IMG/VR virus record: IMGVR_UViG_3300050821_006235
Location: 1-64,000 of that record
DNA: 64,000 nucleotides
Source of the DNA: a virus
Strand: one strand, 5' to 3'
Both the position numbers and the translations under genes were made by a program. The notes under the pieces were generated by a model that was given only the letters and a program-made list of their open reading frames with translations, had not been told where the DNA came from and made no database searches. Below, piece by piece: positions 1-64,000 of this stretch (its first letter is position 1; every line of letters starts with the position of its first letter).

Positions 1-26
1 GCCTTGCGCGGTCGGGGGGAAGTCGG

Positions 27-296
27 TCAGCGGTCAGCGGCCCCCGTCGAATCGGCGGGGGCCGTTCGCTCGTTCTCGTTGCGGAACAGCTCCAGCACCT
101 CGCCAGCGGGGACGACACCGAGAGTGATCAGGTCGCCGACATCCGCGCCGCACTCGTGGTCAACCCGGTGGGCCCGCTTGCAGGGCGTGCAGCGGCGGAC
201 CTCGGTGACGGTGAAGATCAGCCCGTTGCCGCTGATCGCGAGACCGGGATTGCGAGACGCGATCGCGGCCGTCTGTGCTTCGGTGAGCAGGCTCAT
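27..296 (-). CDS. Small Cys/His-motif protein, function unknown
   Basis: 89 aa. The ATG at 296 overlaps the stop of the HNH gene upstream by 4 nt (ATGA), so the two are probably translationally coupled. C36, C39, H43, H47 and C49 sit in one short stretch and could hold a zinc ion (inference). It is the last gene of the leftward early operon that remains in the window. I do not recognise a family. Confidence 0.7.
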   Translation of the reverse strand: MSLLTEAQTAAIASRNPGLAISGNGLIFTVTEVRRCTPCKRAHRVDHECGADVGDLITLGVVPAGEVLELFRNENERTAPADSTGAADR

Positions 297-760
297 GCCG
301 CACCGCCCCAGGAGTGCTCCATCAGTCCCAGGTCGTACGCCCAGTCCGGCCCCTGCTGGATCTCCGAATGGCAGGGGCCGCATAGCGGAACCATGTTCGC
401 CGGGTCCGTGATGGACCCGCCGCGGGCTCGGGTCAGCGGCTCGTGCACGTCGCGGGCCATCGACGTGCAGCCGGGCCGGGCGCATCGCGGGTTGCGGCCA
501 AACGTGGCCAGGGCGACCGCGCGGCGCACCTTGTTCTCGGCCTTCCGCCGGCTGCTCATCGGGCCGATCTCGGTTGCGCGGATCAGGGTCGCGGACGGCA
601 TCGGGTCGGCGATGTGCCACTGATCGCGCCCGCACTTGACGACGTCGGTGGGCATCTCGGAGCGCAGGGCGAGGGACTGAATCTTCGCGAGGGCGCGCTC
701 TGCCGCTGCCTGCGAGTCGTACGCCCTGGTGCCGCACGCGCACTTGAGTTGGAGGCTCAC
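293..760 (-). CDS. HNH endonuclease
   Basis: 155 aa from a GTG at 760 that overlaps the preceding stop (GTGA). The C-terminal half carries an HNH/McrA-type nuclease core: C93 and C98, H106 in DVHEPL, N122, then C127-x2-C130-H131. These are the usual metal-binding and catalytic positions. The N-terminal 80 residues are unassigned. The gene follows the RDF and the PD-(D/E)XK nuclease in the same operon, so a phage DNA-processing role is more likely than homing, but homing is not excluded. Confidence 0.8.
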   Translation of the reverse strand: MSLQLKCACGTRAYDSQAAAERALAKIQSLALRSEMPTDVVKCGRDQWHIADPMPSATLIRATEIGPMSSRRKAENKVRRAVALATFGRNPRCARPGCTSMARDVHEPLTRARGGSITDPANMVPLCGPCHSEIQQGPDWAYDLGLMEHSWGGAA

Positions 761-1104
761 GGGGTCACCCCCGAACGGGCCAGGGACACCTCAGCGCGGA
801 CGGTGGAAGCCAGCGTGCGGCCCACGTCGATACGGGCATGCAGGGCGCGGATGTGCTCCCTCTGGAGCCGCACCAGACCAGCGGCCTTCCCCCAGATGCG
901 CCACTCCGCATCGCAGTCCAGGATCGCGATCTGCTTGCGGTCCTCAACCGAGCCGGCCGCCTCCCTGAAGACCCGCGCGTACTTCACCTTGAAGTCGCCT
1001 TCGGCATCGACGGCGACGACCTCGTACTCGCCCATCGCCTTGACGGCCTTGTCGAGTTCGACGCCGAGACCTCCGAGGTGATCGGCGATCTGGTGCGGCA
1101 ACAT
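757..1104 (-). CDS. Conserved-looking early phage protein, unknown function
   Basis: 115 aa. The start overlaps the RDF stop at 1104 and the stop overlaps the HNH start, so it is tightly coupled in the operon. No Cys motif, signal peptide or membrane segment. The middle is acidic then basic and the C-terminal half looks helical. Its place directly after the RDF suggests a DNA transaction role, but nothing in the residues proves it. Confidence 0.75.
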   Translation of the reverse strand: MLPHQIADHLGGLGVELDKAVKAMGEYEVVAVDAEGDFKVKYARVFREAAGSVEDRKQIAILDCDAEWRIWGKAAGLVRLQREHIRALHARIDVGRTLASTVRAEVSLARSGVTP

Positions 1105-2213
1105 CAGCCCTCACCACCCTCGGCGATCTCTTCGGGGGCGTAGTGCAGCGGGTTGTCGTCGTCCTCGACGTGGCCGGCCACGTCGGCGGCCTGCTGGCGT
1201 TCTGGAGATGCGGTCGGCGCGAGTTCCCGCCAGCAGGTGTGCAGGAACGGGCGAAGCTCCTCCCACGTCTCGCCGTCGACGCACACGAGGTCGTCGTCCA
1301 AGCCGTCGGCGTGGGCCTGAACCCCGAGCGCCTTGATCTCCTCCTGTGTGGTCGCCCGTGCGGCCCGGTCGGCGATCTGCTGGGACGTCAACGGCTTCAC
1401 GACGGGCTCGACTGGCGGTCGCGGCGCGGTCGGTCCGGGCGAGCCGCTCGTCAGTGCGCGGCGCTGCTCACCCGGTGCCGGAGGGAGCTGCGCGGTGATA
1501 CCGCCAGCGCTCAACGCTCCAGAGGCGATCTCCCGGAACGTCGACATGATCTCCAGCACCGGGACGGGAAAGTTCTTGGTCGTCCCGCCAGCGACCCGCT
1601 TGCGCTGTTCGATCCGCAGAGTCGCGGGCAGGAACACGCCCTGGTCGCGGGCGACCTGCATGATCGCGGCGGCGTCGCCGATCTCCACAGCCGCGTTGTA
1701 GGACCCGGTGTCGAGACGGAACACTCCGATGCCGGGCAGGTCCGGGATCATCACCGAGATCCGGGTGATCGCCTTGCACGCCTGCGGCGGGTTCATTGAG
1801 GCGAGCCGGGCGCGTTCCCTCGCTGCGGCCTCAACGACTTCGAGGTCTTCGGGGTCGTCGGCGTGCGGGCACAGGCACGGCCCGCCGGTGATCTGGTTGA
1901 CGCGGGAATCGCAGCGTCTAACCGCTCCGCCCCGGTTCCACATCTCGTAGTTCTGGCTGACGACCTGGTCGCGGGGCGGCACGGTCACGCCGATCGCGCT
2001 CTGCCCGGTGATGACCTCGAACTCGCCGTTCCAGTCCTTGACGGTCCCGCCGTACAACTCTGCGATCGCGTCGGCGGCATACCGGGAGGTGGTGGTGAAT
2101 CGGAACGTGTCGAGCTTGGCCGGCCGGGTCTTCCCGTTGCCGGTGGCGACCTGCTGGCCTATGCGGATTCGCCCGATCTGCTGGCCGCGGCGCTGTACAT
2201 CGAGGAGCGGCAT
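1104..2213 (-). CDS. Recombination directionality factor, Gp3-like
   Basis: 369 aa. The N-terminal 200 residues match my memory of the phiC31/phiBT1 Gp3-like RDF family: an opening RIGQQVATGNGKTRPAKLDT block, then AELYGG, then a Cys-rich CDSRVNQITGGPCLCPHA segment, then a conserved LPGIGVFRLDTGSY block. The C-terminal 130 residues are Pro-rich and then acidic. RDFs bind the cognate large serine integrase and switch it from integration to excision. The integrase encoded at 9224-10813 is the obvious partner. The gene lies between the PD-(D/E)XK nuclease and a 115-aa unknown. Confidence 0.82.
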   Translation of the reverse strand: MPLLDVQRRGQQIGRIRIGQQVATGNGKTRPAKLDTFRFTTTSRYAADAIAELYGGTVKDWNGEFEVITGQSAIGVTVPPRDQVVSQNYEMWNRGGAVRRCDSRVNQITGGPCLCPHADDPEDLEVVEAAARERARLASMNPPQACKAITRISVMIPDLPGIGVFRLDTGSYNAAVEIGDAAAIMQVARDQGVFLPATLRIEQRKRVAGGTTKNFPVPVLEIMSTFREIASGALSAGGITAQLPPAPGEQRRALTSGSPGPTAPRPPVEPVVKPLTSQQIADRAARATTQEEIKALGVQAHADGLDDDLVCVDGETWEELRPFLHTCWRELAPTASPERQQAADVAGHVEDDDNPLHYAPEEIAEGGEG

Positions 2214-2214
2214 G

Positions 2215-3366
2215 TCAGGCCACCTGTCCGGCCATTACGGCCTCGTCGGAAAAGGTGAGTGCGTGGTCGGCGAGCATCTGGCGGATGGTGCCGAGGGTCT
2301 TCTCCCCGATGCCCTTGACCGCGAGGATCTCGGCGGCGGTCATCATGGCGACCTCGTCCACATCGGCCAGGCCGGCCCGGATGAGGGGTGTGAGGACCCG
2401 CCCGTAGCCCTCCCCGTCAAGGTCGCAAAGCCGGGGCGCGGGCATGCTGCCGTCAGGGTTGAGCGGGTAGGCGACGTGGCCCGGCTTGGACCGCACCTCG
2501 GAACGGCCGTGCTCGATCTCCACGGCCCGCCGGAACCGGTTCCATGCCTTCGCGTCATCGGCGGCGGAGATCGGCATGAGCCGGTAGCCGCCCTCGTGCT
2601 CGGGGCGGAGGTGGAGGATCGCGCCCGCGTCGGTGGCGGGCATCGCCACGATCTGGCCCTGCGGCAGGCGCGCTTCGAGCATCCGCCGGTACGCGGCGAG
2701 CTGCTCCCGCACGGTGACGTCCAGGTTCTTGCCGGTCTTGATGTCGACGCAGAGGACCAGCACCTTGCCGGGCGCCCGCACCATCCACCCGTCCGGGGTG
2801 AGCGCCACGTCCCGCAACACGATGATCATGTCGAGGGTTCCGGCGATACCGAGGACCAGGTTGTACACGGTCATCTCGGCGGCCTCGAACGTCGGGGCGA
2901 AGTCAGTCACGAAGTTCAGGAACCCCGTGACCATCCAGTCCACGACCCGGTCCAGCGGCTCGCCGTCGTAGTCCGCGCCGACCAGATGGTCGGGCAGGTC
3001 CGGCAGCGCGATGTCCGCGCCCGTACCTTCCGGGGAGGCGGCCCACAGGATCAGCGCCTCAGAGACCGCGTGCACGTAGCTGCCCGCGTCCGCCTTGCGC
3101 TCCCGCAGGAGCTTCGCCTGGTCCTTCACCAAGTCGATGGCGGCACGCCGGCCCTCCGCCTTCACGACCTCGGCGATCAGGTCGAGGTTGGCGACGGCGA
3201 ACTCCGCGGCGAGCTTCGCGGCCCACACGGTCAGGAACGGCTTGCCGACCGTGGCGGAAAGGATCGTGGTCACGGAGGTGAGCAGGTCCCCGGTAATAGG
3301 GTGCGGGTAGTGCCGGTTGCCGTCGTCGGAGGTCGTGTGGACCTCGGTGATGGTCTCGGTCGTCAC
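2215..3366 (-). CDS. PD-(D/E)XK nuclease, RecB/Cas4 type
   Basis: 383 aa, starting at a GTG (3366) that overlaps the stop of the upstream gene as GTGA. The motifs are ordered as in RecB/AddB/Cas4 nucleases: GTLD with D179, DIKTGK with D208 and K210, then Q222-x3-Y226. The C-terminal KGIGEKTLGTI is a helix-hairpin-helix-like DNA-binding element. It would cut or resect DNA in a metal-dependent way during phage replication or recombination. No separate single-strand annealing protein was recognised nearby. Confidence 0.85.
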   Translation of the reverse strand: MTTETITEVHTTSDDGNRHYPHPITGDLLTSVTTILSATVGKPFLTVWAAKLAAEFAVANLDLIAEVVKAEGRRAAIDLVKDQAKLLRERKADAGSYVHAVSEALILWAASPEGTGADIALPDLPDHLVGADYDGEPLDRVVDWMVTGFLNFVTDFAPTFEAAEMTVYNLVLGIAGTLDMIIVLRDVALTPDGWMVRAPGKVLVLCVDIKTGKNLDVTVREQLAAYRRMLEARLPQGQIVAMPATDAGAILHLRPEHEGGYRLMPISAADDAKAWNRFRRAVEIEHGRSEVRSKPGHVAYPLNPDGSMPAPRLCDLDGEGYGRVLTPLIRAGLADVDEVAMMTAAEILAVKGIGEKTLGTIRQMLADHALTFSDEAVMAGQVA

Positions 3367-4118
3367 GCGCCGACCCCGATGGCCTCGATCAGCTCGGCGG
3401 CGGCGGACGCGGCCCGCCAGTGCTCGGCCCGGTCTCCGAGGGTCTGCGCGGTCTCCGCACGGATCACGAGCGACCCGAGGGTGAGCCAGTCCGCCTCGCG
3501 GACCTTGGTGAGGGGCTTGGGCACCCACACGACGCAGTTGCCGCAGTCGTCGCCGAACGGGTGGTGGGAGCTGATCCCTGCGAGGACGTTGAGGGCGCGG
3601 TCACGCTGGGCGCTGAGCTTGTCGTCGTCGTGCCAGAACGGGTCTTCGCGCCCTTCCCGCAGCGCGGTGCACGTCACGTCGGCGGACACGAACAGGTCGA
3701 GCCAGTTCTCGCGGGTGCACCCGAAGTCCGTGGTGTAGCGGGTGAACTTCAAGCCCGCCACGGTGGACACGGCGGCGACGGCCGCGCCCTTGGCCTCCAG
3801 CGCCGGGATGTCGGTGTCGTCGAGCAGGTCGGGCGCCAGCAGGCGGAGCAGGTCGAGGGCTTCGTGCTCGTCGAACTCCTCGCCGAGGTAGGCCTCGACG
3901 GTCTCCTCGACCAGGTCGCGGGCCGCCTTGTTGCGGCGCCGCTTGTCGGGCACCCAGTCGGCGATGGGCCGGGTGACGACCTCGCCGACGATGTCGGACT
4001 GGAGCAGGGTCCGCATGACCTCGATGAGGTCGTCGTCGGTGTGGACGGGCTCGACGATGTCGTCCCCGTTGCGGCGGTACCGGATCGCGGTCTCGGTCTC
4101 GGTCTCGGTGATGGTCAT
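3363..4118 (-). CDS. Unknown 251-aa early protein, partner of the nuclease
   Basis: 251 aa. The start overlaps the stop of the small HTH gene (ATGA) and the stop overlaps the nuclease start. The N-terminus has a Thr-Glu run (TETETETA). A late segment with DDCGNCVVW carries a CxxC. Otherwise the protein is acidic and helical. Tight coupling to the PD-(D/E)XK gene suggests both act together on DNA. I do not recognise a family. Confidence 0.75.
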   Translation of the reverse strand: MTITETETETAIRYRRNGDDIVEPVHTDDDLIEVMRTLLQSDIVGEVVTRPIADWVPDKRRRNKAARDLVEETVEAYLGEEFDEHEALDLLRLLAPDLLDDTDIPALEAKGAAVAAVSTVAGLKFTRYTTDFGCTRENWLDLFVSADVTCTALREGREDPFWHDDDKLSAQRDRALNVLAGISSHHPFGDDCGNCVVWVPKPLTKVREADWLTLGSLVIRAETAQTLGDRAEHWRAASAAAELIEAIGVGA

Positions 4119-4330
4119 GCACCGCTCCTTGCGTTGATCGTGTTGCGGGCGATGTAGTTCTCGATCGAGGCGCGGGAGATGCGGAACGGCGAGTTCTTGG
4201 CGGGGCCCTTCATGGCCACCAGCTCGCCGTTCTCGATCAACTTCGTGACGGTCACGCGAGACATCCGCAGCAACTCGCGGGTCTCTGCCATGGAGAGGAA
4301 CACGTCACTCGCCTCGGTTCTCATGTACAT
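4115..4330 (-). CDS. Excisionase/MerR-type small HTH protein
   Basis: 71 aa, ATG at 4330 (second ATG at 4324). The segment from LSMAETRELL to ENYIAR is a helix-turn-helix of the excisionase/DNA-binding helix_17 kind. It is the first gene of a leftward operon and lies opposite the HTH gene at 4416. The 85-bp gap carries repeated TGTACA sites. Since the integrase is a serine type with its own RDF, a regulatory role fits better than true excisionase activity. Confidence 0.8.
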   Translation of the reverse strand: MYMRTEASDVFLSMAETRELLRMSRVTVTKLIENGELVAMKGPAKNSPFRISRASIENYIARNTINARSGA

Positions 4331-4415
4331 AGTCTATCCAACTCTGTACAGCTCTAGGCAAGGGGATTACCGGATTACCTTTGTCCATTTCGATGCAGCT
4401 CTGTACAACTGAGGG
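4324..4415. promoter_or_regulatory. Divergent operator region with three TGTACA sites
   Basis: TGTACA palindromes occur at 4324-4329, 4345-4350 and 4402-4407. The last two share wider flanks (CTCTGTACAGCT and CTCTGTACAACT), and the first two centres are 21 bp apart, two helical turns. A perfect tandem GGATTACC repeat lies at 4364-4379. The region separates the divergent HTH genes at 4115-4330 and 4416-4730, so these are likely binding sites for one or both products. Confidence 0.6.
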
Positions 4416-4730
4416 GTGACCGAACGAGGCCCCGCCGCACCCTGGTACGACCGGGTCGTCGCCGAACTCGCCCAGCAGGGCCAGAGCAAGAGCTGGCTGA
4501 ACCGCCGCAGTGGCGTCTCTCGCGCCACCATCGAGAACTGGGCGACGCAGCCCAAGCCACCGCAGGCCGGGACGGTCGCAGCCGTCGCCGACGTACTCCG
4601 CATCCCACGGGAAGAGGCCGCGAGGCTGGCCGGGCTGCCCGTGAACGTACTCACCGCCGTCGTAGCCGACCTCGCGGCCGTGAGCGATGAGGACCTCGCG
4701 GCCGAAGTGCTGCGGCGCATGAAGCGCTGA
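4416..4730 (+). CDS. Cro/CI-type HTH regulator
   Basis: 104 aa from a GTG at 4416, just after GAGGG. Residues about 25-70 form an XRE-like HTH: QSKSWLNRRSGVSRATIENW, then a run of helices. The C-terminal tail is helical and may mediate dimerisation. It stands alone rightward between two leftward gene blocks, the typical place of an early-gene repressor. Confidence 0.8.
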   Translation: MTERGPAAPWYDRVVAELAQQGQSKSWLNRRSGVSRATIENWATQPKPPQAGTVAAVADVLRIPREEAARLAGLPVNVLTAVVADLAAVSDEDLAAEVLRRMKR

Positions 4731-4744
4731 CCCCGCCGGCGCTC

Positions 4745-4939
4745 TCACGACCCACCCGCTTTCGGCCCGACCGGCGGGATGTGAGCCGCTAGCCACCCGT
4801 CGAACAGGACGTCACCACGCGCCTTGAACCGGCCGTACTCCGCCCACTGGGCTTCCGTCATGGACGCTGTACGCCGGTCACGGTCGGCGCGGCCCCGGAC
4901 CGGCCACATGGTCGGCTCAGCGCCGATACGGCCGATCAC
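4745..4939 (-). CDS. Small unknown protein
   Basis: 64 aa. The ATG at 4939 overlaps the preceding stop (ATGA). It is basic in the first half, with one Trp-rich helix (TEAQWAEYGRF). It is the last gene of the leftward block that starts at 7284 and runs convergent to the HTH gene at 4416. Function unknown. Confidence 0.6.
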   Translation of the reverse strand: MIGRIGAEPTMWPVRGRADRDRRTASMTEAQWAEYGRFKARGDVLFDGWLAAHIPPVGPKAGGS

Positions 4940-5223
4940 CGGGTCACCGCCTGTCCGCCGGACACGGCCATCAGCGCCCCGTTAGGACGGCAGTGCGGGA
5001 CCGACCCGGACGCCGCGTACACCCCGTACTGGGCTCGGGTCAGCCACTCCCTGGTGGCCCCGCACTTACGGCACATCAGCCTTCTGACCGGCACATGGCC
5101 GACCAGGGCGTTGACGACCGAGCAAGGCCCGGCCATGGCTCGCGGGTACGCCGTCCACGCCAGCTCGACCACGATCATCAGCCGGTCTGCGACCGCATGG
5201 GCTCGGGACTCGTAGATGGGCAT
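4936..5223 (-). CDS. Small protein with a zinc-knuckle motif
   Basis: 95 aa from the ATG at 5223. A CRKCG CxxC pair sits near the middle and a further Cys lies near the C-terminus. The N-terminal half is a helix rich in Ala and Val. It overlaps both neighbours by a few bases, so translation is coupled. Function unknown. Confidence 0.65.
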   Translation of the reverse strand: MPIYESRAHAVADRLMIVVELAWTAYPRAMAGPCSVVNALVGHVPVRRLMCRKCGATREWLTRAQYGVYAASGSVPHCRPNGALMAVSGGQAVTR

Positions 5224-5441
5224 CAGGCACCGCCCAGCGCCCGCAGCGCAGCAGAGGCGCTGTCGAAGATCCGCCCATATTCGGCACGGATCGTCCGATG
5301 CCGGGCTAGTGCGGAGGACGCCCCCGTCTTGGTGAGTCCTCCGTCCGAGAACTCGACCAGGAGCTGTACCGCCTCGCCTTCGCCCATCAGGCCGGAGGCG
5401 ACAGCGGAGCCGAGCATCTCGATCTGGTCCACGAGGTTCAT
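5223..5441 (-). CDS. Small helical protein
   Basis: 72 aa. I chose the ATG at 5441, which overlaps the preceding stop (TGATG), over longer upstream extensions that read only Arg-rich shadow sequence. It is predicted helical with no Cys or membrane segment. Function unknown. Confidence 0.65.
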   Translation of the reverse strand: MNLVDQIEMLGSAVASGLMGEGEAVQLLVEFSDGGLTKTGASSALARHRTIRAEYGRIFDSASAALRALGGA

Positions 5442-5710
5442 CAGGCGCCGCCCAGCGAGATCCACGCGGCGTCGGCACCGGCAGCGCGGGCGACGAGTTG
5501 CGCGTCGTAGTTCCCGCAGAACAGCAGGGCGTGATGCCACGCTCGCGCCGACTCCTCAGAGCCGCGCACATCCACGTGGTCCCACTCGGTGCGGTACTGG
5601 TGGCGGACACCCCACTCCGTCGCGACGTCGGCGCGTAGGGGGTTGGGGCGCGGGAGCACTGGGAGCGGGGCGACACCCGCCCATGTCTTCGTGGACACGA
5701 CGTGCCTCAT
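5441..5710 (-). CDS. Small unknown phage protein
   Basis: 89 aa from ATG at 5710, overlapping the upstream stop (ATGA). It has several Trp and His residues. It belongs to the coupled leftward run 7284 to 4745. No family recognised. Confidence 0.65.
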   Translation of the reverse strand: MRHVVSTKTWAGVAPLPVLPRPNPLRADVATEWGVRHQYRTEWDHVDVRGSEESARAWHHALLFCGNYDAQLVARAAGADAAWISLGGA

Positions 5711-6012
5711 CGGGCCACCGTCCCGCCGCGCTCACGGGTGGCTGCGTCCACCAGGGCCAGCGCCGCGCCGTGCGGGTTCAGCCGGTGCCCGTCCCCTGCC
5801 GGACCGGCGGTCGCCATGAGCGCGGCCACCAGCCCGCCCAGGACCGCTTCCGCCTTTGCCCGGTACTCCGTCGCCAAGGTCGGCCGGTTCACGCTGGGAA
5901 GGTCGCACCGCCACGCCGCAGCCTCGAAGTCCGCGACCTTGTCCGCGATCGCCGACAGCGCCAGATCCAGCGGGGACGGCGGGCTGTTCTCCGGGGTCTG
6001 TACCGTGTTCAT
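5707..6012 (-). CDS. Small unknown protein
   Basis: 101 aa from ATG at 6012, preceded by GAGAGGAAG, a good ribosome binding site. The centre is Ala-rich and helical and the tail is charged. It lies 80 nt after the stop of the gene ending at 6093, so it may start a sub-operon. No family recognised. Confidence 0.65.
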   Translation of the reverse strand: MNTVQTPENSPPSPLDLALSAIADKVADFEAAAWRCDLPSVNRPTLATEYRAKAEAVLGGLVAALMATAGPAGDGHRLNPHGAALALVDAATRERGGTVAR

Positions 6013-6092
6013 GGGCCGACTTCCTCTCTTCGTTGGTGGTGGTTGTCGGTTCTGGCCCCGGTCGGCGCGTCCACGCTGGCCGGGGCCGCGGT

Positions 6093-6335
6093 CTAAGCGG
6101 CTCGGGTCTTGCCGGCCCGCTGTTTCTCGGCCGCTACCTGCTCGGCCTGGTGCTCGCGGGCGAACGCCGGCCAGTTGGGGTAGGCGGCTTTGAGTGCGAG
6201 GCCGATGTCGGAGCCTCGGGGGATGTCGGGGGCGGCGTCTGCGCACCGCCCGGAGGCTTCCCAGGCGGCTTCGTATGCCTTGAGCTCGTGGCCGGGCATC
6301 CCGGAGGTGTCCCACGGGAGGGTCGACTCGCTCAT
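6093..6335 (-). CDS. Small unknown protein downstream of the antirepressor
   Basis: 80 aa. The ATG at 6335 overlaps the antirepressor stop by 4 nt (ATGA). It is acidic at the start and ends in a basic helical segment (EKQRAGKTRAA). Coupling to the antirepressor suggests early expression. Function unknown. Confidence 0.65.
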   Translation of the reverse strand: MSESTLPWDTSGMPGHELKAYEAAWEASGRCADAAPDIPRGSDIGLALKAAYPNWPAFAREHQAEQVAAEKQRAGKTRAA

Positions 6336-7030
6336 GCGGCACCGCCGATCTCAAGCTGGGTCGGGGCATCGTCGACAGGCGTGACGTCCAGCCGGGACTG
6401 AACGAAGCCCAGAGCTTCGAGGTTGGTGAAGGTGTCGTACGCCTTCGCGGCGAGCAGCGCGACGGCCGCCGGACTGACCATCCACGCCGTGCCAGAGAAG
6501 CAGAACGAGCGGGCAAACGCGGCGAACGGTGTCCCGTCCTGCCGCAGCACTCCGGCGGCGCGGAGGGTTCTGGTGAGCGTGACGACCGACATGTTGATGC
6601 CGTGCCGCTGCCGGATGACCGCTGCCATCTCCGCCCATGTGAACGCGATCGGCTCGTACGGGGCGACGACTCGCGGGTTGAACGCCCTGCCCTGGGTCCA
6701 GTACGCCTCAATCGCGTCGGCGATCTCGGCCTGATAGGCGATCAGCTTGGGTCGGACATGCTCCGCCACGCGGTTCTCGTCGACGGTGGCCAGCAGCATG
6801 AGGAAGGTGCGGACGTCGACCACGACCATGTCGCGGGCCTTGCCGTCGGCTCCAACCGTTGCCGCTAGGGCAACGGTTGCCCATGACCTGCCTTCGAGCT
6901 TGCGGAACTGGCGGGCGTAGCTCAGGCCCAACGCATCAATGGCCGGGCGCAGGACGATGTGCGGCTTGCCGCTGACGTTGACCAACAGGACGCGGTCGCC
7001 GTGGAAGTCGAAGCTCTGGACCTCGGTCAT
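6332..7030 (-). CDS. Phage antirepressor
   Basis: 232 aa from the ATG at 7030 (overlaps the HTH stop, ATGA). Residues about 5-118 match the phage antirepressor N-terminal domain (P22_AR_N-like): FHGDRVLLVNVSGKPHIVL, an LGLSYARQFRKL segment, then VVDVRTFLMLLATVDENRV and an acidic IADAIEAYW helix. The C-terminal half has an HTH-like segment and ends Pro-rich. Such proteins inactivate the prophage repressor on induction. The nearest repressor candidate is at 7493-7999. Confidence 0.85.
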   Translation of the reverse strand: MTEVQSFDFHGDRVLLVNVSGKPHIVLRPAIDALGLSYARQFRKLEGRSWATVALAATVGADGKARDMVVVDVRTFLMLLATVDENRVAEHVRPKLIAYQAEIADAIEAYWTQGRAFNPRVVAPYEPIAFTWAEMAAVIRQRHGINMSVVTLTRTLRAAGVLRQDGTPFAAFARSFCFSGTAWMVSPAAVALLAAKAYDTFTNLEALGFVQSRLDVTPVDDAPTQLEIGGAA

Positions 7031-7284
7031 GACGCCTGCCTGACGGGAACCGCGTGCTTGACGACCTCGAAGAGGTCCTCGAACTGACGGCCCGGCATGG
7101 CGGCCAAGACTGCGGCTATGAAGTCCTCTGTGACCTTGGTGCGACCGCGCAGCAGGCGGCTGACGTAGGCATCGGAGTGCCTGAACTCCTGCGCCTGCCT
7201 GGCCTGAGTGGTCCAGCCCTCGAACTCGCAGTACCGCAGGTACTGGGTGAGCCTGAGCTGTACGCGCGGCTCTATTTGCTCCAT
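7027..7284 (-). CDS. Small HTH protein, Cro-like
   Basis: 85 aa, ATG at 7284. The centre has an HTH pattern (ARQAQEFRHSDAYVSRLLRG) followed by a helix ending in FEDLFEVV. It is the first gene of the leftward operon and divergent from the XRE repressor at 7493, the classic cro position. It is coupled to the antirepressor by an ATGA overlap. Confidence 0.8.
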   Translation of the reverse strand: MEQIEPRVQLRLTQYLRYCEFEGWTTQARQAQEFRHSDAYVSRLLRGRTKVTEDFIAAVLAAMPGRQFEDLFEVVKHAVPVRQAS

Positions 7285-7492
7285 GGCAAGAACCTATTGT
7301 GTTTGCCCGTCGGCACGCAACCCTTTCGCCAAGGGTCGCCAGAATTCGCACCCTTGTTCCAAGTGAGGGATGTTCTCGCAGGCCACTGGGCTTTCCGCCT
7401 CAGTGTCCGCTTACTTGCCACCTAGCAAAGATCAACAATGTATATCCGCAGGTCATCGACACTTGCTCCCCAGCAAGCTAAAGTCTGCGAAC
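7285..7492. promoter_or_regulatory. Divergent switch region with CTTGC-N6-GCAA sites
   Basis: The 208-bp gap between the Cro-like gene and the XRE repressor holds two similar inverted repeats. One is CTTGC at 7414-7418 with GCAA at 7425-7428. The other is CTTGCT at 7462-7467 with AGCAAG at 7472-7477, a perfect 6-bp arm pair 48 bp further right. A looser GGCAA/TTGCC pair lies at 7285-7289 and 7303-7307, over the leftward start. These look like repressor operators. Confidence 0.6.
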
Positions 7493-7999
7493 GTGGGCGA
7501 CCAGGAGAGCTTTGGCGCGTGGCTCCGGCGTGAGATGACTACCCAGGGCTACGACGTCGACTCACCGCGCGGCGGTGGTCGCACGACCCTTGCCGCCGAG
7601 TCCGGTGTATCGATCTCGATCATCTCCAGGATCCTGACCGGCGAGAGGGCGGCGGAGGTCGACACTCTCCGCAAGATCGGCAGGGTTCTCGGCTACGACA
7701 TCATCCAGATGATGATCCACGCCGGGTTGATCGAGTACACAGAGGTCTCCGCCACCGAGCCCACGACTGGCGAGCGGGAGCCCCTCCGAAACCCGGGCGA
7801 CCTCGGCGACGACATCCCGTTCAACTCGTTGAAGCCGTGGGAACGGCGCCTCCTGATGATCACGGAAATCCCACCGGAGCAGCGCATTAAGATCCTCACC
7901 ATCGCCCGGTGGGAGCTACGGGAGATGCCCGCCGGGAACCCGGTGCCGGCCGATCAGCCGGCGTCGCTCGCCGACCGGCGCCAGAACGGCCCTTCGTAG
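7493..7999 (+). CDS. XRE-family repressor
   Basis: 168 aa from a GTG at 7493. Upstream in-frame codons exist, but they run through the operator repeats, so this start is preferred. Residues about 30-85 are an XRE-type HTH (TLAAESGVSISIISRILTGE). The C-terminal half has the pattern LKPWERRLLMITEIPPEQR and ends disordered. It is divergent from the Cro-like and antirepressor genes and is the best candidate for the lysogeny repressor. Confidence 0.75.
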   Translation: MGDQESFGAWLRREMTTQGYDVDSPRGGGRTTLAAESGVSISIISRILTGERAAEVDTLRKIGRVLGYDIIQMMIHAGLIEYTEVSATEPTTGEREPLRNPGDLGDDIPFNSLKPWERRLLMITEIPPEQRIKILTIARWELREMPAGNPVPADQPASLADRRQNGPS

Positions 8000-8207
8000 G
8001 CCAGTGCCGCCGTCGACGTTTCGAAGGTCATTTACCTACGGCGAAGAACAGACCGGATATAACAAGTAGGTTACGGATGCTTAAATGCAGTGACACCCAC
8101 ACGCCCGGAAGCGCTGAATGATGGTCCCTGATGTCGGAGCGGGCTAAGCACGGACGCTCGCGACGGGGGCCTCCCCGCCCACGGTCGCGACAGGGACGTA
8201 GACGTAA
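8000..8207. other. Intergenic region, relatively AT-rich
   Basis: 208 bp between the repressor and the membrane-protein gene, with a stretch (about 8020-8105) visibly richer in A and T than its surroundings. ACCTAC at 8034-8039 and GTAGGT at 8066-8071 form an inverted repeat. GGATATAAC near 8054 could be part of a promoter. I see no small gene or RNA here. Confidence 0.4.
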
Positions 8208-9218
8208 GTGAAAAACGACCCCAGCACCGACCACAACACCGACCGTGGCGCCACCCAGCCGTGGTGCCCCGCCGACGTGGAGGCAGCGGAAGAGGCAGAA
8301 AACGCCCGCATCATGGCCCTCCACATCGTGCGCTGGCGCTGGCAACACCCCATCCTCGAAGAGGACCTCGCCCACCGGGAGCGGGAGCGGGAACTCATCG
8401 ACCAGGGCTACCAGCTCGGCCGGGACTCGCTCGTCGCGCTCCTGCCCCAGCACTGGATGCTGGCGTTGCGCACAGGCCCGGACAAACACGGCTTGGGCGA
8501 GTACACCGTCCAAATCGACGGCTTGACGATCTGCGTGATCCCCAGCCGCAACGGGACCGGGTACGCGGACCCGGAAGCCGAACTCGCCGCTTGGCGCGCC
8601 CTGGTCGCCTGCGTACGGCGCATCATGGCCCGTCCGCGACCGGCCACGGCTGACGGGGTCATCCCGCTGCCGAACACCGACGCGGAGTTCCCGGATCAGC
8701 TCGCGACGGCAACGTGGATCACCGACGAAGGCGACGAGATCGTCCTGCGCCACCCGCGCCGCACGTCTCGCCAAATCCGCGCGTTCCGGCGCCGTACCCG
8801 GCCCGGCCTGTCCACCACCCTCCCGTTCGCTGGGCTCGTCGCCGTCAAGGTCGCCCTCGCTCTCGCCGGGGCTGTGGTGGTCATCGCCGGAGTCGCCACC
8901 CTCCCGCCCGGTAACGTCACCTCGTTGACGCCGCCGCGATCCGCCGCCGCCACCTCGGCGGCACGCGATCACTACGTCGCCCCCGCACCGACCCGGCTGG
9001 CCGCCGACGCCAGCGCTCCGGAGCCCCGGCAACCCATCCGCGACCCTGCCGACGCCCCCAGCCCGTCGCCCACCGTCTACCCGGGGCGGCTCCCGGCCGG
9101 CCCCACCGTGACGCCCACACCCACCCCGACCGCTGTGCCCAGCGTTGTGCCGACCACCGTCACGCCCACCGCTCCGCCCACTGTCCCGCCCACCGTCCTG
9201 ACACTCGCCGCGCCGTGA
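8208..9218 (+). CDS. Membrane protein with Pro/Thr-rich tail
   Basis: 336 aa. The first 200 residues are soluble and charged, with a Trp-rich helix near the start (LHIVRWRWQH). One strong membrane segment follows at about 206-232 (LVAVKVALALAGAVVVIAGV). The last 100 residues are rich in Pro, Thr, Ser and Ala (TPTPTPTAVPS), like an exposed linker. The topology suggests a cytoplasmic domain and an extracytoplasmic tail. Next to the repressor and integrase it is in the usual place for lysogenic-conversion or immunity genes (inference). Confidence 0.75.
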   Translation: MKNDPSTDHNTDRGATQPWCPADVEAAEEAENARIMALHIVRWRWQHPILEEDLAHRERERELIDQGYQLGRDSLVALLPQHWMLALRTGPDKHGLGEYTVQIDGLTICVIPSRNGTGYADPEAELAAWRALVACVRRIMARPRPATADGVIPLPNTDAEFPDQLATATWITDEGDEIVLRHPRRTSRQIRAFRRRTRPGLSTTLPFAGLVAVKVALALAGAVVVIAGVATLPPGNVTSLTPPRSAAATSAARDHYVAPAPTRLAADASAPEPRQPIRDPADAPSPSPTVYPGRLPAGPTVTPTPTPTAVPSVVPTTVTPTAPPTVPPTVLTLAAP

Positions 9219-9223
9219 GCGGC

Positions 9224-10813
9224 CTAACGCCCCGGCTTCCGCCACACGATGCCCACCGACTCCTCCGGCTCGTAAATCCGCCGGTGGTTTACCGCCAGAA
9301 TCTCCACCCGCTCCGTCAAAACCCGGATCACCTCACGGCGCCGGCTCATCGACCGGCGGAACCATTCGGCGCGGATGGCCTCCACGGTCGGCAGCATCAG
9401 CCCGTCCAGTACGGGGGCGTACCTGGATTGGTTCATGGCCGCGCGGGCCCGTGTGATCTCCGGCCCCAGGGTGGCTTCGATGCGTTCGACGGACGCCAGC
9501 GGCAGGCGTCCAGCGGCGTAGGCGTCCCTCGCCTTGTCCAGGCGGCCCTGCTTCTCGGCGATCTCCGCTTTCAGGTTGGCGGTCTTGTCGTCGGCTTTGT
9601 CGTCCTCGGCGAGCAGGTCCGCGATGTCGGGGCGGGCGAGTCGCCGCCAGATGGACAACTGCACGTAGGCGTCGACGGCGGTCACGTCCCGCGACACGCA
9701 GTACCCGCGGACACCTCCCCGCTTGGCAGCCCCGACCTTCTTGTCCGGTGTGCACGTGTACCGGCGTGCGGGAGGAGGCGCGCCGACGGTGGGGTTCTTG
9801 GTCGTGCGGATCGGCCCCCCACATACTCCGCACACATACAGCCCGGACCCGAGGTGTTTGATCTTGGTCTCTTTGACGTGCCGCCGGTCCGGCTCGGAGT
9901 ACCGCGCCACCAGCGCGTGATGGTCGGCGACGGGGATGATCGGATCCCACACGGCGGGGCCGACGACCTCTTCCCAGTACACGCTCAGCCCGGCGTACAC
10001 GGGGTTCGTGATCCGGGTGACGACCTCGGTGTGCGTCCACCCGGCCACGGACGCCACAGCCGTCGGCACACCCCGCCTGTTCAAATCGACCGCGACGGTG
10101 TGCGGGGACTCGCCTCCCATACACCGCGACCCCATCTCGGCGATCACACCCGCCGGCGTGTACTGCGAGACGGTCCCGTCGACTGCCGTGGCGGTGCGGG
10201 GAATCTGGTCGGGGTATTGGCCGACGAGTTTCCGTTTGCCCCGCTCGTCGATGGTGTACTCGCGGCGGTACCCGTACGGGCACGGCCCGGTGGGCAGGCC
10301 CTTGCGGGCGAGCGCTTCCATGGCCCGCACGATACGGCCGGATGTCTTCTCGGACTCATCCGCAGAGTCGACGCCTTCCTCGGCGAGGGTTTTGTAGTCC
10401 CGCCGGTTGCGGACGTCGTAGGTGTGGTGGTGGGAGGTGATGTGGATCAAGACGCCGAGGCGTCGGCAGAGGTTGAGGAGTTTGATCCAGCTCTCCAGGT
10501 CCCGGTCGCCACGCGAGGGTTCCCACAGGACGAGCACGTGGAACCGTTTCGCTGCGAGGTCTTCCAGGAGTTCGTTCCACTCGGGGCGCTGCCCGCCGCG
10601 TGCGAACCGGCTGGCGGACATGTCGGGGTCGGCGTAGACGCGGCCGTGGATGGCCCACCCGTGGTCGGCGCATTCGGCGCGCCCGCGGTCTTCCTGCTCG
10701 TCGACGGACCGCTGGTCGCCGTGTTTGTCGTCGCTGACCCGGCCGTACAGGACCGCGACGAGCGTTAGCCCGGCTTTGGTGGCCGCTTCCGCGAGACCTT
10801 CGGTACGTCTCAT
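9224..10813 (-). CDS. int: Large serine integrase
   Basis: 529 aa from ATG at 10813; a GTG 42 nt upstream (10855) is a less likely start. The resolvase domain opens with LYGRVSDD, putting the catalytic Ser at residue 27. Then come DPDMSASRF and VLVLWEPSRGDRD, a recombinase domain (PCPYGYRREY to TNPVYAG), a zinc-ribbon segment (CGVCGGPIR to a later C), and a coiled-coil C-terminal part. This is the phiC31/phiBT1-type architecture. It integrates phage DNA at attP x attB and needs an RDF to excise. The RDF candidate is encoded at 1104-2213. Confidence 0.93.
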   Translation of the reverse strand: MRRTEGLAEAATKAGLTLVAVLYGRVSDDKHGDQRSVDEQEDRGRAECADHGWAIHGRVYADPDMSASRFARGGQRPEWNELLEDLAAKRFHVLVLWEPSRGDRDLESWIKLLNLCRRLGVLIHITSHHHTYDVRNRRDYKTLAEEGVDSADESEKTSGRIVRAMEALARKGLPTGPCPYGYRREYTIDERGKRKLVGQYPDQIPRTATAVDGTVSQYTPAGVIAEMGSRCMGGESPHTVAVDLNRRGVPTAVASVAGWTHTEVVTRITNPVYAGLSVYWEEVVGPAVWDPIIPVADHHALVARYSEPDRRHVKETKIKHLGSGLYVCGVCGGPIRTTKNPTVGAPPPARRYTCTPDKKVGAAKRGGVRGYCVSRDVTAVDAYVQLSIWRRLARPDIADLLAEDDKADDKTANLKAEIAEKQGRLDKARDAYAAGRLPLASVERIEATLGPEITRARAAMNQSRYAPVLDGLMLPTVEAIRAEWFRRSMSRRREVIRVLTERVEILAVNHRRIYEPEESVGIVWRKPGR

Positions 10814-10902
10814 ACGGGCACGATAGCGCGGTATGTATTGACAGTCAGTACCCACTCAAGCGAGTATCGGCTAGACGTACATATCTCCCGTGAGGACCCC
10901 CG
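10814..10902. promoter_or_regulatory. Region upstream of integrase: possible attP and promoters
   Basis: The 89-bp gap between the divergent integrase and the first gene of the rightward array holds an imperfect inverted repeat: TATGTA at 10832-10837, ACTC/GAGT at 10854-10857 and 10862-10865, TACATA at 10878-10883. Its size fits an attP or an att hybrid of a serine integrase. TTGACA at 10838-10843 may be a rightward -35. GAGG at 10892-10895 is the ribosome site of the gene at 10903. Confidence 0.4.
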
Positions 10903-11598
10903 ATGCCGCTCTCCCCCGAGTCTCCGCTTCTGGCGGAGCCCGCACCACCGGTTCGCCGGTACGTCCCTGACCCGCTCGTGGTCGCCGGAGCGGACCACGC
11001 CCGCCGTAAGGGCATCCGGAACCACCAGTTCTCGGTGATCCGGGTCGGCACCCACGCCCACGTGATCAACTGCATGCACGACATGCGCGACCTGATCGCG
11101 GTCGTCGTACGAGGTACTGGCGGTCGGACGGCGCGGGTCGTCCCGGTCGCCGACGACACGTGCCCCGAGTGCCCGCAGCGGGCCGTGAAGGCTACCGAGC
11201 CGCCCGTACCCGCCGTGGGCGATGTGATCCGCGGCACCCGGAACGCGCCCTGGGTTCAGGGCCACCTGCTGTCCGAGCCGTCCCGGGTGACCGGCATCGA
11301 CGCCCGCGGCGACGGTACGTGGACCATTGCCGCCACCACGATCAGCGCGCCGTACGCGTACACCGTCCGCGCTACCCGTGAGCAGTTGGGTGCCGTTGAG
11401 TTCCTGCCGCCGGACACCAAGGCGAAGCCGAAGGCGACCGAGGCGGAACTCATGGCGATCGACGACCACGAGGAACTGTTCCGCGAGTGGGCGAACGCGG
11501 AGGGCATCACGGCGACGTACGGGTTGTTCACGGCGTGGGCCGGTTGGAACGACCTGGGTGTCACCGAGCGGGGCTTTCTGGGCGGTGTGCCGTGGTGA
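10903..11598 (+). CDS. Unknown 231-aa protein, first of the rightward array
   Basis: 231 aa, ATG at 10903 after TGAGGAC. It has a Cys pair (DTCPECPQ) in the middle, a beta-rich stretch around WTIAATTISAPYAY, then a charged helical C-terminal part. No signal peptide or membrane segment. It heads a run of coupled small genes to 16043. No family recognised. Confidence 0.75.
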   Translation: MPLSPESPLLAEPAPPVRRYVPDPLVVAGADHARRKGIRNHQFSVIRVGTHAHVINCMHDMRDLIAVVVRGTGGRTARVVPVADDTCPECPQRAVKATEPPVPAVGDVIRGTRNAPWVQGHLLSEPSRVTGIDARGDGTWTIAATTISAPYAYTVRATREQLGAVEFLPPDTKAKPKATEAELMAIDDHEELFREWANAEGITATYGLFTAWAGWNDLGVTERGFLGGVPW

Positions 11599-12053
11599 CC
11601 GATCACGCCGACGCGATGGCCGCGCCCCTGACCCAGGTGATCCACCGGGTCTCCGTGGTCGCCACCGCCGGAACCACCCCGTGGTTGGGGTTGCGTTGTT
11701 CGTGCGGCTGGTACCTCGGGTACGGCATCGCGCACCCACTGGACACGCTCGCCCAGTCGGGCGCCGACCACGTCGACCAGTCCGCGAAGCTCACCGCTGA
11801 GGACATCGCCGCGATCACCGCCGACCCGTTCGCCGGCCCTGCGCTGACCGGCTGGCGTGCCGCCCCGGACTGCGGGAAATGCTTCGACACCGGCCGGTCC
11901 AGGTGGGCCAACGCCCACGGCGGCACGACCGAAGGTCACTGCTCCTGCAAGCGGGGGCGGCGCATGTCGGAGGTGTGGCGTGCGGAGAAGGACGGGCAGG
12001 ACCACCCGGACGCCTACGTCCAGGAAGAGCCGGACTGGGCGGACGAGCTGTGA
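11595..12053 (+). CDS. Cys-rich, likely zinc-binding protein
   Basis: 152 aa from a GTG at 11595 that overlaps the previous stop (GTGA). Three Cys motifs are visible: CSCGW early, CGKC in the middle and CSCKRG near the end, with TGRSRWANAHGG between them. These suggest one or two zinc ribbons. The C-terminus is acidic. Function unknown, but phage zinc-ribbon proteins of this size often bind nucleic acid. Confidence 0.75.
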   Translation: MTDHADAMAAPLTQVIHRVSVVATAGTTPWLGLRCSCGWYLGYGIAHPLDTLAQSGADHVDQSAKLTAEDIAAITADPFAGPALTGWRAAPDCGKCFDTGRSRWANAHGGTTEGHCSCKRGRRMSEVWRAEKDGQDHPDAYVQEEPDWADEL

Positions 12054-12361
12054 GCACCGCTCTGATCACCCTGCCCGAGCGTGACGACATGCTGCGCCGC
12101 CTCACCGCCGTGGACAACACCGACCACATGATCGCGGGTCTCTACCCGCTGATCTTGAAGGGTGCCGGTCAGCCCAAGACGGCTCTCGGGGTCATCCTGC
12201 TGATCCAGCTGGCCATCTTCGACTACTGCGCGGGCCTGCCGCCGGTCATGGGGCTGGCACTCGGGATGAGGCTCAGCGAGTACGTGGCCGCCCTCATCGA
12301 CGACGAGGACGTTCGCGGTGACGCGCTCGCGGAGATCCGCAACATCAAGGCGGCCACCTGA
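12050..12361 (+). CDS. Small helical protein
   Basis: 103 aa from GTG at 12050, overlapping the previous stop. The middle is hydrophobic (LGVILLIQLAIFDYCAG), either one membrane segment or a buried helix. The C-terminus is acidic and helical. It is coupled on both sides. Function unknown. Confidence 0.7.
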   Translation: MSTALITLPERDDMLRRLTAVDNTDHMIAGLYPLILKGAGQPKTALGVILLIQLAIFDYCAGLPPVMGLALGMRLSEYVAALIDDEDVRGDALAEIRNIKAAT

Positions 12362-12537
12362 TGAGCACCGAGCAGATGGCCGCCGCTCTGGCCGCCGCGA
12401 TCGTGGCCCGTGCGGACGCTGACGCCGCGCGGGCAGGTGAGGAGCACCCGGCGCACTGGCTGGCATCCGAGGCCGCAAGCGAGCGGTACAAGCCCAAGCA
12501 CGCGGCCGTGCCCACCGGAACGGAGCCCTCATGCTGA
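12361..12537 (+). CDS. Short Ala-rich protein
   Basis: 58 aa. The ATG begins on the last base of the preceding stop (TGATG), and its end overlaps the exonuclease start (ATGCTGA). It is Ala-rich and helical, with no cysteine motif beyond a final Cys. The coupling on both ends and the good coding pattern support it despite its size. Confidence 0.6.
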   Translation: MSTEQMAAALAAAIVARADADAARAGEEHPAHWLASEAASERYKPKHAAVPTGTEPSC

Positions 12538-13097
12538 CCCCCGGGAACCTCTGTTTTGTGGACTGCGAGTCGACTGGCCTGGACCCGCGCGTCCACCAGC
12601 CGTGGGAAGTGGCTGTGATCCTCCGTGAGCTGGGCCTGCCCGACGAAGAGCACGTCTGGCAGATCCGCCCCGACCTCGACAAGGCCGACCCGAAGGCGCT
12701 GGAGATCGGACGGTACCGGGAGCGGTTCGCCGTCCCTGACGGGTGCGAGGCGACCTCATGCGTCCAGGGCAACGGCCCGTGGAGACTGCGCGCCGGCGAA
12801 GCGGCCATGGAGATCCAAGACGTCCTGCGGGACGCCCATCTAGTCGCGGCGGTCCCCTCCTTTGACGACGGGATGCTCAAGGCGCTCATGGGGCGCTGGA
12901 ACTTCCGCATCCTCTGGAACTACCGGCTGATCTGTGCGGAGACCCTCGTGTGCGGTGCATTGCGTCAGCCGGTGCCGGATGGCCTCAAGGCCGCCGCTGA
13001 CGCGATGGGCGTCACGTACGACGCGGGTGAGTTGCATACCGCTCTCGGTGACGCACGGCTGTGCCGGGACGTGTACGACGCGGTGATGTCCCGGTGA
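12531..13097 (+). CDS. DEDDh 3'-5' exonuclease
   Basis: 188 aa. The exonuclease motifs are in order: FVDCESTG with D11 and E13 (Exo I), FDDGML with D112/D113 (Exo II), and H169-x4-D174 in HTALGDARL (Exo III). This is the DnaQ/RNase T fold, and its length fits a stand-alone exonuclease. It may proofread or trim nucleic acids during phage replication. It overlaps the small gene upstream by 7 nt. Confidence 0.85.
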   Translation: MLTPGNLCFVDCESTGLDPRVHQPWEVAVILRELGLPDEEHVWQIRPDLDKADPKALEIGRYRERFAVPDGCEATSCVQGNGPWRLRAGEAAMEIQDVLRDAHLVAAVPSFDDGMLKALMGRWNFRILWNYRLICAETLVCGALRQPVPDGLKAAADAMGVTYDAGELHTALGDARLCRDVYDAVMSR

Positions 13098-13267
13098 TCA
13101 CCTACCGCTGGACCTCTCCCGGCTCGCCGATGTACTCCCCTCCGCCGTCCAGGTGGCGGCAGGCAGCCCACGCTCTCGGTGCCCGCGCCGCCCGCTTGCT
13201 GGTCTTGCTGGTCCTGCTGGTCGCTTTCGAGGTGGCCATGGTGTTCCAGGCCGGAGGTTGGGCGTGA
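13094..13267 (+). CDS. Single-pass membrane peptide
   Basis: 57 aa from GTG at 13094 (GTGA overlap). A basic, Pro-rich head precedes one membrane segment of Leu and Val (LLVLLVLLVAFEVAMVF). It is coupled to the gene downstream by a GTGA overlap at 13264. Function unknown. Confidence 0.65.
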   Translation: MITYRWTSPGSPMYSPPPSRWRQAAHALGARAARLLVLLVLLVAFEVAMVFQAGGWA

Positions 13268-13470
13268 CCGCCCAGTGGATCCGGGAGTACTACCAGGTGC
13301 CCGCCAAGCGCTGGATGCGGATCAAGTTCCAGGGCCGACCGGGCGTGATCACCAGCTTCGGCCGTGCCTGCCTGCGTGTTCGGCTGGACGGCGAAACGCG
13401 CAGCATCCCCTGTCACCCGACGCGGGAGATCCAGTACCCGACCACCACCGACCGAGAGGCCACACCGTGA
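13264..13470 (+). CDS. Small basic protein
   Basis: 68 aa, GTG start overlapping the previous stop. Beta-rich and basic, with a GRPGVITSFGRACLRVRLDG core that could be a small barrel. Coupled on both sides. Function unknown. Confidence 0.65.
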   Translation: MTAQWIREYYQVPAKRWMRIKFQGRPGVITSFGRACLRVRLDGETRSIPCHPTREIQYPTTTDREATP

Positions 13471-13781
13471 CCACCGACACCGCCGAAGGCGTGCCCTTCG
13501 ATGCCGCTTGGGCCGAGCACGTCGCCTACGCCCGCCGAACCGCCGACGCCCTCAAGACGTTCCTCGTCACGGCGGACCGTGCGCTCCGGCAAGCGTCCAA
13601 GGAACTCCGCGAACTCGGGAACATCACCTGCGACGGAGAGTGCTGCGGCGCAGTCTCCGACATCGGCGACGCCGAGCACGAGCACCAGGTTGCGATGCGG
13701 GCGCTCCGCCACATGGAGCGGGTCGCCGACGACCTGTCCCGCCGGGCGGCGTCCGTGACGACCGAGGAGACCACGCCGTGA
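13467..13781 (+). CDS. Helical protein with clustered cysteines
   Basis: 104 aa, GTG start overlapping the previous stop. It is mostly helical, with a short CDGECC cluster in the middle between two helices, and an acidic tail. No known family. Coupled on both sides. Confidence 0.65.
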   Translation: MTTDTAEGVPFDAAWAEHVAYARRTADALKTFLVTADRALRQASKELRELGNITCDGECCGAVSDIGDAEHEHQVAMRALRHMERVADDLSRRAASVTTEETTP

Positions 13782-13918
13782 CTCGGATCCTGTTCTACCC
13801 GGGCCCCGGGGCGGGACTGCCACCGACGATCACCCGATGCGGCGAATGCTCGTCGCTGGTCTTGGCCATCGACGAGGACCATCACCGCGCTTGGCATGAG
13901 AGGACGGTGGCGAATTGA
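13778..13918 (+). CDS. Very small CxxC peptide
   Basis: 46 aa from a GTG overlapping the previous stop. It has a CGEC pair followed by a His-rich helix (DEDHHRAWHE), a pattern that suits a mini zinc finger. The next gene starts on its stop (TTGA). Supported mainly by the unbroken coupling. Confidence 0.55.
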   Translation: MTRILFYPGPGAGLPPTITRCGECSSLVLAIDEDHHRAWHERTVAN

Positions 13919-14319
13919 GCATCAACGTGGCGACCCGTGACTTCTCCCTCGGCGACGTCCTTTCGGTCATGACCGGGAGGGGCTTGGCCCCGTACGCCAA
14001 CATCCGGCTGATCCTCAACTGGATGTCGGGTGAGAGCCTCCACCAGCACCAGCTCCCGCGAGTGGCCGAGGAGTGCCAGCCCGCCCTCCGTGCACAGCAC
14101 CCCGAACTCGCTGCGATCGTCGTCCCCGACGGGCTGCAAGGCAAGGACGCCTGCCTTGCGTGGCTGGACACGCAGGCCGCCCAGTACGGCGCGATGCACC
14201 CCGTGGTGCCGCTGGCCAGCGAGGACCATACCCGCATCGACCCGATCGCTGAGTTCCGAACGATGGCCCCGAACGTGCCGATCCTTCCCGTTGTCCTTCC
14301 GCAGGGAGATGCTCGATGA
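13915..14319 (+). CDS. Conserved actinophage-type protein, unknown function
   Basis: 134 aa from a TTG at 13915 that overlaps the previous stop (TTGA). The N-terminal block TRDFSLGDVLSVMTGRG followed by LILNWMSGESL and HQHQLPR resembles a small protein family I recall from many actinobacterial phages. The C-terminal half alternates hydrophobic and acidic. No catalytic motif visible. Confidence 0.75.
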   Translation: MSINVATRDFSLGDVLSVMTGRGLAPYANIRLILNWMSGESLHQHQLPRVAEECQPALRAQHPELAAIVVPDGLQGKDACLAWLDTQAAQYGAMHPVVPLASEDHTRIDPIAEFRTMAPNVPILPVVLPQGDAR

Positions 14320-14714
14320 GGCCCGACACCAAGAGCCTGCTCCGCAGCGGCCCGCACCTGTGCGGGGATCCGGCCTGCCCGCAATGCTTCGGCGAGCCCC
14401 CGGAAGAGATCAACGGGGAGGCGCTCACCGAAGTCGGACGGCTCCGCGAGGAGCTGGCCGCCGCGAAGGAAGCGGCCGAAGGAGCCGTGGCCGCCGCGCG
14501 AACGCTCGGCACGCAGCACCGCGCAACCGAGCTTTACCTCCGTGGTCAGATCTCGGTCGCCTACGCGGCCTTGCAGGGCGCGGACCAGTACTGCCCCGAC
14601 CTCGACGATCACGGCAGCCAGATGTCCGACGTGTGCGAGGTCTGCATGCAGGCCGGGCTGGTCCGGACGGCGCTCGCTGCCCTGGACGCGGAGGTGCCCG
14701 ATGACGACACCTGA
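14316..14714 (+). CDS. Coiled-coil protein with N- and C-terminal Cys motifs
   Basis: 132 aa, ATG overlapping the previous stop. N-terminal LCGDPACPQCFG, a central coiled coil (VGRLREELAAAKEAAEGAV), and a later CPDLDDHG and CEVC. The two Cys ends suggest zinc sites flanking a rod. It overlaps the next gene by 14 nt. Confidence 0.65.
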   Translation: MRPDTKSLLRSGPHLCGDPACPQCFGEPPEEINGEALTEVGRLREELAAAKEAAEGAVAAARTLGTQHRATELYLRGQISVAYAALQGADQYCPDLDDHGSQMSDVCEVCMQAGLVRTALAALDAEVPDDDT

Positions 14715-15210
14715 GACCCTCACCCCCCGGGAGGTCGCAGCCCGGCAGCTCCGCAGGCAGTTGCCGAGGGTCTTCAATGCGGGCGACCTCGGACTGTCCG
14801 GCCCGGCCGACGCCGACGACGTTGTGGCCATCGTCCTGTCCGCTCTCGCCGAGGCCGGGATGGTGCTCACGGCCTTCTCCCGGTGCTCGTGCCGGAAGAC
14901 GCCCCTCGACTACGAAGGCCCAGAGCGGGACTGCCCCGTCCACGGGGAGCCCGAGGTGATGCTCGCCGAGGTGACCGACGAGCGGGACAACCACGCCGAC
15001 AGGATCGCGCTCGCCGTGGAGAAGGCCTCACAGCGGTCGGAAGCCCTGTACGCGGCACGGGACCGCACACCCTCAGACCAGCGGGAGCGGCGTATCCGGT
15101 TCGAGCAGGTCGCGAACGAGTTGGACGAGATCCGGCGGATCCTCGAACCCGCCGCCAGCCGGTCGCAGGTTCGCCGGCACGGCATTCAGCAAGGAGACGA
15201 CCGTGCCTGA
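14701..15210 (+). CDS. Unknown protein with Cys cluster and coiled coil
   Basis: 169 aa from ATG at 14701. A CSCRKTP and later CPVHGE motif in the middle suggests metal binding. The C-terminal half is a charged coiled coil. It overlaps both neighbours. Function unknown. Confidence 0.65.
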   Translation: MTTPETLTPREVAARQLRRQLPRVFNAGDLGLSGPADADDVVAIVLSALAEAGMVLTAFSRCSCRKTPLDYEGPERDCPVHGEPEVMLAEVTDERDNHADRIALAVEKASQRSEALYAARDRTPSDQRERRIRFEQVANELDEIRRILEPAASRSQVRRHGIQQGDDRA

Positions 15211-15574
15211 CCGCTTCCGCTGCCCAGACCCGACCTGCGACGCCGCCGAATGGGAGATCCACCAGGACGCCCAGACCGGCGAACTGGTCGCCGTGTGTGC
15301 GCACTGCAAGGGAACCCACCCGATCTACACCGGGGACGACCTCGCCGACGCCGAAGCCTGCGGCGTCCAGTGGGCGGAGAACCTCGCCCGCGACATCGCC
15401 GCCGCCCTCGACGGCCTCGACCGGCCGGACGCCTCCGAGTGGGCGGAGCGCCTCCATTGGTTCGCCAACCGGATCCGCGGCGGCCAGCTGTCCATCCACG
15501 CGGACGAGGAGCTCCGGGCGCGGTTCGGCCTCCCGGCCGGCTACCTCGCCGACAAGTCCGAGGATCCGGAGTGA
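15203..15574 (+). CDS. Zinc-ribbon protein
   Basis: 123 aa, GTG start 8 nt before the previous stop ends, after CAAGGAG. CPDPTC near the start and CAHC at about residues 32-35 make a zinc ribbon. The rest is helical and acidic. Function unknown. Confidence 0.7.
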   Translation: MPDRFRCPDPTCDAAEWEIHQDAQTGELVAVCAHCKGTHPIYTGDDLADAEACGVQWAENLARDIAAALDGLDRPDASEWAERLHWFANRIRGGQLSIHADEELRARFGLPAGYLADKSEDPE

Positions 15575-15759
15575 CCACCATCGCGACCGACCAGCCCGTA
15601 CGCATCGACCCGGCAGGGATGTCCCGCGCCAAGTTGGCCGGCAGGGCATGCGCCGTGTGCGACAAGCGGTGGCCGAGGCCGCAGCGGGTTGTCGGGGTGT
15701 GGCCGGACGGTCGGCCGGCGAAGTTGTGTCCGGACTGCGCTGGGGGGTTGGCGCCGTGA
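15571..15759 (+). CDS. Small zinc-ribbon protein
   Basis: 62 aa, GTG overlapping the previous stop. CAVC and CPDC about 25 residues apart are a clear four-Cys zinc ribbon with basic residues between. Coupled on both sides. Likely nucleic-acid or protein binding (inference). Confidence 0.65.
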   Translation: MTTIATDQPVRIDPAGMSRAKLAGRACAVCDKRWPRPQRVVGVWPDGRPAKLCPDCAGGLAP

Positions 15760-16043
15760 TCGCCCTTGCTAACGTTGTCGCTACCAGCGACGACGACCCG
15801 GAGGCAGTCATGGCCGTGCACTATGTGGGCTTGGCCGGTGTCGCCGCCTGGTTCGACAATGCCACGGCCGCGACGGTGAGCAAGTGGTTGAGCCGGTATG
15901 CGGAGACGCACCCGTGCCCAGAGCCGGACGTGGAGATCGACGGGCGGCCCGGCTGGTTGCCGGAGCGTAGGGCCGAGTGGGAGGCGTGGCGGGTGTCGCG
16001 TCCAGGGCAGGGCACGGGCGGCGGTCCGAAGCCAAGCAGGTAG
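15756..16043 (+). CDS. Unknown protein, last of the first rightward run
   Basis: 95 aa, GTG overlapping the previous stop. Ala- and Val-rich N-terminal half, a Trp-containing middle and a basic Gly-rich C-terminus. It ends just before the long inverted repeat at 16054-16117. Function unknown. Confidence 0.65.
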   Translation: MIALANVVATSDDDPEAVMAVHYVGLAGVAAWFDNATAATVSKWLSRYAETHPCPEPDVEIDGRPGWLPERRAEWEAWRVSRPGQGTGGGPKPSR

Positions 16044-16053
16044 CGCCAAGATT

Positions 16054-16117
16054 CTTTGTCGAATACATAGACAGGTGACTCCTCAGCGCCCTATCTTTGT
16101 CTATGTAGGCGACAAAG
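16054..16117. repeat. 20-nt inverted repeat, operator-like
   Basis: Left arm 16054-16073 and right arm 16098-16117 are reverse complements at 18 of 20 positions, with a 24-nt spacer; the outer ends read CTTTGTCG and CGACAAAG. The arms are AT-richer than the region and sit 21 nt before the start of an HTH protein. The spacing suits a regulator site (autoregulation) better than a terminator, though a structured leader is possible. Confidence 0.7.
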
Positions 16118-16137
16118 TCTTAGCGAGGGAGACCAAG

Positions 16138-16599
16138 ATGGCCAGCACGAACACCACCGCCACCGCGGCGGCGACCCTGGCCGGGGTCTCCCTCTCCACC
16201 ATCCGCACCTGGTGCCGCGTCGGCGCCGTCGCAGCCGTCAAGACGGCGGGCAAGTGGGTCATCGACGCTGCGAGCCTCGCCCGCCGCATCGCGATCGGCG
16301 CTCAGCGTGAGGACGCCCGCATCGCCGCCATCGAGGCCGCCGCCGACCTCGTCGACACCAGCGCCTTCAAGGACGCGAAGAAGGCCCGCGACAAGGCCGT
16401 TCAGATCTTGATCGACCGCAGCCTCGTCGCGACCCGCCACGAGGGCCAGTTCTTGGTGGTCGGTTCGGATGCCGAGCACACCTACCTCGTTGAGACCGTG
16501 GGCGAGCGTTCCTGCCTCTGCAAGGGATCGGCCCACTGGGGCCGGTGCTCGCACCTGCTCGCCGCTGACATCAACAAGATCCTCACCCTCGCCGCCTGA
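16138..16599 (+). CDS. HTH protein with SWIM-type zinc motif
   Basis: 153 aa from ATG at 16138 after GAGGGAGA. The N-terminus is a MerR/helix_17-type HTH (ATLAGVSLSTIRTWCRVGAV), then a helical linker. The C-terminal part has CLCKGSAHWGRCSHLLA, fitting the SWIM zinc-finger pattern CxC-xn-CxH. SWIM domains bind DNA or protein. It lies right behind the inverted repeat and probably controls itself and the genes to 19753. Confidence 0.75.
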   Translation: MASTNTTATAAATLAGVSLSTIRTWCRVGAVAAVKTAGKWVIDAASLARRIAIGAQREDARIAAIEAAADLVDTSAFKDAKKARDKAVQILIDRSLVATRHEGQFLVVGSDAEHTYLVETVGERSCLCKGSAHWGRCSHLLAADINKILTLAA

Positions 16600-16638
16600 A
16601 CCGCCCACCGCCGCCCCACCTACTCGCAGGGAGCCGAG

Positions 16639-16905
16639 ATGCCCGCCACCGACCGCACACTCACCGAGCGGCTAACCCCGCAACAGATGAACATCCTCGG
16701 AGTGGTCAAGGAATGCGGCCCCGTGACCGCGTCCAAGGTGGGCGGCCACCTGCGGATCAGCTACAGCTCAGCTCACTCCGGGCTTCAGGCGCTGGAGCGA
16801 AAGGGCCTCGTTGGCGCGGTCTACACGGGCCAGCGCATGCGTGGCCGCGCCTACGAGGCCAGCCGGCGCGGCAGGACCGTCGCGAGTGACGCCTTCGAGG
16901 ACTGA
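16639..16905 (+). CDS. Winged-helix protein, MarR-like
   Basis: 88 aa, ATG after CAGGGAG. QQMNILGVVKECGPVTASKV and the following HSGLQALERKGLVG form a winged helix, ending in a basic wing (MRGRAYEASRRGR). Likely a DNA-binding regulator. It lies 39 nt after the HTH-SWIM gene. Confidence 0.7.
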   Translation: MPATDRTLTERLTPQQMNILGVVKECGPVTASKVGGHLRISYSSAHSGLQALERKGLVGAVYTGQRMRGRAYEASRRGRTVASDAFED

Positions 16906-16996
16906 CCCCCTGACCTCCCTGGGGCCGGAGCTCCATTCCCCTTGCCTCCGGCCTCAGGGACCCCCAACCCGCCCGAGATCAACGAGAGGACCCAAG

Positions 16997-17458
16997 ATGA
17001 CCACCAGCCCTCCCGCCCCGCAGGTCGAGCGCAACGAGCGCACTTCCGGCACCATCACCGAGATCGTGTGGACCGCCCGGGACGGCGAGACCGTGGCGGC
17101 CTTCGCCGTCCAGCACGACACCGCCGCGAAGACCGAGTTCTTCACCGAGCCCATCGAGACCTGGTCGGCCCCGCACCTCGGCATCCACCGCTCGGTACCG
17201 CTGAGCGCGACCGGGAGCGGCCATTGCCGGGTCATCGGCGGGCCGTGCTCCCACACGACCTCCGGCACGGTCGACGCCGCGAAGCTCCTGATCCGCTGGC
17301 GCGAGGCGGAGCAGGATGACGCGGTCATCGCCGACGCGCTGGCCGACCTGCTCGCATCGGAGACCGAGACCGCCGCCGACCCGGACGGGGTCGAGGGGTG
17401 GAAGGCCCGCATCCTGGCCGGTACCGAGCCGAAGAAGTTCATCGAGTTCCCGGCCTGA
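16997..17458 (+). CDS. Unknown 153-aa protein
   Basis: 153 aa, ATG at 16997 after GAGAGGACC. Beta-rich N-terminal half, one Cys pair (CRVIGGPC), and a helical acidic C-terminal half that begins ADALADLLAS. No family recognised. Confidence 0.65.
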   Translation: MTTSPPAPQVERNERTSGTITEIVWTARDGETVAAFAVQHDTAAKTEFFTEPIETWSAPHLGIHRSVPLSATGSGHCRVIGGPCSHTTSGTVDAAKLLIRWREAEQDDAVIADALADLLASETETAADPDGVEGWKARILAGTEPKKFIEFPA

Positions 17459-17527
17459 CGCTGCGTCCTGCCGGATCCCAAGCGGGTCCGGCTCACGGAA
17501 CGCCAAGCCCCCGAGAAAGGGAACCGC

Positions 17528-18139
17528 ATGCTGGAGATGAAGGACTGGCGTGGGAACGCGCTGACGCCCGGGTGCGTGGTGCTGTACCCGCGCACGTCGG
17601 GGCGGTCCTGCGAGGTACAGGAGGGGATCCTGCTGGACGTGTGGCGGGTCTACAAGCCGCCGGGTTCGTGGGAGTGGAAGCGGCTCCACGACGGCCAGGA
17701 CGTGCCCACCGAGGAGGTTCCCGAGTGGGATCGCCACTTCGACCCCGCGAAGCCCACCCGGCCTTGTGAGAACGAGTTGCGGGTGCGTATCCAGCCGACC
17801 CGGTCCAGCCGCGACTTCCACCGTGGCGGCATGACCTGGGACCGGGAGGCAGGCAAGTACGAGCCTCCGGCCGAGTTCAAGCCGATCACCCTGACGATCT
17901 GCGAGAACGTCACGTTCCTCGCCCCGGCTTCCCCTGAAGCGGAGATACGGCACAGGTCGGCACCGTGGGTGTTCCTGGTCAGCCAGCACGTCACGGTCAC
18001 GGACAAGGAGGGAACCGTCACCGGGCTGCTGACTGGCGTGTCCGTGGACGTGATCAGGGTCTGGACGGAGCAGGGCGAGTGCGCTGTGCCGACCGAGAGC
18101 GTCGTCTCGGTCGTCCCGGCAGACGCGAAGGAGACCTGA
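17528..18139 (+). CDS. Unknown 203-aa beta-rich protein
   Basis: 203 aa, ATG with GAAAGGGAA upstream. Trp-rich start (MKDWRGN), then mainly beta, with segments such as ITLTICENVTFLAPAS and WVFLVSQHVTVTD. No Cys motif or membrane segment. It precedes a run of very small genes. Function unknown. Confidence 0.65.
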   Translation: MLEMKDWRGNALTPGCVVLYPRTSGRSCEVQEGILLDVWRVYKPPGSWEWKRLHDGQDVPTEEVPEWDRHFDPAKPTRPCENELRVRIQPTRSSRDFHRGGMTWDREAGKYEPPAEFKPITLTICENVTFLAPASPEAEIRHRSAPWVFLVSQHVTVTDKEGTVTGLLTGVSVDVIRVWTEQGECAVPTESVVSVVPADAKET

Positions 18140-18140
18140 G

Positions 18141-18356
18141 ATGCCCACCACCCACACCGAGTACGCCGTCCGCTACACCGTCACCCAGTACGGCAAGCCC
18201 GCGGTCATCGTCGAGGAGGCCCTGCGCTCCGAGGACCCGCGGGCGGCCGAGCCGATCCTTCGGGCGGCCCTGAGCTTGCAGGACAAGCTCGGCATCGACC
18301 GGGACGCCGTGATCGTCTCCCGCACCGTCGCCGTGTCGGACTGGGCGGAGGAGTAG
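18141..18356 (+). CDS. Small unknown protein
   Basis: 71 aa, ATG one base after the preceding stop and after GGAGACC. Beta-alpha-beta pattern with a conserved-looking VRYTVTQYGKPAVIVEEALR core. No family recognised. Confidence 0.6.
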   Translation: MPTTHTEYAVRYTVTQYGKPAVIVEEALRSEDPRAAEPILRAALSLQDKLGIDRDAVIVSRTVAVSDWAEE

Positions 18357-18358
18357 CC

Positions 18359-18577
18359 GTGGACTTCACCGATGGCCGCCAGATGCTCGCCGACGTCGCC
18401 GCCCTCATCGACGCGCTAGACGCCGTACAGGCCGCTAAGACGCCCGAGGAGGAAGCCGCCGCGAAGCTGCGTGTTGAGGTTGAGTGCGCTCTCGGGCACG
18501 CGGCGTCGATGGAGCGGGCACGCGCCCGAGCCCTCGACATGATCCGCCGGCCGTTCCGTTTCGACGAGGAGACCTGA
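18359..18577 (+). CDS. Small helical protein
   Basis: 72 aa from GTG at 18359, after GGAGGAG. Entirely helical (ALIDALDAVQAAKTPEEEAA) and acidic. Function unknown. Confidence 0.6.
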   Translation: MDFTDGRQMLADVAALIDALDAVQAAKTPEEEAAAKLRVEVECALGHAASMERARARALDMIRRPFRFDEET

Positions 18578-18578
18578 C

Positions 18579-18797
18579 GTGCCCGAGACCGACGACGTGA
18601 CCCCGAAGCGCGGGATGCGTTTCCTGCACCGGCACTGGGTCACCGAGGCCCGCACCCCGGAGGAATGCGTGGTCACCCGGGTGACTTCGCTGGCCGTGTT
18701 CTACCGGGTGGGCGGCGCTGACGGTGCCAAGTACTACCTCGACCGGGACAAGTTCCCGACGATCGTGAAGGAGTGGATCACCGATGACCGGACCTGA
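18579..18797 (+). CDS. Small unknown protein
   Basis: 72 aa, GTG at 18579 after GGAGACC. Mixed beta with a Trp and Tyr near the end (KYYLDRDKFP). Overlaps the next gene by 14 nt. Function unknown. Confidence 0.6.
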   Translation: MPETDDVTPKRGMRFLHRHWVTEARTPEECVVTRVTSLAVFYRVGGADGAKYYLDRDKFPTIVKEWITDDRT

Positions 18798-18990
18798 CCC
18801 GAGCGCCGTCCCGGACGATGCCCCACACGAGGTGACGTTCCGGAACGCGATCAACGGCCGGTGGTTCACCCGCCGGTACAGCAGCCGGGCGGAAGCCGAG
18901 GATGCCGCGCGCACCGAACGGCCGTTCAACAACACCGGGACCAAGATCAGACCGGTACCCACCAGCCCAGACGCCGAGGAGGCGGAGTGA
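18784..18990 (+). CDS. Small unknown protein
   Basis: 68 aa, ATG at 18784. A core INGRWFTRRYSSRAEAEDAA is a short beta-turn-helix. The C-terminus is acidic. Coupled to the next gene (GTGA). Confidence 0.6.
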   Translation: MTGPDPSAVPDDAPHEVTFRNAINGRWFTRRYSSRAEAEDAARTERPFNNTGTKIRPVPTSPDAEEAE

Positions 18991-19229
18991 GCAGCACCCA
19001 GCGCATCGCCTGGACGGAAGAACGCCATCACCAGCGCGGAGTCGTGAACGGCATCGACATGTTCGGGATCTCCTCGAACAGCCGACGGGGCGAGCCGCGG
19101 TGGGTCCTGTCCGGGACGCCATACGGCTACCGGCAGGACTTCGGGAAGTTCGACACCACCGATGAGGCCAAGGACCGGGCCGAGCTGGTGCTTGTCGAGT
19201 TCGTCGAGAAGCTCGGAGCGAGGTTCTGA
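18987..19229 (+). CDS. Small unknown protein
   Basis: 80 aa from GTG at 18987, overlapping the previous stop. Beta-rich with RWVLSGTPYGYRQDFGKF, then a helix ending LGARF. Function unknown. Confidence 0.6.
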   Translation: MSSTQRIAWTEERHHQRGVVNGIDMFGISSNSRRGEPRWVLSGTPYGYRQDFGKFDTTDEAKDRAELVLVEFVEKLGARF

Positions 19230-19408
19230 TGGCCGCGTTGAAGCCGACCGACCTGCCCGAGGGCAGCGCCGTCCTGATCAGCGTTGAAGACGGCATCTTC
19301 CTCGCCGAGTTCTTCCCGCTGCGCCACGATCCGTACCGCACCGGGAGAGGGCAGGGCGCCACCATCGAGGAAGCCATCCGTGAGGCTCTGGACGAGGCAG
19401 GCGAGTGA
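19229..19408 (+). CDS. Small unknown protein
   Basis: 59 aa. ATG at 19229 shares bases with the preceding stop (TGATG), and its stop in turn overlaps the next ATG. Beta hairpin followed by a helix (GATIEEAIREALDEAGE). Confidence 0.55.
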   Translation: MAALKPTDLPEGSAVLISVEDGIFLAEFFPLRHDPYRTGRGQGATIEEAIREALDEAGE

Positions 19409-19575
19409 TGGGCGCCGCCAGCATCCACGCCCAGTGCCTCGCGCTCCGGGAGCGGCAGGCCGGCTATGACATCTGCCGCAAGTCCAAGGGTCACACGGCG
19501 TCTGCGGACCCGCAGCGCCGAGAGCACTACGACCCGTCCAGCGAGCAGCGATGGACCGACGGCAAGGAGACGTGA
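19408..19575 (+). CDS. Short unknown peptide
   Basis: 55 aa, start overlapping the preceding stop (TGATG). Hydrophilic and basic. Supported by position and coupling only. Confidence 0.5.
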   Translation: MGAASIHAQCLALRERQAGYDICRKSKGHTASADPQRREHYDPSSEQRWTDGKET

Positions 19576-19576
19576 G

Positions 19577-19753
19577 ATGCCACCGGAGACCTACGCGGAA
19601 CGCCAGGCCCGGCTCGCCGATGACACGGCGCCCGCCAAGCAGATGTACGTGTTCGAGGTCCAAGACCTGACGTTCGAGCAGGCCATGCAGATCCTCCGAG
19701 ACTTCCACGCGAAGGGTTTCAAGGCCGAGAGCGTGCCGTACGCCCCCCGCTGA
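19577..19753 (+). CDS. Short unknown protein, end of the array
   Basis: 58 aa, ATG at 19577. Ferredoxin-like alternation: MYVFEVQDLTFEQAMQIL then a helix and a final strand. Directly followed by the hairpin at 19759-19799, so it closes the rightward operon. Confidence 0.6.
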   Translation: MPPETYAERQARLADDTAPAKQMYVFEVQDLTFEQAMQILRDFHAKGFKAESVPYAPR

Positions 19754-19758
19754 ACCCC

Positions 19759-19799
19759 AAGAGCGCCTCACCGCCCGCAAGGGATGGTGAGGCGCTCTT
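19759..19799 (+). terminator. Strong hairpin ending the rightward array
   Basis: Perfect 14-bp stem (19759-19772 with 19786-19799, outer arm AAGAGCGCCTCACC) around a 13-nt loop, 6 nt after the stop at 19753. No long T run, as is common in actinobacteria. It also separates the array from the leftward genes beyond. Confidence 0.8.
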
Positions 19800-19892
19800 C
19801 CGTGTCGCCCCCCGGACGTCACGCACGGTAGTTGTAGCAGGCCCGGCAGCCTGAACGCGAGTCGATCAAAGCGCCGACCAGCGAAACGCCGA

Positions 19893-19932
19893 GAGCGCCC
19901 CACCTCATCCGATTCGGAGAGGCAGGGCGCTC
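19893..19932 (-). terminator. Hairpin ending the leftward HicA-like operon
   Basis: GAGCGCCC at 19893-19900 pairs with GGGCGCTC at 19925-19932, with further partial pairing inside. It lies 15 nt beyond the stop of the gene at 19947-20291, so it fits a leftward terminator facing the previous one. Confidence 0.65.
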
Positions 19933-19946
19933 GGTGTGTCTGCGGG

Positions 19947-20291
19947 TCACGCCTCGGCGAAGTCGGCCTTGCGTACGTCCGGCTGGGCCGTCGGCTCGAA
20001 CGTCGGCCAGCCCGGTGTCGCACAGCCCGCCGCGTGCAGAGCACACCGCAGGTTCGCGGAGAACAGACGGTGAGCGTCGGCCTCGGTGTCAGCGACGATG
20101 CCCATGAGGACACTCATCCACCGCTCGGTGATGACCACCGTCGTGTCCGGGTCGATGATGCCGTCGTCCACGCCGGCCAGGTTGGCGAGCTCGTCGTCGA
20201 CTGCGTCGGTGAAGGCGTCGAATCCGTCGTCGGAGTCGCGCTCTGGGTCACTGCACTCGAAGGTGAGATCGGCGATCAGGTAGAAGGTCAT
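19947..20291 (-). CDS. Unknown acidic protein paired with a HicA-like gene
   Basis: 114 aa, ATG at 20291, 6 nt after the HicA-like stop. Acidic N-terminal half (CSDPERDSDDGFDAF), a central strand-helix (TTVVITERWMSVLMGIV), and a final part with two Cys. It is in the place a HicB-like antitoxin would take, but I see no clear HicB or RHH pattern. Its pairing with the small upstream gene is the main clue. Confidence 0.65.
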   Translation of the reverse strand: MTFYLIADLTFECSDPERDSDDGFDAFTDAVDDELANLAGVDDGIIDPDTTVVITERWMSVLMGIVADTEADAHRLFSANLRCALHAAGCATPGWPTFEPTAQPDVRKADFAEA

Positions 20292-20297
20292 GTTTCG

Positions 20298-20507
20298 TCA
20301 CCCTTTCCAGCATGTGGCCCGGCGCAACTGGCCGAGCAGGTTGGTCACGTAGTTGGGGTCTGATGGCGTCAGGGACATGCTCTTCTTGCACTTCCTCGGA
20401 CACGGGCAGTACATCTTCCAGTACCCGTTGTGCCGAAAGACTCGCCATTCCTGCCGCTCCGCCTCCTCGCGGATCTCTTTCAGCTCCTTGCCGAGCTTGG
20501 GCGACAT
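20298..20507 (-). CDS. HicA-like fold protein, catalytic His absent
   Basis: 69 aa, ATG at 20507 after AAGGGGA. The order helix (ELKEIREEAERQ), WRVFRHNGYWKMY, SDPNYVTNLLGQLRRA resembles small HicA-like proteins of actinobacteria (usual form W-K-G-H-W). Here Tyr stands where that family has the His, and a CPCPRKC loop is inserted where the others have a short turn. So mRNA-interferase activity is doubtful, and a zinc-binding relative is possible. Confidence 0.6.
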   Translation of the reverse strand: MSPKLGKELKEIREEAERQEWRVFRHNGYWKMYCPCPRKCKKSMSLTPSDPNYVTNLLGQLRRATCWKG

Positions 20508-20641
20508 CGGTGTCCCCTTACCTTCGGAGTGTAGGTCGGGGCACCATCCTGAACTAGAGCGGGGTTCCGGTTCCGGCGATTCTGAGATGAAACAGCAAGA
20601 TCCGAGCATCTGGCCACAACAGGCCACGGCGGGGACTCGGG

Positions 20642-21052
20642 TCACTCCCCGCGGATGACAGTCCGGTCCGCCGCCAGCACCTCATCAGCGGCACCGTCCC
20701 GCGACACCACGAACACCGGGATACCCGCCGGGATGCCGAGCGCCACCCGCTCCTCCGCTGATGGCATCCGCGAGGACACGTCCGTGTGGGCGTCGATCGT
20801 CACAACGGCCGGCTCGGGGATCACGTCCCGAACGTAACTGCGCTGGCCCGGCTCGGTCACGACCAGCCCCTCGTTGCGGAGGATCCCGATGGCCCTGCGA
20901 ACGGTCTCCCGCGAGACGCCGTGCTCTTGGATGAGGGTCTGTTCTGACGGGACGGTCTGCCCTGGTGCGAGCTGCCCGGAGGTGATCCGTTCTCGGAGCA
21001 GCCGCGCGATCCGCGCGTATCGCGGCTCGTACGAGTGCGGGTCCAAGGTCAC
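20642..21052 (-). CDS. GntR-family transcription regulator
   Basis: 136 aa, GTG at 21052. Winged HTH of the GntR type: YARIARLLRERITSGQLAPG, then PSEQTLIQEHGVSRETVRRA and ILRNEGLVV, followed by a short C-terminal domain shared with HutC/KorSA-like proteins. On Streptomyces plasmids and AICEs, such GntR proteins (KorSA of pSAM2) repress transfer genes. Its divergent position to the tra-like operon fits that role (inference). Confidence 0.85.
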   Translation of the reverse strand: MTLDPHSYEPRYARIARLLRERITSGQLAPGQTVPSEQTLIQEHGVSRETVRRAIGILRNEGLVVTEPGQRSYVRDVIPEPAVVTIDAHTDVSSRMPSAEERVALGIPAGIPVFVVSRDGAADEVLAADRTVIRGE

Positions 21053-21109
21053 GGAATGGACGCTAGGTCGCTACATCCGGACGCCTAGCCGGTGGTACGT
21101 CTAGACGGC
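21053..21109. promoter_or_regulatory. GntR operator candidate with three CTAG sites
   Basis: Between the divergent GntR gene and the next rightward gene. CTAG occurs at 21063-21066, 21085-21088 and 21101-21104. The last is the core of the perfect palindrome CGTCTAGACG (21098-21107). GGACGC precedes the first two. GntR proteins bind short palindromes of this kind. Confidence 0.55.
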
Positions 21110-21307
21110 ATGACGAGTTGGCAATACCTTCGGAACGTGGACAGCCCACCGCCCATCCCGGAGTTCACCGTCACCCGATCACCTGACGGCGGGTGGCTGG
21201 CCGTCCACAAAGGTGACCCGCGGATCACCGTCACCGCGCCGGACCACGCCCGGCTCGCCCTGATGTGCGCCGCTGCCCGGATCCGCCGCACGTGGGCGCT
21301 GGCATGA
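21110..21307 (+). CDS. Small unknown protein, head of the tra-like operon
   Basis: 65 aa from ATG at 21110; a GTG at 21092 in frame would add six residues but lies in the operator palindrome. Beta-rich (EFTVTRSPDGGWLAVHKGD) then a helix. Its stop overlaps the next ATG. Function unknown. Confidence 0.6.
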   Translation: MTSWQYLRNVDSPPPIPEFTVTRSPDGGWLAVHKGDPRITVTAPDHARLALMCAAARIRRTWALA

Positions 21308-21612
21308 CCAGCCCGCCCATCGTCAACCTGGACACCGAGCGCGCCCACGGCTTGCACCTCGGGACGGCACAGGCCGGGTCCGAGAAGATCAAGTGGCGGA
21401 AGTGGGGACCGACCGCCAAGGCCACGGTCGTCGAAACCACCTGCACCTGCAAAGCGCGGGTGTACGAGTTGGGTCATGCGGGCGGCGAACGGTATATCGC
21501 CAGGATCGACCGGGCACCCGACCAGCGGGACGTGATCCTCTATGCGGGTCCGATGCTCGCCGGGAAGGCCGACCGGCTGTGGCAGAAGATCCTCACCGGC
21601 GAGGCCAGGTAG
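21304..21612 (+). CDS. Small unknown protein with CTC motif
   Basis: 102 aa, ATG at 21304 overlapping the preceding stop (ATGA). A beta-rich centre, WRKWGPTAKATVVETTCTC, with a CxC pair, then a mixed C-terminal half. Convergent to the small gene at 21621. Confidence 0.65.
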   Translation: MTSPPIVNLDTERAHGLHLGTAQAGSEKIKWRKWGPTAKATVVETTCTCKARVYELGHAGGERYIARIDRAPDQRDVILYAGPMLAGKADRLWQKILTGEAR

Positions 21613-21620
21613 CGCGGGGG

Positions 21621-21887
21621 TCAGTCTTTTGTCCCGTTATCGGGTCGTGACTCGCCCTCATCTGGCAGGCTGGCTGCACGCCGTTCGGCCCATTCCGGGC
21701 GCGGCGGAGGGTCCTTACGGAGCCCGAGCAGGTAGGCGACCGACAGCCGCAAATAGGCGTTCAGACTGCCCGTGACCTCGACGGCGGCACTGAGGGCGTC
21801 GGCATAGGTGGACTCGTCCGGCCGCCACGAGCGCGGGTTGGACTTGTGCTTGTCGGGCCGACCTCGCCGCTTGTCCTCTCTCGCCAT
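21621..21887 (-). CDS. Small basic protein, possible DNA binder
   Basis: 88 aa, ATG at 21887. Basic start (REDKRRGRPDKHK) followed by RSWRPDESTYADALSAAVE and a LNAYLRLSVAYLLGLR helix, which could be a ribbon-helix-helix-like unit. It is alone on the minus strand inside a rightward region, like an auxiliary regulator. Confidence 0.6.
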   Translation of the reverse strand: MAREDKRRGRPDKHKSNPRSWRPDESTYADALSAAVEVTGSLNAYLRLSVAYLLGLRKDPPPRPEWAERRAASLPDEGESRPDNGTKD

Positions 21888-21951
21888 ATCTGCGGGATCG
21901 TCTCACGAGCGATTGCGCCACGTAAACGACCGGGGTAGTGTGGCTTGTGGT

Positions 21952-22050
21952 TGGTAGTTACCATCCGTGATGACAGACTCCAGGATCTCCCCCGTCCTGG
22001 ACATAAAGCGGGGCCCCGCCGGAAGTTCTCTAGGCCGACGGCGGGGCCCC
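21952..22050 (+). promoter_or_regulatory. Leader of the tra-like operon with strong hairpin
   Basis: TGGTA and TACCA at 21952-21963 flank a 2-nt centre. Downstream, a perfect 12-bp stem joins 22010-22021 to 22039-22050 (outer GGGGCCCC arms) around a 17-nt loop, 36 nt before the next start. It may be an attenuator, a terminator for upstream transcription, or a 5' UTR stabiliser. Confidence 0.6.
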
Positions 22051-22086
22051 TTGATCGAGACACCCCCCGATGAAGGGCGCTCGACC

Positions 22087-22278
22087 GTGACTTACGTTAC
22101 CCACGGCATCCCCGCTGGCAACAGCGCGGTCCCATCACAGTCCGCCAAGACGCTGATGCACTGCGGCAAGCCGCTCCTCGGCGCCGCAACCCGCTGGTGC
22201 GGCACATGCGGCCACGTCGTCCTCGCCGCCGACGTCTCCCACGACTTCGTACCCGTCGCCGCTGGCGGTGCCCGGTGA
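22087..22278 (+). CDS. Small zinc-ribbon protein
   Basis: 63 aa, GTG at 22087. MHCGK and RWCGTCGH give a likely four-ligand zinc site. Coupled to the next gene (GTGA). Function unknown. Confidence 0.65.
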   Translation: MTYVTHGIPAGNSAVPSQSAKTLMHCGKPLLGAATRWCGTCGHVVLAADVSHDFVPVAAGGAR

Positions 22279-22709
22279 GCTTCGAGAAGATCACCCTCCA
22301 CGTCGCGGTCTGCGACAACTGCGGCCCGGACTGGTGGGACGACGGCCAGACCGAAGCGCCACCCTCCTTCAGCAACCCCTTCGAAGCCCGCGCGACCCTC
22401 ACCAGCGACTTCGAGTGGCGCATCACCCGGCAGATCGACGGCCGGTTCCGCATGCTGTGCGGCCCCTGCGCCGCCCGTGAGGACTGCGACACCTACGGCC
22501 ACCTGTGGAAGGCCGCAGACATCGACCCCACCGTCCCAAGCCCGCCGCGCGCCGCCCCGATCGAGATGTGCCGCAGGTGCGGGAAGGTCCGCCGTGAGGA
22601 CACCCCGCCGATCGACCACCCCGAGTCGATGACGGCCCTCCTCGGCGACGAGCAGGAGAACTGGCTCGCCCTGGTGGACGAGACCCTCTTTCCCAAGGAG
22701 GCGGCATGA
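22275..22709 (+). CDS. Zinc-binding protein, unknown function
   Basis: 144 aa, GTG overlapping the previous stop. Three CxxC-type pairs (CDNC, CGPC, CRRC) spread over the protein suggest two zinc sites. It is coupled to the HNH gene downstream (ATGA). Confidence 0.7.
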   Translation: MSFEKITLHVAVCDNCGPDWWDDGQTEAPPSFSNPFEARATLTSDFEWRITRQIDGRFRMLCGPCAAREDCDTYGHLWKAADIDPTVPSPPRAAPIEMCRRCGKVRREDTPPIDHPESMTALLGDEQENWLALVDETLFPKEAA

Positions 22710-23374
22710 CCGCCCGGCAGGGTGGAGTCTGCCTGCACTGCGGCAACACAACCGAACGCCCCATCAGGCGCGGACTCTGCGACAACTGTTACAAACACTC
22801 CCGCAAGCCCGAGAACCGGGATGCGTTCGATGCTGCCTACCCGATCATCAAGAAGCCTTCGGCCGCGCCCTCTCGCTTCTTTACAGCCCAAGGACTCGAC
22901 CTCTCGTCCGCTGATGACAGGTTCAGAAGCCGCTTCTGGGCCAAGACCGATCGGTCGGGCGCGTGCTGGGTCTGGACCAAGCACTGCACGCCCCAGGGCT
23001 ACGGACAATTCACAGTGAGCAGGGGCTCCTTCAGAGGCGCCCACTCCGTGAGCTACGCCCTCACTCATGGGATCGTCCCGGTCGGCATGCACGTCTGCCA
23101 CACCTGCGACAACCCGCCATGCGTGCGGCCCGATCACCTGTTCCTGGGAACCGCCAAGGACAACTCGGACGACATGTGGTCTAAGGGGCGTCAGGGAACG
23201 CGTCACCCCGGCATTGAGCGAGCCAACGCTCGCCTGACCGACGACGACGTCCGCGCGATCCGGGCCGTGTCGCCCTACTTCGGCCGCACAACTGATCTGG
23301 CACGCCAGTACGGCGTCTCCGACACCACCATCCGAAAGATCCTCAGGCGCGAGAAGTGGAGGCACGTCGCATGA
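22706..23374 (+). CDS. HNH endonuclease with zinc ribbon and C-terminal HTH
   Basis: 222 aa, ATG overlapping the previous stop. An N-terminal ribbon (CLHCG to CDNCYK), a middle WVWTKHCTPQGYGQFT as in phage homing-type HNH proteins, then the core CHTCDNPPCVRPDHLFLG. The C-terminus has a helix-turn-helix (DLARQYGVSDTTIRKIL) that likely targets DNA. Immediately upstream of WhiB. A homing endonuclease is likely, but it is fully coupled in the operon. Confidence 0.85.
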   Translation: MTARQGGVCLHCGNTTERPIRRGLCDNCYKHSRKPENRDAFDAAYPIIKKPSAAPSRFFTAQGLDLSSADDRFRSRFWAKTDRSGACWVWTKHCTPQGYGQFTVSRGSFRGAHSVSYALTHGIVPVGMHVCHTCDNPPCVRPDHLFLGTAKDNSDDMWSKGRQGTRHPGIERANARLTDDDVRAIRAVSPYFGRTTDLARQYGVSDTTIRKILRREKWRHVA

Positions 23375-23628
23375 GCGAGCACTGGTCTGAACGGGCCCTT
23401 TGCGCCGAGGTTGGCGGTGACCTCTTCTTCCCGGAGAAGGGCGGCTCGACGTTCGAGGCGAAGAAGGTCTGCAAGGCGTGCGACGTCCGCGAGGAATGCC
23501 TTCAGGACGCGCTCGCCCGCGACGACCGCTACGGGATTTACGGCGGCCTTTCCGAGCGGCAGCGGCGGAGGCTCACCCGTGGGCGGGTGGCCGCAGCCAC
23601 GAAGACCGGACTGGCGGAGGCGTCATGA
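23371..23628 (+). CDS. WhiB-family Fe-S regulator
   Basis: 85 aa, ATG at 23371. The four cluster-binding cysteines C11, C34, C37 and C43 and the GIYGGLSERQRR turn are present. Wbl proteins hold a [4Fe-4S] cluster and regulate development, sigma factors or stress in actinobacteria. Phage-encoded WhiB (for example in mycobacteriophage TM4) can interfere with host WhiB. It overlaps both neighbours, so it is co-expressed with the membrane and TraB-like genes. Confidence 0.93.
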   Translation: MSEHWSERALCAEVGGDLFFPEKGGSTFEAKKVCKACDVREECLQDALARDDRYGIYGGLSERQRRRLTRGRVAAATKTGLAEAS

Positions 23629-24851
23629 AGTTCATCTGGCGCACGACCCCCGACACCGGCGTCGTCGCCGCGGTGGCACGGCAAACCACCGCCGCAGCCG
23701 ACCTCGCCAGCATCGACGGCCAGGACCGGCTCGCCGACCCGCGAACCAACCCCGCCGTGCGCGGGCACGCCGACCAGCTCCGCGACACCCAGCACCGGCG
23801 CGCCCTGGACGCCGACCACGAACGGTTGCTGCGCCGGCACCGCGTCGCCGACACCCGCGCCCAGCACGCCGAGCGCGCTCTCCAGGCACTCCAGGCCGCC
23901 CGTGAGGCGTCGTCGGCAGCCCGGTCGGTCCTCGCCCTCGATCAGGGCCGCACCCGGTTCATGGGTGTCGCTCTGACCGCGTCCCTGGCGCTGTCGGCAG
24001 GGTCCGCGATGGGTGTCGCCGCTCTCGCCGAGCGACTCGGTGCGCCCGGCCAGGTCGGGTACATCGCCGAGGTCGGCCTGACCGGTCTCACCACCACTGT
24101 GATCCTGTACCGGTCGCATCTCGCCCAGCACGGCGGACGTCTGACCGGCTGGAAGGCGTGCGTTCTGTGGCTGCTCATGGTCGGCCCGCTGGTCTCTTCG
24201 ATGGTCGCGAACGCGTTCGGGACGGGGCCGGTCGGGGTGGCCTGCTCGGTGGGTGCGGCGGCGTTCTCGCTCCTGTCGTACGTGATCGCCGACGCGAGCG
24301 CGGAAGCGCTCCGGGTTCAGGCGGCGCTGGTGTCGGGAGCGGACGAACTGGAGCTGCGTGAGATCGCGACCGGCGACGAGTTGTTCACCGCGCGGGCCGA
24401 ACTGGGCATCGAACCGAACCTCGTTCAGTCCGGTCTGTCGGACCGGTCCGCCGAGGCGGTCCAGGCCGGTCCGGAAATCCAGACCGAGACCGGACTCCCG
24501 GACCGGTCTGCGGACCCGGACCGCGAGCCGGTCCCGGACCGGTCCGAGACGGCGGAACCAGGCCGCAATGGGGACCGGACCGAGACCGGACCGAAGACCC
24601 GGACCCAGACCGCCAAGAAGACCGCACCGAAGAAGCAGACCCGGACCGGACCCAAGACCCGGACCGACGTGCTCCTCGTCAGGGCCCGTGCCCTCGACGA
24701 GGCCCACCTCGAAGACACCGGCCGGCACATCTCCGCGGACAACCTGCGGGCCAAGCTCCACATCGGCAAGACGGCCGCCCTGGAGCTGGTCCGGCAGGTC
24801 CGCTTCACGCCGATCGACGACGAAACGACCGCCGAGGAGGCGACCGGATGA
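23625..24851 (+). CDS. DUF2637-type membrane protein, Spd-like
   Basis: 408 aa, ATG at 23625 overlapping the WhiB stop. A soluble head with a coiled coil (about 60-100), four membrane segments at about 112-136, 145-163, 177-198 and 201-222, then a repetitive Thr/Lys/Arg-rich linker, and a C-terminal HTH-like domain (SADNLRAKLHIGKTAALELV). This resembles the DUF2637 proteins of Streptomyces plasmids and AICEs that sit beside traB and spd genes. The linker's DNA holds four GACCCGGA octamers. Confidence 0.75.
   Translation: MKFIWRTTPDTGVVAAVARQTTAAADLASIDGQDRLADPRTNPAVRGHADQLRDTQHRRALDADHERLLRRHRVADTRAQHAERALQALQAAREASSAARSVLALDQGRTRFMGVALTASLALSAGSAMGVAALAERLGAPGQVGYIAEVGLTGLTTTVILYRSHLAQHGGRLTGWKACVLWLLMVGPLVSSMVANAFGTGPVGVACSVGAAAFSLLSYVIADASAEALRVQAALVSGADELELREIATGDELFTARAELGIEPNLVQSGLSDRSAEAVQAGPEIQTETGLPDRSADPDREPVPDRSETAEPGRNGDRTETGPKTRTQTAKKTAPKKQTRTGPKTRTDVLLVRARALDEAHLEDTGRHISADNLRAKLHIGKTAALELVRQVRFTPIDDETTAEEATG
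24513..24663 (+). repeat. Cluster of GACCCGGA octamers, clt/TRS-like
   Basis: The octamer starts at 24513, 24596, 24638 and 24656, all on the plus strand, within 151 bp and inside a coding region. TraB of plasmid pSVH1 recognises GACCCGGA repeats in its clt locus (recalled from the literature). Three of the four are in one codon phase and encode TRT, so a protein repeat is an alternative cause. Related CCGGACC sequences crowd the same stretch. Confidence 0.55.
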
Positions 24852-25084
24852 CCACCACCGAGACCACCACGTCGGGCGCGGCCAACACCGCACCCGGCAG
24901 CGCGAGGACCGGACGGTCCTGGAAGGTCCCCGCAATGCTCGGCTTCGCCGCCGCATGGTTGCTGGCGTTCGCCGGTCGCCTGGCCGATGCCCCGCCGATC
25001 GTCGGCTGGGTGGTCATCGGCCTGGCCGTGGCTGCGCTGGTCGCGGTCCGGGCGGTTGCCGCACGTCGCAGAGGTGCGAAGTGA
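24848..25084 (+). CDS. Small membrane protein, Spd-like
   Basis: 78 aa, ATG overlapping the previous stop (ATGA). A Thr-rich head, then two membrane segments (MLGFAAAWLLAFAG and WVVIGLAVAALVAV) and a basic tail. The size and position match the short spread proteins between the DUF2637 and traB genes of Streptomyces plasmids. Confidence 0.7.
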   Translation: MTTTETTTSGAANTAPGSARTGRSWKVPAMLGFAAAWLLAFAGRLADAPPIVGWVVIGLAVAALVAVRAVAARRRGAK

Positions 25085-25308
25085 GCGCCGCCGCCGAGCA
25101 GCACGCCAAACGGGAGCGCCACACCCTGAGCAGGGCGCGGAAGGCCCGCACGCCGTTGCAGAAGACCGCGCCGTGGTTCGACGCGTGGCGGCGCCGGGTC
25201 TCCGAACTGCCACCGGAGGCGGCGGACGCGGAAGCGGTCGCATTGACCGCGCATCTGAAGGCAGCCATCGAGCGGCTCAAGCCACAAGACGGGGGTGACG
25301 GATCGTGA
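25081..25308 (+). CDS. Small basic protein
   Basis: 75 aa, GTG overlapping the previous stop. A basic N-terminal half with a Trp pair (TAPWFDAWRRRV), then an acidic helix. Coupled to the next gene. Function unknown. Confidence 0.65.
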   Translation: MSAAAEQHAKRERHTLSRARKARTPLQKTAPWFDAWRRRVSELPPEAADAEAVALTAHLKAAIERLKPQDGGDGS

Positions 25309-25787
25309 CCGGTACGGCCGAAATGAATGGGCAATCGGGCAAAGGCATCGACCCGGTGCCCTTCGAGGATGCGGCCCATCGCGACGCAGGCGCGCGCGCG
25401 GGCGACGCGCGCGCACGAGACGAGCAGATCGTAACAGACGGCGACGACGAACCGCCGCCACCCGCCGACCTGTTCGACGTCGAAGCGCTCATCAACCTGT
25501 GGGCGGACCAGGCCAAAGCCACCTCCGCCCGCATCTGGGCATGGTTCAGCGGCGACCGCGGAGTAGGCCGGGAGCACCCCGGCTCGCCCGTGGACCTCTT
25601 CACCTACTGGTGGCGTGCACCCATGGCCGGCAGCTCGCAGGCATTGCGGTGGGTGCAGCGCATTGACGCGCTGATGGTCGCCGCCCCGGGTGTCGCTGGT
25701 TTCACCGCGTTCCGCTGGCTGTGGGAGCGCCCCCTACGCCGCTACCTGTTCATCCTGCTCGCGTTCATCACCTGGAGGTACTCGTGA
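25305..25787 (+). CDS. Membrane-anchored protein of the transfer module
   Basis: 160 aa, GTG at 25305, overlapping the previous stop. An acidic disordered head (DDEPPPPADLFD), a Trp-rich amphipathic middle, then a C-terminal hydrophobic part (ALMVAAPGVAGFTAF, LFILLAFITW). It overlaps the next gene. Spd-like by context only. Confidence 0.65.
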   Translation: MTGTAEMNGQSGKGIDPVPFEDAAHRDAGARAGDARARDEQIVTDGDDEPPPPADLFDVEALINLWADQAKATSARIWAWFSGDRGVGREHPGSPVDLFTYWWRAPMAGSSQALRWVQRIDALMVAAPGVAGFTAFRWLWERPLRRYLFILLAFITWRYS

Positions 25788-26245
25788 CCACGTTGGCCGC
25801 CCCGTACAGCGTGGGTGTCCCGCAGCATTACACCGCCATCTCGATCTCAGCGGCCGTGGTCGCCCTGGTGCTGGTGCTGCTGCTCCAGTGGCGTCCGCTG
25901 GGCCGGTTGAGCTTCCTCGTCCCGTACCTGTGCATAGTCGCCGGGCTCGGTTTCGCCGCCGCGTTCCTGCGGTCGTGGGCGCACAGCTTGGCCGGGCTGG
26001 GCCGTACGACGATCCCGTACGTCGGTGTGGCGGTGCCGATCGTCGTTGCCGTGGTCCTGCTGTTCATCGTCCTGTACGACCTGTGGCCGGGTCATCCGAC
26101 GAACCGGACGACGGCTCTGGCGGCGACGTTGCTGCCCGCGTTCGGCCCGGAGATCGGCGGGTTCATCGGCTACGCCCTGGCTACCGCCCTGTCGTGGCTG
26201 GCGGTCACCGGGGCTGCCCTCATCGCCACAACGTTCGGAGTCTGA
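25784..26245 (+). CDS. Four-helix membrane protein
   Basis: 153 aa from GTG at 25784. About four membrane segments, including AVVALVLVLLLQW, LCIVAGLGFAAAFL, VAVPIVVAVVLLFIV and WLAVTGAALIAT. No enzyme motif. In this context an Spd-type channel or scaffold component is plausible. Confidence 0.7.
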   Translation: MTTLAAPYSVGVPQHYTAISISAAVVALVLVLLLQWRPLGRLSFLVPYLCIVAGLGFAAAFLRSWAHSLAGLGRTTIPYVGVAVPIVVAVVLLFIVLYDLWPGHPTNRTTALAATLLPAFGPEIGGFIGYALATALSWLAVTGAALIATTFGV

Positions 26246-26247
26246 CC

Positions 26248-27090
26248 ATGGAACTGCTGACCTTGTGCTTCGTCCTGGCGTGGACGATGCGGCACTGGTG
26301 GGACGGCCGCAAGAACGACTACCGGTCCCCGGACGGCGACTACCGGCAGCGGGTGCGGGGTGCTTCCCAGCGGCACGCCGGGCAGCGGTTCGCCGCCGGT
26401 TGGGGCCTGTACCAGCTCCGCCACGGGTGGGGGCCGATGGCCGCCGACGTCCGTGACGGGTGGGACGGCGCCCATGCGGCGGCCGACCGGTGGCGAGGAG
26501 GCGAAGCCGACCGGCCGACCATCCGCGACGCGTGGCGGGGCGGGTGGGGCGGCGCCGCACGGCCTGAACCGGCCATCCCACAGCGTCCCGGCTCGCCCGG
26601 CCCCGCACCCGCACCCGCACCGATTCCCGTGCCGACCGCGCCCAACGTCCCGGTCAACCCGACCAGGACCACACCCGACACCACAACCGGAGGAACCATG
26701 GCTGAAACCGCGACCGGCGAAGTCAACATCGGCGTCTACCGCCTGCACCTGCGTGTCGTCATCCGTGACGCCACACAGAGGATGGAAGACGCCGCCCGTC
26801 GTATCGCCGATGCCGACGCGGCGATCACCGCGCGGGGCGCCACCCACGACAGCCTGTCGGGCGCCGGGCTCGGCCCGCAGACCACCGGCGGTATGGCCGC
26901 CCTCATGGAGTACGCGCTCGAAGAGAGACGCGAGGCCGGGCAGGCGCAGGCGCGAGCCGAGGCGGAGCGGGCCACCGCCGAGGCCGAACTCGCCAACCTC
27001 GACGCCCAGGGCCACACCACCATCGAGGAAGCCGTCGGCGCGGCGTCCGCACCGGTGGCGACCGACACCACCTTCTACCAGCGGGTCTGA
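26248..27090 (+). CDS. Unknown protein with Trp-rich head and coiled coil
   Basis: 280 aa, ATG at 26248, 2 nt after the preceding stop. It starts with one short membrane-like helix and a Trp-rich basic region (WDGAHAAADRWRGGEADRP), then a Pro-rich linker, and a C-terminal coiled coil (EERREAGQAQARAEAERATA). It ends just before a hairpin. Possibly a transfer accessory protein. Function unknown. Confidence 0.7.
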   Translation: MELLTLCFVLAWTMRHWWDGRKNDYRSPDGDYRQRVRGASQRHAGQRFAAGWGLYQLRHGWGPMAADVRDGWDGAHAAADRWRGGEADRPTIRDAWRGGWGGAARPEPAIPQRPGSPGPAPAPAPIPVPTAPNVPVNPTRTTPDTTTGGTMAETATGEVNIGVYRLHLRVVIRDATQRMEDAARRIADADAAITARGATHDSLSGAGLGPQTTGGMAALMEYALEERREAGQAQARAEAERATAEAELANLDAQGHTTIEEAVGAASAPVATDTTFYQRV

Positions 27091-27097
27091 TCGCAAC

Positions 27098-27130
27098 GGC
27101 AGGTGCCCGGAAACGGTCCGGGCACCTGCC
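27098..27130 (+). terminator. Perfect 13-bp hairpin before the TraB-like gene
   Basis: GGCAGGTGCCCGG (27098-27110) and its complement (27118-27130) enclose a 7-nt loop, 8 nt after a stop and 12 nt before the next ATG. The ribosome site GGAGGGGAG follows directly. It may terminate or attenuate transcription into the TraB-like gene. Confidence 0.7.
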
Positions 27131-27142
27131 CATGGAGGGGAG

Positions 27143-29074
27143 ATGAGCATGCAGCAGGCCGAGCAGGTACGGGCCGAACTGCCGCGCACCCTTGCCCCGC
27201 CCATCGCGAGGTCGGCGAGGTCATCGAGGACGGCGAAGGCGGCGGGTCGTCACGGGTGGCGGCTCCGTAAGCAGATCTCCCCGCTCGCCGCCATGGTGGG
27301 TGTGTGGGTGGCCGGGTGCGTGCTCCGCTGGACGGGCCTGTCCTGGTGGATGGCACTCGCCGCTGGTGCCGCATGCACCGCTCTGGGCGCGGCGGCGTCG
27401 GTGTGGCGGCTGAACCGGAAGATCGAGCGCGTCTACGCCGCGGCCGTGCTGATCGCCATCACCCTATGGGCGACCGCCGCAACCCGGTACGGGATCGGCC
27501 GGCCGATGCCCGCACTGCTCGCCGGTGGTGGGGGACTGCTGGCGTTGCCGTGGTGGTGGCATCACCGGCTGCGCGGCTCCGGCAAACACGACCCGGAGGT
27601 GCTGCCCGAGGACGCGGAGGAGGACCCGCGCATCGGCCAGTGGGCTGCCACCGTCGCACGTCCGGGCGGCCCGCTGACCGATTCCCGCCTGGTCGAGTGT
27701 GAGGACATCCGCGGCGGGTGGGCCGGAACCATCGAGATGCTGCGCGGCAACACCGCCCGCGCCGTGATGGCCACCGCCGACATCGGCGCCGCGTTGAAGC
27801 TCAAGGCGGGGAGCATCGTCATCGAGCCGCCGCCCGAAGGCGAGTTGCACCTGGCGAAGATCCTGGTGCTGCCCGACAACCCGCTCGCGAGGCGTGTGGA
27901 CTGGACCGGCCCCACCATCGACGTTGAGTCCGGGGTGTCGGTGCTCGGCTGGTACGCGGACGGGGAACCGGTCCACTACAGGCATTACCGGCCCGGCTCC
28001 GGCCCGATCCATGACCTGATTTCCGGGTGCACCGACTCGGGCAAGTCCCGCACCGTTGACCAGCTCCTCGCGGAGGAACGCCAGTCCGGTGTGATCGTGT
28101 CGCACGTGATCGACCCGCAGGGCGGCCAGTCCCTGCCGGACTGGCAGGACAACGTCGATAGGTACGCCCGCAGCATCCAGGAGGCGGTCTTTCTGCTGAT
28201 GCAGGCACGGGACCGCATGTACGCCCGCAACGCCTTCCTGGCGTCCGTGAAGTGGGTCGACGACAAGGGTCGCGGCCGGGTCGGCATCGGCCAGTTCACA
28301 CCGTGCGACCCGCGCCACGGCCTGCCGATGCTGTCCATCACCATCGACGAAGCGCAGACCGTCCTCGCCGACGTGGCGTGCAAGGTGCTGGTCGAGGAGA
28401 TGATCGGCATGTCCCGCAAGTGCGGGATCAAGTTCCGGCTCATCACCCAGGTCCCGCTGTTGCCGTCCCTCGGCAACTCCATGGTGATCCGGGACGCGGT
28501 CGCGGCCGGGAACGTCATCGTGCTCAGAACGGCGAACAGGCTCACCGGGCAGGTCGCCCTGAACGGGACGCTCCCGGTGGACCCGTGCAGCCTGCCGAAG
28601 CAGTGGCCCGACGGATCCACCACCTCCGGGCTCGGATTCGTGTCCGCGCCGGGCGCCGACCGTGCGGCGACGATGCGCGTCGGGTACGTCGAGGACGTCT
28701 TCCACTGGGCGACCACCGGCGACCCGGCCGTCTTGGAGCCGTACACCGGGCCGCCAGCCCAGGGCGGCGACGGAGCGTCCCAGGAGACGCCACAGCCCAC
28801 CGCCGTCCCCGACGACCCCGACCAGCAGCGGATCGGCGAAGACACCGTCCTGGCCTACCTCGCCGCGCACGCCGGCCAGGACATCGCCCGCGGCGAGATG
28901 TTCAACACCATTCAGGAGACCGTCGCGCCCGTACCCGCGTTGCGGACCCTGACCAAGGCCCTCACCGACCTCTCCGCACCCGACGTCCGGCTGATCGAGC
29001 GGACCGGGCGCGGCATGTACAGGATCACCGACGCCGGCAGAGCAGAGCTGGAACGGCGCGGCGTCGCAGCCTGA
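27143..29074 (+). CDS. traB: FtsK/TraB-type DNA translocase
   Basis: 643 aa, ATG at 27143 after GGAGGGGAG. Two membrane-rich parts (about 46-90 and 98-142), then a RecA-like ATPase: Walker A GCTDSGKS with K301, Walker B ITIDEAQ with D402 and E403, and a conserved SRKCGIKFRLITQVP block. A C-terminal winged helix (about 565-643) is where TraB proteins read their DNA site. The layout fits the TraB pumps of Streptomyces plasmids, which move double-stranded DNA between hyphae. A phage segregation translocase is the alternative. Confidence 0.85.
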   Translation: MSMQQAEQVRAELPRTLAPPIARSARSSRTAKAAGRHGWRLRKQISPLAAMVGVWVAGCVLRWTGLSWWMALAAGAACTALGAAASVWRLNRKIERVYAAAVLIAITLWATAATRYGIGRPMPALLAGGGGLLALPWWWHHRLRGSGKHDPEVLPEDAEEDPRIGQWAATVARPGGPLTDSRLVECEDIRGGWAGTIEMLRGNTARAVMATADIGAALKLKAGSIVIEPPPEGELHLAKILVLPDNPLARRVDWTGPTIDVESGVSVLGWYADGEPVHYRHYRPGSGPIHDLISGCTDSGKSRTVDQLLAEERQSGVIVSHVIDPQGGQSLPDWQDNVDRYARSIQEAVFLLMQARDRMYARNAFLASVKWVDDKGRGRVGIGQFTPCDPRHGLPMLSITIDEAQTVLADVACKVLVEEMIGMSRKCGIKFRLITQVPLLPSLGNSMVIRDAVAAGNVIVLRTANRLTGQVALNGTLPVDPCSLPKQWPDGSTTSGLGFVSAPGADRAATMRVGYVEDVFHWATTGDPAVLEPYTGPPAQGGDGASQETPQPTAVPDDPDQQRIGEDTVLAYLAAHAGQDIARGEMFNTIQETVAPVPALRTLTKALTDLSAPDVRLIERTGRGMYRITDAGRAELERRGVAA

Positions 29075-29101
29075 CCCACCACTACGAAAAGGACGGCCGT
29101 C

Positions 29102-29419
29102 ATGAACGAGATCGCCTACTCCACGAGCACCCCCGAGCCCGCACCCGCCGATGACCGGAAAGGCTGGGACGCCATGGACCGGATGGCCCTGTGGACCTTC
29201 ACCGCCGCCGACCAGCAGACGTTCAGCGACGTCGTACGGCGCCTCCCGGCCGGGATCCACTTCCGGGTGATCCGGTTCGCGTTGCAGGAACTCGTGGACG
29301 GCGGGCTCGTGACCCGCATGAGCGAGGTGGGTCCGTGGCAGATCACCGCTGAGGGTGCGTCTCTTCTCGCCGAGCGGCTGGCCGCCCAGAAGGCCGCCGC
29401 GATCCGTCAGGCGGCCTGA
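29102..29419 (+). CDS. Small winged-helix-like protein
   Basis: 105 aa, ATG at 29102 after GAAAAGGACG. The stretch FRVIRFALQELVDGGLVTRM and the following wing (WQITAEGASLLAERL) resemble a winged helix, similar in type to the C-terminus of the TraB-like protein just upstream. A regulator or accessory DNA binder (inference). Confidence 0.65.
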   Translation: MNEIAYSTSTPEPAPADDRKGWDAMDRMALWTFTAADQQTFSDVVRRLPAGIHFRVIRFALQELVDGGLVTRMSEVGPWQITAEGASLLAERLAAQKAAAIRQAA

Positions 29420-29421
29420 CC

Positions 29422-29721
29422 ATGGCGACCGAGCCCGCCGGATTCCGTCTGATGCACATGGACAAGCCGGCACATAACTGGGGTGAACTGCGAGGCGTGT
29501 TCCCGACGCTTCAAGAGGCGATGGACGCCGCAGGCCACCCCGACCCGACCCACTGGGTGACGGCCACCGGAGCACCCGATCGGCTGTTCATCGACTGGAT
29601 CCACTATGCCGACGACATCGAGGACCTCTACGGCATCATGCCGTGGTCGATCCACGCGCCTGGTGTCGCCGACCACTACACAGACCTGCTCACCGCTGAC
29701 GTCGTCGCCGAAAGGAATTGA
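29422..29721 (+). CDS. Unknown 99-aa acidic protein
   Basis: 99 aa, ATG 3 nt after the previous stop. A mixed Trp- and Asp-rich sequence (LFIDWIHYADDIEDLYGI). No family recognised. Confidence 0.65.
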   Translation: MATEPAGFRLMHMDKPAHNWGELRGVFPTLQEAMDAAGHPDPTHWVTATGAPDRLFIDWIHYADDIEDLYGIMPWSIHAPGVADHYTDLLTADVVAERN

Positions 29722-29723
29722 CT

Positions 29724-29960
29724 ATGCCCGACATCCCCGCCCTCGCTCGGTACGTCACGGTCGGCCGGGCGGCTGTAGAGGTCACAGCCGACGGTCCGGC
29801 CGTGACAGGGACGTGCGGCGGCTGTGGTGGCCTCAAGACCGCCCGCCTCCGCAGCGGGCCACCGCCGGGCGCATGGGACGGCTTGGTCGCCACTCTCACG
29901 CTTTGGGCTCAGGCGCACGCTGAGGCGTGTCGTATCGCGCTTATGCCGGGCGGGGTCTGA
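29724..29960 (+). CDS. Small zinc-motif protein
   Basis: 78 aa, ATG at 29724 after GAAAGGAA; a TTG 6 nt earlier is possible. A beta-rich start and one CGGCGG Cys pair in the centre, with a late His and Cys that could complete a zinc site. Confidence 0.6.
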   Translation: MPDIPALARYVTVGRAAVEVTADGPAVTGTCGGCGGLKTARLRSGPPPGAWDGLVATLTLWAQAHAEACRIALMPGGV

Positions 29961-29961
29961 C

Positions 29962-30240
29962 GTGGTCATGTTCCGGCGTCCCCGGCAGGAGTCCACTCTG
30001 CCGCCCGAGCCCGACCTGAGCCCGCCCGCCGACACGGTCGTCATGCGGTTCCTCACTCGGGGCGGCGCGACCGTTGTCGTCGTCGAGCGCGAGAGGCCGA
30101 AGTACGGGGAGCGTTTCGGTTGGGTGTGCCTCGGCTGCGAGACGATCGGGCCGTCCGCCGAGGAGGTCGCCGGGTACGTCCGCGACCGCGCCAACCGGCA
30201 TGCGGGCGAGTGCCGCGCAATGCCGCAGCCGGTGGCCTGA
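29962..30240 (+). CDS. Small zinc-finger-like protein
   Basis: 92 aa from GTG at 29962 (ATG at 29968 is the alternative). WVCLGCETIG followed by ANRHAGECR gives a CxxC-H-C zinc site. Basic N-terminus. Function unknown. Confidence 0.6.
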   Translation: MVMFRRPRQESTLPPEPDLSPPADTVVMRFLTRGGATVVVVERERPKYGERFGWVCLGCETIGPSAEEVAGYVRDRANRHAGECRAMPQPVA

Positions 30241-30241
30241 C

Positions 30242-30445
30242 GTGGCGGCCCGCGATGTGGACCGCTACCCGCAGGTGCTCGACACCAGCACCGATGTGTG
30301 GCACCGGCGGCCGGACACCGATGGCGGGGGCGGCCCCAGCTACCCGACGGTGTGCGGCCGGACCGTCACCACACACACGGTGGACGAGCCGGAAGGCGTG
30401 CCGGAAGGGTGGCAGACCCGCTGCCGGGAAGGGTGCTTCGCTTGA
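30242..30445 (+). CDS. Small unknown protein
   Basis: 67 aa from GTG at 30242. Hydrophilic, with Thr- and Gly-rich middle and a final CREGC pair. It overlaps the next gene as TTGA. Confidence 0.55.
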   Translation: MAARDVDRYPQVLDTSTDVWHRRPDTDGGGGPSYPTVCGRTVTTHTVDEPEGVPEGWQTRCREGCFA

Positions 30446-30588
30446 CCACCCGGCAAGCCCTGTGGGCTGTCCTGGTCGCCGTGTTCGGGTACGGCCTGTG
30501 GGCTGTGGCCGGATGGCTTCAAGGGCTCACTGTGGCGGCTCTGGTCGCGATACTGGGCTACATGGTGGAGCGGGGGAGGACCCAGTGA
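30442..30588 (+). CDS. Two-helix membrane peptide
   Basis: 48 aa from a TTG at 30442 overlapping the previous stop. Two short membrane segments (ALWAVLVAVFGYGLWAVAG and LTVAALVAILGYMV). Function unknown. Confidence 0.6.
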   Translation: MTTRQALWAVLVAVFGYGLWAVAGWLQGLTVAALVAILGYMVERGRTQ

Positions 30589-30845
30589 ATGACCGGACCA
30601 AACGCGCTCTCGCCGACATCGACGACGTGATCACAGACTGGAACGGCAGCAGGGACTCGATGCGGTGGAGTCCGGGGCCGCCGGAGACTGGCGAGCGTTC
30701 CATCCTGAGCCAACGCCCGTCGCTCGTTGGGTCGGACGGGTCGGGCGCGTACACCGTGCGGGCCATGCTGCACACCGGGAGGGCGGCCACGTTCCGTACC
30801 GGCGTTTGGGCCAGCCACCAGGCGAGCGAAGGGACCACGCAGTGA
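30585..30845 (+). CDS. Small unknown protein
   Basis: 86 aa from GTG overlapping the preceding stop. Hydrophilic; starts with a helix (TKRALADIDDVI). Coupled on both ends. Confidence 0.55.
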   Translation: MNDRTKRALADIDDVITDWNGSRDSMRWSPGPPETGERSILSQRPSLVGSDGSGAYTVRAMLHTGRAATFRTGVWASHQASEGTTQ

Positions 30846-31201
30846 GTGACCCGAAGGCCCGGCTGGACGAGGATGAGCGAGTGGCCAGCGAGGCTGTCGC
30901 TGGCCCGTGGACGGCCAGCGGCGGCTACATCACCGGTGGCGAGCCACCCAACGACGGTGACTTCGGCGAAGTCCACATCCTGCCGTACGCCCCCAACGAG
31001 TACGACCCCGACGAGAAGACCGCCGCCCACATCGCCCGCCACGACCCCGCCCGCGTCCTGGCGGATGTCGAGCGCACCCGCCGGATCATCGCCGAGTGCG
31101 AGTACGTCATCCGAGACAGCGCCAACCGGGACACCGGAGACGGGGTCGGCTTGGCTGAGACCATTTTGGGGATCCTTGGCGACGAGGTGAGCGGACAGTG
31201 A
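30842..31201 (+). CDS. DUF6221-like protein
   Basis: 119 aa from GTG overlapping the previous stop. The HIARHDPARVLADVERTRRI block and the RLDEDE start fit the DUF6221 family common in actinobacteria and their phages. A second member is encoded at 33627-34229. Function not known. Confidence 0.7.
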   Translation: MSDPKARLDEDERVASEAVAGPWTASGGYITGGEPPNDGDFGEVHILPYAPNEYDPDEKTAAHIARHDPARVLADVERTRRIIAECEYVIRDSANRDTGDGVGLAETILGILGDEVSGQ

Positions 31202-31416
31202 CCACCACGCTGACCGAGCCGGACCAGACCCGGCCGGACGCCGACGACGGCGACCTCGTGCACTTCTGGTGCTGCGACCAGAACGTTGCGATGTGCGGAG
31301 CGGACATCAGCGACGAGCCGCTCGTCCCGGACGCCAGCGCAGAGGAGGTGTGCACGCTGTGCCGGATCGTCGATGACAACCGGTGGGCGTGCCCGGTACC
31401 GGGATGCTCGCCCTAG
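31198..31416 (+). CDS. Small Cys-rich protein
   Basis: 72 aa from GTG overlapping the previous stop. CCDQ, CGAD, CTLC and CPVPGC give up to seven Cys, suggesting one or two zinc sites. Acidic. Function unknown. Confidence 0.65.
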   Translation: MTTTLTEPDQTRPDADDGDLVHFWCCDQNVAMCGADISDEPLVPDASAEEVCTLCRIVDDNRWACPVPGCSP

Positions 31417-31506
31417 CTCCTCATAAGCCTCATTCTGTGGAGTTAACGATCTTGTAGGGATTGGAAAATCCCGGAAATTATGCGTCTGAGATGAGAGAAT
31501 GAAGGC

Positions 31507-31635
31507 ATGAGCAACGACACCGAGGTCCGTTCCGACAGCGAAGCCGAGATGCACCCTGACGACATGTGGGTCTTCCAGTGCGGCATCGAGGGATGCTCTC
31601 TGACGGGAATCCTGCACACCCACGAGCAAAGCTGA
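31507..31635 (+). CDS. Short acidic Cys peptide
   Basis: 42 aa, ATG at 31507. Acidic head, then FQCGIEGCSLTGILHTHEQS with a CxxxxC and two His, a minimal zinc-finger pattern. The 90-bp gap upstream is relatively AT-rich (TTGGAAAATCCCGG) and may hold a promoter. Confidence 0.5.
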   Translation: MSNDTEVRSDSEAEMHPDDMWVFQCGIEGCSLTGILHTHEQS

Positions 31636-31672
31636 TTGAAGCCATGGGCCACATCGACGGAGAGAAGCAGCC

Positions 31673-31987
31673 ATGACGATCGACATCTCGGGTCTCGACA
31701 AGGGCGCCGTCCTGGCCGCCTTGTGGAACAACGCCGCCCTGCCACCGAACCACGCCGTAGTGCACCCCCGCACCCGCCCGATGACCGTTGACGAGGCCCA
31801 CAAAGCCTTCATCGCCGAGGGCGGCCACGGCTTCGACTACTACCAGGACCGGATTTTGAAGTTCCACCTCGGAGCCGACGAGTTCGACCCGCGGTGGTAC
31901 GACCGCGACAACGGCCAAGGCCTCGCCGAGCGCGTCATCGAGCACCTGCGCGTCACCGGTTCCGTGGACAAACTCGCTGACGCATGA
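31673..31987 (+). CDS. Conserved phage-type protein, unknown function
   Basis: 104 aa, ATG after GAGAAGCAGCC. ISGLDKGAVLAALWNNAA, an MTVDEA helix and DEFDPRWYDRDNGQGLAER resemble a small protein family I recall from several bacterial phages. Overlaps the integrase start by 4 nt. Confidence 0.7.
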   Translation: MTIDISGLDKGAVLAALWNNAALPPNHAVVHPRTRPMTVDEAHKAFIAEGGHGFDYYQDRILKFHLGADEFDPRWYDRDNGQGLAERVIEHLRVTGSVDKLADA

Positions 31988-32979
31988 CCGAGGTCGAACC
32001 GGCCGCCACTCCCCTACCGGCCCTCGCGGTCCACGAGCGCCCCGCCTTCGACCCGTACGAGGTGTACATCGCCTCCCTGGCCTCCCCCGAGTCCAAGCGG
32101 ACCATGCGCGGCGCCCTCGACCGGATCGCCCGCATGCAGACCGGAGACCCCGACGCCACCGGAGCATGGCAGCCGTGGTGGCTGCTCCGCTACGAGCACA
32201 CCACCCAGATCCGAGCCGACCTGATCGCCGCGGGCCACTCCCCCACCCACGTCAACAAGCACCTCATCGCTCTCCGCCGAGTGCTACGCGTGTGCTGGCG
32301 GATGCGCCTGATGTCGGCCGACGAGTACGAGCGGGCGCGCGACATCGAGAGCGTGACAGGCGAACGGCTCCTGGCCGGGCGGGACATCCATCGTGACGAG
32401 CTGGCCGCGATGCTCCGCGTCTGCGCCGAGACCGAGGGCGCAGCCGGCATCCGCGATGCAGCCATCATGGCGGTGCTGTTCTCCACCGGCCTGCGCCGGT
32501 CCGAGATCGCCGGGGCGCTGCTGGAGTGCTACAACCCCGGCGAACGCTCACTGAAGATCATCGGCAAGCGGAACAAAGAACGGGTCGTCTACGTCACGCC
32601 ATCCGCCGTCGCAGTACTCGATCGGTGGCTGCACCTGCTCGACATTCGGCGCGGGCCGATGTTCCGGCCGATCCACAAGACCGGCGTTATCAGCAACGGC
32701 GCTATGACGCCCCGAGCGGTCGGCTACATCGTGGACCGAACCCGCCGAAAAGCAGGATTGCCGCTGCTGGCCACTCACGACTTCCGCCGCACCTACACGG
32801 GCGATCTGCTGGACGCGGGCGTAGACCTGTCGACCGTTCAGAAGCTCCTAGGGCACGCCTCGCCGACGACCACCGCACGGTACGACCGGCGCCCCGACCG
32901 CGCGCTGAGGGACGCCTCAGACCTGCTGAGCCTGCCATCTCCAGAGCCCCTTCGGGACGAGCCAAGGAGCGAGCTGTGA
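31984..32979 (+). CDS. Tyrosine recombinase (XerC/D-like)
   Basis: 331 aa, ATG overlapping the previous stop. Catalytic residues are present: R171 in STGLRRSE, a Lys in KRNKERVVY, H265 and R268 in THDFRRTY, H291 in LGHAS and Y300 in ARYDRR. An N-terminal SAM-like domain binds the core. Coupled on both sides inside an operon, with no room for a flanking att site, so it may act elsewhere or resolve multimers. Confidence 0.9.
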   Translation: MTEVEPAATPLPALAVHERPAFDPYEVYIASLASPESKRTMRGALDRIARMQTGDPDATGAWQPWWLLRYEHTTQIRADLIAAGHSPTHVNKHLIALRRVLRVCWRMRLMSADEYERARDIESVTGERLLAGRDIHRDELAAMLRVCAETEGAAGIRDAAIMAVLFSTGLRRSEIAGALLECYNPGERSLKIIGKRNKERVVYVTPSAVAVLDRWLHLLDIRRGPMFRPIHKTGVISNGAMTPRAVGYIVDRTRRKAGLPLLATHDFRRTYTGDLLDAGVDLSTVQKLLGHASPTTTARYDRRPDRALRDASDLLSLPSPEPLRDEPRSEL

Positions 32980-33323
32980 GCGGCGAGATGGAACTGACAG
33001 GGACAGCCCTCCCCGCCATACGCCCCGCCACCTACCCGGAGGAGAAGTGGTACGCCGGGGATCTCGTCTTGGACGCCGCGGGCATCTTGTGGATCCGGTC
33101 GTCCGATCAGGGTGTCGCGGAGGGCTGGCCGTGGAGCTACACGGGCGGCTGGCACCCGTGCGACCTGCACGCCCCGGGCGGTGACCGGCCAGAGGAGGAG
33201 GCGGTGCGGCCTCTGACGCTGCTCGTGCGAGGCGGGAAGCCGGTACGGACCATCATCTACCGGCCAGGCCCGGACAGTGCCGAGATCGAAGCAGGGGACG
33301 AGCCACCCGGGGGCGAACCGTGA
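32976..33323 (+). CDS. Unknown 115-aa protein
   Basis: 115 aa, GTG overlapping the integrase stop. Beta-rich and Trp-rich (GWPWSYTGGWHPCDL). Acidic Pro/Gly tail. Coupled to the next gene. Confidence 0.6.
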   Translation: MSGEMELTGTALPAIRPATYPEEKWYAGDLVLDAAGILWIRSSDQGVAEGWPWSYTGGWHPCDLHAPGGDRPEEEAVRPLTLLVRGGKPVRTIIYRPGPDSAEIEAGDEPPGGEP

Positions 33324-33682
33324 GCGAGGACTTCGAGCCTCACCCGCGCGTCCACCGAGCGGTCCAGTTCACCTGCCACGACCACGGCTGCGACGTTGGC
33401 TACAACGAAGCGCCCGAGCGGGAGATCGCCAGCGGCTTGCTGGAGGACGTCGGCGACTGGCACCGAGCCGTGGCAGGCCTCACCCGGGCTAGCGTTCCAC
33501 CAGGCGTCGCGGAGGCTTTGGAGGTGCTTCACGAGGCGGCGTGTGGGTGGGTGGACTGGCTGGACCGGGCAAGCGGCAAGCAGGCGACTCAGCCGGGCAA
33601 GCCCTCCCCCAGGGCAGGATGGACCCGTGACCGACATCGACGACGTGATCGCGTTCTACCGGGCACGGTTGGACGAGGGTGA
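33320..33682 (+). CDS. Unknown 120-aa protein
   Basis: 120 aa, GTG at 33320. N-terminal CHDHGCD suggests metal binding; the middle is helical and the last 25 residues are basic. Its last 56 nt overlap the DUF6221-like gene in another frame, so the basic end may simply follow from that overlap. Confidence 0.6.
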   Translation: MSEDFEPHPRVHRAVQFTCHDHGCDVGYNEAPEREIASGLLEDVGDWHRAVAGLTRASVPPGVAEALEVLHEAACGWVDWLDRASGKQATQPGKPSPRAGWTRDRHRRRDRVLPGTVGRG

Positions 33683-34229
33683 GCAATGGGCGCTGGCCGC
33701 ATCCAAGCCGTACCGCTATGCGGACGGTAATCCGCCCGTACCGCCGCAGGGTGTTCGCTGGACGTGGGTGGTCGGGGAGAACTGGGAGCCCGTCACCCCC
33801 GACCCGGTGCTGGACGAGTTCGTGGCCGAGCCCGGCGAGAGTTGCAATCTCGCCACGGTGGAGAAGTGGCCCTCCGACCGATGGGAAATGCGCAACGCCT
33901 ACGCCAACTGCATCGTGGAGATGGACAGTGCCGCCGCTGGTCACATCGTCCGCCACGACCCAGCCCGGGTACTCAAGAAGGTCGCCGCAGGGCGTGCGCT
34001 CATCCGCCTGTACGAGCAGTCCCTTGAGATGGTCGCGATGTTCCAGGGTCACGGCATGGACGGCAAGGGCTACGAGATCGCAGTCGAGTCGTACGCCAAC
34101 GCGATCCGCCTGGAAGCTTCCGTCTGGGACGACCATGAGGACTGGGATCCGGCATGGCGGCGAGGGTGGATGGACGAGATCCTGTCTGCCGTTGAGCCAC
34201 TCCCCCACCCTGAACGGAGCGAGACGTGA
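33627..34229 (+). CDS. DUF6221-like protein, long form
   Basis: 200 aa from GTG at 33627. FYRARLDEGEQWALAA at the start and HIVRHDPARVLKKV in the middle are the DUF6221 signature. Longer than the copy at 30842 because of an insertion before the HDPARVL block and a Trp-rich C-terminal end. Role unknown. Confidence 0.7.
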   Translation: MTDIDDVIAFYRARLDEGEQWALAASKPYRYADGNPPVPPQGVRWTWVVGENWEPVTPDPVLDEFVAEPGESCNLATVEKWPSDRWEMRNAYANCIVEMDSAAAGHIVRHDPARVLKKVAAGRALIRLYEQSLEMVAMFQGHGMDGKGYEIAVESYANAIRLEASVWDDHEDWDPAWRRGWMDEILSAVEPLPHPERSET

Positions 34230-34624
34230 GCCCAGACCTGTGGACGATCGGTGCCGACATCGGCCAGATGGTGACCGGCCTGTCGGTCGTCACCGCCACC
34301 TACGTGTGGACGCGCGGCCGGCTGAGCGACCGTCGTGAGCGGAAGGCGGCGATCAGGCAGCGCACGTGGGGCGGTTACATCGACCAGAGCGGGATCAACA
34401 CCTGGCTCGTGCAGCTCGCCGAGGAGCCTGACCGTCCCACCGGGCGGGTCGTCCTGGACGTGGTCGACGGCAAGGGCGAACCGAGCGTGAACGGTGCTCA
34501 CAGCCTCCGGCAGCGGATCATCGGAGAAGGGATGCTCGGCAGGGTCCCCACGACCGAGGAGTATGAGTTGCTGGCTGCGTTGCAGAAGGAACGCGGGTAC
34601 GGCAAGGGCTTCCCGGTCCGATGA
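34226..34624 (+). CDS. Unknown protein with N-terminal membrane helix
   Basis: 132 aa, GTG overlapping the previous stop. One short hydrophobic helix near the start (GQMVTGLSVVTATYVW) then a basic turn, and a soluble C-terminal part. Coupled to the next gene. Confidence 0.6.
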   Translation: MSPDLWTIGADIGQMVTGLSVVTATYVWTRGRLSDRRERKAAIRQRTWGGYIDQSGINTWLVQLAEEPDRPTGRVVLDVVDGKGEPSVNGAHSLRQRIIGEGMLGRVPTTEEYELLAALQKERGYGKGFPVR

Positions 34625-34878
34625 CTCTCCCCTGCTTCTGCTGCGGCAAGGCTCTCGAATCCGTAGATCCGCTCGGCGATGACGACAACGAGCCGAGCGA
34701 GGCGACCACGTTCCGCACCGGCGGGCACTACGGGTCAGGCGCGTTCGACCCGATGGACGGCAGCATGCTCGAACTCAACGTGTGCGACGACTGCCTGACC
34801 GGCGGGGCCGAGCGGGTTGTGCTGCTGCGGACGGTCCAGACCGTACAGACGACATCATCGGCGTGGATCCCGGACTGA
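34621..34878 (+). CDS. Small zinc-binding protein
   Basis: 85 aa, ATG overlapping the previous stop. PCFCCGKAL at the start and CDDC later form a four-Cys zinc site. It is the last gene of the rightward run that began at 21110. Confidence 0.6.
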   Translation: MTLPCFCCGKALESVDPLGDDDNEPSEATTFRTGGHYGSGAFDPMDGSMLELNVCDDCLTGGAERVVLLRTVQTVQTTSSAWIPD

Positions 34879-35234
34879 CCCCGCTTGCCCGTACGTGGGC
34901 GAAGGCGACTTCCCGCAGGTCACAGCGTCGGGCTGCTGAGCCCTTCCGAGGTGTTGCGGATCGTTCCGACCGCTATCCTGGGTCTCGTCCCGGTCGTCTG
35001 CTGGCGGCAACGTCAGCATCCGTGGCAGCGGCTCAAGCCGACCGGGTGTTGCTATCGGCCCCGTCCACGGGTCCCGCTCCTACGGGAGCACGTCCTACGG
35101 CCACTCCCCCGGGGGTGGCCGTAGCTGTCTCGCGGTGTCTACGGCTGTATAGGCAGTCTCGTCGTCTCCGGGCGGCAGGGTGCTGCTCTTCCCTGGGTCT
35201 GGCGCGGTCCGGCATGCGGTGTAATGATCGGCGG
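34879..35234. other. 356-bp region with no gene, two hairpins
   Basis: No convincing coding frame here. GCTCC/GGAGC with a TACG loop lies at 35076-35089. A larger stem, CTACGGCCA at 35095-35103 with TGGCCGTAG at 35116-35124, carries a C/G-rich inner part. The second probably ends transcription from the tra-like operon. The rest shows no clear feature. Confidence 0.55.
35095..35124 (+). terminator. Strong hairpin after the tra-like operon
   Basis: 9-bp perfect outer stem plus an inner CCCCC/GGGGG pairing. No T tail. It is the best terminator candidate for the operon ending at 34878 and also lies before the methyltransferase. Confidence 0.6.
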
Positions 35235-36026
35235 ATGTCACCCGACCATCCCCCGCCCAAAATCGACCTCGCGAACGCCTCACCGTCCCGCGTCTACAAC
35301 GCCCTGCGAGGCGGGAGCGGACACTACCTCCCGGACCGGTCCGTCATCGCCGGGATCAAGGAGTTCGAGCCCGGAATCGCGTTGCTCGCCGCCCGCAACC
35401 GGGCTTTCCTCGGCCGGGTGGTCCGCTACCTCACCGCGCAAGGTGTCACGCAGTTCCTGGACTTGGGGTGTGGTCTGCCCGAGCGCCCGAACGTCCACGA
35501 GATCGCCTGGGAAACCGAGCCGGCGGCCCGGGTCGTCTACATCGACAACGACCCGAACGTCTTGGCCAACGTGCACGCGCTCGTGTCCGGCGACCACCGA
35601 ACCGCGTACCTGGAAGCGGATGTGCGCGACGTTGAGGCGATCTGGGCGTCGCCGCAGTTCGCGATCCTTGACCCCGATCGGCCGATCGGGTTCCTGGCGT
35701 TCACCCTGCTGCATTTCCTGCACCCCGCCGACGACCCGGCCGGGGTCGTGGACTGGCTCGGCGAACACTCGGCCCCGGGCGGCTACTTGGCGCTGTCGCA
35801 TCTCAGCCATGAGCTGCTCGACGCCGATGGGCGCGTCGAGGCGCAGGAGGTGTTCGACGCGGCCATCGCGGGCCTGATCCACATCCGCACCCGCGACGAG
35901 ATCGCCGCCCTGCTCGGGGACCGTGAGCTAGTTGAGCCTGGTCTCGTCCCCGTCGCCGCGTGGCGGCCGGACGAGCCTGCCGCCACTACCCGGCTGGTGA
36001 ACTTCGGCGCGGTCGCCCACCTGTGA
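35235..36026 (+). CDS. SAM-dependent methyltransferase, DUF574 type
   Basis: 263 aa. ATG at 35235 preferred over an upstream ATG at 35214. The family signature is visible: SPSRVYNALRGG near the start, QFLDLGCGLPERPNVHEIA as the SAM site, VVYIDNDPNVLANVHAL, then GFLAFTLLHFL. This family is abundant in actinomycetes, but its substrates are mostly unknown. It begins the block of cargo-like genes. Confidence 0.85.
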   Translation: MSPDHPPPKIDLANASPSRVYNALRGGSGHYLPDRSVIAGIKEFEPGIALLAARNRAFLGRVVRYLTAQGVTQFLDLGCGLPERPNVHEIAWETEPAARVVYIDNDPNVLANVHALVSGDHRTAYLEADVRDVEAIWASPQFAILDPDRPIGFLAFTLLHFLHPADDPAGVVDWLGEHSAPGGYLALSHLSHELLDADGRVEAQEVFDAAIAGLIHIRTRDEIAALLGDRELVEPGLVPVAAWRPDEPAATTRLVNFGAVAHL

Positions 36027-36027
36027 C

Positions 36028-36225
36028 CTACCCGTGGTGTCCGGCCTTAATGCCGGTCACCAGTGCGGCGAAACCGGGCCGGGACACGCTCAGCCACGGG
36101 GCGTCCGGGTGCTTGGAGTCCCGTACGGCGATGCGGCGGCCGTTCGAACCGGCCTGGACACACTGCCCTTCGGCGGTGCTGTGGGAGGACGTTAGCCACA
36201 CGATGCTGTTCGGGATGGTATCCAC
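36028..36225 (-). CDS. DUF397 protein, WhiJ-associated type
   Basis: 65 aa, GTG or ATG start at 36225, directly after the XRE gene stop. WLTSSHSTAEGQCVQAG and VRDSKHPDAPWLSV are the DUF397 signature. Such proteins sit beside WhiJ-like XRE-DUF5753 regulators in Streptomyces and have been proposed as their partners. Confidence 0.85.
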   Translation of the reverse strand: MDTIPNSIVWLTSSHSTAEGQCVQAGSNGRRIAVRDSKHPDAPWLSVSRPGFAALVTGIKAGHHG

Positions 36226-37140
36226 CTAGTGGTCAGTGTCCAGCATCGCCTTGAGCTGCTTTTCGATCATATCGACCGTCTTGTCCTGCGGCAGCGCCGC
36301 ACCCTTGAGCTGCTCAAAGGTACCTCGGAACACCGCCACCTCCGCGTCCTCCTCGATGAGCGCCTGCCCGGCCGGTGAGTCCACGTACACGACCTCCGGA
36401 TCGAGGGGCTGTGCGAACGTCAGGTGGACGAACGAGCCGGGGATACCGGGATGCGCGCCAGCGGAGAACGGGATCACCTGGAGGACCACGCTGGGGTGGG
36501 CGGCCGCGGCGAGGAGGTGCTGCAACTGCCCGCGCATGACCTGCGGGCCTCCCACGACGCGGTGAAGTACGGCCTCATCGAAGATCGCCCACAGGCGTTT
36601 CAGAGGCTGGCCGGCGTTTGGCTGCTCGTCGTCGGCTGCGAGGAGGAGGCGCTGGCGGTACAGGCGCTGGCGGTGCAGGCGTATCTCAACGCGACTTTCC
36701 ACCACGTCCGCGGCCAGGCCCGGGGCGACGCCTTGGATGGTGGCCCGCGCGTAATCCTCGGTTTGGAGGAGGCCGGGGACGACGGTCCCCTCGTAGGTGC
36801 GGACGACATCGGCTTCGTCTTCGAGGCCGATGTAGGTGGCGTGCCCGCTGGTCAGGGCTCCGGTGTAGGGCTGCCACCAGCCGCGTTGGCGCGCCTCGCG
36901 GACGAGGGTGAGGATCGCGTCCCGCCTGTCTCCGCTGACGCCGTACAGGTCGAGGAGTTCGCAGACCATGGCCGCCTGGGGTTTGGTCGCCAGACGGTTT
37001 TCCAGGCGCAGCAGCTTCGGTTTGGACCAGCCGAGGGCTTTCGCCGCTTGGTCGGCGGTGCGGCCGTCCTGCTCGCGGAGTCGGCGGAGTTCGGCGGCGA
37101 GCCGGCGGAGCCGGACGGTTGGGCTTTGGCTGGCTGCCAT
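36226..37140 (-). CDS. XRE-DUF5753 regulator, WhiJ-like
   Basis: 304 aa. N-terminal XRE HTH (LRRLREQDGRTADQAAKALG, then KLLRLEN), then the DUF5753 domain: YIGLEDEADVVRTYEGTVVPG, LLQTEDYARA, and VVGGPQVMRGQL. WhiJ-like proteins govern development and antibiotic production in Streptomyces. Adjacent to the DUF397 gene at 36028, in the usual pair order. Confidence 0.9.
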   Translation of the reverse strand: MAASQSPTVRLRRLAAELRRLREQDGRTADQAAKALGWSKPKLLRLENRLATKPQAAMVCELLDLYGVSGDRRDAILTLVREARQRGWWQPYTGALTSGHATYIGLEDEADVVRTYEGTVVPGLLQTEDYARATIQGVAPGLAADVVESRVEIRLHRQRLYRQRLLLAADDEQPNAGQPLKRLWAIFDEAVLHRVVGGPQVMRGQLQHLLAAAAHPSVVLQVIPFSAGAHPGIPGSFVHLTFAQPLDPEVVYVDSPAGQALIEEDAEVAVFRGTFEQLKGAALPQDKTVDMIEKQLKAMLDTDH

Positions 37141-37199
37141 AGTGGGGCTCCTGCTGGCCGGTCCGACCGTGGCCGGGTCCCGGGCGTATAGAACCCGGC

Positions 37200-37222
37200 A
37201 AAATCTGTACCTTGCAAATTTT
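37200..37222. promoter_or_regulatory. Inverted repeat upstream of the first XRE gene
   Basis: AAAATCTG (37200-37207) and CAAATTTT (37215-37222) are reverse complements at 7 of 8 positions with a 7-nt spacer, AT-rich in a GC-rich region, 60 nt upstream of the XRE start. Likely autoregulatory. A second perfect 8-bp pair (TCGTCTCG/CGAGACGA) lies at 37243-37250 and 37267-37274. Confidence 0.55.
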
Positions 37223-37406
37223 AGCCCATGAGGGCATGCTGGTCGTCTCGCCGGTGGGGAGACCGACGAGACGATCGACGACAGTCCCGCCGCCCCGGGT
37301 GGCCATCAACTGATTGGCCCGTTCCGCCACCCGGGCGGTGGAAACCAATGTAACCGCGCGGCAAACAGAACGCCATGGAAATGGGCGTGTTGTGCCGCAC
37401 GTGTAT

Positions 37407-37832
37407 TCAATCCGTGACGTCGCCAGCCGTCAGCTTGATCTCATAGGCGTCCCGGATCCGTTCAGTACCATCCAGCCCCGTGATGACCACGACAGGTGCG
37501 CCTGCGGCCAACCCGAGACGCCGCCGTTCATCGGCTGTTGCGGGGCGGATGATGGCCTCTTCTCCCCGCTTGAGCTCTTCCACGACCCGCTCCCCCATCT
37601 CCCGCACTACGGCGCGTACGCCCTGCTCAGCAGCGATGAGGTGTTCTACGGCGAGAACGGTGAGCGCCTTGCGTACCGTGGCAACGCTCACCCGGTAGGT
37701 GTCGGCGAGGTCGGGCGCCGAACGCAGGCGGTCCCCCGGTTGATACTCCCCCGACACGATCCGCCTGCGGATGTCGTCCGCTACCTGGATGTACTTGGGC
37801 GCATAGAGCGTGGGGTCAACGGGCTCTGGCAT
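37407..37832 (-). CDS. GntR-family transcription regulator
   Basis: 141 aa, ATG at 37832. Winged HTH: YIQVADDIRRRIVSGEYQPG, then APDLADTYRVSVATVRKALT. The C-terminal half (IRPATADERRRLGLAAGAPV) is a reduced effector region. It is a second GntR protein besides 20642-21052 and stands alone on the minus strand. Confidence 0.85.
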   Translation of the reverse strand: MPEPVDPTLYAPKYIQVADDIRRRIVSGEYQPGDRLRSAPDLADTYRVSVATVRKALTVLAVEHLIAAEQGVRAVVREMGERVVEELKRGEEAIIRPATADERRRLGLAAGAPVVVITGLDGTERIRDAYEIKLTAGDVTD

Positions 37833-38050
37833 GCGGGAACTCTATGGACGCATCACTGCACGGTTTCATTGTGGTCGATGCGCCAATGCGGCGATACAGC
37901 GATGTCCTATTGAGCTGGCCATATTCGGCCATGGATGTGGGTTCATTACGTCGGGGAGGCCAGAAGCACCTCTGCGGCCGGAGACGGATACCGGGGGGAA
38001 CGCTTATCCTGAGGGCTCCGCGTCTCTTCACTGGCCTGGACTGGCGCGAC
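37833..38050. other. Intergenic region upstream of GntR
   Basis: 218 bp between the GntR start and a terminator. It is less GC-rich than most of the window (GCGATACAGCGATG, ATATTCGG) and probably holds the leftward GntR promoter. No gene supported; one rightward frame crosses into the terminator and was rejected. Confidence 0.4.
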
Positions 38051-38088
38051 GAAGGCCCCCAGACCGTCCGCTGACGGTGGGGGCCTTC
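38051..38088 (-). terminator. Strong hairpin after the second DUF397 gene
   Basis: GAAGGCCCCC at 38051-38060 pairs with GGGGGCCTTC at 38079-38088, and inside it ACCGTC/GACGGT (38063-38068, 38073-38078) extends the stem around a CGCT loop. It lies 10 nt beyond the leftward DUF397 stop at 38099, so it ends that operon. Confidence 0.8.
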
Positions 38089-38098
38089 GGTTTCGTGG

Positions 38099-38302
38099 TC
38101 AGGCGAGGTCGGACTTCAACCGGCCGGTGAACGACCGCCAGTGCGACGGGCTGAACACCAGCGCCGGGCCTTGCGGGTCGGTGCTGTCGCGAACCGCGAC
38201 GATGCCCGGGAGGTTGCGGGCAACTTCAACGCAGGTGTCCGCATTGACGCTGCTGGTGGACTTGTGCCATTGGGCGCGCGAAAGATCATGCGGTGTGGTC
38301 AT
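38099..38302 (-). CDS. DUF397 protein, second copy
   Basis: 67 aa, ATG at 38302. WHKSTSSVNADTCVEVA, VRDSTDPQGPALVF and SHWRSF are a textbook DUF397 sequence. It follows the XRE gene by 12 nt, making the second XRE-DUF397 pair of the window. Confidence 0.9.
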   Translation of the reverse strand: MTTPHDLSRAQWHKSTSSVNADTCVEVARNLPGIVAVRDSTDPQGPALVFSPSHWRSFTGRLKSDLA

Positions 38303-38314
38303 TGGCCTGGACCT

Positions 38315-39205
38315 TTACCTTTTGGCGGCGGCGTCGATCAGTGCCGCCGACTCCTGTGGGGTGAGCGCATCCTGCCGGAGTCGCTCCATCGCCACATTAC
38401 AACGGGCCACCTGCTGAGGCCGTTCGAGGTACGTGGCCCCGTGGAAGCCCTCGTGGTACCCAACGTCTGGGTCGGCCGGCTCGGCGAACCGCAGCACGAT
38501 CAGCCCTCCTTCGAGACCGGCGTGGGTGCCGATCGCCTTCGGCAGGATCTGGATCGTGACGTTGGGGCGTCTGGCGTCAGCCGCGAGCCGGTACAACTGG
38601 TCGCGCATGACATCAGCGCCGCCGATCGGCCGCTCCAGGACCGCCTCGTCCAGGACGACCCTCACGCGCGGCGGATCCTGTGCTCGGGTCAGGAGCGTCT
38701 GGCGCAGCATCCGCACCTTGAGCCACCGTTCGACCTCGTCGACATGGTCGGGTGCTGCGGCGGTGAAGATCTCGCGGGCGTAGTCCTGGGTTTGGAGCAG
38801 GCCGGGGATTACCTGAGGTGCCCAGCCGTCGATCTCGGAAGCTGCGTCTTCGAGCGGGATGTACGGGCCGTCGATGAGGTCGACGTAGTCGGTCCACCAG
38901 TTGCGGCGTTCCGCCTCACTGGCGAGGGCGAGGAGTTCGGCGCTTGCCGGGCTGTTGACGCCGTACAGGCCGAGCATCAGGGCGACGTCTTCGACGCTGG
39001 CCTTGTTGCGGCAGGACTCGATGTGGCCGACCTTGGCGGTACTCCAGCCGAAGCTCGCAGCGGTGGCGGCCATGGTCAGACCGGCCGCTTCTCGGTACTC
39101 CCGCAGGCTGCGGGCGAGGCGGCGGGCTCTCACGCTCGGAATGTACGCGGGTGGCATGGGGTCATCTTCGCTGACTCGGGGTGGCGCACGGTGGCGCGTG
39201 GCCAC
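38315..39205 (-). CDS. XRE-DUF5753 regulator, second copy
   Basis: 296 aa. HTH in the first 75 residues (LAATAASFGWSTAKVGHIE-type order; visible AATAASFGWSTAKVGHIES), then DUF5753: YVDLIDGPYIPLEDAASEID, VIPGLLQTQDYAREI and PIGGADVMRDQL. It ends in DALTPQESAALIDAAAKR. The partner of the DUF397 gene at 38099. Divergent from the HATPase gene at 39314. Confidence 0.9.
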   Translation of the reverse strand: MATRHRAPPRVSEDDPMPPAYIPSVRARRLARSLREYREAAGLTMAATAASFGWSTAKVGHIESCRNKASVEDVALMLGLYGVNSPASAELLALASEAERRNWWTDYVDLIDGPYIPLEDAASEIDGWAPQVIPGLLQTQDYAREIFTAAAPDHVDEVERWLKVRMLRQTLLTRAQDPPRVRVVLDEAVLERPIGGADVMRDQLYRLAADARRPNVTIQILPKAIGTHAGLEGGLIVLRFAEPADPDVGYHEGFHGATYLERPQQVARCNVAMERLRQDALTPQESAALIDAAAKR

Positions 39206-39313
39206 ATCGTGCCAAGATTCTTTGTTGATTCTACTTGCCGACTGTAGAAGCTACAGCGCAGGATGCGGATACAGCGTGACTCCGATACGTACCGTACGCC
39301 TCAGGTGGCCAGC
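39206..39313. promoter_or_regulatory. Divergent promoter region of XRE and HATPase genes
   Basis: TTCTAC/GTAGAA (39229-39234, 39244-39249) and CTGTAG-AAG-CTACAG (39242-39247, 39251-39256) are overlapping inverted repeats. TTGTTG at 39222 with TAGAAG at 39245 (17-nt spacer) may be a rightward promoter. GCCAAGATTCTTTGT at 39211-39225 is identical to 16045-16059. Confidence 0.5.
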
Positions 39314-39766
39314 ATGAGCCCGGTTCAGCACCAAGCGGCGGAACATCTCGCCGAACCCGTCGCATGGGCGGACGCCCACCACAGGTGGACCTTCTCCCGC
39401 ACCGGCAAACGCGGTGATGTCGCCCACCGGGTTCAGCAATCCCGGTACGCGTTCAAGGGCTTCGCCGAGAAGCTGTTCGGCAACAGTGACCGCACCAGCG
39501 AACTGGAGCTAGCCGCCGAGGAGCTGTTCGTCAACGCTGCCGAGCACGGCGACGGACCCACCGTGACGGTGTCGTTCATCGTCTGCGGGAACACCCTCCG
39601 CCTTGAAGTGCACGACGGTGGTACGGCTCCGATCGGCAAGCCGGACGGCGACGAGTTGGCGGAGACCGGGCGCGGCCAGTTCCTCGTCGACGCGTTCACC
39701 GATAGATGCGGCATCGACCAGAACCGGCGCGGTACGACCGCATGGTTCGAGGTGGATCCGTCATGA
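39314..39766 (+). CDS. HATPase-type ATP-binding protein, anti-sigma-like
   Basis: 150 aa, ATG at 39314. GHKL ATPase pattern: ELELAAEELFVNAAEHG (N box), LRLEVHDGG (G1), TGRGQFLVDAF (G2), and WFEV end. Such small kinase-like proteins accompany XRE-DUF5753/DUF397 genes in abaA/whiJ-like loci. It may switch a regulator or an anti-anti-sigma factor. No His-kinase phosphoacceptor domain is present. Confidence 0.85.
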   Translation: MSPVQHQAAEHLAEPVAWADAHHRWTFSRTGKRGDVAHRVQQSRYAFKGFAEKLFGNSDRTSELELAAEELFVNAAEHGDGPTVTVSFIVCGNTLRLEVHDGGTAPIGKPDGDELAETGRGQFLVDAFTDRCGIDQNRRGTTAWFEVDPS

Positions 39767-40074
39767 GTTCCCGCAGGGCAGGCAGGCACGCGCGTGTAGG
39801 TCCACGTCTCCGCGCCGCCGCCGTCCTCCGGGTGGGGGGAGGTCGCGAGCCGGGTTCCGATGCCCGTCGGCTCGCGGCCGGGTTGGTGGTGGCGGCCCCA
39901 TGGTGGCCTGTTCCGCCGCTGCCACCAACCACACAACGTCACCCGCGAGCACCCGGGCGGCGGACAGGGCAGGTCTCTCCGTCGCCCCCGTTGGGGAGAC
40001 CTGCCCGCGCAGACGAGGGCGCGGCGGAACCGTCGACCCGCCGTGCCCTCCCGGACAACCAGGAGGTGGAGTGA
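39763..40074 (+). CDS. Possible Arg/Pro-rich protein
   Basis: 103 aa, ATG overlapping the HATPase stop (ATGA), its own stop overlapping the next ATG (TGATG). The sequence is Arg-, Pro- and Gly-rich without recognisable domains, so it could be a shadow. The two overlaps are the only support. Confidence 0.35.
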   Translation: MSSRRAGRHARVGPRLRAAAVLRVGGGREPGSDARRLAAGLVVAAPWWPVPPLPPTTQRHPRAPGRRTGQVSPSPPLGRPARADEGAAEPSTRRALPDNQEVE

Positions 40075-40256
40075 TGCAACCGCCCGAACCTGAGGACGTC
40101 GTCCCCGAGGAAGAGCCGGACGGCGACATGCAGGCCGAGAAGCCCGCACCCCGCACCTACCCGCGTGGCGGCTACTGGGACCAGGTCGACGAAGCCGCTC
40201 GGAGACCGGCAACCCCGCCGGTCGAGCCAGAGGAGACAGCAGATGAACAGCCCTGA
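40074..40256 (+). CDS. Small acidic protein
   Basis: 60 aa, ATG at 40074 after AGGAGGTGG, a very good ribosome site. Strongly acidic and Pro-rich (EDVVPEEEPDGD), likely disordered. Overlaps the DUF397 gene start by 14 nt. Confidence 0.6.
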   Translation: MQPPEPEDVVPEEEPDGDMQAEKPAPRTYPRGGYWDQVDEAARRPATPPVEPEETADEQP

Positions 40257-40449
40257 CCTGTCCGGCGCCGCCTGGCGCAAGAGCATCCGCAGCGCGTCCA
40301 ACGAGGCGTGTGTGGGCGTCGCCCCGCTCACCGGCGCTGTGGGCGTCCGCGACCAGAAGGACCCGACCGGGCCCGCGCTCGTGTTCGGCGCCGACGCCTG
40401 GTCCCGGTTCGCCGGCGCGGCCCGGTCCGGCCGCTACGACCTGGCCTGA
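40243..40449 (+). CDS. DUF397 protein, third copy
   Basis: 68 aa, ATG at 40243. DLSGAAWRKSIRSASNEACV, VGVRDQKDPTGPALVFGADA and a final WSRF form the DUF397 signature. Unlike the other two it is not beside an XRE-DUF5753 gene, but it follows the HATPase and an acidic peptide. Confidence 0.9.
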   Translation: MNSPDLSGAAWRKSIRSASNEACVGVAPLTGAVGVRDQKDPTGPALVFGADAWSRFAGAARSGRYDLA

Positions 40450-40462
40450 CCGCCCCATGAAC

Positions 40463-40552
40463 GCGCGACGGCGCGGGAGCCATCCCGTACATCCCCGTGG
40501 GGTTGGAACACCTCCCGTGCCGCCGCGCCACCCTTCGGGCCGGGCCCGAAGG
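40463..40552 (+). terminator. Two hairpins after the third DUF397 gene
   Basis: 17-nt arms 40463-40479 and 40512-40528 pair at 15 of 17 positions. A second stem CCTTCGGGC/GCCCGAAGG (40532-40540, 40544-40552) with a 3-nt loop follows directly. Together they fit a rightward terminator. The next gene starts at 40607. Confidence 0.65.
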
Positions 40553-40606
40553 TGCATCACCAAGCGCGGACCAGCCGCGCCGGAAGGCTTCTAGGAGGAA
40601 GCCGAG

Positions 40607-41044
40607 ATGACTACCCTGACCGAAAGGACGGCCCCGGCCGTCGCGAACCCGAGGGACCTGGTCTCCCCCGAGCTGTTCGGCAAGCTCGTCGACCGGGTCA
40701 TGCGGGACGAGCAGGTCACGGAGGGCTACGCCGAGAGGGTGATCGACCAGACCCTCGTGTTCCTCATCGCGTGCGCCGGCAACGGGTCGGGGCTCAAGCT
40801 GTCCCCGTCCACTCCGGTGGACCCCGGCTGGCATGCGTTCGTCCTGCACACCGAGGACTACGCCGAATTCTGCCAGCGGGTCGCCGGGCGCTTCATCCAC
40901 CACCGGCCCATCATGGACACCGACATCCGGTCCGGTGCGGCGCTGGAGCGCACCGTGATCGCAATGCACGCCACCGGGTACCCGGTGGATGCGGACCTGT
41001 GGTCCGGTGCGACGAGCTGCGGTTCCGGATGCGAGCCACGGTAG
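40607..41044 (+). CDS. Small protein of a GRDP-like family
   Basis: 145 aa, ATG at 40607 after GGAGGAAG. VDPGWHAFVLHTEDYAEFC followed by RFIHHRP is like the core of proteins called glycine-rich domain-containing, though the Gly-rich tail is missing. The C-terminus ends in SCGSGCEPR with two Cys. Such genes are often next to phosphotransferase genes in Streptomyces genomes, as here. Function unknown. Confidence 0.65.
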   Translation: MTTLTERTAPAVANPRDLVSPELFGKLVDRVMRDEQVTEGYAERVIDQTLVFLIACAGNGSGLKLSPSTPVDPGWHAFVLHTEDYAEFCQRVAGRFIHHRPIMDTDIRSGAALERTVIAMHATGYPVDADLWSGATSCGSGCEPR

Positions 41045-41069
41045 TCGCGGAAGGCTGAGAAAGGCCCTG

Positions 41070-41885
41070 ATGGCGCGTTGCGACTGGAGCGACCTGCCCG
41101 CCGATGTGCGGGAGGCCGTTCAGGAACACACTGGTGTGGTGAGCAGGGCTGTACCGGCGAAGACCGGGGAGCACTCCGATATCGCCGCCGCCCTGCACAC
41201 ACCCTCGGGACGCGTGTTCGTCAAAGGGGCACGCACATGCACCGAGGGACCTGACCTGTGGTCGCTGCGCCGCGAGGCACTGATCAACCCGCACGTCACG
41301 CAGTACGCCCCCCGGCTTCTGTGGGAAGTAGAGGCCGGGGGGTGGCTCATGCTCGGCTTCGAGTACGTCGAGGCCCGTCACGCTGACTACACCCCAGGAT
41401 CAGCAGACCTCCCTGTCCTGGCAAAGATCGTGGACGCGTTCCAGTCCATGCCGTGCCCCGACGTGGTGACGAGGCGGGTGGAAACCCACTGGGCCGACTT
41501 CACCGACGACGTGTCACCGATGGCCGGGACGTCGATGCTGCATATGGATCTCAATCCCGCCAACCTGCTATTCACCTCAGACGACCGGGTCTACGTCATC
41601 GATTGGGGTTTCGCCCGCCGCGGTGCGGCCTGGGTGGAACTCGCGACCCTGATCCAGTGGTTGACCATCAACGGGCACAGCCCCCAGCAGGCGGAGGAGT
41701 GGGTCGGTCAGTTCCCCGCTTGGCGTGCTGTGGTCCCGGCGGTGCTGGATCTCTTCGCCGACGCAAACGCCGCAAGGTGGCGGAGCCTGACCGCCGACGA
41801 CCCCCCATCTTGGGCGGTGACCCTCGCGGAGCACACCCAGAGTTGGGCGGAATACCGGCAGCCGCGGCGCACAGGTCCGCCATGA
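41070..41885 (+). CDS. Aminoglycoside/choline kinase-like phosphotransferase
   Basis: 271 aa, ATG at 41070 after GAAAGGCC. APH fold catalytic elements: H158-x-D160-LNPAN165 (Brenner motif) and the metal-binding D178-W179 in VIDWGFA. The N-terminal lobe is short, with RVFVKGA as the ATP-contacting strand. It could phosphorylate a small molecule or a protein. No evidence for drug resistance. Confidence 0.8.
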   Translation: MARCDWSDLPADVREAVQEHTGVVSRAVPAKTGEHSDIAAALHTPSGRVFVKGARTCTEGPDLWSLRREALINPHVTQYAPRLLWEVEAGGWLMLGFEYVEARHADYTPGSADLPVLAKIVDAFQSMPCPDVVTRRVETHWADFTDDVSPMAGTSMLHMDLNPANLLFTSDDRVYVIDWGFARRGAAWVELATLIQWLTINGHSPQQAEEWVGQFPAWRAVVPAVLDLFADANAARWRSLTADDPPSWAVTLAEHTQSWAEYRQPRRTGPP

Positions 41886-41944
41886 CCGCGAGGTGCGCGG
41901 CTTCGTAGTCGCCGGCTGACCCCCTGATCGGAAGGACCCCCCAC

Positions 41945-42421
41945 ATGAGCAACACAACGGCTGCGGCCCGCATGGCGGGCGTGGTCGCGGCGGCCATCCT
42001 GCTGCTGACCGGCGCCCAGAAGTGCGACACGACCACCAGCGGCGGAAGCGGTGGCGGCGGCAACGCTGGAACGTCGGGTGACTGCACGTTCCAGGAGGTA
42101 CGCCCGCCGTCAACGTTCCCGGCGCCCGACGGATCCACCCTGTGGATCACCTCGGCGGTGATCGTGGCATGCGACCCGCCGCCGACCTCGCACCGGCTGG
42201 TGATGCAACTCCAGAAGTACTCGGGTGGCGCATGGGTCACGATCTGGATTGAACACCCGGACACGACCATCCCGGGTCCGGGCGGATACCGGTCTGTGAT
42301 CGTCTACAACGCCTGCGACCCGGGACGGTGGCGGCTGAAGGTGCGGATCACCGGCAGCACCAAAGCCGGCACCCCGTACCAGGTGAACCAAGTAACCACC
42401 ACGTCACGGATTACGTGCTGA
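41945..42421 (+). CDS. Secreted small protein
   Basis: 158 aa, ATG at 41945 after GGAAGGACC. A signal peptide (VVAAAILLLTGAQ) precedes Cys 27 and a Gly-rich linker (GGSGGGGNAG). The Cys is not in a perfect lipobox, so secretion is likelier than lipidation. Two further Cys pairs could form disulfides. The mature part is beta-rich. Function unknown. Confidence 0.7.
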   Translation: MSNTTAAARMAGVVAAAILLLTGAQKCDTTTSGGSGGGGNAGTSGDCTFQEVRPPSTFPAPDGSTLWITSAVIVACDPPPTSHRLVMQLQKYSGGAWVTIWIEHPDTTIPGPGGYRSVIVYNACDPGRWRLKVRITGSTKAGTPYQVNQVTTTSRITC

Positions 42422-42430
42422 GATGGTGTC

Positions 42431-42736
42431 ATGACAGAGCGAGATGAGCCGGGCCTGCTCACGGCGGGACTCCGGTACGGCGGCCCGTCGCGTCGCCGCT
42501 GGTGGCGCAGGCTACGCCGCCGCCGTCGAACGGAACCCCAGGCGTCCTGGATCCTCCAGCACTTCGACACCTCGGGCTGGACGCTGAGGCTCCGCAGCTC
42601 AACACCGGGAGATCTTGAGTTGCCCCTCGCGTTCACCAACCCGCTCCTGGCAGCCGATGACGCCACGGCGGCATACGAGTGGGCGCTGGCCGCGCTGCCC
42701 GCAAACGTCACGCACACCGTCGCTGTGGCCTCCTGA
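42431..42736 (+). CDS. Small unknown protein with Arg cluster
   Basis: 101 aa, ATG at 42431. A dense Arg cluster (SRRRWWRRLRRRRRTEP), then a beta-rich C-terminal part. The Arg cluster could contact nucleic acid or membrane. Overlaps the next gene by one base. Confidence 0.6.
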   Translation: MTERDEPGLLTAGLRYGGPSRRRWWRRLRRRRRTEPQASWILQHFDTSGWTLRLRSSTPGDLELPLAFTNPLLAADDATAAYEWALAALPANVTHTVAVAS

Positions 42737-42945
42737 TGGCCCCGCCGCTGTGCACCAAGGAGGAGGCGTTCGAGAACGCCGCGCGGGTCATGTCGGCCGC
42801 GTGGGCCGAGCTCGCCCGCAAGACCCCCGAACAGGCCGCAGAGGACGCCTACCGGCCCGGCGGGCCCTCGAAAGAGGAGATCGCGAACCGTATCCGCACG
42901 TGGCGCGCAGAGGCCCGTGCCCAGCGCGGTGCGACCGGAGACTGA
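42736..42945 (+). CDS. Small helical protein
   Basis: 69 aa, ATG overlapping the previous stop (TGATG). Helical with charged C-terminus (NRIRTWRAEARAQRG). Function unknown. Confidence 0.55.
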   Translation: MAPPLCTKEEAFENAARVMSAAWAELARKTPEQAAEDAYRPGGPSKEEIANRIRTWRAEARAQRGATGD

Positions 42946-43003
42946 TCCGCGAACAGGCCCTCTGCGGTGCATCCCTTTGCCGGCCACCAGGTAGACCGGC
43001 CTT

Positions 43004-43207
43004 GTGGGTGCACGCTGGACGGTGCAGGGCAAGCCGGGCTGGGAGATCGAGGCGATCCGGCTGGACGGCCGCGACACCATCCGGGTCCGGCATCACGGCG
43101 TGCTGGTCGCCTACTGCTCTTCCGGCGTGGAGCTGGAGCGGGTGCTCGGCCGGCACGGCATCACCCTCGCGGACCTGGTCGAGGTGCCCGAGCCGGACCG
43201 CGGCTAG
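43004..43207 (+). CDS. Small beta-rich protein
   Basis: 67 aa from GTG at 43004. WTVQGKPGWEIEAIRLDG then a beta strand pair and a helix. Convergent with the leftward gene at 43204. Function unknown. Confidence 0.55.
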   Translation: MGARWTVQGKPGWEIEAIRLDGRDTIRVRHHGVLVAYCSSGVELERVLGRHGITLADLVEVPEPDRG

Positions 43208-43605
43208 AGCTGGCTTGTGGACGGCGGCTCTACCGGCCCCGCCCGGTCGATCCCGATCGCGGTCCACTCCGCGACGGTGGCGGGGTCGAGGTCGTCGCCC
43301 GCGGCCTCCGCGCACAGCCTGGCCATGACCTCGTACCGGCTCCGCTCGTGCTCGCCGCGGGTTCCGAGCGCGAGCCCTGCCAGCAGGCCCGTTTGCTGGG
43401 ACAGCAGGTCGGCGCGGAGCATCGTCCCGTCCGGGCTGGCCGCTTCCCGGATGGCCTCGATCGCGGTTGCTCGCTCCGTGCCGACAGGGTCGCCTTGGAC
43501 CGGCTTGCCGTCTGGGCCGGGGACGACTGCGTAGCGGGAGGCGGTTCCGTGGATCCAGGCCAGCATGATCCCGTCGTGGGCGGGTGGGGTGCGTCGTACG
43601 GCCAT
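43204..43605 (-). CDS. Unknown 133-aa protein
   Basis: 133 aa, ATG at 43605. Compact mixed sequence with helical C-terminal part (HERSRYEVMARLCAEAAG). Divergent from the ParB-like gene, sharing the repeat-bearing region 43606-43715. Confidence 0.6.
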   Translation of the reverse strand: MAVRRTPPAHDGIMLAWIHGTASRYAVVPGPDGKPVQGDPVGTERATAIEAIREAASPDGTMLRADLLSQQTGLLAGLALGTRGEHERSRYEVMARLCAEAAGDDLDPATVAEWTAIGIDRAGPVEPPSTSQL

Positions 43606-43637
43606 GGTCTCAGGCTAGAACAGGTGTACGAACTGGG

Positions 43638-43711
43638 CGAGATGGGCGTTAGCGATCTATGCCCATTTCGTTCTCACCCTTCCGCAGGAACCTTAAGGTC
43701 TGTAAGGTCTG
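43638..43711. promoter_or_regulatory. Regulatory region with inverted and tandem repeats
   Basis: CGAGATGGGC (43638-43647) and GCCCATTTCG (43661-43670) pair at 9 of 10 positions. TAAGGTCTG is tandemly repeated at 43694-43702 and 43703-43711, ending 4 nt before the start at 43716; each copy holds AAGG. It likely controls the ParB/Phd-like operon. Confidence 0.55.
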
Positions 43712-43715
43712 ACTC

Positions 43716-44120
43716 ATGAGCACACAACAGGTCGCCAACCCCCTTGGTCTCGAAGTCGTCTACGTGAGCGGCGTCGAAGCCCCCCACGACGCCCGCGAGG
43801 CCGACAAGCTCGCCGAGATCACCGCGAGCATGGAGGCTGGCGGCTGGGTCGGTGCCCCGATCGTCGCCTCCCGCGCGATGTACGAGCGCGGCCAGGACCG
43901 CGCGTACACCGGCTCCCACCGCATCCAGGCGTGGCGGGACGCTGTCGGCGGCGAACTGCCCTGCGTCTTCATCGAGGACATCGCCGAGACGGCCGGGCTT
44001 GACTGGGACGAGCTGATGGACGACCACCGAGGCGACGACTGGGACGCAGCCACCGCGGTCGCCTACGCCGTTCCCGCCGCTGTGCGCGAGGCGTACGGCA
44101 TGGACATCGGTGGCGCGTGA
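43716..44120 (+). CDS. ParB-like (ParB/Srx fold) protein
   Basis: 134 aa, ATG at 43716. ITASMEAGGWVGAPIVASRA, then YTGSHRIQAWRDA resembles the ParB N-terminal CTP/nuclease core (GxHR box). No HTH follows, so DNA segregation is unlikely. It could be a nuclease or modification subunit. Coupled to the Phd-like gene (TGATG). Confidence 0.65.
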   Translation: MSTQQVANPLGLEVVYVSGVEAPHDAREADKLAEITASMEAGGWVGAPIVASRAMYERGQDRAYTGSHRIQAWRDAVGGELPCVFIEDIAETAGLDWDELMDDHRGDDWDAATAVAYAVPAAVREAYGMDIGGA

Positions 44121-44524
44121 TGGCCGAACACATCGGTATCGAAGAGGCCCGCAAGAACCTCGGCCCCCTCGTCAGCCGGGTCCAGTACTCCGGAGCCGAG
44201 ATCATCCTGACCCGCAACAGCAAGCCCGCCGCCATGCTCGTCCCGATCCCCCAGGAGCCCGCCATGACCGACGCCCGACGCTGGAAAGTCACCATCGAGT
44301 CGACTGGTTCCGAGCCCGTGTTCAGCAAGACGGTCAAAACCCTTCAGCACCCCGAGGAAGTGGGGCGCGGGCTGCTGCTCTGGTGGGTGAAGCAGAACGG
44401 CCCCAAGGATGGGCAAGGGCAGCCATACGCCGCTCAGGTTGACCCGCTCGGAAGCGGTGACGGCCGCTACGTGACCCTGTCCGACATCAAGGACGAGCTG
44501 AAGAGCCTCGGCCTGGAGCCCTGA
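44120..44524 (+). CDS. Phd/YefM-like antitoxin domain with C-terminal extension
   Basis: 134 aa, ATG at 44120 on the ParB-like stop. Residues 1-45 (IGIEEARKNLGPLVSRVQ, EIILTRNSKPAAMLVPI) match the Phd/YefM antitoxin DNA-binding domain. The extension after residue 48 (DARRWKVTIESTGSEPVFSK) is unassigned. An in-frame ATG at 44264 after CAGGAGCCCGCC could start a separate 86-aa product. No Doc- or Fic-type toxin follows. Confidence 0.65.
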   Translation: MAEHIGIEEARKNLGPLVSRVQYSGAEIILTRNSKPAAMLVPIPQEPAMTDARRWKVTIESTGSEPVFSKTVKTLQHPEEVGRGLLLWWVKQNGPKDGQGQPYAAQVDPLGSGDGRYVTLSDIKDELKSLGLEP

Positions 44525-44533
44525 CCCGCCCGC

Positions 44534-44581
44534 GACGAAACGCCCCCCCTGCGGTCCTCACCTACACCCAAGGAGCCAGCC
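44534..44581 (+). repeat. Leader repeat, copy 1
   Basis: GACGAAACGCCCCC, then CTACACCCAAGGAGCC just before the start codon. The same two blocks recur at 44947-44988, spaced differently. They hold the ribosome site. A duplicated 5' UTR or shared control element. Confidence 0.6.
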
Positions 44582-44938
44582 ATGACGAAGACCCGGACCA
44601 GCCCCCGCGAGACCGCCCGCCGCGCGATGCTGGACGCCACGGAGCCGCTGGGCGAGAACCCTGCGCGGCAGGCCGACGCAACCACCGCCGCCGTCGGCGT
44701 CCTGCTCGGCATCGGAATCCAGAAGCGCGCCGACGGGCTCGGCCGGGACTCCGCCAGCGGGATCGTCGGGATCGTCGCCGGGGCGATCGAAGAGGCCATC
44801 GACGCGCACTCGCCGGACTTGGATGAGCGGTTGCGCCTGTCGGAGCAGGTGTGGGGCGCGCTGATCGTCCACGCCGAGCACACCTCCGGCGAGCACGGCG
44901 GGTGTACGGGTCCGTGCAGGCCGAGCGAGCACATCTGA
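44582..44938 (+). CDS. Unknown 118-aa protein
   Basis: 118 aa, ATG at 44582 after CAAGGAG. Helical, with a Gly/Ala-rich hydrophobic middle (TAAVGVLLGIGIQK, GIVGIVAGAIEEA) and a final CTGPC. Its leader is nearly the same as that of the next gene. Function unknown. Confidence 0.6.
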   Translation: MTKTRTSPRETARRAMLDATEPLGENPARQADATTAAVGVLLGIGIQKRADGLGRDSASGIVGIVAGAIEEAIDAHSPDLDERLRLSEQVWGALIVHAEHTSGEHGGCTGPCRPSEHI

Positions 44939-44946
44939 CCCCGCAC

Positions 44947-44988
44947 GACGAAACGCCCCCTCGATCCTCTACACCCAAGGAGCCCGCC
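44947..44988 (+). repeat. Leader repeat, copy 2
   Basis: Copy with GACGAAACGCCCCC and CTACACCCAAGGAGCC, again directly before an ATGACG start. The partial form AGGAGCCCGCCATGAC also occurs inside the Phd-like gene at about 44254-44268. Confidence 0.6.
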
Positions 44989-45378
44989 ATGACGCTCTCT
45001 GATCGCGACATGCAGACCCTCGCCGACCTTTCCCGGAATGGGACCCGAACCGGGTCGAGCGCCGACTACGCCACACTCGTGGAAGCGGGCTACGCCAAGC
45101 CCCTGCCGCTCGGCAAGTACGAGATCACCAAGGCGGGCGCCGCTGCCGCGAGGGCGGCGGCCACACCCTCCTCTGCCTGGATCTTGGATGCGGACTGCTC
45201 CGAGGGGCTGCTGATGGACCTGGCCCGGCAGGCATCCGGTCGGGTTATCGACGCCAGCGGCGGTGAGGGCTATCAGTCCGGCGTCTGCGCACCCGGCGTG
45301 ACCGCCCCCGACTGGATGGCGCAGGTCGCGACCATGCTGAAGGACCGCGAGATCGCGCACGATCTCCATCGGCGCTGA
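44989..45378 (+). CDS. Unknown 129-aa protein
   Basis: 129 aa, ATG at 44989. N-terminal part looks like a winged helix (VEAGYAKPLPLGKYEITKAG), C-terminal part mixed, with VIDASGGEGYQSGVCAPG. Last gene before the terminator at 45395. Confidence 0.6.
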   Translation: MTLSDRDMQTLADLSRNGTRTGSSADYATLVEAGYAKPLPLGKYEITKAGAAAARAAATPSSAWILDADCSEGLLMDLARQASGRVIDASGGEGYQSGVCAPGVTAPDWMAQVATMLKDREIAHDLHRR

Positions 45379-45394
45379 CCCCGGACACAACGAG

Positions 45395-45447
45395 AACGGC
45401 CCCGCATCCTCCCGATCCCGTAGGACCGGTAAGGATGCGGGGCCGTT
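45395..45447 (+). terminator. 16-bp perfect terminator hairpin
   Basis: 45395-45410 (AACGGCCCCGCATCCT) pairs perfectly with 45432-45447 around a 21-nt loop, 17 nt after a stop. Followed by TTCG, so T-poor but very stable. Confidence 0.8.
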
Positions 45448-45546
45448 TCGAATGGGCCGGCCGATGGCCTGACGCCCTGGTGGATCAAGTCTGTGTGCGG
45501 GAAGGCTACCGGCAGGGCGAACCGCAGCGGAAGCCCCGCAATACGA

Positions 45547-45585
45547 AACGCCCCACTCCCATCGTTGAGTGGGGAGTGGGGCGTT
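45547..45585. terminator. 14-bp perfect terminator hairpin
   Basis: AACGCCCCACTCCC (45547-45560) pairs perfectly with 45572-45585 around 11 nt. It is the second strong hairpin within 200 bp and probably insulates the rightward block from the leftward late genes. Confidence 0.75.
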
Positions 45586-46042
45586 CGGTGCTTCCGCCCG
45601 CTTACGTCCGCGCGAAGGAAGCAGCCACGCGGTCAGCAGGATCGGGCGCCCAGACGACGCTATTTCCCTAATGGCCTGTCCGGCGTCAACCACGGTACGT
45701 CGGCCCGTAGATACAGCGCTGGTCAGGAGGTTCGGTACGCCCCGGCAAAGCCTGGGAAGTTCCCCGGGGTGCGAGCTTTCACTTGTCGATCCGCTGCCGA
45801 CGATAGCGGATCAGGCCGACAGAACGCAGCGAAACGCCCCGCTCCCCAGCCCGCGAGGGCCGAGAGAACGGGGCGGATCTACCCTTGGCGGGACGCATCG
45901 ACGATACGCCGGCACCGGGCGAGGCGGTAGAGGTCACGGGTCCGGCGTTCCGGCCCCGGAACGGATGAGGTCACGTGTGAAGGATGGGCTCATGGGGCGA
46001 TCCTATGGCGACAGTTGAAGACATCGGCCGAGTTGTTGAAGG
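45586..46042. other. No gene seen; further hairpins
   Basis: About 460 bp without a convincing frame. It includes GATCCGCT...AGCGGATC (about 45788-45812) and CGCCCCG...CGGGGCG (about 45834-45874), both after the GAAACGCCCC motif type. The region seems to be a terminator-rich boundary between the rightward and leftward blocks. Confidence 0.45.
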
Positions 46043-46333
46043 TCAGGGCCGGTTAGTTGGGGTCGAGCCCGCTATCGTTGGAGTCGTCGCGGGCAGTAGC
46101 TCGCGGAAGTCGTAGACCCGGTAGCCCTCCGGACGGTGGGTCGACCGGGTCTTGCGCTGTTCAGGCGTAGGCTCATCTCGCGGCAGGGCGCGCAAGCGGG
46201 TCGTCCGGAGGTGCACCAAACGACGGCGAACCGAACCGGGACCGAACGAGACGGCAGGTACCAGTTGAATCCAGTAGGGGCCGAAGTAGGCGACCCTGAC
46301 CGCGATTAGTCGCCGCCGAGCGCCTACCTGCAC
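46043..46333 (-). CDS. Unknown basic protein
   Basis: 96 aa, ATG at 46333. Basic N-terminal half with an aromatic core (VRVAYFGPYWIQLV), then Arg- and Pro-rich. Last gene of the leftward late block. Could be weakly coding. Confidence 0.5.
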   Translation of the reverse strand: MQVGARRRLIAVRVAYFGPYWIQLVPAVSFGPGSVRRRLVHLRTTRLRALPRDEPTPEQRKTRSTHRPEGYRVYDFRELLPATTPTIAGSTPTNRP

Positions 46334-46362
46334 GGCTCACCGGCAGGGACGAGCCGTACGGG

Positions 46363-46830
46363 TCAACGATTCTCGCTCTTACGGCGGTACCCCTGCGGTC
46401 CGGTGATGACAGGCTTGCGGCGAATGCGCCGCTCCACCAGCACCGAGTTGCGGGCGTCGATCTCCCGTACCTCCTCCGCAGTCAGGGGATGCCAGTCCGG
46501 GCATTCCTCGCCGCCGATACGCCGGAAGTACTTCCCGCACGTCGTGCACTCCTGCTGGTGGAAACACGTCCAGCCCGGCTCCCACTCGCGTTCGCGGGGA
46601 CTCCAGGACGGCCGCCAACCGCACGCCGGCGTCTTCCCGCCCACGGGAGGAACGACCAGTACCGGGAGGTGCGGGCCGTGGGCGGGCTTGCAGTACGCCT
46701 TGTCCTTACGGCCTGGTGACCGTTTCGACGGGTCCCGCTCCTCGGCAACGACCACAGCGGAGCGTTCGGCCGACCGGGACGGCTCCGTCCCCCAGTCGAA
46801 CTTGCGGCGGGAATGCCTGCCTTGACGCAT
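46363..46830 (-). CDS. Unknown zinc-finger-like basic protein
   Basis: 155 aa, ATG at 46830. Basic head, then a Cys/Trp region (GWTCFHQQECTTCGKYFRR) with a CxxC and further Cys/His as possible zinc ligands, then ECPDWHPL and a basic end. Follows the small late genes. Confidence 0.6.
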   Translation of the reverse strand: MRQGRHSRRKFDWGTEPSRSAERSAVVVAEERDPSKRSPGRKDKAYCKPAHGPHLPVLVVPPVGGKTPACGWRPSWSPREREWEPGWTCFHQQECTTCGKYFRRIGGEECPDWHPLTAEEVREIDARNSVLVERRIRRKPVITGPQGYRRKSENR

Positions 46831-46840
46831 AGGGGCGACG

Positions 46841-47131
46841 CTACCGCCCGCAGGTCGGGCAGACGTGCTCGTTCGCAGCCTCCGGCGGCACCGAGTGCAC
46901 CCGGCAGGAGAACGACGGCTGCCGCTCCGGCTGCGTGGCCTGATTGCCGTCCACCATCCAGCGGTAGGTGCATGAGCAGCCCTGCGGAAGCGTCCACGGA
47001 ACCCCAGTCGCGGCAGCGGTCACGCCCGTTACCGTCGCCCCAACCGTGACGACGTTCGGAACCGGAGCCACTCCCACTCCCACCCCTGGCGAGGCAATCG
47101 GGTACCACGGGTAGTTGTCATTGATCGGCAT
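46841..47131 (-). CDS. Small late protein with Cys pairs
   Basis: 96 aa, ATG at 47131 after GGGGAG. Gly/Val-rich start, then CSCTYRW, one Cys in SFSC and a final CPTCGR. A zinc site is likely. Function unknown. Confidence 0.65.
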   Translation of the reverse strand: MPINDNYPWYPIASPGVGVGVAPVPNVVTVGATVTGVTAAATGVPWTLPQGCSCTYRWMVDGNQATQPERQPSFSCRVHSVPPEAANEHVCPTCGR

Positions 47132-47141
47132 GGGCTCCCCT

Positions 47142-47315
47142 TCAGTTCGCGCCGTACGCCTCGCATGCCAAGTCTGCCGCTTCACCGAGACGCTCGATCG
47201 CCTGCCGTTTGCGTTCACCCTCGGGCAGGACCGCCAGCCAGTGCAGGGCAAGCCCTCCCGCCCCATACCGCAATGCCCGCTGCCGGTCCGGCTCTCCGAG
47301 CGGGGACGCGAACAT
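47142..47315 (-). CDS. Short helical protein
   Basis: 57 aa, ATG at 47315. Helical (EPDRQRALRYGAGGLALHWL) with a Leu-rich middle. Upstream in-frame codons lack a start before a stop. The 167-bp gap to the endolysin stop shows nothing clear. Confidence 0.5.
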   Translation of the reverse strand: MFASPLGEPDRQRALRYGAGGLALHWLAVLPEGERKRQAIERLGEAADLACEAYGAN

Positions 47316-47482
47316 GGTCAGGACGTCGTCGAGCGCAGCGATCGGGAAGCCTTCCGGCGGGGGGTGGGCGGTACCCAGATTCTACCGGCGGGCTACGACA
47401 GGACGGGGCGGTCGGCACGTGAGCCGCTTACATTCGGCGGCACGGATTGCAAGTGGATCGCGATCGGGGTTACATCCGCAGG

Positions 47483-48385
47483 TCAGGACGCGTCGTAGCC
47501 GACCGTTGCCGCCCCGGTGTCCGCCCGTACCACCGACACACCATCCGTGGTCGCAGGGTCGGTGAAGTGCACGACCGCTTTCGTCGCGGCGGCGGTGTGC
47601 ACCGAGACCGGACCCCAGCCCTTCGCGTCGTGGACCTGGACGTGCAGCGCGGCCGACGCGCCGGGCTCGGCGAGGAACCCGATCGCGCCCTTGCACTGGC
47701 CCTTCGGCCACGAGATCGTGTCCTTGGCGTTTGCGCCGTCCTTGAGCTGTCCGTTCGGCATGTCGGTCTCCTGAGGAGTCGTCGGGGTTGGGGTCGGAGT
47801 GGGGGTCGGGGTGTGGCCGCCACCGAGGGCGAGCCACGCGGCCTTGTCGCCGTTGAACACGTCGACATCAACGCCGCCCGGTGAGCCGTACTGGTGCATC
47901 GCCCACGAAGTCCACGGGGCCGGCACGCGCGGGTGACCGGCAGGGCTGGACGGGTCGGCGATCCACAGCGGGTAGCCACCGAGGCCCGCGCAGCGGCCTT
48001 CCTGGGCGAAGGACAGGAACGTGTAGACGACCGGCCTCACACCGGTCTTGGCCTGGACGTGCTTGCACCACGCCACCGCCCACGCCGCGTCATGCGACGG
48101 CGAGGATCCGGGCGTCTCGTGGTCAAGGACCAGCCAGTCGCCCGGCTTGAGCCCTGCGGCCGTCACGATGGACAGGAAGTGGTCGGCTTCGGCGACCGGG
48201 TCGTCGCCCGTGTGCGCGAAGTGGTACGCGCCGCGGAGCGTTCCCCGCTGGGCGAGGGTCTTCCACCGGGCCGCGAACGGCGGATCGTTGTAGCCGAGAC
48301 CCTCGGTCGCCTTCTCGATGCAGAAGTCACCGGCCGGGATGGAGCCCTGGTAGGCGCTGATGTCGGTGCCGCGAAGGAAGCTCAT
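47483..48385 (-). CDS. GH25 endolysin (muramidase)
   Basis: 300 aa, ATG at 48385. GH25 domain: RGTDISAYQG with D8, then WLVLDHETPG with D88 and E90, the usual acidic residues. A PT-repeat linker (about TPTPTPTPTPTTP) leads to a C-terminal beta domain for wall binding. Cuts peptidoglycan at lysis. It follows the small gene at 48387 and the holin candidate. Confidence 0.9.
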   Translation of the reverse strand: MSFLRGTDISAYQGSIPAGDFCIEKATEGLGYNDPPFAARWKTLAQRGTLRGAYHFAHTGDDPVAEADHFLSIVTAAGLKPGDWLVLDHETPGSSPSHDAAWAVAWCKHVQAKTGVRPVVYTFLSFAQEGRCAGLGGYPLWIADPSSPAGHPRVPAPWTSWAMHQYGSPGGVDVDVFNGDKAAWLALGGGHTPTPTPTPTPTTPQETDMPNGQLKDGANAKDTISWPKGQCKGAIGFLAEPGASAALHVQVHDAKGWGPVSVHTAAATKAVVHFTDPATTDGVSVVRADTGAATVGYDAS

Positions 48386-48386
48386 C

Positions 48387-48617
48387 TCACGCCCCCGCGG
48401 CCTTGGTGACGTCCGCGACGATCGGCGCGGCGTCGTCGGCGATCTGCTCAACAGCGGGCGCGTCCTTCACCGCGACGCCTTCCAGCTTGCGGGTGTGGTC
48501 GGCCAGGGCGCGGAAGATGCGGGCGGCATCTGCGGCGAGGGTGTGCCCTTCGTCGGCCAGCCACTGCTCGGCGCGTGCCAGTGGGGACAGGTGGGAGGTG
48601 GGGGCGGGGTCGGTCAT
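48387..48617 (-). CDS. Small lysis-cassette protein
   Basis: 76 aa, ATG at 48617 overlapping the holin stop (ATGA). Helical, no membrane segment, Ala-rich. Between holin and endolysin; function unknown. Confidence 0.65.
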   Translation of the reverse strand: MTDPAPTSHLSPLARAEQWLADEGHTLAADAARIFRALADHTRKLEGVAVKDAPAVEQIADDAAPIVADVTKAAGA

Positions 48618-49159
48618 GACGTGGTCCTCTCGGGAGTTGGCGCGGCGACCGCGCCTGTGATGTGGGAGATGAGGTCGGCGAGTACCGCGTCCTGCGCCTG
48701 GAGAGCGGCGTCCTGGACGGCGAGGTGTGCTTGAAGCTCCACGGCCTCATGGAGGATCGCCTCAGCGTCGGCATACGTCGCCGCTGCGCGCTTGTCGGCC
48801 GCAGCGCCCTGGAGGTTCTGGCCGACAAGAATCGCCGGGAGCAGGACGAGCTGAATCCAGTTCGACGACGCCCAGTTCACGATCGTGGTCGGGTCGCCGG
48901 TGGCGAACGCCGCCTTAGCTGATGCCGACGCCAGCAGGTTGAAGAGGTAGAAGCAGTACATCGTCCCAACGACGCGGGTTATGAGCATCGCCACCCGCCC
49001 GTTGAACCGGGCTATGGCGTTGCCGTCCGGGTGCTGGTCGCCGATTTTGACCGGGCCGGCGTCGCTCCGTGCATGGGCGTGCGGGTGGCGGACGTAGGCG
49101 TACACCCTCTCGCCGAGACCCACCTGGCCGTCGTGGTCGAGGTCGCGGGCATCGTCCAC
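48614..49159 (-). CDS. Putative holin with EF-hand-like loop
   Basis: 181 aa from GTG at 49159, which overlaps a stop (TAGTG). Near the N-terminus DLDHDGQVGLGE matches the 12-residue EF-hand loop (D1, D3, D5, G6, V8, E12). Two membrane segments follow (about ITRVVGTMYCFYLFNLLA and IQLVLLPAILVGQN), then a helical C-terminal tail. The topology and position next to the GH25 endolysin suggest a holin. The Ca2+-binding role is inference. Confidence 0.7.
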   Translation of the reverse strand: MDDARDLDHDGQVGLGERVYAYVRHPHAHARSDAGPVKIGDQHPDGNAIARFNGRVAMLITRVVGTMYCFYLFNLLASASAKAAFATGDPTTIVNWASSNWIQLVLLPAILVGQNLQGAAADKRAAATYADAEAILHEAVELQAHLAVQDAALQAQDAVLADLISHITGAVAAPTPERTTS

Positions 49160-49258
49160 TACGCACCGCCCGGCTGCTGAGGTGCGACCGGTCCGCGAAC
49201 GAGATCCCAGCCCGCCCGGAAATACTTCTGAGCCACCCACGCTGGGTATATCCGATAC
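49159..49258 (-). pseudogene. Stranded C-terminal remnant of an HNH gene
   Basis: In frame to the TAG at 49159-49161, the minus strand reads YPAWVAQKYFRAGWDLVRGP, similar to YPVWCAQKYFAAGWDLVKGP at the end of the HNH gene at 49840. The two copies are diverged, not identical. The remnant has no start; the rightward HNH gene sits between it and the intact copy. Confidence 0.75.
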
Positions 49259-49267
49259 AATTCAGTC

Positions 49268-49846
49268 ATGCCCCTCACCCTCTGCGAGCGCTGCGGAAAG
49301 CGCCGATCTCAAGGCCGGTTGTGCTATCGATGCAATGCGGTGCCAGACCCCGAGAACAACCCGCCGAAACAGTTCGGCTGCACGGGCTCCTGCGAGCGTT
49401 GCGGAAAAGAGAAGTGGATCGTTCGCGGCATCTGCCAGCACTGCGCCCGAGCCATACGCAGGGGAAACGCGCGACGCGGGAGCGAAGAGCACAAGGCGCG
49501 CATGCAGGAGATGGGCGAGCGGCAGCGGGGCGAAGGCAACCCCTCGTGGAAGGGTGGCCGCCATGTCGACAAGCATGGTTACGTGTGGATCCGCGTGACA
49601 CCCGATGATGAGATTGCCAAGGCCATGATCAGGAGCAGTACAAGGCACTACGTGCAAGAGCACCGCCTACTCATCGCTCACCTGATAGGGCGCCCGCTGG
49701 AGAGCATGGAAACGGTCCATCACATCAACGGCGAAAAATCAGACAACCGGATCGAGAATCTGAAACTCTTTGCGTCACAGAGCGAGCATCACAGGCACCT
49801 TCACCTGGAGGCCTGCCCGAACTGCGGATATGCACTTCGTCAGTGA
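49268..49846 (+). CDS. HNH homing-type endonuclease, inserted
   Basis: 192 aa, ATG at 49268, on the opposite strand from the late operon. Zinc pairs CERCGKRR, CYRC, CERCGK and CQHC, then an HNH core: VQEHRLLIAHLIGRPLESME, HHINGEKSDNRIENL. A final CPNCGY. Typical free-standing phage homing endonuclease. It separates the remnant tail at 49159 from the HNH gene at 49840. Confidence 0.85.
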   Translation: MPLTLCERCGKRRSQGRLCYRCNAVPDPENNPPKQFGCTGSCERCGKEKWIVRGICQHCARAIRRGNARRGSEEHKARMQEMGERQRGEGNPSWKGGRHVDKHGYVWIRVTPDDEIAKAMIRSSTRHYVQEHRLLIAHLIGRPLESMETVHHINGEKSDNRIENLKLFASQSEHHRHLHLEACPNCGYALRQ

Positions 49847-50325
49847 TCCGGCGGCCCCTTAACGAGGTCCCACCCGGCTGCGAAATATTTCTGCGCGCAC
49901 CACACCGGATAGGTGATCGCGTGGACGCCGTAGTACCCGGATCTGTGATGCGTGTCGCAGAGCACCAACATGTTGCCTTCGGAGTCCAGCCAGTCCCGCA
50001 GGTGCGCGTCGTCGGCCGCGCCGAGCTCCGGGAAGTCCGCGAGGATCGCGGCGGGGTCCACTGCGTTGACCAGCGCCCACTCAACGTGCCAGTGGTGCGT
50101 TTCCATCTGTGTCGCGCCGTGCGGGTTGCTGACAGGGTCGGCGAGGGTGGACTTGCGGACACCGCAGATCCAGCACGGTTCGTCCAGCTCGCCGATCAGG
50201 TGCTCGTGGACGCGCCGATACTCCGCGGACGCCTTACGCGCCTGATGCTCCGGGTACATCACTGATTCGGTGAGGCGCCGGGTGACCTCGTGGGCGGGGA
50301 CGGGCTTGCCGACCTGGTCGGTCAT
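49840..50325 (-). CDS. HNH endonuclease of the lysis region
   Basis: 161 aa, ATG at 50325 overlapping the previous stop (ATGA). CWICGVRKST, then THHWHVEWALVNAVDPA and NMLVLCDTHH give an HNH-type zinc nuclease. Its C-terminus overlaps the rightward HNH gene by 7 nt. This type is common in actinophage late regions. Role in packaging is possible but not shown. Confidence 0.8.
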   Translation of the reverse strand: MTDQVGKPVPAHEVTRRLTESVMYPEHQARKASAEYRRVHEHLIGELDEPCWICGVRKSTLADPVSNPHGATQMETHHWHVEWALVNAVDPAAILADFPELGAADDAHLRDWLDSEGNMLVLCDTHHRSGYYGVHAITYPVWCAQKYFAAGWDLVKGPPDH

Positions 50326-50765
50326 CGGCGGGTGCCTCCGATCGTGGCGATGTGGGCGACCTGGACGGCGCCGCAGGGCAGCACACCAACGGGCAGGCGG
50401 ACGGTGACGACCTGCGCCACCGGGCACCCGGCTGGGGGCGGGCTGGGGCTCGGGCGGGGATGCGGCGCCAGGGAAGGCGACGGGGCAGGCTGCGGATGTG
50501 TGATGCGGATGACCCGCTGCACCACCAGCGCACCCGGAGGGACACCACCAGACCGGGCGGGAGGGGCTGGGCTCGCAGACGCCGGCGCGGCCGTCGGCGA
50601 CACGACCGGCTGAGCAGTGCGGCGCGATAGTGCACCCACCTGGTGGCGGAGGGAGTCACGTTCGTGGACGAGTCCGGCGATCGAAGAGGCGGCAAGGTAC
50701 GCGCCTGCGACCGGGACCGCCGCTGCGGCGACGATCGCGACATCCCGCACCCACCTGGCCTTCAT
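50322..50765 (-). CDS. Membrane-anchored Pro-rich late protein
   Basis: 147 aa from ATG at 50765 (overlaps the previous stop, TGATG). One N-terminal membrane helix (VAIVAAAAVPVAGAYLAASS), a short coiled coil, and a Pro/Ser/Ala-rich middle (PSPSLAPHPRPSPSPPP). It may be a spanin-like or accessory lysis factor (inference). Confidence 0.65.
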   Translation of the reverse strand: MKARWVRDVAIVAAAAVPVAGAYLAASSIAGLVHERDSLRHQVGALSRRTAQPVVSPTAAPASASPAPPARSGGVPPGALVVQRVIRITHPQPAPSPSLAPHPRPSPSPPPAGCPVAQVVTVRLPVGVLPCGAVQVAHIATIGGTRR

Positions 50766-51118
50766 CAGTGGCCGCCCTTCAGCCATGCGCTGACAGCCGC
50801 GACAGCGAGCGCCGCCAGGAACGTCCCGATCGAGGTGAGGAGCGCCATCCGTGACGTCTGCCGCGCCGAATGCGCTTCGGTAGCGGCCCGTTCCCGGTCC
50901 GTCTCGCCCTGCTTCTCCAGGCGCGCGATCCGCTCAGACTGTGCGGTCTGCTCGGCGTGGTACACCTCGCGGAGCACGTACTGCTGCATCTGCGCGATGA
51001 GTGTCTGGATCGCTGCGGAGTGCTGGGTTTGCATGTCCCGCAGGTCGGAGACCAGGTCTTTGTGGTTGCGTTCGATGAGTTGGTGCAACTCGCGGGGGCT
51101 TGGCTGCTCATCGCCCAC
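50765..51118 (-). CDS. Coiled-coil membrane protein of the lysis region
   Basis: 117 aa. A long coiled coil (LRDMQTQHSAAIQTLIAQMQ and later ERIARLEKQGETDRE) and a C-terminal membrane segment (SIGTFLAALAVAAVSAW). Proteins of this form commonly follow minor tail genes in actinophages. A second holin or lysis accessory is possible. Confidence 0.7.
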   Translation of the reverse strand: MGDEQPSPRELHQLIERNHKDLVSDLRDMQTQHSAAIQTLIAQMQQYVLREVYHAEQTAQSERIARLEKQGETDRERAATEAHSARQTSRMALLTSIGTFLAALAVAAVSAWLKGGH

Positions 51119-51172
51119 GGCACTCCCTAGCTTGAGGTCCAGTGGGCGGTGAGGGTGCGGTGATCGGTCGGG

Positions 51173-54103
51173 TCAGACCGGGGCGGGTGCCAAGGTGAGG
51201 GTGGTCTGCCACACGTCCGGGGCGACGCCGTGCTTGATGTCGAGCACCACGCACGGAATGGTGATCGCCGGGGCACCGATGGGCCGCCGTTTGAACGTGA
51301 CCAAGTCACCAACTTCTACCCCGAGCACGAACGTGAAGGTGTTACCCGTTTGGTCTTTCGCCGGGTCCAGCAAGACGGTGCTGACACGCTTACGCGGATT
51401 GGCGTACTGGGCCAGGTAGTAGTTCATCACGTTGGCGGTGTCGGCATCATCGGCGAAACTGACTGTTTTACCCAGCGTGCGCAGACCGTACTTGGCTATG
51501 GAGCTCTGGTTACTGACAGCAATTGAAGTCGTGGCTACAATTACATTTTGGTTGTAGGGACTGGAAGTCACACGTCCGCCGTTGTCGACCTGAACCCGGT
51601 TGTACAGATATGTGGGATCAAAGTCAATTTGGAGGCTTCCAGAATCCCCGACATAGGGAATCTCGCCCAGGTCTGGGCGATCTCCCAGTATCGCTTTGAC
51701 CGTCTGGTTAAGGGCGTTGCTTCTGGTGCGAAATTGCAGTTGTCCAGCGGCGTCTGCGAACAGCTTGCCAGCGTTGAAATCCGCGATCTGAACGATCTGC
51801 TCAGCGACGGTGCTCTGGGTCAGCTCGAAACCGGCGTTGACAGCACCGACCCCGTTGATGATTCTTGTGCCTTTCCACCCGGCTATAGCCAGCTTGCGGT
51901 CGATCACAAGGTTCTGAGGTGCAGCAGCGCCGCTAGGGAGGGCCATTTGCCCAACTATCATCGAGGTGAAAATATCGTACAACTCACCGACAGTAAGCAT
52001 CCGTGGCATGATGGCAATGTGTGCGTGGACAGCGTTCCATGTGTGGCCGCCTGTGCCATAGGAATCGACCGTGCCACCAATGTCGATCCGGTCAAAGTTG
52101 GTGACCAGGTTACAGGTACCTGAGTGGACCAATGCACCATTGAGGTAGAGATTGTACGTCGTCTGGTTGAACGTCACGGCCCAGGTACCAAAGGCGGGGG
52201 GCATGGTAAAGGTAGTGCCGCTGCTGAGCGTATCGGTAACAAGGGTTCCGGTGACCTTGTCCCATTTGTTGATAGCGGGGTAACCGATGCCTCCGTTGAC
52301 AATCTGCACCTCAAGTGTTCTGCCATGAAACCCTGGCCCCGTGGCGTTGCTTATCGCGAACACCGTAGGTCTTACGGTCGCATTCCACAGGTTTCCACTT
52401 GCACCGCCAGGGTCGAGGAGGTTATAAACCCCGCATATCGTGACGCCATTAGTGATGGACGGGAAAGTCGTGTCGTTGGCGACGAGCGCGAATCCGTGGT
52501 TCGTGTAGTCAGCTGCGGTCAGCCCGGTCTGGCTCCAGCCGGAACCTGGGTCCCCCAGAATGCTGGACGTACTGCCGAATGATGTAAAACCCTGAGTGGA
52601 GGCTCCGAATGTAGCACTCCCACTCCCGGCACCAGCTGCCGACATCTGTTGAGTGAGTACCTGTGTCCCGATTCCAGAGGAATTCTGGGCGACACTGTTC
52701 CCCGACGCGTCACTCAGTGTCCAGTACGAATGTGGGGCAGAACGGAGAATGACACCCTGAAGAGGTGTGTAGTCCTTAGACGTCAGGGTGGCGATCACGT
52801 CGATGCCGATGGCCGTGGAGTCACCCCAGTGAGGGTCGGTCCACACCTGCGGCCACCGTTCGATCCACCCGACACAGACGGGATACTGCTTGCCCATCCA
52901 CGTCGCGACGATCCGGAACGGCAAGTAGATGTCGATAGCGATACCGGCGTACTTGTCACCAGTAGCGGTAGACACCAGCGCATTACCGTTACCGTCTGCC
53001 CGGGTAAACGTCACGGTGCTCGTCCCGCCGACCGTGCTGATACCGGTCACCTGGAACACCGTGAATTCCTTCAGCGCACCACCCGAGGTGGTCAGCTGGA
53101 AGTAGTCAGTGACAGTCATCGTCGCTGAGTCGGTGCTGGAGCACACGAACGTGCTGGTCGTGCCGTTCGCCGTAGCCGTACCGGCTCCGGCCGCGCGCGG
53201 CGACAGCGCCCCGTCGTCGTTTCGCAATCTCAGATCAGTCGGCGAGGACTGGACCGAGCCCAACTCGAACTGGATGCCGCGCTCGTGACCGAACTCAGTC
53301 AACCGGTTCGGGATCGACGTCCAGGTGATCATCGGCGGAGGCGTAGACAAGTTGTACCCGAGACCGAGCTGGAAATCGACCACAGGCCAGCTGGGGTTGG
53401 TCTGCGTCGGACCCACTCCGGTGACCCGGATAGAAACCGCGACACCCGCCCAGTTGGCAGCGGCTCCGAGGGTATACGAGACAGTCTGAGCGGTAGCTGA
53501 CTCCATCCATATGGCACTTGTGGTTATTTGAGGTGTGAATCCGTAGATCCCGTTGGCGAACGTCCAGCCCCCACTCGCAGTAACCGTCGCGTTGGCGACG
53601 TCCGTGGTCACCGCCGCCACCATCAGGCAATCCGCGCCACCTGCGGGTGTAGGCAGCGTCATCGAGAAACTCGTAGTGTTGTTAGCAGTAGCCACTGCCA
53701 CGGCATCCACCGTGAGGTAACCGTTGGTCATACCGGCGATCTCAAAGATGCTCATGTAGACGGTGGCGGTGTCCGTCGAGAGAAATTGTTGGATGGCGCC
53801 GTACAGGCTCACATTGGGCCACCCGGTGTACACAATCTTCGGGCACGCCCATATCTGCGTGTGCAGAAAGGAGTTCGGGTGCTTCACGCTCGCCTGTGTC
53901 GTGGCGCTGTACAACAGCGTCCACATGTTTCGCGACCAGTCACCTACCGTCGCTGTCGGTGCGTCCGCGTTTATCGCATGCCAGTGCAGTGAGACGATCA
54001 CCCAGTTGCCGGTGGCCGGGGTGATGTTGATCTCGCAATCTACCGGAGCAGCATATCCATTGGCGGAATAGCCGTTCCAGGCGTGAGGCATCGAAAGCGC
54101 CAT
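51173..54103 (-). CDS. Minor tail protein with LamG-like domain
   Basis: 976 aa, ATG at 54103, overlapping the tape-measure stop. The N-terminal part is beta-rich and tail-like; the middle has a lectin/LamG-type segment with WAVTFNQTTYNLYLNGALVH and RIDIGGTVDSYG. The C-terminal 250 residues resemble distal tail or baseplate modules. It likely contacts the host surface. It is visibly less GC-rich around 51.4-53.9 kb than its neighbours. Confidence 0.75.
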   Translation of the reverse strand: MALSMPHAWNGYSANGYAAPVDCEINITPATGNWVIVSLHWHAINADAPTATVGDWSRNMWTLLYSATTQASVKHPNSFLHTQIWACPKIVYTGWPNVSLYGAIQQFLSTDTATVYMSIFEIAGMTNGYLTVDAVAVATANNTTSFSMTLPTPAGGADCLMVAAVTTDVANATVTASGGWTFANGIYGFTPQITTSAIWMESATAQTVSYTLGAAANWAGVAVSIRVTGVGPTQTNPSWPVVDFQLGLGYNLSTPPPMITWTSIPNRLTEFGHERGIQFELGSVQSSPTDLRLRNDDGALSPRAAGAGTATANGTTSTFVCSSTDSATMTVTDYFQLTTSGGALKEFTVFQVTGISTVGGTSTVTFTRADGNGNALVSTATGDKYAGIAIDIYLPFRIVATWMGKQYPVCVGWIERWPQVWTDPHWGDSTAIGIDVIATLTSKDYTPLQGVILRSAPHSYWTLSDASGNSVAQNSSGIGTQVLTQQMSAAGAGSGSATFGASTQGFTSFGSTSSILGDPGSGWSQTGLTAADYTNHGFALVANDTTFPSITNGVTICGVYNLLDPGGASGNLWNATVRPTVFAISNATGPGFHGRTLEVQIVNGGIGYPAINKWDKVTGTLVTDTLSSGTTFTMPPAFGTWAVTFNQTTYNLYLNGALVHSGTCNLVTNFDRIDIGGTVDSYGTGGHTWNAVHAHIAIMPRMLTVGELYDIFTSMIVGQMALPSGAAAPQNLVIDRKLAIAGWKGTRIINGVGAVNAGFELTQSTVAEQIVQIADFNAGKLFADAAGQLQFRTRSNALNQTVKAILGDRPDLGEIPYVGDSGSLQIDFDPTYLYNRVQVDNGGRVTSSPYNQNVIVATTSIAVSNQSSIAKYGLRTLGKTVSFADDADTANVMNYYLAQYANPRKRVSTVLLDPAKDQTGNTFTFVLGVEVGDLVTFKRRPIGAPAITIPCVVLDIKHGVAPDVWQTTLTLAPAPV

Positions 54104-57100
54104 CAGCGACCGACCGGGAGCGAGTAGCGGTTGTTGGAGTTGCGCAAGTTCATTCGCAACACCGCCTCTTGGATGCCGCGTTCGAGGTCGCGTTGCGCGA
54201 GCACGCTGCCTTGGTTGTGGACGTGGACGACGACGACCGTGTTTCCGCCACCACCGCCACCGCTTGCCCGTGTGACGGGTGTGGTGGTGAACGCGTCAAC
54301 CCCGGTACCGCCGCCGGGTGAGGTGATGTTCGCGATCATCTCCCTGGACAGGACGTACTCGCCGCCGTGCAGAATCGCCGCAATCGGAGCACCGTCTTGC
54401 CCGGGGACGGGGCCGCCCTCAGCGAACCCCAGCATGTGCGTGATGCTGCTGACGCCGCCCGTCACGCCGTTGATCATGTGGCCGATGCCGCCGAAGATCG
54501 ACGAGATCTTGTCCCCGACCCACTGGGCGGCTTTCACGAGGTCATTGAAGATGGTGTGGATGAAATCCCAGGTACCGGAGATCGCCGAGCCGATCCCGTC
54601 GAACGCCGGTTTGATCGCGTTCTTCCACAGCCAGGAGAAGACCGCACCGACCGCGTGCGCGGCCGGTTCAACAATGGTGTGCCACCACCACATGATGATG
54701 CCGGCGAGCATGCGGTAGCCGCCGACGATCCAATCGAACGCCGGTTTGATCGCGTTGTTCCACAACCACATGGCGACCGCGCCGACAAATTTCGATGCGG
54801 TCACGATCGCGTCGAACGTCGGCTTGATCACGGAGTGGTACGCCCACGACACGATCGCGCCGATGCCCTTGAAAGCGGGTTCGATGAGCTGGCGGTACGC
54901 CGTCACAATGACCGCGCCGAGCAGCTTCATGACCGCCAGCCACAGGTTGAACAGCGGCTTGACGAAGTTCCAGCACCAGGTCGCCGCTGCGGCAATGCCG
55001 TGCCACACGGCTTCAATTGCGTGCCACAACCACATGGCCACAGCGACGACCGCGTGCCAGGCGGCCATGATCCCGCGCCAGACGGCCTCCATCGCGTGCC
55101 ACAACCACATGGCACCCGCGGAGATGCCGTGCCACACGGCTTCCATCGCATGCCAGAGCCACAGTGCCCCGGCGACGATGCCGCGCCAGACGGCCTCCAT
55201 GGCGTGCCACAACCAGATTCCGCCTGCGGCGAGGGCGTGCCAGGTCGCGATCATCGCGTCCCGGAAACCCTTGAAATGGTTCCAGGCGTACATGACCCCG
55301 ACCACGAGCAACGCCACCCCCGCGATGATCGCGAGAATGGGCCACGTGGCCGCGATGGTCGCAGCAGCGGCGCTGATCATAGAAATGGTGTACGCCGCTA
55401 CGGCCGCGACGAGGACGACACCTACAGCTATCGCCAGCGCCTTGACCACACCCTCGTGCTTGGACATCCAGTTCATCGCCGTCATGAGCGGGGGGATCAG
55501 CACGTTCCCGACGGTGATCGCCACAGCGTGGAATGCCGACTTGAGCTGGTCGATCTTGAAAGACAGGGTCTGCTGTACATCGGCGAAGCCCTTGACCGCC
55601 GTGCCGCCCTTGTTCCATGCCGCGCTTGTGGCGGCAATGTTCGCCGTCGTCTCTGGCAGGTTCCCGTTGAGCAACTGCATTGCCGCGCGGTAGGCGTTAG
55701 TACTGCCCAACATCTTGGTCATGGCGGTGGCATAGGATTGTGTGATCGGCGAGCCGGACTTCAACAGATCAGAGAACCCGGACGCGCGCTTCTGCATGGT
55801 GGCCCACTGCAACCCCAGGTTGGAGGAGACCGGCCCCAGGGCCTTGGCCGCCTTGGCGTAATCCGCCCAGGTTATCGAGCCACTCTTGACCTCAGAGGCC
55901 AACTTCTGAATGTCGGGGGGCAACGCTTTGAAAGCAACATTGGCGTCGTTGGCAGCCGTCTTCGACTTGTTGAGCGTGTCGACCAGGATGTAACCGCCCT
56001 TGGTGTGGGACGCAATGGCGGCTGTCAGCATGGAGAAGGTCCCCATGAGGCCGTTCTTACCCAGGTCGTGTTCCAGGACCGTGGAGGACAACCCGAGCCG
56101 GTCCATCTCCTTAACGGCCTGGAGGTTGTGAATGGACATACCCCGGATCACAGCCGTGAGGTCATCCACCGCGCCGTGTGCCGTCGCACCGTGCTGAGTC
56201 AGGGTTGCCATGGCGCCAGACAGTTCACCAAAAGTGATTCCGGCCTTTTGGGCGATAGGCGAAACTGTCCCGATGGCGGCGGCGAAGTCCGCCATGGTCA
56301 TCTTGCCGCGCCCAACCGCAACGGTCATGGTGTTCATAACCCGGGCGGCCTCGGCGGGCTGGACGTTAAAGTCCCGCATCACCGTGGTGAGTGCGTTGGT
56401 CACATCGGCGAGCGGGGCCTGCTCGGCGCGGGCACCTTGCGCCGCGACCTTGAGAACATTCAACCCGTCCGCGCCGTGATACGCGCCCTTGGCAATCCCG
56501 TACCCGGACGACTCGACCATGTACATACCGGCGGTCAATTGCGTGGTCGCCGTGCCCGTGTCCACGGACATCTTGAGGATCTCGTCCGACGCGGTCTTGA
56601 GATTGCCGGTGAGCTTGCCGCCGATAACGGAGCCGGTCTCCCCCGCCGACGTCCCGAGCTTGACGATCTGGGATTGGTATTTCGCGGCGGAGTCCACGCC
56701 GTACACGGCGAAGGCGGCGGCACCGATCAGGGTGTCCTTGCCCAGCTTGTTAATAGCACTGCCGACCTTGCCCAGTGCCGCCGACTGACGACCAGCAGCC
56801 GCTTCCGCCCCGGAAGCCTTGGAAACGGCTGTGGTCTGCTCGGCGGCCAGCAGCCGCTCCGCGACGGCCGTTTTGCCCATTGTGTCCCCGAGGACCCGTT
56901 GGGCGTCGGCCGACGCCAGGGACGCGTCCTTCACGAGGTTCTGCTGGACGGCGAGGTCCGCGGCCATCTCGGCTTCCAGCTTGGCGGCGTCGGCCGCCAT
57001 CTTCTCGGCGTCCCCGAGCGCCGTCTGAGCGGCGGCAGCGGCGCCCGCATCAACACCGGCCCCGCCGATCGCCGCACCACCAGAGGCCGCGGCGAGAGAC

Positions 57101-57246
57101 GCCTCCATGCCCTTGGACTGGGCGGCTACGGCGTCGATCGTGGCTGCGAGACGCTCCAACGCGGCGATCTCAAGGTCGATCCCGGCGACCGCACCGGCGG
57201 AGTCCACGAGGAACTGCTGCGTAGCCGGCGGCAAGAGTTCCGCCAT
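54103..57246 (-). CDS. Tail tape measure protein
   Basis: 1047 aa, ATG at 57246. N-terminal coiled coil, then the phage tail measure core (KYQSQIVKLGTSAGE, VMRDFNVQPAEAARVMNTMT). A central hydrophobic part is followed by about five 18-residue Trp-rich repeats (AGALWLWHAMEAVWHGIS) near residues 665-765, and a Trp/Pro C-terminal half. It sets tail length and aids DNA entry. Length fits a siphovirus tail of moderate size. Confidence 0.93.
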   Translation of the reverse strand: MAELLPPATQQFLVDSAGAVAGIDLEIAALERLAATIDAVAAQSKGMEASLAAASGGAAIGGAGVDAGAAAAAQTALGDAEKMAADAAKLEAEMAADLAVQQNLVKDASLASADAQRVLGDTMGKTAVAERLLAAEQTTAVSKASGAEAAAGRQSAALGKVGSAINKLGKDTLIGAAAFAVYGVDSAAKYQSQIVKLGTSAGETGSVIGGKLTGNLKTASDEILKMSVDTGTATTQLTAGMYMVESSGYGIAKGAYHGADGLNVLKVAAQGARAEQAPLADVTNALTTVMRDFNVQPAEAARVMNTMTVAVGRGKMTMADFAAAIGTVSPIAQKAGITFGELSGAMATLTQHGATAHGAVDDLTAVIRGMSIHNLQAVKEMDRLGLSSTVLEHDLGKNGLMGTFSMLTAAIASHTKGGYILVDTLNKSKTAANDANVAFKALPPDIQKLASEVKSGSITWADYAKAAKALGPVSSNLGLQWATMQKRASGFSDLLKSGSPITQSYATAMTKMLGSTNAYRAAMQLLNGNLPETTANIAATSAAWNKGGTAVKGFADVQQTLSFKIDQLKSAFHAVAITVGNVLIPPLMTAMNWMSKHEGVVKALAIAVGVVLVAAVAAYTISMISAAAATIAATWPILAIIAGVALLVVGVMYAWNHFKGFRDAMIATWHALAAGGIWLWHAMEAVWRGIVAGALWLWHAMEAVWHGISAGAMWLWHAMEAVWRGIMAAWHAVVAVAMWLWHAIEAVWHGIAAAATWCWNFVKPLFNLWLAVMKLLGAVIVTAYRQLIEPAFKGIGAIVSWAYHSVIKPTFDAIVTASKFVGAVAMWLWNNAIKPAFDWIVGGYRMLAGIIMWWWHTIVEPAAHAVGAVFSWLWKNAIKPAFDGIGSAISGTWDFIHTIFNDLVKAAQWVGDKISSIFGGIGHMINGVTGGVSSITHMLGFAEGGPVPGQDGAPIAAILHGGEYVLSREMIANITSPGGGTGVDAFTTTPVTRASGGGGGGNTVVVVHVHNQGSVLAQRDLERGIQEAVLRMNLRNSNNRYSLPVGR

Positions 57247-57321
57247 GGCGCACCCCCGCCCCGTGAGAATCTGTCAGCGGATCGGCGTACCGTTCACGCG
57301 GCGCAGGCCGATACTCCGGGC

Positions 57322-57804
57322 ATGGAAGCAAAAGGGCGCAACGGGCAGATCGACTTCGATGGCCAGTGGGTCACCATCACCCGGCGCGGTTTCGTCGCCA
57401 GGGCGACCGTGGGTAAGGGCGACAAACGAATCCACGTGTCGTCGCTCGGCGCGGTCGGCTGGAAACCGGCCGGGCCGATCGTGAACGGGTTCATCACGTT
57501 CTCGGTGCCGGGCAGCACCGCGGTCCGGTCCCGGTCCGGAAACCGAACCAACCAGCATGTCCGTGACGAGAACTCGGTGCTGTTCACCTGGCAGCAGCGG
57601 AAGGCGTTCGAGGACATCCGGGCCGCCATCGAGCAGGCGCTGCACGCCTCCCGGACCGGGCAGGCAGCGCCAGCCCCGCCGCCGCCCGTTGCGCCGGCCG
57701 ACGCGCGCGCCCAGTTGCAGCAGCTCCAGGGGCTGCACGCGCAAGGGCTGATCAGCGACGCCGAGTACCAGGCGAAGCGTGCCGAGGTGCTGCGCCGCAT
57801 CTGA
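57322..57804 (+). CDS. DUF4429/SHOCT protein, moron
   Basis: 160 aa, ATG at 57322, on the opposite strand within the leftward tail operon. N-terminal DUF4429-like beta part (IDFDGQWVTITRRGFVARAT), and a C-terminal SHOCT domain (QLQQLQGLHAQGLISDAEYQ, KRAEVL). Not needed for tail assembly by its orientation, so probably expressed from its own promoter in the lysogen. Function unknown. Confidence 0.85.
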   Translation: MEAKGRNGQIDFDGQWVTITRRGFVARATVGKGDKRIHVSSLGAVGWKPAGPIVNGFITFSVPGSTAVRSRSGNRTNQHVRDENSVLFTWQQRKAFEDIRAAIEQALHASRTGQAAPAPPPPVAPADARAQLQQLQGLHAQGLISDAEYQAKRAEVLRRI

Positions 57805-57807
57805 CGG

Positions 57808-58248
57808 TCAGATGCCGAGCGCAGCGGTCCACGCCTTCGCGGCCACAGCGGTGAGCGTTCCGGACGACGCGAGTTTCTCCGTCGCAGGCCGCAGGTACGG
57901 TCTGGCCGGGAGGACGGAACCCCGCCCGGCCGTGCCTCCGAGCTCCTGGATCCGCGCGTAGATGACGGTGCCGCCGACCGTCGCCAAATACCGTGCCGGC
58001 CCTGCTGAGATGGCCGGGGTCGCGACGATGGAACGGCGCAACGTCCCCGTGACGAGCGATGGAGGATCGCCGGGCCGTGACGGTGTGGGTGTACCCGCCG
58101 GGTGGGAGGTGCGGGTCAGCTCCAGTTGGGTGGCTTTGAGTGCGGTCAGCGACATGGCGGTGACCGCCGCACGCGGAGCCACCGTTGCGGCGCGGGCACG
58201 GATCACCTTCAGCCGTGCGACGACATCGACGGCGGCGTTCGCGGACAT
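57808..58248 (-). CDS. HK97 gp10-like protein
   Basis: 146 aa, ATG at 58248. Order helix (VVARLKVIRARAATVAPRA), GTLRRSIVA, GTVIYARIQELGG and RPYLRPAT matches the HK97-gp10-like neck or tail-completion family. It lies after the chaperone genes rather than before the tail tube gene, an unusual order. Confidence 0.8.
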   Translation of the reverse strand: MSANAAVDVVARLKVIRARAATVAPRAAVTAMSLTALKATQLELTRTSHPAGTPTPSRPGDPPSLVTGTLRRSIVATPAISAGPARYLATVGGTVIYARIQELGGTAGRGSVLPARPYLRPATEKLASSGTLTAVAAKAWTAALGI

Positions 58249-58251
58249 CGC

Positions 58252-58865
58252 TCACCACCCTCCGTTGAAGCGTGGCCCGTCCTGCTCGGTCTGCTTAGAC
58301 GACTGCGCGGCTTTGCGTTTCTCCTCGGCCACGTAGTCGTGTGCGGCGGCCAAACCGGGAGCCCACCGGACGAATTCGAGCGGTTGCTCATCGACCACGG
58401 TCGGCGGCATGTTCCACCGCTCAGCGAAGGACAGGTACCAGGCCGTCTCGGTGACTTCGTCTACAGGGATGTCTCCGAGGTAGGCGGCGTCTCCGCTGAG
58501 GATCCATCGGACGAGCCTGCCGCGCTCGTCTTCGACGATTTTCCCGACTTCTCGATCTTTTCGATGAGCGGTTCGATCGCCTCCAGCATCGGGTCGAGGT
58601 AGTCGAGGTCGAGCCGTTCCAGCACCGGCTCGGCGATGTCGGGGGGTTCGGCGAGGGGGATCGGGTAGTCGGTGAGCGACCAGGAGGTGATGAGGCGGCG
58701 CAGGACGGCGTACCGCTGGCACTCCTGGAGGTCCCCGGCGATCTCCTGGAAACCTCCCTCGGTGTTGACCTTGAACTTGATGGCGCCCTTGAAGGCCTTC
58801 CGGTCGCCACCCTTGACGTTTTCCCGAAGTTCGGCCCAATCGCCGTTGGGAAGCGTTACGCGCAC
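58252..58865 (-). CDS. Tail assembly chaperone, -1 frameshifted GT-like form
   Basis: The first 109 codons are shared with the short form (58865 to 58539); after a -1 slip at GGA-AAA the new frame reads IVEDERGRLVRWILSGDAAY and runs 95 residues to a stop at 58252, about 204 aa in all. The new end has an acidic helix (GDIPVDEVTETAWYL) and a basic tail. Lambda GT is the model. Confidence 0.75.
58461..58865 (-). CDS. Tail assembly chaperone, unshifted form
   Basis: 134 aa, from 58865. Beta start (MRVTLPNGDWAELRENVKGG), a helical middle and a Ser/Thr-rich end. The gene lies between the tail tube and the tape-measure genes, as the lambda G gene does. A slippery GGGAAAA near its end (58539-58545) makes the fused form. 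Confidence 0.8.
   Translation of the reverse strand: MRVTLPNGDWAELRENVKGGDRKAFKGAIKFKVNTEGGFQEIAGDLQECQRYAVLRRLITSWSLTDYPIPLAEPPDIAEPVLERLDLDYLDPMLEAIEPLIEKIEKSGKSSKTSAAGSSDGSSAETPPTSETSL
58539..58545 (-). promoter_or_regulatory. Programmed -1 frameshift site GGGAAAA
   Basis: On the minus strand the 0-frame codons read tcG-GGA-AAA-tcg, i.e. the X-XXY-YYZ heptamer GGGAAAA. Slipping back by one lets the frame continue 95 codons to 58252. The site lies 26 codons before the short-form stop. Confidence 0.75.
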
Positions 58866-58877
58866 AAGCGCCTACTT

Positions 58878-60110
58878 TCAGTAAGAAGGTACGGAGTTCA
58901 CGACAGTGATCTTGCAGGGGGAGAACGAGCCGGAGTTGCCCACGTTGGTCGTGTTGGCCATGAGCTTCGCTGTGGTGTCGTAGCCGAACGTCTCCTTGCC
59001 GTCGTTCAACTTGCTGGTGTCGTACGCCGTGACCTGCGCGTCCACCGTGATGCTGGTGCTGTTGGGCCCGGTCGCGATGAACTGGGTTTGCGGCTGGGTG
59101 TTGTTCAGCAGGTTCAACAACGGCGTCTCCGACGGTGCCGACTCGAACGTCAGCTTCAGGCTGGCCGCGAACCCTCCCCTGGCGATCACGTACGGGTTCT
59201 GGACGCCTTGCACCGTCCACACCGGCGCGATCTTGCGGGCCAAGGTGATCGCCCAGTCGCTCACGTACAGCACCTTCGTGCCGCCACTCGCCGGACCTCC
59301 GATACCGACCGCACCGTTCCAGCCCGCCTGCGCGGGCTGCGTCGACGCCGTGAACACCGGGGTCGTCGCGGCGATCGACGACAGCCACCCCTGCCCCTTG
59401 GCCTGCCAGGTGAGGAACTGCTGGGCGTTCGCGGTCAGGACCACTTCCGACACGCACGCGGACGCGTACTGCCGGGCGAACGTGCTTGCGGGCATGCCGG
59501 AGATGTCCGTCAGGGTGTGGGTCGGCGGTTGCGCACCGTTCGCGGCACTGTTCAAGAGGCTGAACACGTGCGTGTAGTTGCCGTTGCCCGCGACCGTGTT
59601 GGTCACCGCGACCCCGGTCAGGTGGGTCAGGCGGATCGGTGTTGCCGCCGTCAACGTGATCGTGTTCGTTGCGACACTGAGAACCTGCACGATCTCGGCG
59701 TTCGAACCGGTATCCACCTGGATCCACTGGTTCGCGGCGAACCCTGTCCCGGCGACCACCGGGACCGTGAACGTACCGATCGCGAGAGGGCTGGACAGCG
59801 TCGAGTTCGGGGTCGTCGCGACACCGGTCGACGTGTAGTCGCCCAGGCAGTTGAGCAAGAAGTGACCGAGCGTGTCCGCGTATACCGGCCCCTGAATGTC
59901 CCAGTCGGTGACGTAGGTGCCAGCCGTGTAGCCGAACTCTTCGGCCATGGACTGACGCCACGACTTATCAATCAGCGGATTAATCTTGTCTTCGACCGTG
60001 AACTTCTCGGCCGGGACACCGATCGTCGGCATCACCGGGGTGCCGACCGCCCCGGCCGCCTCCTTGCCGAGGGCGATACCTCTGCGTGTTACTGGGAAGA
60101 CAGCGACCAT
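58878..60110 (-). CDS. Major tail tube protein
   Basis: 410 aa, ATG at 60110. A Thr/Ser/Val-rich beta protein with a small Ig-like insert (AIGTFTVPVVAGTGFAANQW). The C-terminal part (LKLTFESAPSETPLL, ITVDAQVTAYD) fits long tail tube proteins of actinophages. It lies right before the chaperone genes. Confidence 0.85.
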   Translation of the reverse strand: MVAVFPVTRRGIALGKEAAGAVGTPVMPTIGVPAEKFTVEDKINPLIDKSWRQSMAEEFGYTAGTYVTDWDIQGPVYADTLGHFLLNCLGDYTSTGVATTPNSTLSSPLAIGTFTVPVVAGTGFAANQWIQVDTGSNAEIVQVLSVATNTITLTAATPIRLTHLTGVAVTNTVAGNGNYTHVFSLLNSAANGAQPPTHTLTDISGMPASTFARQYASACVSEVVLTANAQQFLTWQAKGQGWLSSIAATTPVFTASTQPAQAGWNGAVGIGGPASGGTKVLYVSDWAITLARKIAPVWTVQGVQNPYVIARGGFAASLKLTFESAPSETPLLNLLNNTQPQTQFIATGPNSTSITVDAQVTAYDTSKLNDGKETFGYDTTAKLMANTTNVGNSGSFSPCKITVVNSVPSY

Positions 60111-60376
60111 CAGACAGTCACCGCCTTCGAAGCCTTAGCGGCCTTCTCGATGACCGGCGTGGGCGGTGTCTCGGCGCTGGCCGGGATCCATGACCCGTCG
60201 CCCGGAATGTCCGGCAACGGCTCACCGCCGTGGTCGGCTCCCCCGGCCTTACGGATCTGCACGGGGTCCATGCCGGGGACGCCGATCAGGGTGGTGGTGG
60301 TGCCGTCCGGGGCGACCGCGAGGTACGCGGAGTAGATCCGCTCCTCGGCCTCGGTGTACGCGTAAAGGTCCTGCAC
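60110..60376 (-). CDS. Small late protein
   Basis: 88 aa, ATG at 60376, its stop overlapping the tube start. Acidic, with a Pro-rich C-terminal half. Between tail terminator and tail tube. Function unknown. Confidence 0.65.
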   Translation of the reverse strand: MQDLYAYTEAEERIYSAYLAVAPDGTTTTLIGVPGMDPVQIRKAGGADHGGEPLPDIPGDGSWIPASAETPPTPVIEKAAKASKAVTV

Positions 60377-60426
60377 ACGGCCTCTTTCTGCCGCGCGAAG
60401 GCGACCGGTCGGAACTGCACGAGAAA

Positions 60427-60477
60427 GGCGCCCATGCGGCGCCGGGCATGCGAAAGGCCCGCACCTCAGCGCGGGCC
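60427..60477 (-). terminator. Two short stems between late genes
   Basis: GGCGCC (60427-60432) pairs with a second GGCGCC at about 60438-60443, and GGCCCGC (60456-60462) with GCGGGCC (60471-60477). They fill the gap between 60376 and 60489. They may lower or tune transcription into the tail tube gene. Confidence 0.5.
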
Positions 60478-60488
60478 GGGAAGAGGCT

Positions 60489-60992
60489 CTAGGCCTGGAT
60501 CAGTTCCAGGAATGGCACGATGATCAGGGCGTCAAAACGCTGCCACCTCTGGTCGGAGACGGTCGCGACACCGAGCGCCTGCCACGACATGTCCTCACCG
60601 ACACCCACCAGGTTGCAGACGAGCCCCGAGTTCGGGTCGACGACCGTCGCCGGGTCCGGGGACGTCCGCAGCTTGTTCATGACCGCGTCGACCACGGACG
60701 GGAACGCGTCCGCGAGGTACGGGTCGTCGGAGGAGTTGAACCAGGTCAAGAACACGTCCATGTCCGGGCGGACTTCTTTCCACCCGGCCGCAGTCCCCGG
60801 CCCTGTGTTACGCGGCATCGTCTGCCGGCGTTCGTGACCGGCGTTCGGCCAGATGTAGCAGGCGGGTTGCGGGCCTTCGTTCGGGTCCGGGGGGGCGATG
60901 AACGCCTCCAACGGGCCGACGTTCGCGGGCCCGGGGACGATGAGCCCGTTGAGTTGCTGGTGAATCCAGTTCTGCACGGTGACCAGAGGCAT
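60489..60992 (-). CDS. Tail terminator-like protein
   Basis: 167 aa, ATG at 60992. Starts with a helix (TVQNWIHQQLNGLIVP), central beta with Trp-rich core (DMDVFLTWFNSSDD), ends in RFDALIIVPFLELIQ. Position between connector and tail tube genes fits a tail terminator. Confidence 0.7.
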   Translation of the reverse strand: MPLVTVQNWIHQQLNGLIVPGPANVGPLEAFIAPPDPNEGPQPACYIWPNAGHERRQTMPRNTGPGTAAGWKEVRPDMDVFLTWFNSSDDPYLADAFPSVVDAVMNKLRTSPDPATVVDPNSGLVCNLVGVGEDMSWQALGVATVSDQRWQRFDALIIVPFLELIQA

Positions 60993-60995
60993 CGG

Positions 60996-61943
60996 TCACC
61001 ACTTCCGCTGGAACGGATTCAGCATGAGTTCGGCCTCTGAGGCGAGTTCCTCCGGCGCCTTGCTGCCCGCCGATGATCCGCCACCGGTCGAATGGATCGT
61101 GGTGGACGTCGCACCCCTCGTCAGAGCCTGAGACCCGGCGAACAAAGCGGTCGCCCACCGGATCTGCGCGGGCATCGTCGTCACCATCACCCCGGCGTTG
61201 TGCGGGTAGCCGAGCGGCGCCGACAGGGTGAGGGTGCCGGGACCCGACACCACGGACGCGGCCGTCACCGTCACGGCCTCCTGAAGGCCACCGTCGTACA
61301 CCACCCCGACCGCGCCCGGTTGCCCGACCGCGACGGGGGCCCACCCGGTGCAGTCATCCACCGCCAAGGTGGTCGCGCCAGAGGCGGCCTGCGCGGTCAA
61401 AGACGTGTGCGGCCACCCGTTGGTGTACGACACCTGGATGCGGTACCCGTTGCGCCCTTCACGCCACGACACCCAGTTCGGGGCGATCAGGATGGCCTGC
61501 CCGCCCTCCCCCGAATCGGCCGGCGAGCTGGTGCCGAACATGCCGATGACGGGGATCGCGGGCTCGTATTGGCCGGGCGTGACGGTGGTCCAGGCGCGGG
61601 GGAAGCTCCGCGCCGGGGACACCTGCACGGACGTGACCTGTAGGACCGGGCCGCGCCGCAGCACACACGTCGTGACCTTGGTGTGGGTGTCGACACCGAC
61701 CCTGGCACCGCCGGGGCCGGTCAACGACTCGGTGTTGAGGGTTGCCCGCAAAGGCTGGTTGCAGTACCCGTCGATCAGGCCGGACGCCTTCTGGCAGATG
61801 TCGACCAGGACGGCGTTCAGGTCCTGCGGCGAGGAACCCGTACGCGGAACCAGCGAAGACCAACTTACGCCGATCGGTTCACGAATCAGCAGATCAGGCG
61901 TGAGGTAAGGGGTCCCGGGACCCATCACTGTCGGGGATGGCAT
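60996..61943 (-). CDS. Head-tail connector protein
   Basis: 315 aa, ATG at 61943. LVDICQKASGLIDGYCNQPL near residue 45 and YRIQVSYTNGWPH are typical for the phage connector (gp6/gp7-type) fold. A beta-rich insert follows. Located between capsid-side genes and the tail terminator. Confidence 0.8.
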   Translation of the reverse strand: MPSPTVMGPGTPYLTPDLLIREPIGVSWSSLVPRTGSSPQDLNAVLVDICQKASGLIDGYCNQPLRATLNTESLTGPGGARVGVDTHTKVTTCVLRRGPVLQVTSVQVSPARSFPRAWTTVTPGQYEPAIPVIGMFGTSSPADSGEGGQAILIAPNWVSWREGRNGYRIQVSYTNGWPHTSLTAQAASGATTLAVDDCTGWAPVAVGQPGAVGVVYDGGLQEAVTVTAASVVSGPGTLTLSAPLGYPHNAGVMVTTMPAQIRWATALFAGSQALTRGATSTTIHSTGGGSSAGSKAPEELASEAELMLNPFQRKW

Positions 61944-61975
61944 TGGGCATCACCCCCTCGTCTGACGGTTCCTGG

Positions 61976-62170
61976 TCACCGCACCGTCATCACGGTGATC
62001 TTGTTGGTGCGCGCGCACTTTCGGCACAGATGCCGTTCACCGTCCGGATCCCATGCGGCGTGCCTGCCGCACAGGGCCGTCTGGCACAGGTCGCAGGATC
62101 CGACCAGAGCGACCGGTCCGCCACCGCGGCGAACTCCCCCGCACCGCCCGCAGGCGTGGCCGCGTTTCAT
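61976..62170 (-). CDS. Small zinc-ribbon late protein
   Basis: 64 aa, ATG at 62170 overlapping the previous stop (ATGA). CGRC, CDLC and CRKC with two further Cys/His in between give two zinc sites. Basic. Function unknown. Confidence 0.7.
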   Translation of the reverse strand: MKRGHACGRCGGVRRGGGPVALVGSCDLCQTALCGRHAAWDPDGERHLCRKCARTNKITVMTVR

Positions 62171-62499
62171 CCCGCAGGGTCGGCCTTCGCGGACCGCTTG
62201 GTGGTCGCCCGCTTCGCGACCTGGGGGTCGGGCGGGGTGACGGCCTGCGCGGCGTTCACGAGCTGCTGCACAGCGTCCATCAGCGTCGCCGGGTCACGGC
62301 GCCGCTCCATCTCCTCCGCCATCAGCCGGGCCTGCCGTTCGATGTCGGTCTCCCACAGCGGCTTACCGCGGAAGTGGAAGGAGTACAGCTTGTTGCTGAG
62401 TTCGTCGGGGAAGTCGAAGCCGCCCTGCTCGTCGGCGTCGAAGTGTCCGTACTCGGGGTCATCGACCCCGCTCGCGTCCGAGCGCGTATACAGGCGCAT
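62167..62499 (-). CDS. Unknown late protein
   Basis: 110 aa, ATG at 62499. Acidic start (GVDDPEYGHFDADEQGGFDF), then a helical charged middle and a basic end. Lies directly beyond the double-HNH gene. May be a head-side accessory. Confidence 0.65.
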   Translation of the reverse strand: MRLYTRSDASGVDDPEYGHFDADEQGGFDFPDELSNKLYSFHFRGKPLWETDIERQARLMAEEMERRRDPATLMDAVQQLVNAAQAVTPPDPQVAKRATTKRSAKADPAG

Positions 62500-62536
62500 G
62501 CCTGCTCTCCCTGGGTGAGGGTTGGGGGGAATGTGA

Positions 62537-62565
62537 AAGGCCGAGAGCGGGATGCTCTCGGCCTT
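62537..62565 (-). terminator. 12-bp hairpin after the double-HNH gene
   Basis: 62537-62548 (AAGGCCGAGAGC) pairs perfectly with 62554-62565, loop GGGAT. It lies 19 nt beyond the HNH stop in the leftward direction, so the HNH unit may carry its own terminator. Confidence 0.7.
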
Positions 62566-62583
62566 CGGGGTGGGGCTTTTCGG

Positions 62584-63564
62584 TCAGCGGCGGACCTTGC
62601 GGAGCGCCAGGTTCTGAGAACGGGTCAGGGCTTGCAGGTGGGCCGGGTTGACGCAGCGACGGACGTGACAGGTGTGATGCACGTCTAGGCCCACGGGCAG
62701 CGGCCCGGAAGCCAACTCGTAGGAATAACGGTGAGCCTGGACCTGAACCCCGGTGTAGGCCGTGAACTGGCCATAGCCCGTCCCAGGATTGACCGCCGCA
62801 GTCCACAGCCAGCAAGAGTCGGTCTTGTCGACCTTCTCCCAGAACCGCTGCTCGGGCGTCCGCTGCCTCGGTCGCTCGACGCTCGGATCTCTGAGCCACT
62901 TGCGATAACACGGACGGCAGAGCGTTCGCTTGAAGAGGGGCCGATCGCCACTGCACTCGGTGCAGTGGGTCGGCTTCTCGATTTTCGGCTTCACCGGAAC
63001 GACCTCGGGGGCGTACCCCCAGAAGGCGCCCTGATTGCCGCGCCGGATGTTCTCGCGCGGCGTTACGGGCTCCAGGTGCTCCGGCCTGACGCAACTGCGC
63101 CGACGGCACAGGTGGTCGAGGTGGAGACCCTTCGATATCAGACCCACCAAGTACTGGTAGGCGATCCGATGAACGAGTTGCGTCCCTTTGCCGCCGAATA
63201 CACCGTAGCCGGTGACCGGGTGCTTGCATCCGGTCCAAACCCAGCAGGGGCCCAGTGACTGGCGCTCCTCGGGGAGGGGGCCGTCCTTGTCGACTTGCGC
63301 CCAGAAGCGTCGAGCGCGCGGGTCAGTGACCTCGCCGTGCTTCTCGACTCGGCGCACGTGCATCTCGCACATGCCGCGCCGCTTCGGGGTCCGGTCACAT
63401 TCCTCAACCGAACACCTCTCGCCCTGCTCGGCGTAGCGGCGCGTCTCATGTAGGGGGTCGCCGTATGTCCGCCAGCGTGCGTAATGCGTCGAGCACCAGC
63501 CGCGTCCGAAGGCGTGCTTACCGCAGTCGGCAATCGAGCAGTCCACATCTGAGTTGACCGTCAC
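62584..63564 (-). CDS. Double HNH endonuclease
   Basis: 326 aa, GTG at 63564. Two similar halves, each with a zinc start (CSIADCGKH; CTECSGDRP), a WVWTGCKHPVTGYGVF-type box, and an HNH core: LHLDHLCRRRSCVRPEHLE in the first and LDVHHTCHVRRCVNPAHLQ in the second. It lies between the capsid gene and 62499, probably a homing gene with an internal duplication. Confidence 0.85.
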   Translation of the reverse strand: MTVNSDVDCSIADCGKHAFGRGWCSTHYARWRTYGDPLHETRRYAEQGERCSVEECDRTPKRRGMCEMHVRRVEKHGEVTDPRARRFWAQVDKDGPLPEERQSLGPCWVWTGCKHPVTGYGVFGGKGTQLVHRIAYQYLVGLISKGLHLDHLCRRRSCVRPEHLEPVTPRENIRRGNQGAFWGYAPEVVPVKPKIEKPTHCTECSGDRPLFKRTLCRPCYRKWLRDPSVERPRQRTPEQRFWEKVDKTDSCWLWTAAVNPGTGYGQFTAYTGVQVQAHRYSYELASGPLPVGLDVHHTCHVRRCVNPAHLQALTRSQNLALRKVRR

Positions 63565-63573
63565 TCATGGCTC

Positions 63574-63606
63574 CTTTGTTGGAGTGGAGAGCCCACTCCA
63601 ACAAAG
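63574..63606 (-). promoter_or_regulatory. Perfect 14-bp hairpin at the double-HNH leader
   Basis: CTTTGTTGGAGTGG (63574-63587) pairs perfectly with 63593-63606 with loop AGAGC. In the leftward transcript its 3' arm ends in CAACAAAG, and the ribosome site AAGGAG begins there, just before the GTG at 63564. It may be a terminator for the capsid gene or a structure that hides the HNH ribosome site. Confidence 0.65.
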
Positions 63607-63657
63607 GTACCACAGAACAGCGGGTCGCATGCAGCCAAAACAGCGTAATGCTCCTGC

Positions 63658-64000
63658 TCAGCCCACGTTTTGAAGAACCGCCATGGCAACCGGGGCCTTA
63701 TTCACGAAGGCGCCCATTGACTTAATTTCGAATTCACGACGCGGGCCGCCGCCGGAGGTGTTGGCGATGCGGTTGATGCCGTAGTCGAACTGGGCGGTGT
63801 CACGCAGCGACCGGTACTCCAGCACGCTGGAGATGTTCGCCTGCGGGAACGGAACCCGGTCGGTGCGGGCCGCGATGGTGCCCGGGGGCAGCGACACGTG
63901 CACCTCGATGGGGACGGTCACACCACCCGCGGGCGCGTTCACGATCTCGCCGACCCGGCCACCAGCGACCACGCTGATACGGCCGGAAGCGTCGGTGTTC
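63658..64000 (-). CDS. Likely major capsid protein, C-terminal part
   Basis: Partial: the frame is open to the window edge (first codons NTDASGRISVVAGG), start missing. GGVTVPIEVHVSLPPGTIAA, NISSVLEYRSLRDTAQFDYG and the end PVAMAVLQNVG resemble the C-terminal part of actinophage major capsid proteins as I recall them. It is the first gene upstream of the connector region, which fits. Not certain. Confidence 0.6.
   Translation of the reverse strand, partial: NTDASGRISVVAGGRVGEIVNAPAGGVTVPIEVHVSLPPGTIAARTDRVPFPQANISSVLEYRSLRDTAQFDYGINRIANTSGGGPRREFEIKSMGAFVNKAPVAMAVLQNVG

Follow-up and report, generated by a model that had tools for sequence, protein, structure and literature searches.

A putative homing HNH endonuclease gene between two diverged 3' ends of its neighbour in a phage genome

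WHO elements, described in Torulaspora and Lachancea yeasts by Coughlan et al. (2020), carry a nuclease with zinc fingers, swap in a new gene end and push the old one to the far side, much as at the phage locus presented here; the cutting of sensitive but not resistant alleles has been studied in that system (PMC7282813). A similar arrangement is seen in the gene hybrids of fungal mitochondria (atp6 in Allomyces macrogynus; atp6, atp9, cox2 and nad3 in Glomus sp.), where the insertion comprises an endonuclease ORF and a foreign coding end for the C-terminus, and the native end, with which the foreign one shares 64-81% DNA identity, lies on the far side (PMC3630166). Among phages, T4-type free-standing homing endonuclease genes likewise adjoin their target genes and co-convert the flanks, and one-sided homing events have been described experimentally for introns; the portion of the review available to us describes no natural locus with a displaced gene end (PMC2988022). 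The ShiLan insertions in mycobacteriophage methylases contain an HNH with zinc fingers, homologous to the one studied here and reported as actively homing (PMC11855218). To judge from its sequence and surroundings, the nuclease gene of our locus, HNHp, probably encodes a free-standing homing endonuclease and moves together with a diverged substitute for the final ~20 codons of its host gene, HNHm.

Two 3' ends of one gene around HNHp

The window (the whole stretch of viral DNA analysed, positions 1 to 64,000 of IMG/VR record IMGVR_UViG_3300050821_006235) contains the features listed in Table 1. HNHm encodes 161 residues with the C-terminal end YPVWCAQKYFAAGWDLVKGP; its minus-strand reading from 50325 to 49840 closes with YPVWCAQKYFAAGWDLVKGPPDH and a stop, the last residues before the stop being ITYPVWCAQKYFAAGWDLVKGPPDH. 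HNHp (192 residues) runs on the opposite strand, and the stop codons of the two genes overlap (ends at 49846 and 49840). Beyond HNHp, the minus strand holds a second HNHm 3' end: the homologous block, YPAW..RGP, occupies 49189-49248 (YPAWVAQKYFRAGWDLVRGP), and its frame stays open as far as a TAG whose G is also the first base of the GTG start (49159) of the membrane-protein gene downstream, a one-base overlap. To call this DUF1003-like gene a holin is a guess. The first-pass annotation had noticed the HNHm-like tail and the stop overlapping the holin start, and both stand; its interval, 49159-49258, is right at the stop end and extends about 10 bp too far at the 5' limit, positions 49249-49258 being non-homologous, and read alone it begins in the wrong frame, homology beginning at 49248.

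Table 1. Features of the HNHp locus, with positions in the window
Feature	Positions	Strand	Basis or remark
HNHm, resident HNH-family gene (phrog_8048), host gene of the proposed event	49840..50325	-	Closest relatives 61-73% identical
HNHm new 3' end: block 49852-49911, then PPDH and stop	49840..49911	-	Putative arrival with HNHp, by analogy with MuF loci
HNHp, zinc-finger HNH_3 gene, putative homing endonuclease	49268..49846	+	Pfam HNH_3, 2.8e-8
19-bp segment from old tail to HNHp ATG	49249..49267	+	Sequence
Displaced old 3' end of an HNHm allele, YPAWVAQKYFRAGWDLVRGPVAPQQPGGA, TAG 49159-49161	49159..49248	-	Homology to HNHm end
DUF1003-like membrane-protein (holin-like) gene	48614..49159	-	Weak Pfam match (0.004, below cut-off)

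Are the two tails ends of the same gene? In a gapless alignment of the 60-bp blocks, they are identical at 42 of 60 bp and at 16 of 20 residues, with a score of 48 against a best of 32 among 300 shuffles. When the two flanks are compared as proteins, the window reaches a score of 100; for mismatched flank pairs the 99th percentile is 43 and the maximum 50. The far tail is thus confirmed as the 3' end of the same gene as HNHm, with an identity far above chance. Of nine codons with a single difference, eight are synonymous (2.3 expected), which, together with the 70% DNA identity, indicates that most of the divergence arose while both tails were functional gene ends. These figures also bear out the earlier view that the tails differ and that no simple target duplication is involved. 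With its 20 codons, the window tail is too short for a tree to decide its affinity. The C-terminal YPxW..Q block of HNHm is found in all aligned relatives; the tail is therefore an ordinary part of the protein, the loss of which would probably matter. As both host-gene frames reach their own stops and HNHm is complete despite the insert, splicing is not needed. A TACAAT at 49256-49261 lies at -12 to -7 of the HNHp ATG, a position that would suit a leaderless transcript; this reading is tentative, a sigma-70 scan having found no promoter.

HNHp belongs to the HNH_3 family (PF13392; 33.7 bits, curated cut-off 24.8), has N-terminal Cys pairs of the zinc-ribbon kind and is 33.7-35.2% identical, over the matched part, to the HNH of ShiLan-type insertions. 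Its presence is patchy: no HNHp-type gene is found at the HNHm locus in seven viral relatives, the sole counterpart within an HNHm locus belongs to an intein (in L013, see below), and the L014 contig has an HNHp-type gene some 100 kb away from HNHm. We infer that HNHp is a free-standing homing endonuclease.

HNHm itself has no Pfam match and matches phrog_8048 at 1.6e-16; an AlphaFold model built from 8 sequences (pLDDT 43) was set aside. Each of eight distinct external relatives (L002, L003, L004, L013, L014, L018/L019, L020 and L021) has one HNHm copy, uninterrupted in all but L013, and L013 was the sole match in a search of 397 actinobacterial genomes. Weak second matches in L002 proved on inspection not to be a gene copy. 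No relative among the eight has HNHm directly before a holin-like gene, so that the uninterrupted junction sought by the first-pass annotation was not found, nor was a donor for the window phage's own locus. Searches for the DNA of the locus in 50,697 phages, for a degenerate tail pattern in viral contigs, and for the holin-like and large tail proteins in phages gave no match.

Two of the HNHm relatives have unusual surroundings. The HNHm relative in L013 (1590-2666; JAKALQ010000045.1, MAG Actinomycetes bacterium) is 73% identical over residues 6-123 and carries an intein before Cys123 (Pfam Vint/Intein_splicing); within the intein an HNH gene runs in the opposite direction (1812-2600, minus), and both strands have open frames. 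This HNH is homologous to HNHp (34% over 128 residues); L013 differs from the window in the presence of a Hint domain. In L007 (2835-3997), a 36%-identical relative of HNHm is followed by an antisense HNH of another type (3458-3997, minus) and then by a relative of the holin-like gene, and a different HNH gene, again in opposing orientation, seems to sit at the junction equivalent to that of the window.

Recurrence around other HNH genes

Both flanks of 180 distinct related HNH genes were compared at the protein level; 32 of these genes come from loci in actinobacterial genomes and 148 from the window or from viral and phage loci. In at least eight further loci an HNH gene separates an old gene end from a new end joined to an intact gene, the ends concerned being 5' or 3' ends of six other genes; as in WHO elements, the nuclease gene in these loci and in the window has the complete host gene on one side and a piece of that gene's end on the other. 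Flank scores of 50 or more were obtained for 8 of the 180 HNH genes (a count that includes the window), compared with 4 of 648 other ORFs in the same loci (p=0.001); the tally of loci also contains L134 and L081, recognised by hand.

The displaced end (MuF named from Pfam, all other targets by eye) is the 5' end of a MuF-like gene in L077 (the same as L110, from a second metagenome), in L151 and in L134, which is below the score threshold and concerns the same gene. It is the 5' end of a small membrane protein in L054 (the same as L184) and of an amidase in L192, both with the nuclease antisense, of an ASCH-like gene in L133, and of a gene with an EPHLYRVGKG motif in L226, downstream of an intein-bearing DnaB. 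In L128 (the same as L127, from a second metagenome) it is the 3' end of a gene of the tail-completion kind. L081, where the reading frame of the nuclease is fused to the displaced first codons of its neighbour, is a probable case. Some loci are known from single metagenomic contigs; L077/L110 and L127/L128 were each recovered from two separate metagenomes, which argues against assembly chimeras.

Around 95% of the surveyed HNH genes show no visible remnant. The YopX pair of L183 and L148 are ambiguous, and high-GC flank matches in L032, L034, L078, L031/L033 and L172 were rejected as compositional noise in wrong frames. Two control ORFs without HNH, L050:283-799 (score 87) and L131:3845-4223 (score 55), also lie between duplicated coding stretches.

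Two side observations concern these loci. The EPHLYRVGKG gene of L226 (G291:C10:2000-6600, reverse strand) has a zinc-finger HNH gene on either side, the two being different, and comes right after the intein-bearing DnaB; the group makes up a cluster of putative homing elements. A small coding module (LIYLWTRDAELSIDKETENYI..DHL..FSDK.RL.M..RIL) is found at L190:3196-3381, L134:2170-2343 and L128:2285-2452, its contexts being the inside of a split MuF gene, a position upstream of a zinc-ribbon gene and a fusion to an HNH gene end; the LIYLWTRDAELSIDKETENYI module is perhaps a mobile accessory of these elements.

Origin of the new ends and rival explanations

Which of the two ends is foreign? 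The nuclease-side MuF ends of L077 and L151 are 75% identical in DNA (72 bp), compared with 53% (L077) and 51% (L151) between each new end and its own displaced end (72 bp). The displaced ends are 67% (L077) and 59% (L151) identical to the MuF gene of L189 which, like that of L169, has no insertion and is present in one copy. In L077 and L151 these comparisons show the HNH-side end as the apparently foreign one and the displaced end as the resident; this is not clearly so in L134, where the new end is as near to L189 (65%) and does not group clearly with the other two. Base composition follows the same lines: in nine of ten loci the HNH gene is matched in G+C more closely by the new end than by the old one; L134 is the exception, with the displaced end closer. 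In L151, G+C is 0.38 for the HNH gene, 0.36 for the new end, 0.49 for the old end and 0.57 for the surroundings; the corresponding values are 0.53, 0.52, 0.61 and 0.64 in L226, and 0.61, 0.62, 0.65 and 0.67 in the window, where the trend is the same and small. Since neither an uninterrupted junction nor a donor was found for the window phage, we judge its foreign tail from this small difference and by analogy with MuF, which point to the HNHp-side tail. The earlier proposal of homing with co-converted flanks, leaving the old 3' end, is supported by the independent loci and by the two MuF loci, and extends to the window by analogy.

The displaced MuF start is overlapped in L077, L151 and L134 by a zinc-ribbon gene that stops at the point where the nuclease gene sets in. 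Keeping the old end preserves the zinc-ribbon gene, and the new end preserves MuF. The window offers a parallel, its old tail abutting the downstream start codon.

Could such loci arise without homing? Phage modules often join at gene boundaries, and a nuclease-independent illegitimate crossover, joining an HNHm+HNHp module to one that starts inside another HNHm 3' end, would give an identical product; the window locus alone is compatible with such ordinary mosaicism. We consider it rather unlikely, however, because the anatomy is enriched at HNH genes, recurs at one MuF gene with three different HNHs, and shows new ends whose composition follows the HNH gene and not the surroundings. Tandem HNHm paralogues, with HNHp replacing most of the second and leaving its tail, would also look alike once diverged, and such pairs do occur, the ambiguous YopX pair of L183 being maybe one. 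This plain deletion is disfavoured and appears improbable: all eight distinct HNHm relatives are single-copy, the full second HNH gene that the first-pass annotation named as refuting evidence being absent from each, and the uninterrupted MuF relatives L189 and L169 have one copy.

Duplication of the target on insertion, with the useless copy then drifting, would account for an inserted gene flanked by a direct repeat. It is nevertheless highly improbable, given that no near-identical copies exist in six measured loci (DNA identity 0.50-0.70), that 49 of 58 single-difference codons are synonymous against 14 expected (a count biased upward, the loci having been chosen by protein similarity), and that in two MuF loci each new end resembles the other new end more than it does the old end of its own locus.

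Proposed route and comparison with known systems

If HNHp is a homing endonuclease carrying a replacement end, the event may have run as follows. In a mixed infection, HNHp would cut a resident HNHm near its 3' end, around codon 138/139, and the break would be repaired from a phage carrying HNHm and HNHp. The long gene-body arm would recombine by homology, with the donor 3' end and HNHp copied in, and the short arm, with the recipient's own last codons, would be rejoined on the far side. This rejoining might be illegitimate, as reviewed for one-sided events of T4 introns (PMC2988022), or make use of a fragment in the donor that matches, in the manner put forward for WHO elements (PMC7282813). 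The product would be a chimeric HNHm, still intact, with a new end that HNHp presumably does not cut, the sequence divergence of this end protecting it from re-cutting; the old end would persist unused, still setting up the start of the gene downstream.

In this way a nuclease gene may settle in a compact viral genome, even where neighbouring genes overlap, and yet leave the genes at its insertion site whole. Displaced ends would predict cut sites, some 14-35 codons inside the gene end, for nucleases with almost no biochemistry. The chances seem about even that phage zinc-finger HNH genes commonly move as two-part units, a nuclease plus a diverged rescue copy of the target's 3' or 5' end, a natural counterpart of engineered home-and-rescue drives. 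If so, the rescue end would keep the host gene and any overlapping gene intact and immune to re-cutting, and displaced ends would be readable fossils of each nuclease's cut site and donor lineage.

In the literature searched, which covered few subscription journals and in part excerpts of the sources (PMC2988022, PMC10448857, PMC12724721, PMC11855218), we found no earlier phage case of end replacement. ShiLan insertions differ in lying within the host gene, read through in frame, and in having no replacement end (PMC11855218). End replacement by a homing nuclease is already known from yeast WHO elements and fungal mitochondria; within the literature available to us the phage case appears new, and it would link phage homing endonucleases to the fungal end-replacing elements. 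The mitochondrial hybrids involve LAGLIDADG or GIY-YIG nucleases and C-termini only. WHO elements reside in a yeast nuclear genome and have an intein-derived nuclease, 3' ends of ~400 bp and one main target, whereas the phage loci have an HNH nuclease on either strand, 3' or 5' ends of ~12-26 codons, and many targets.
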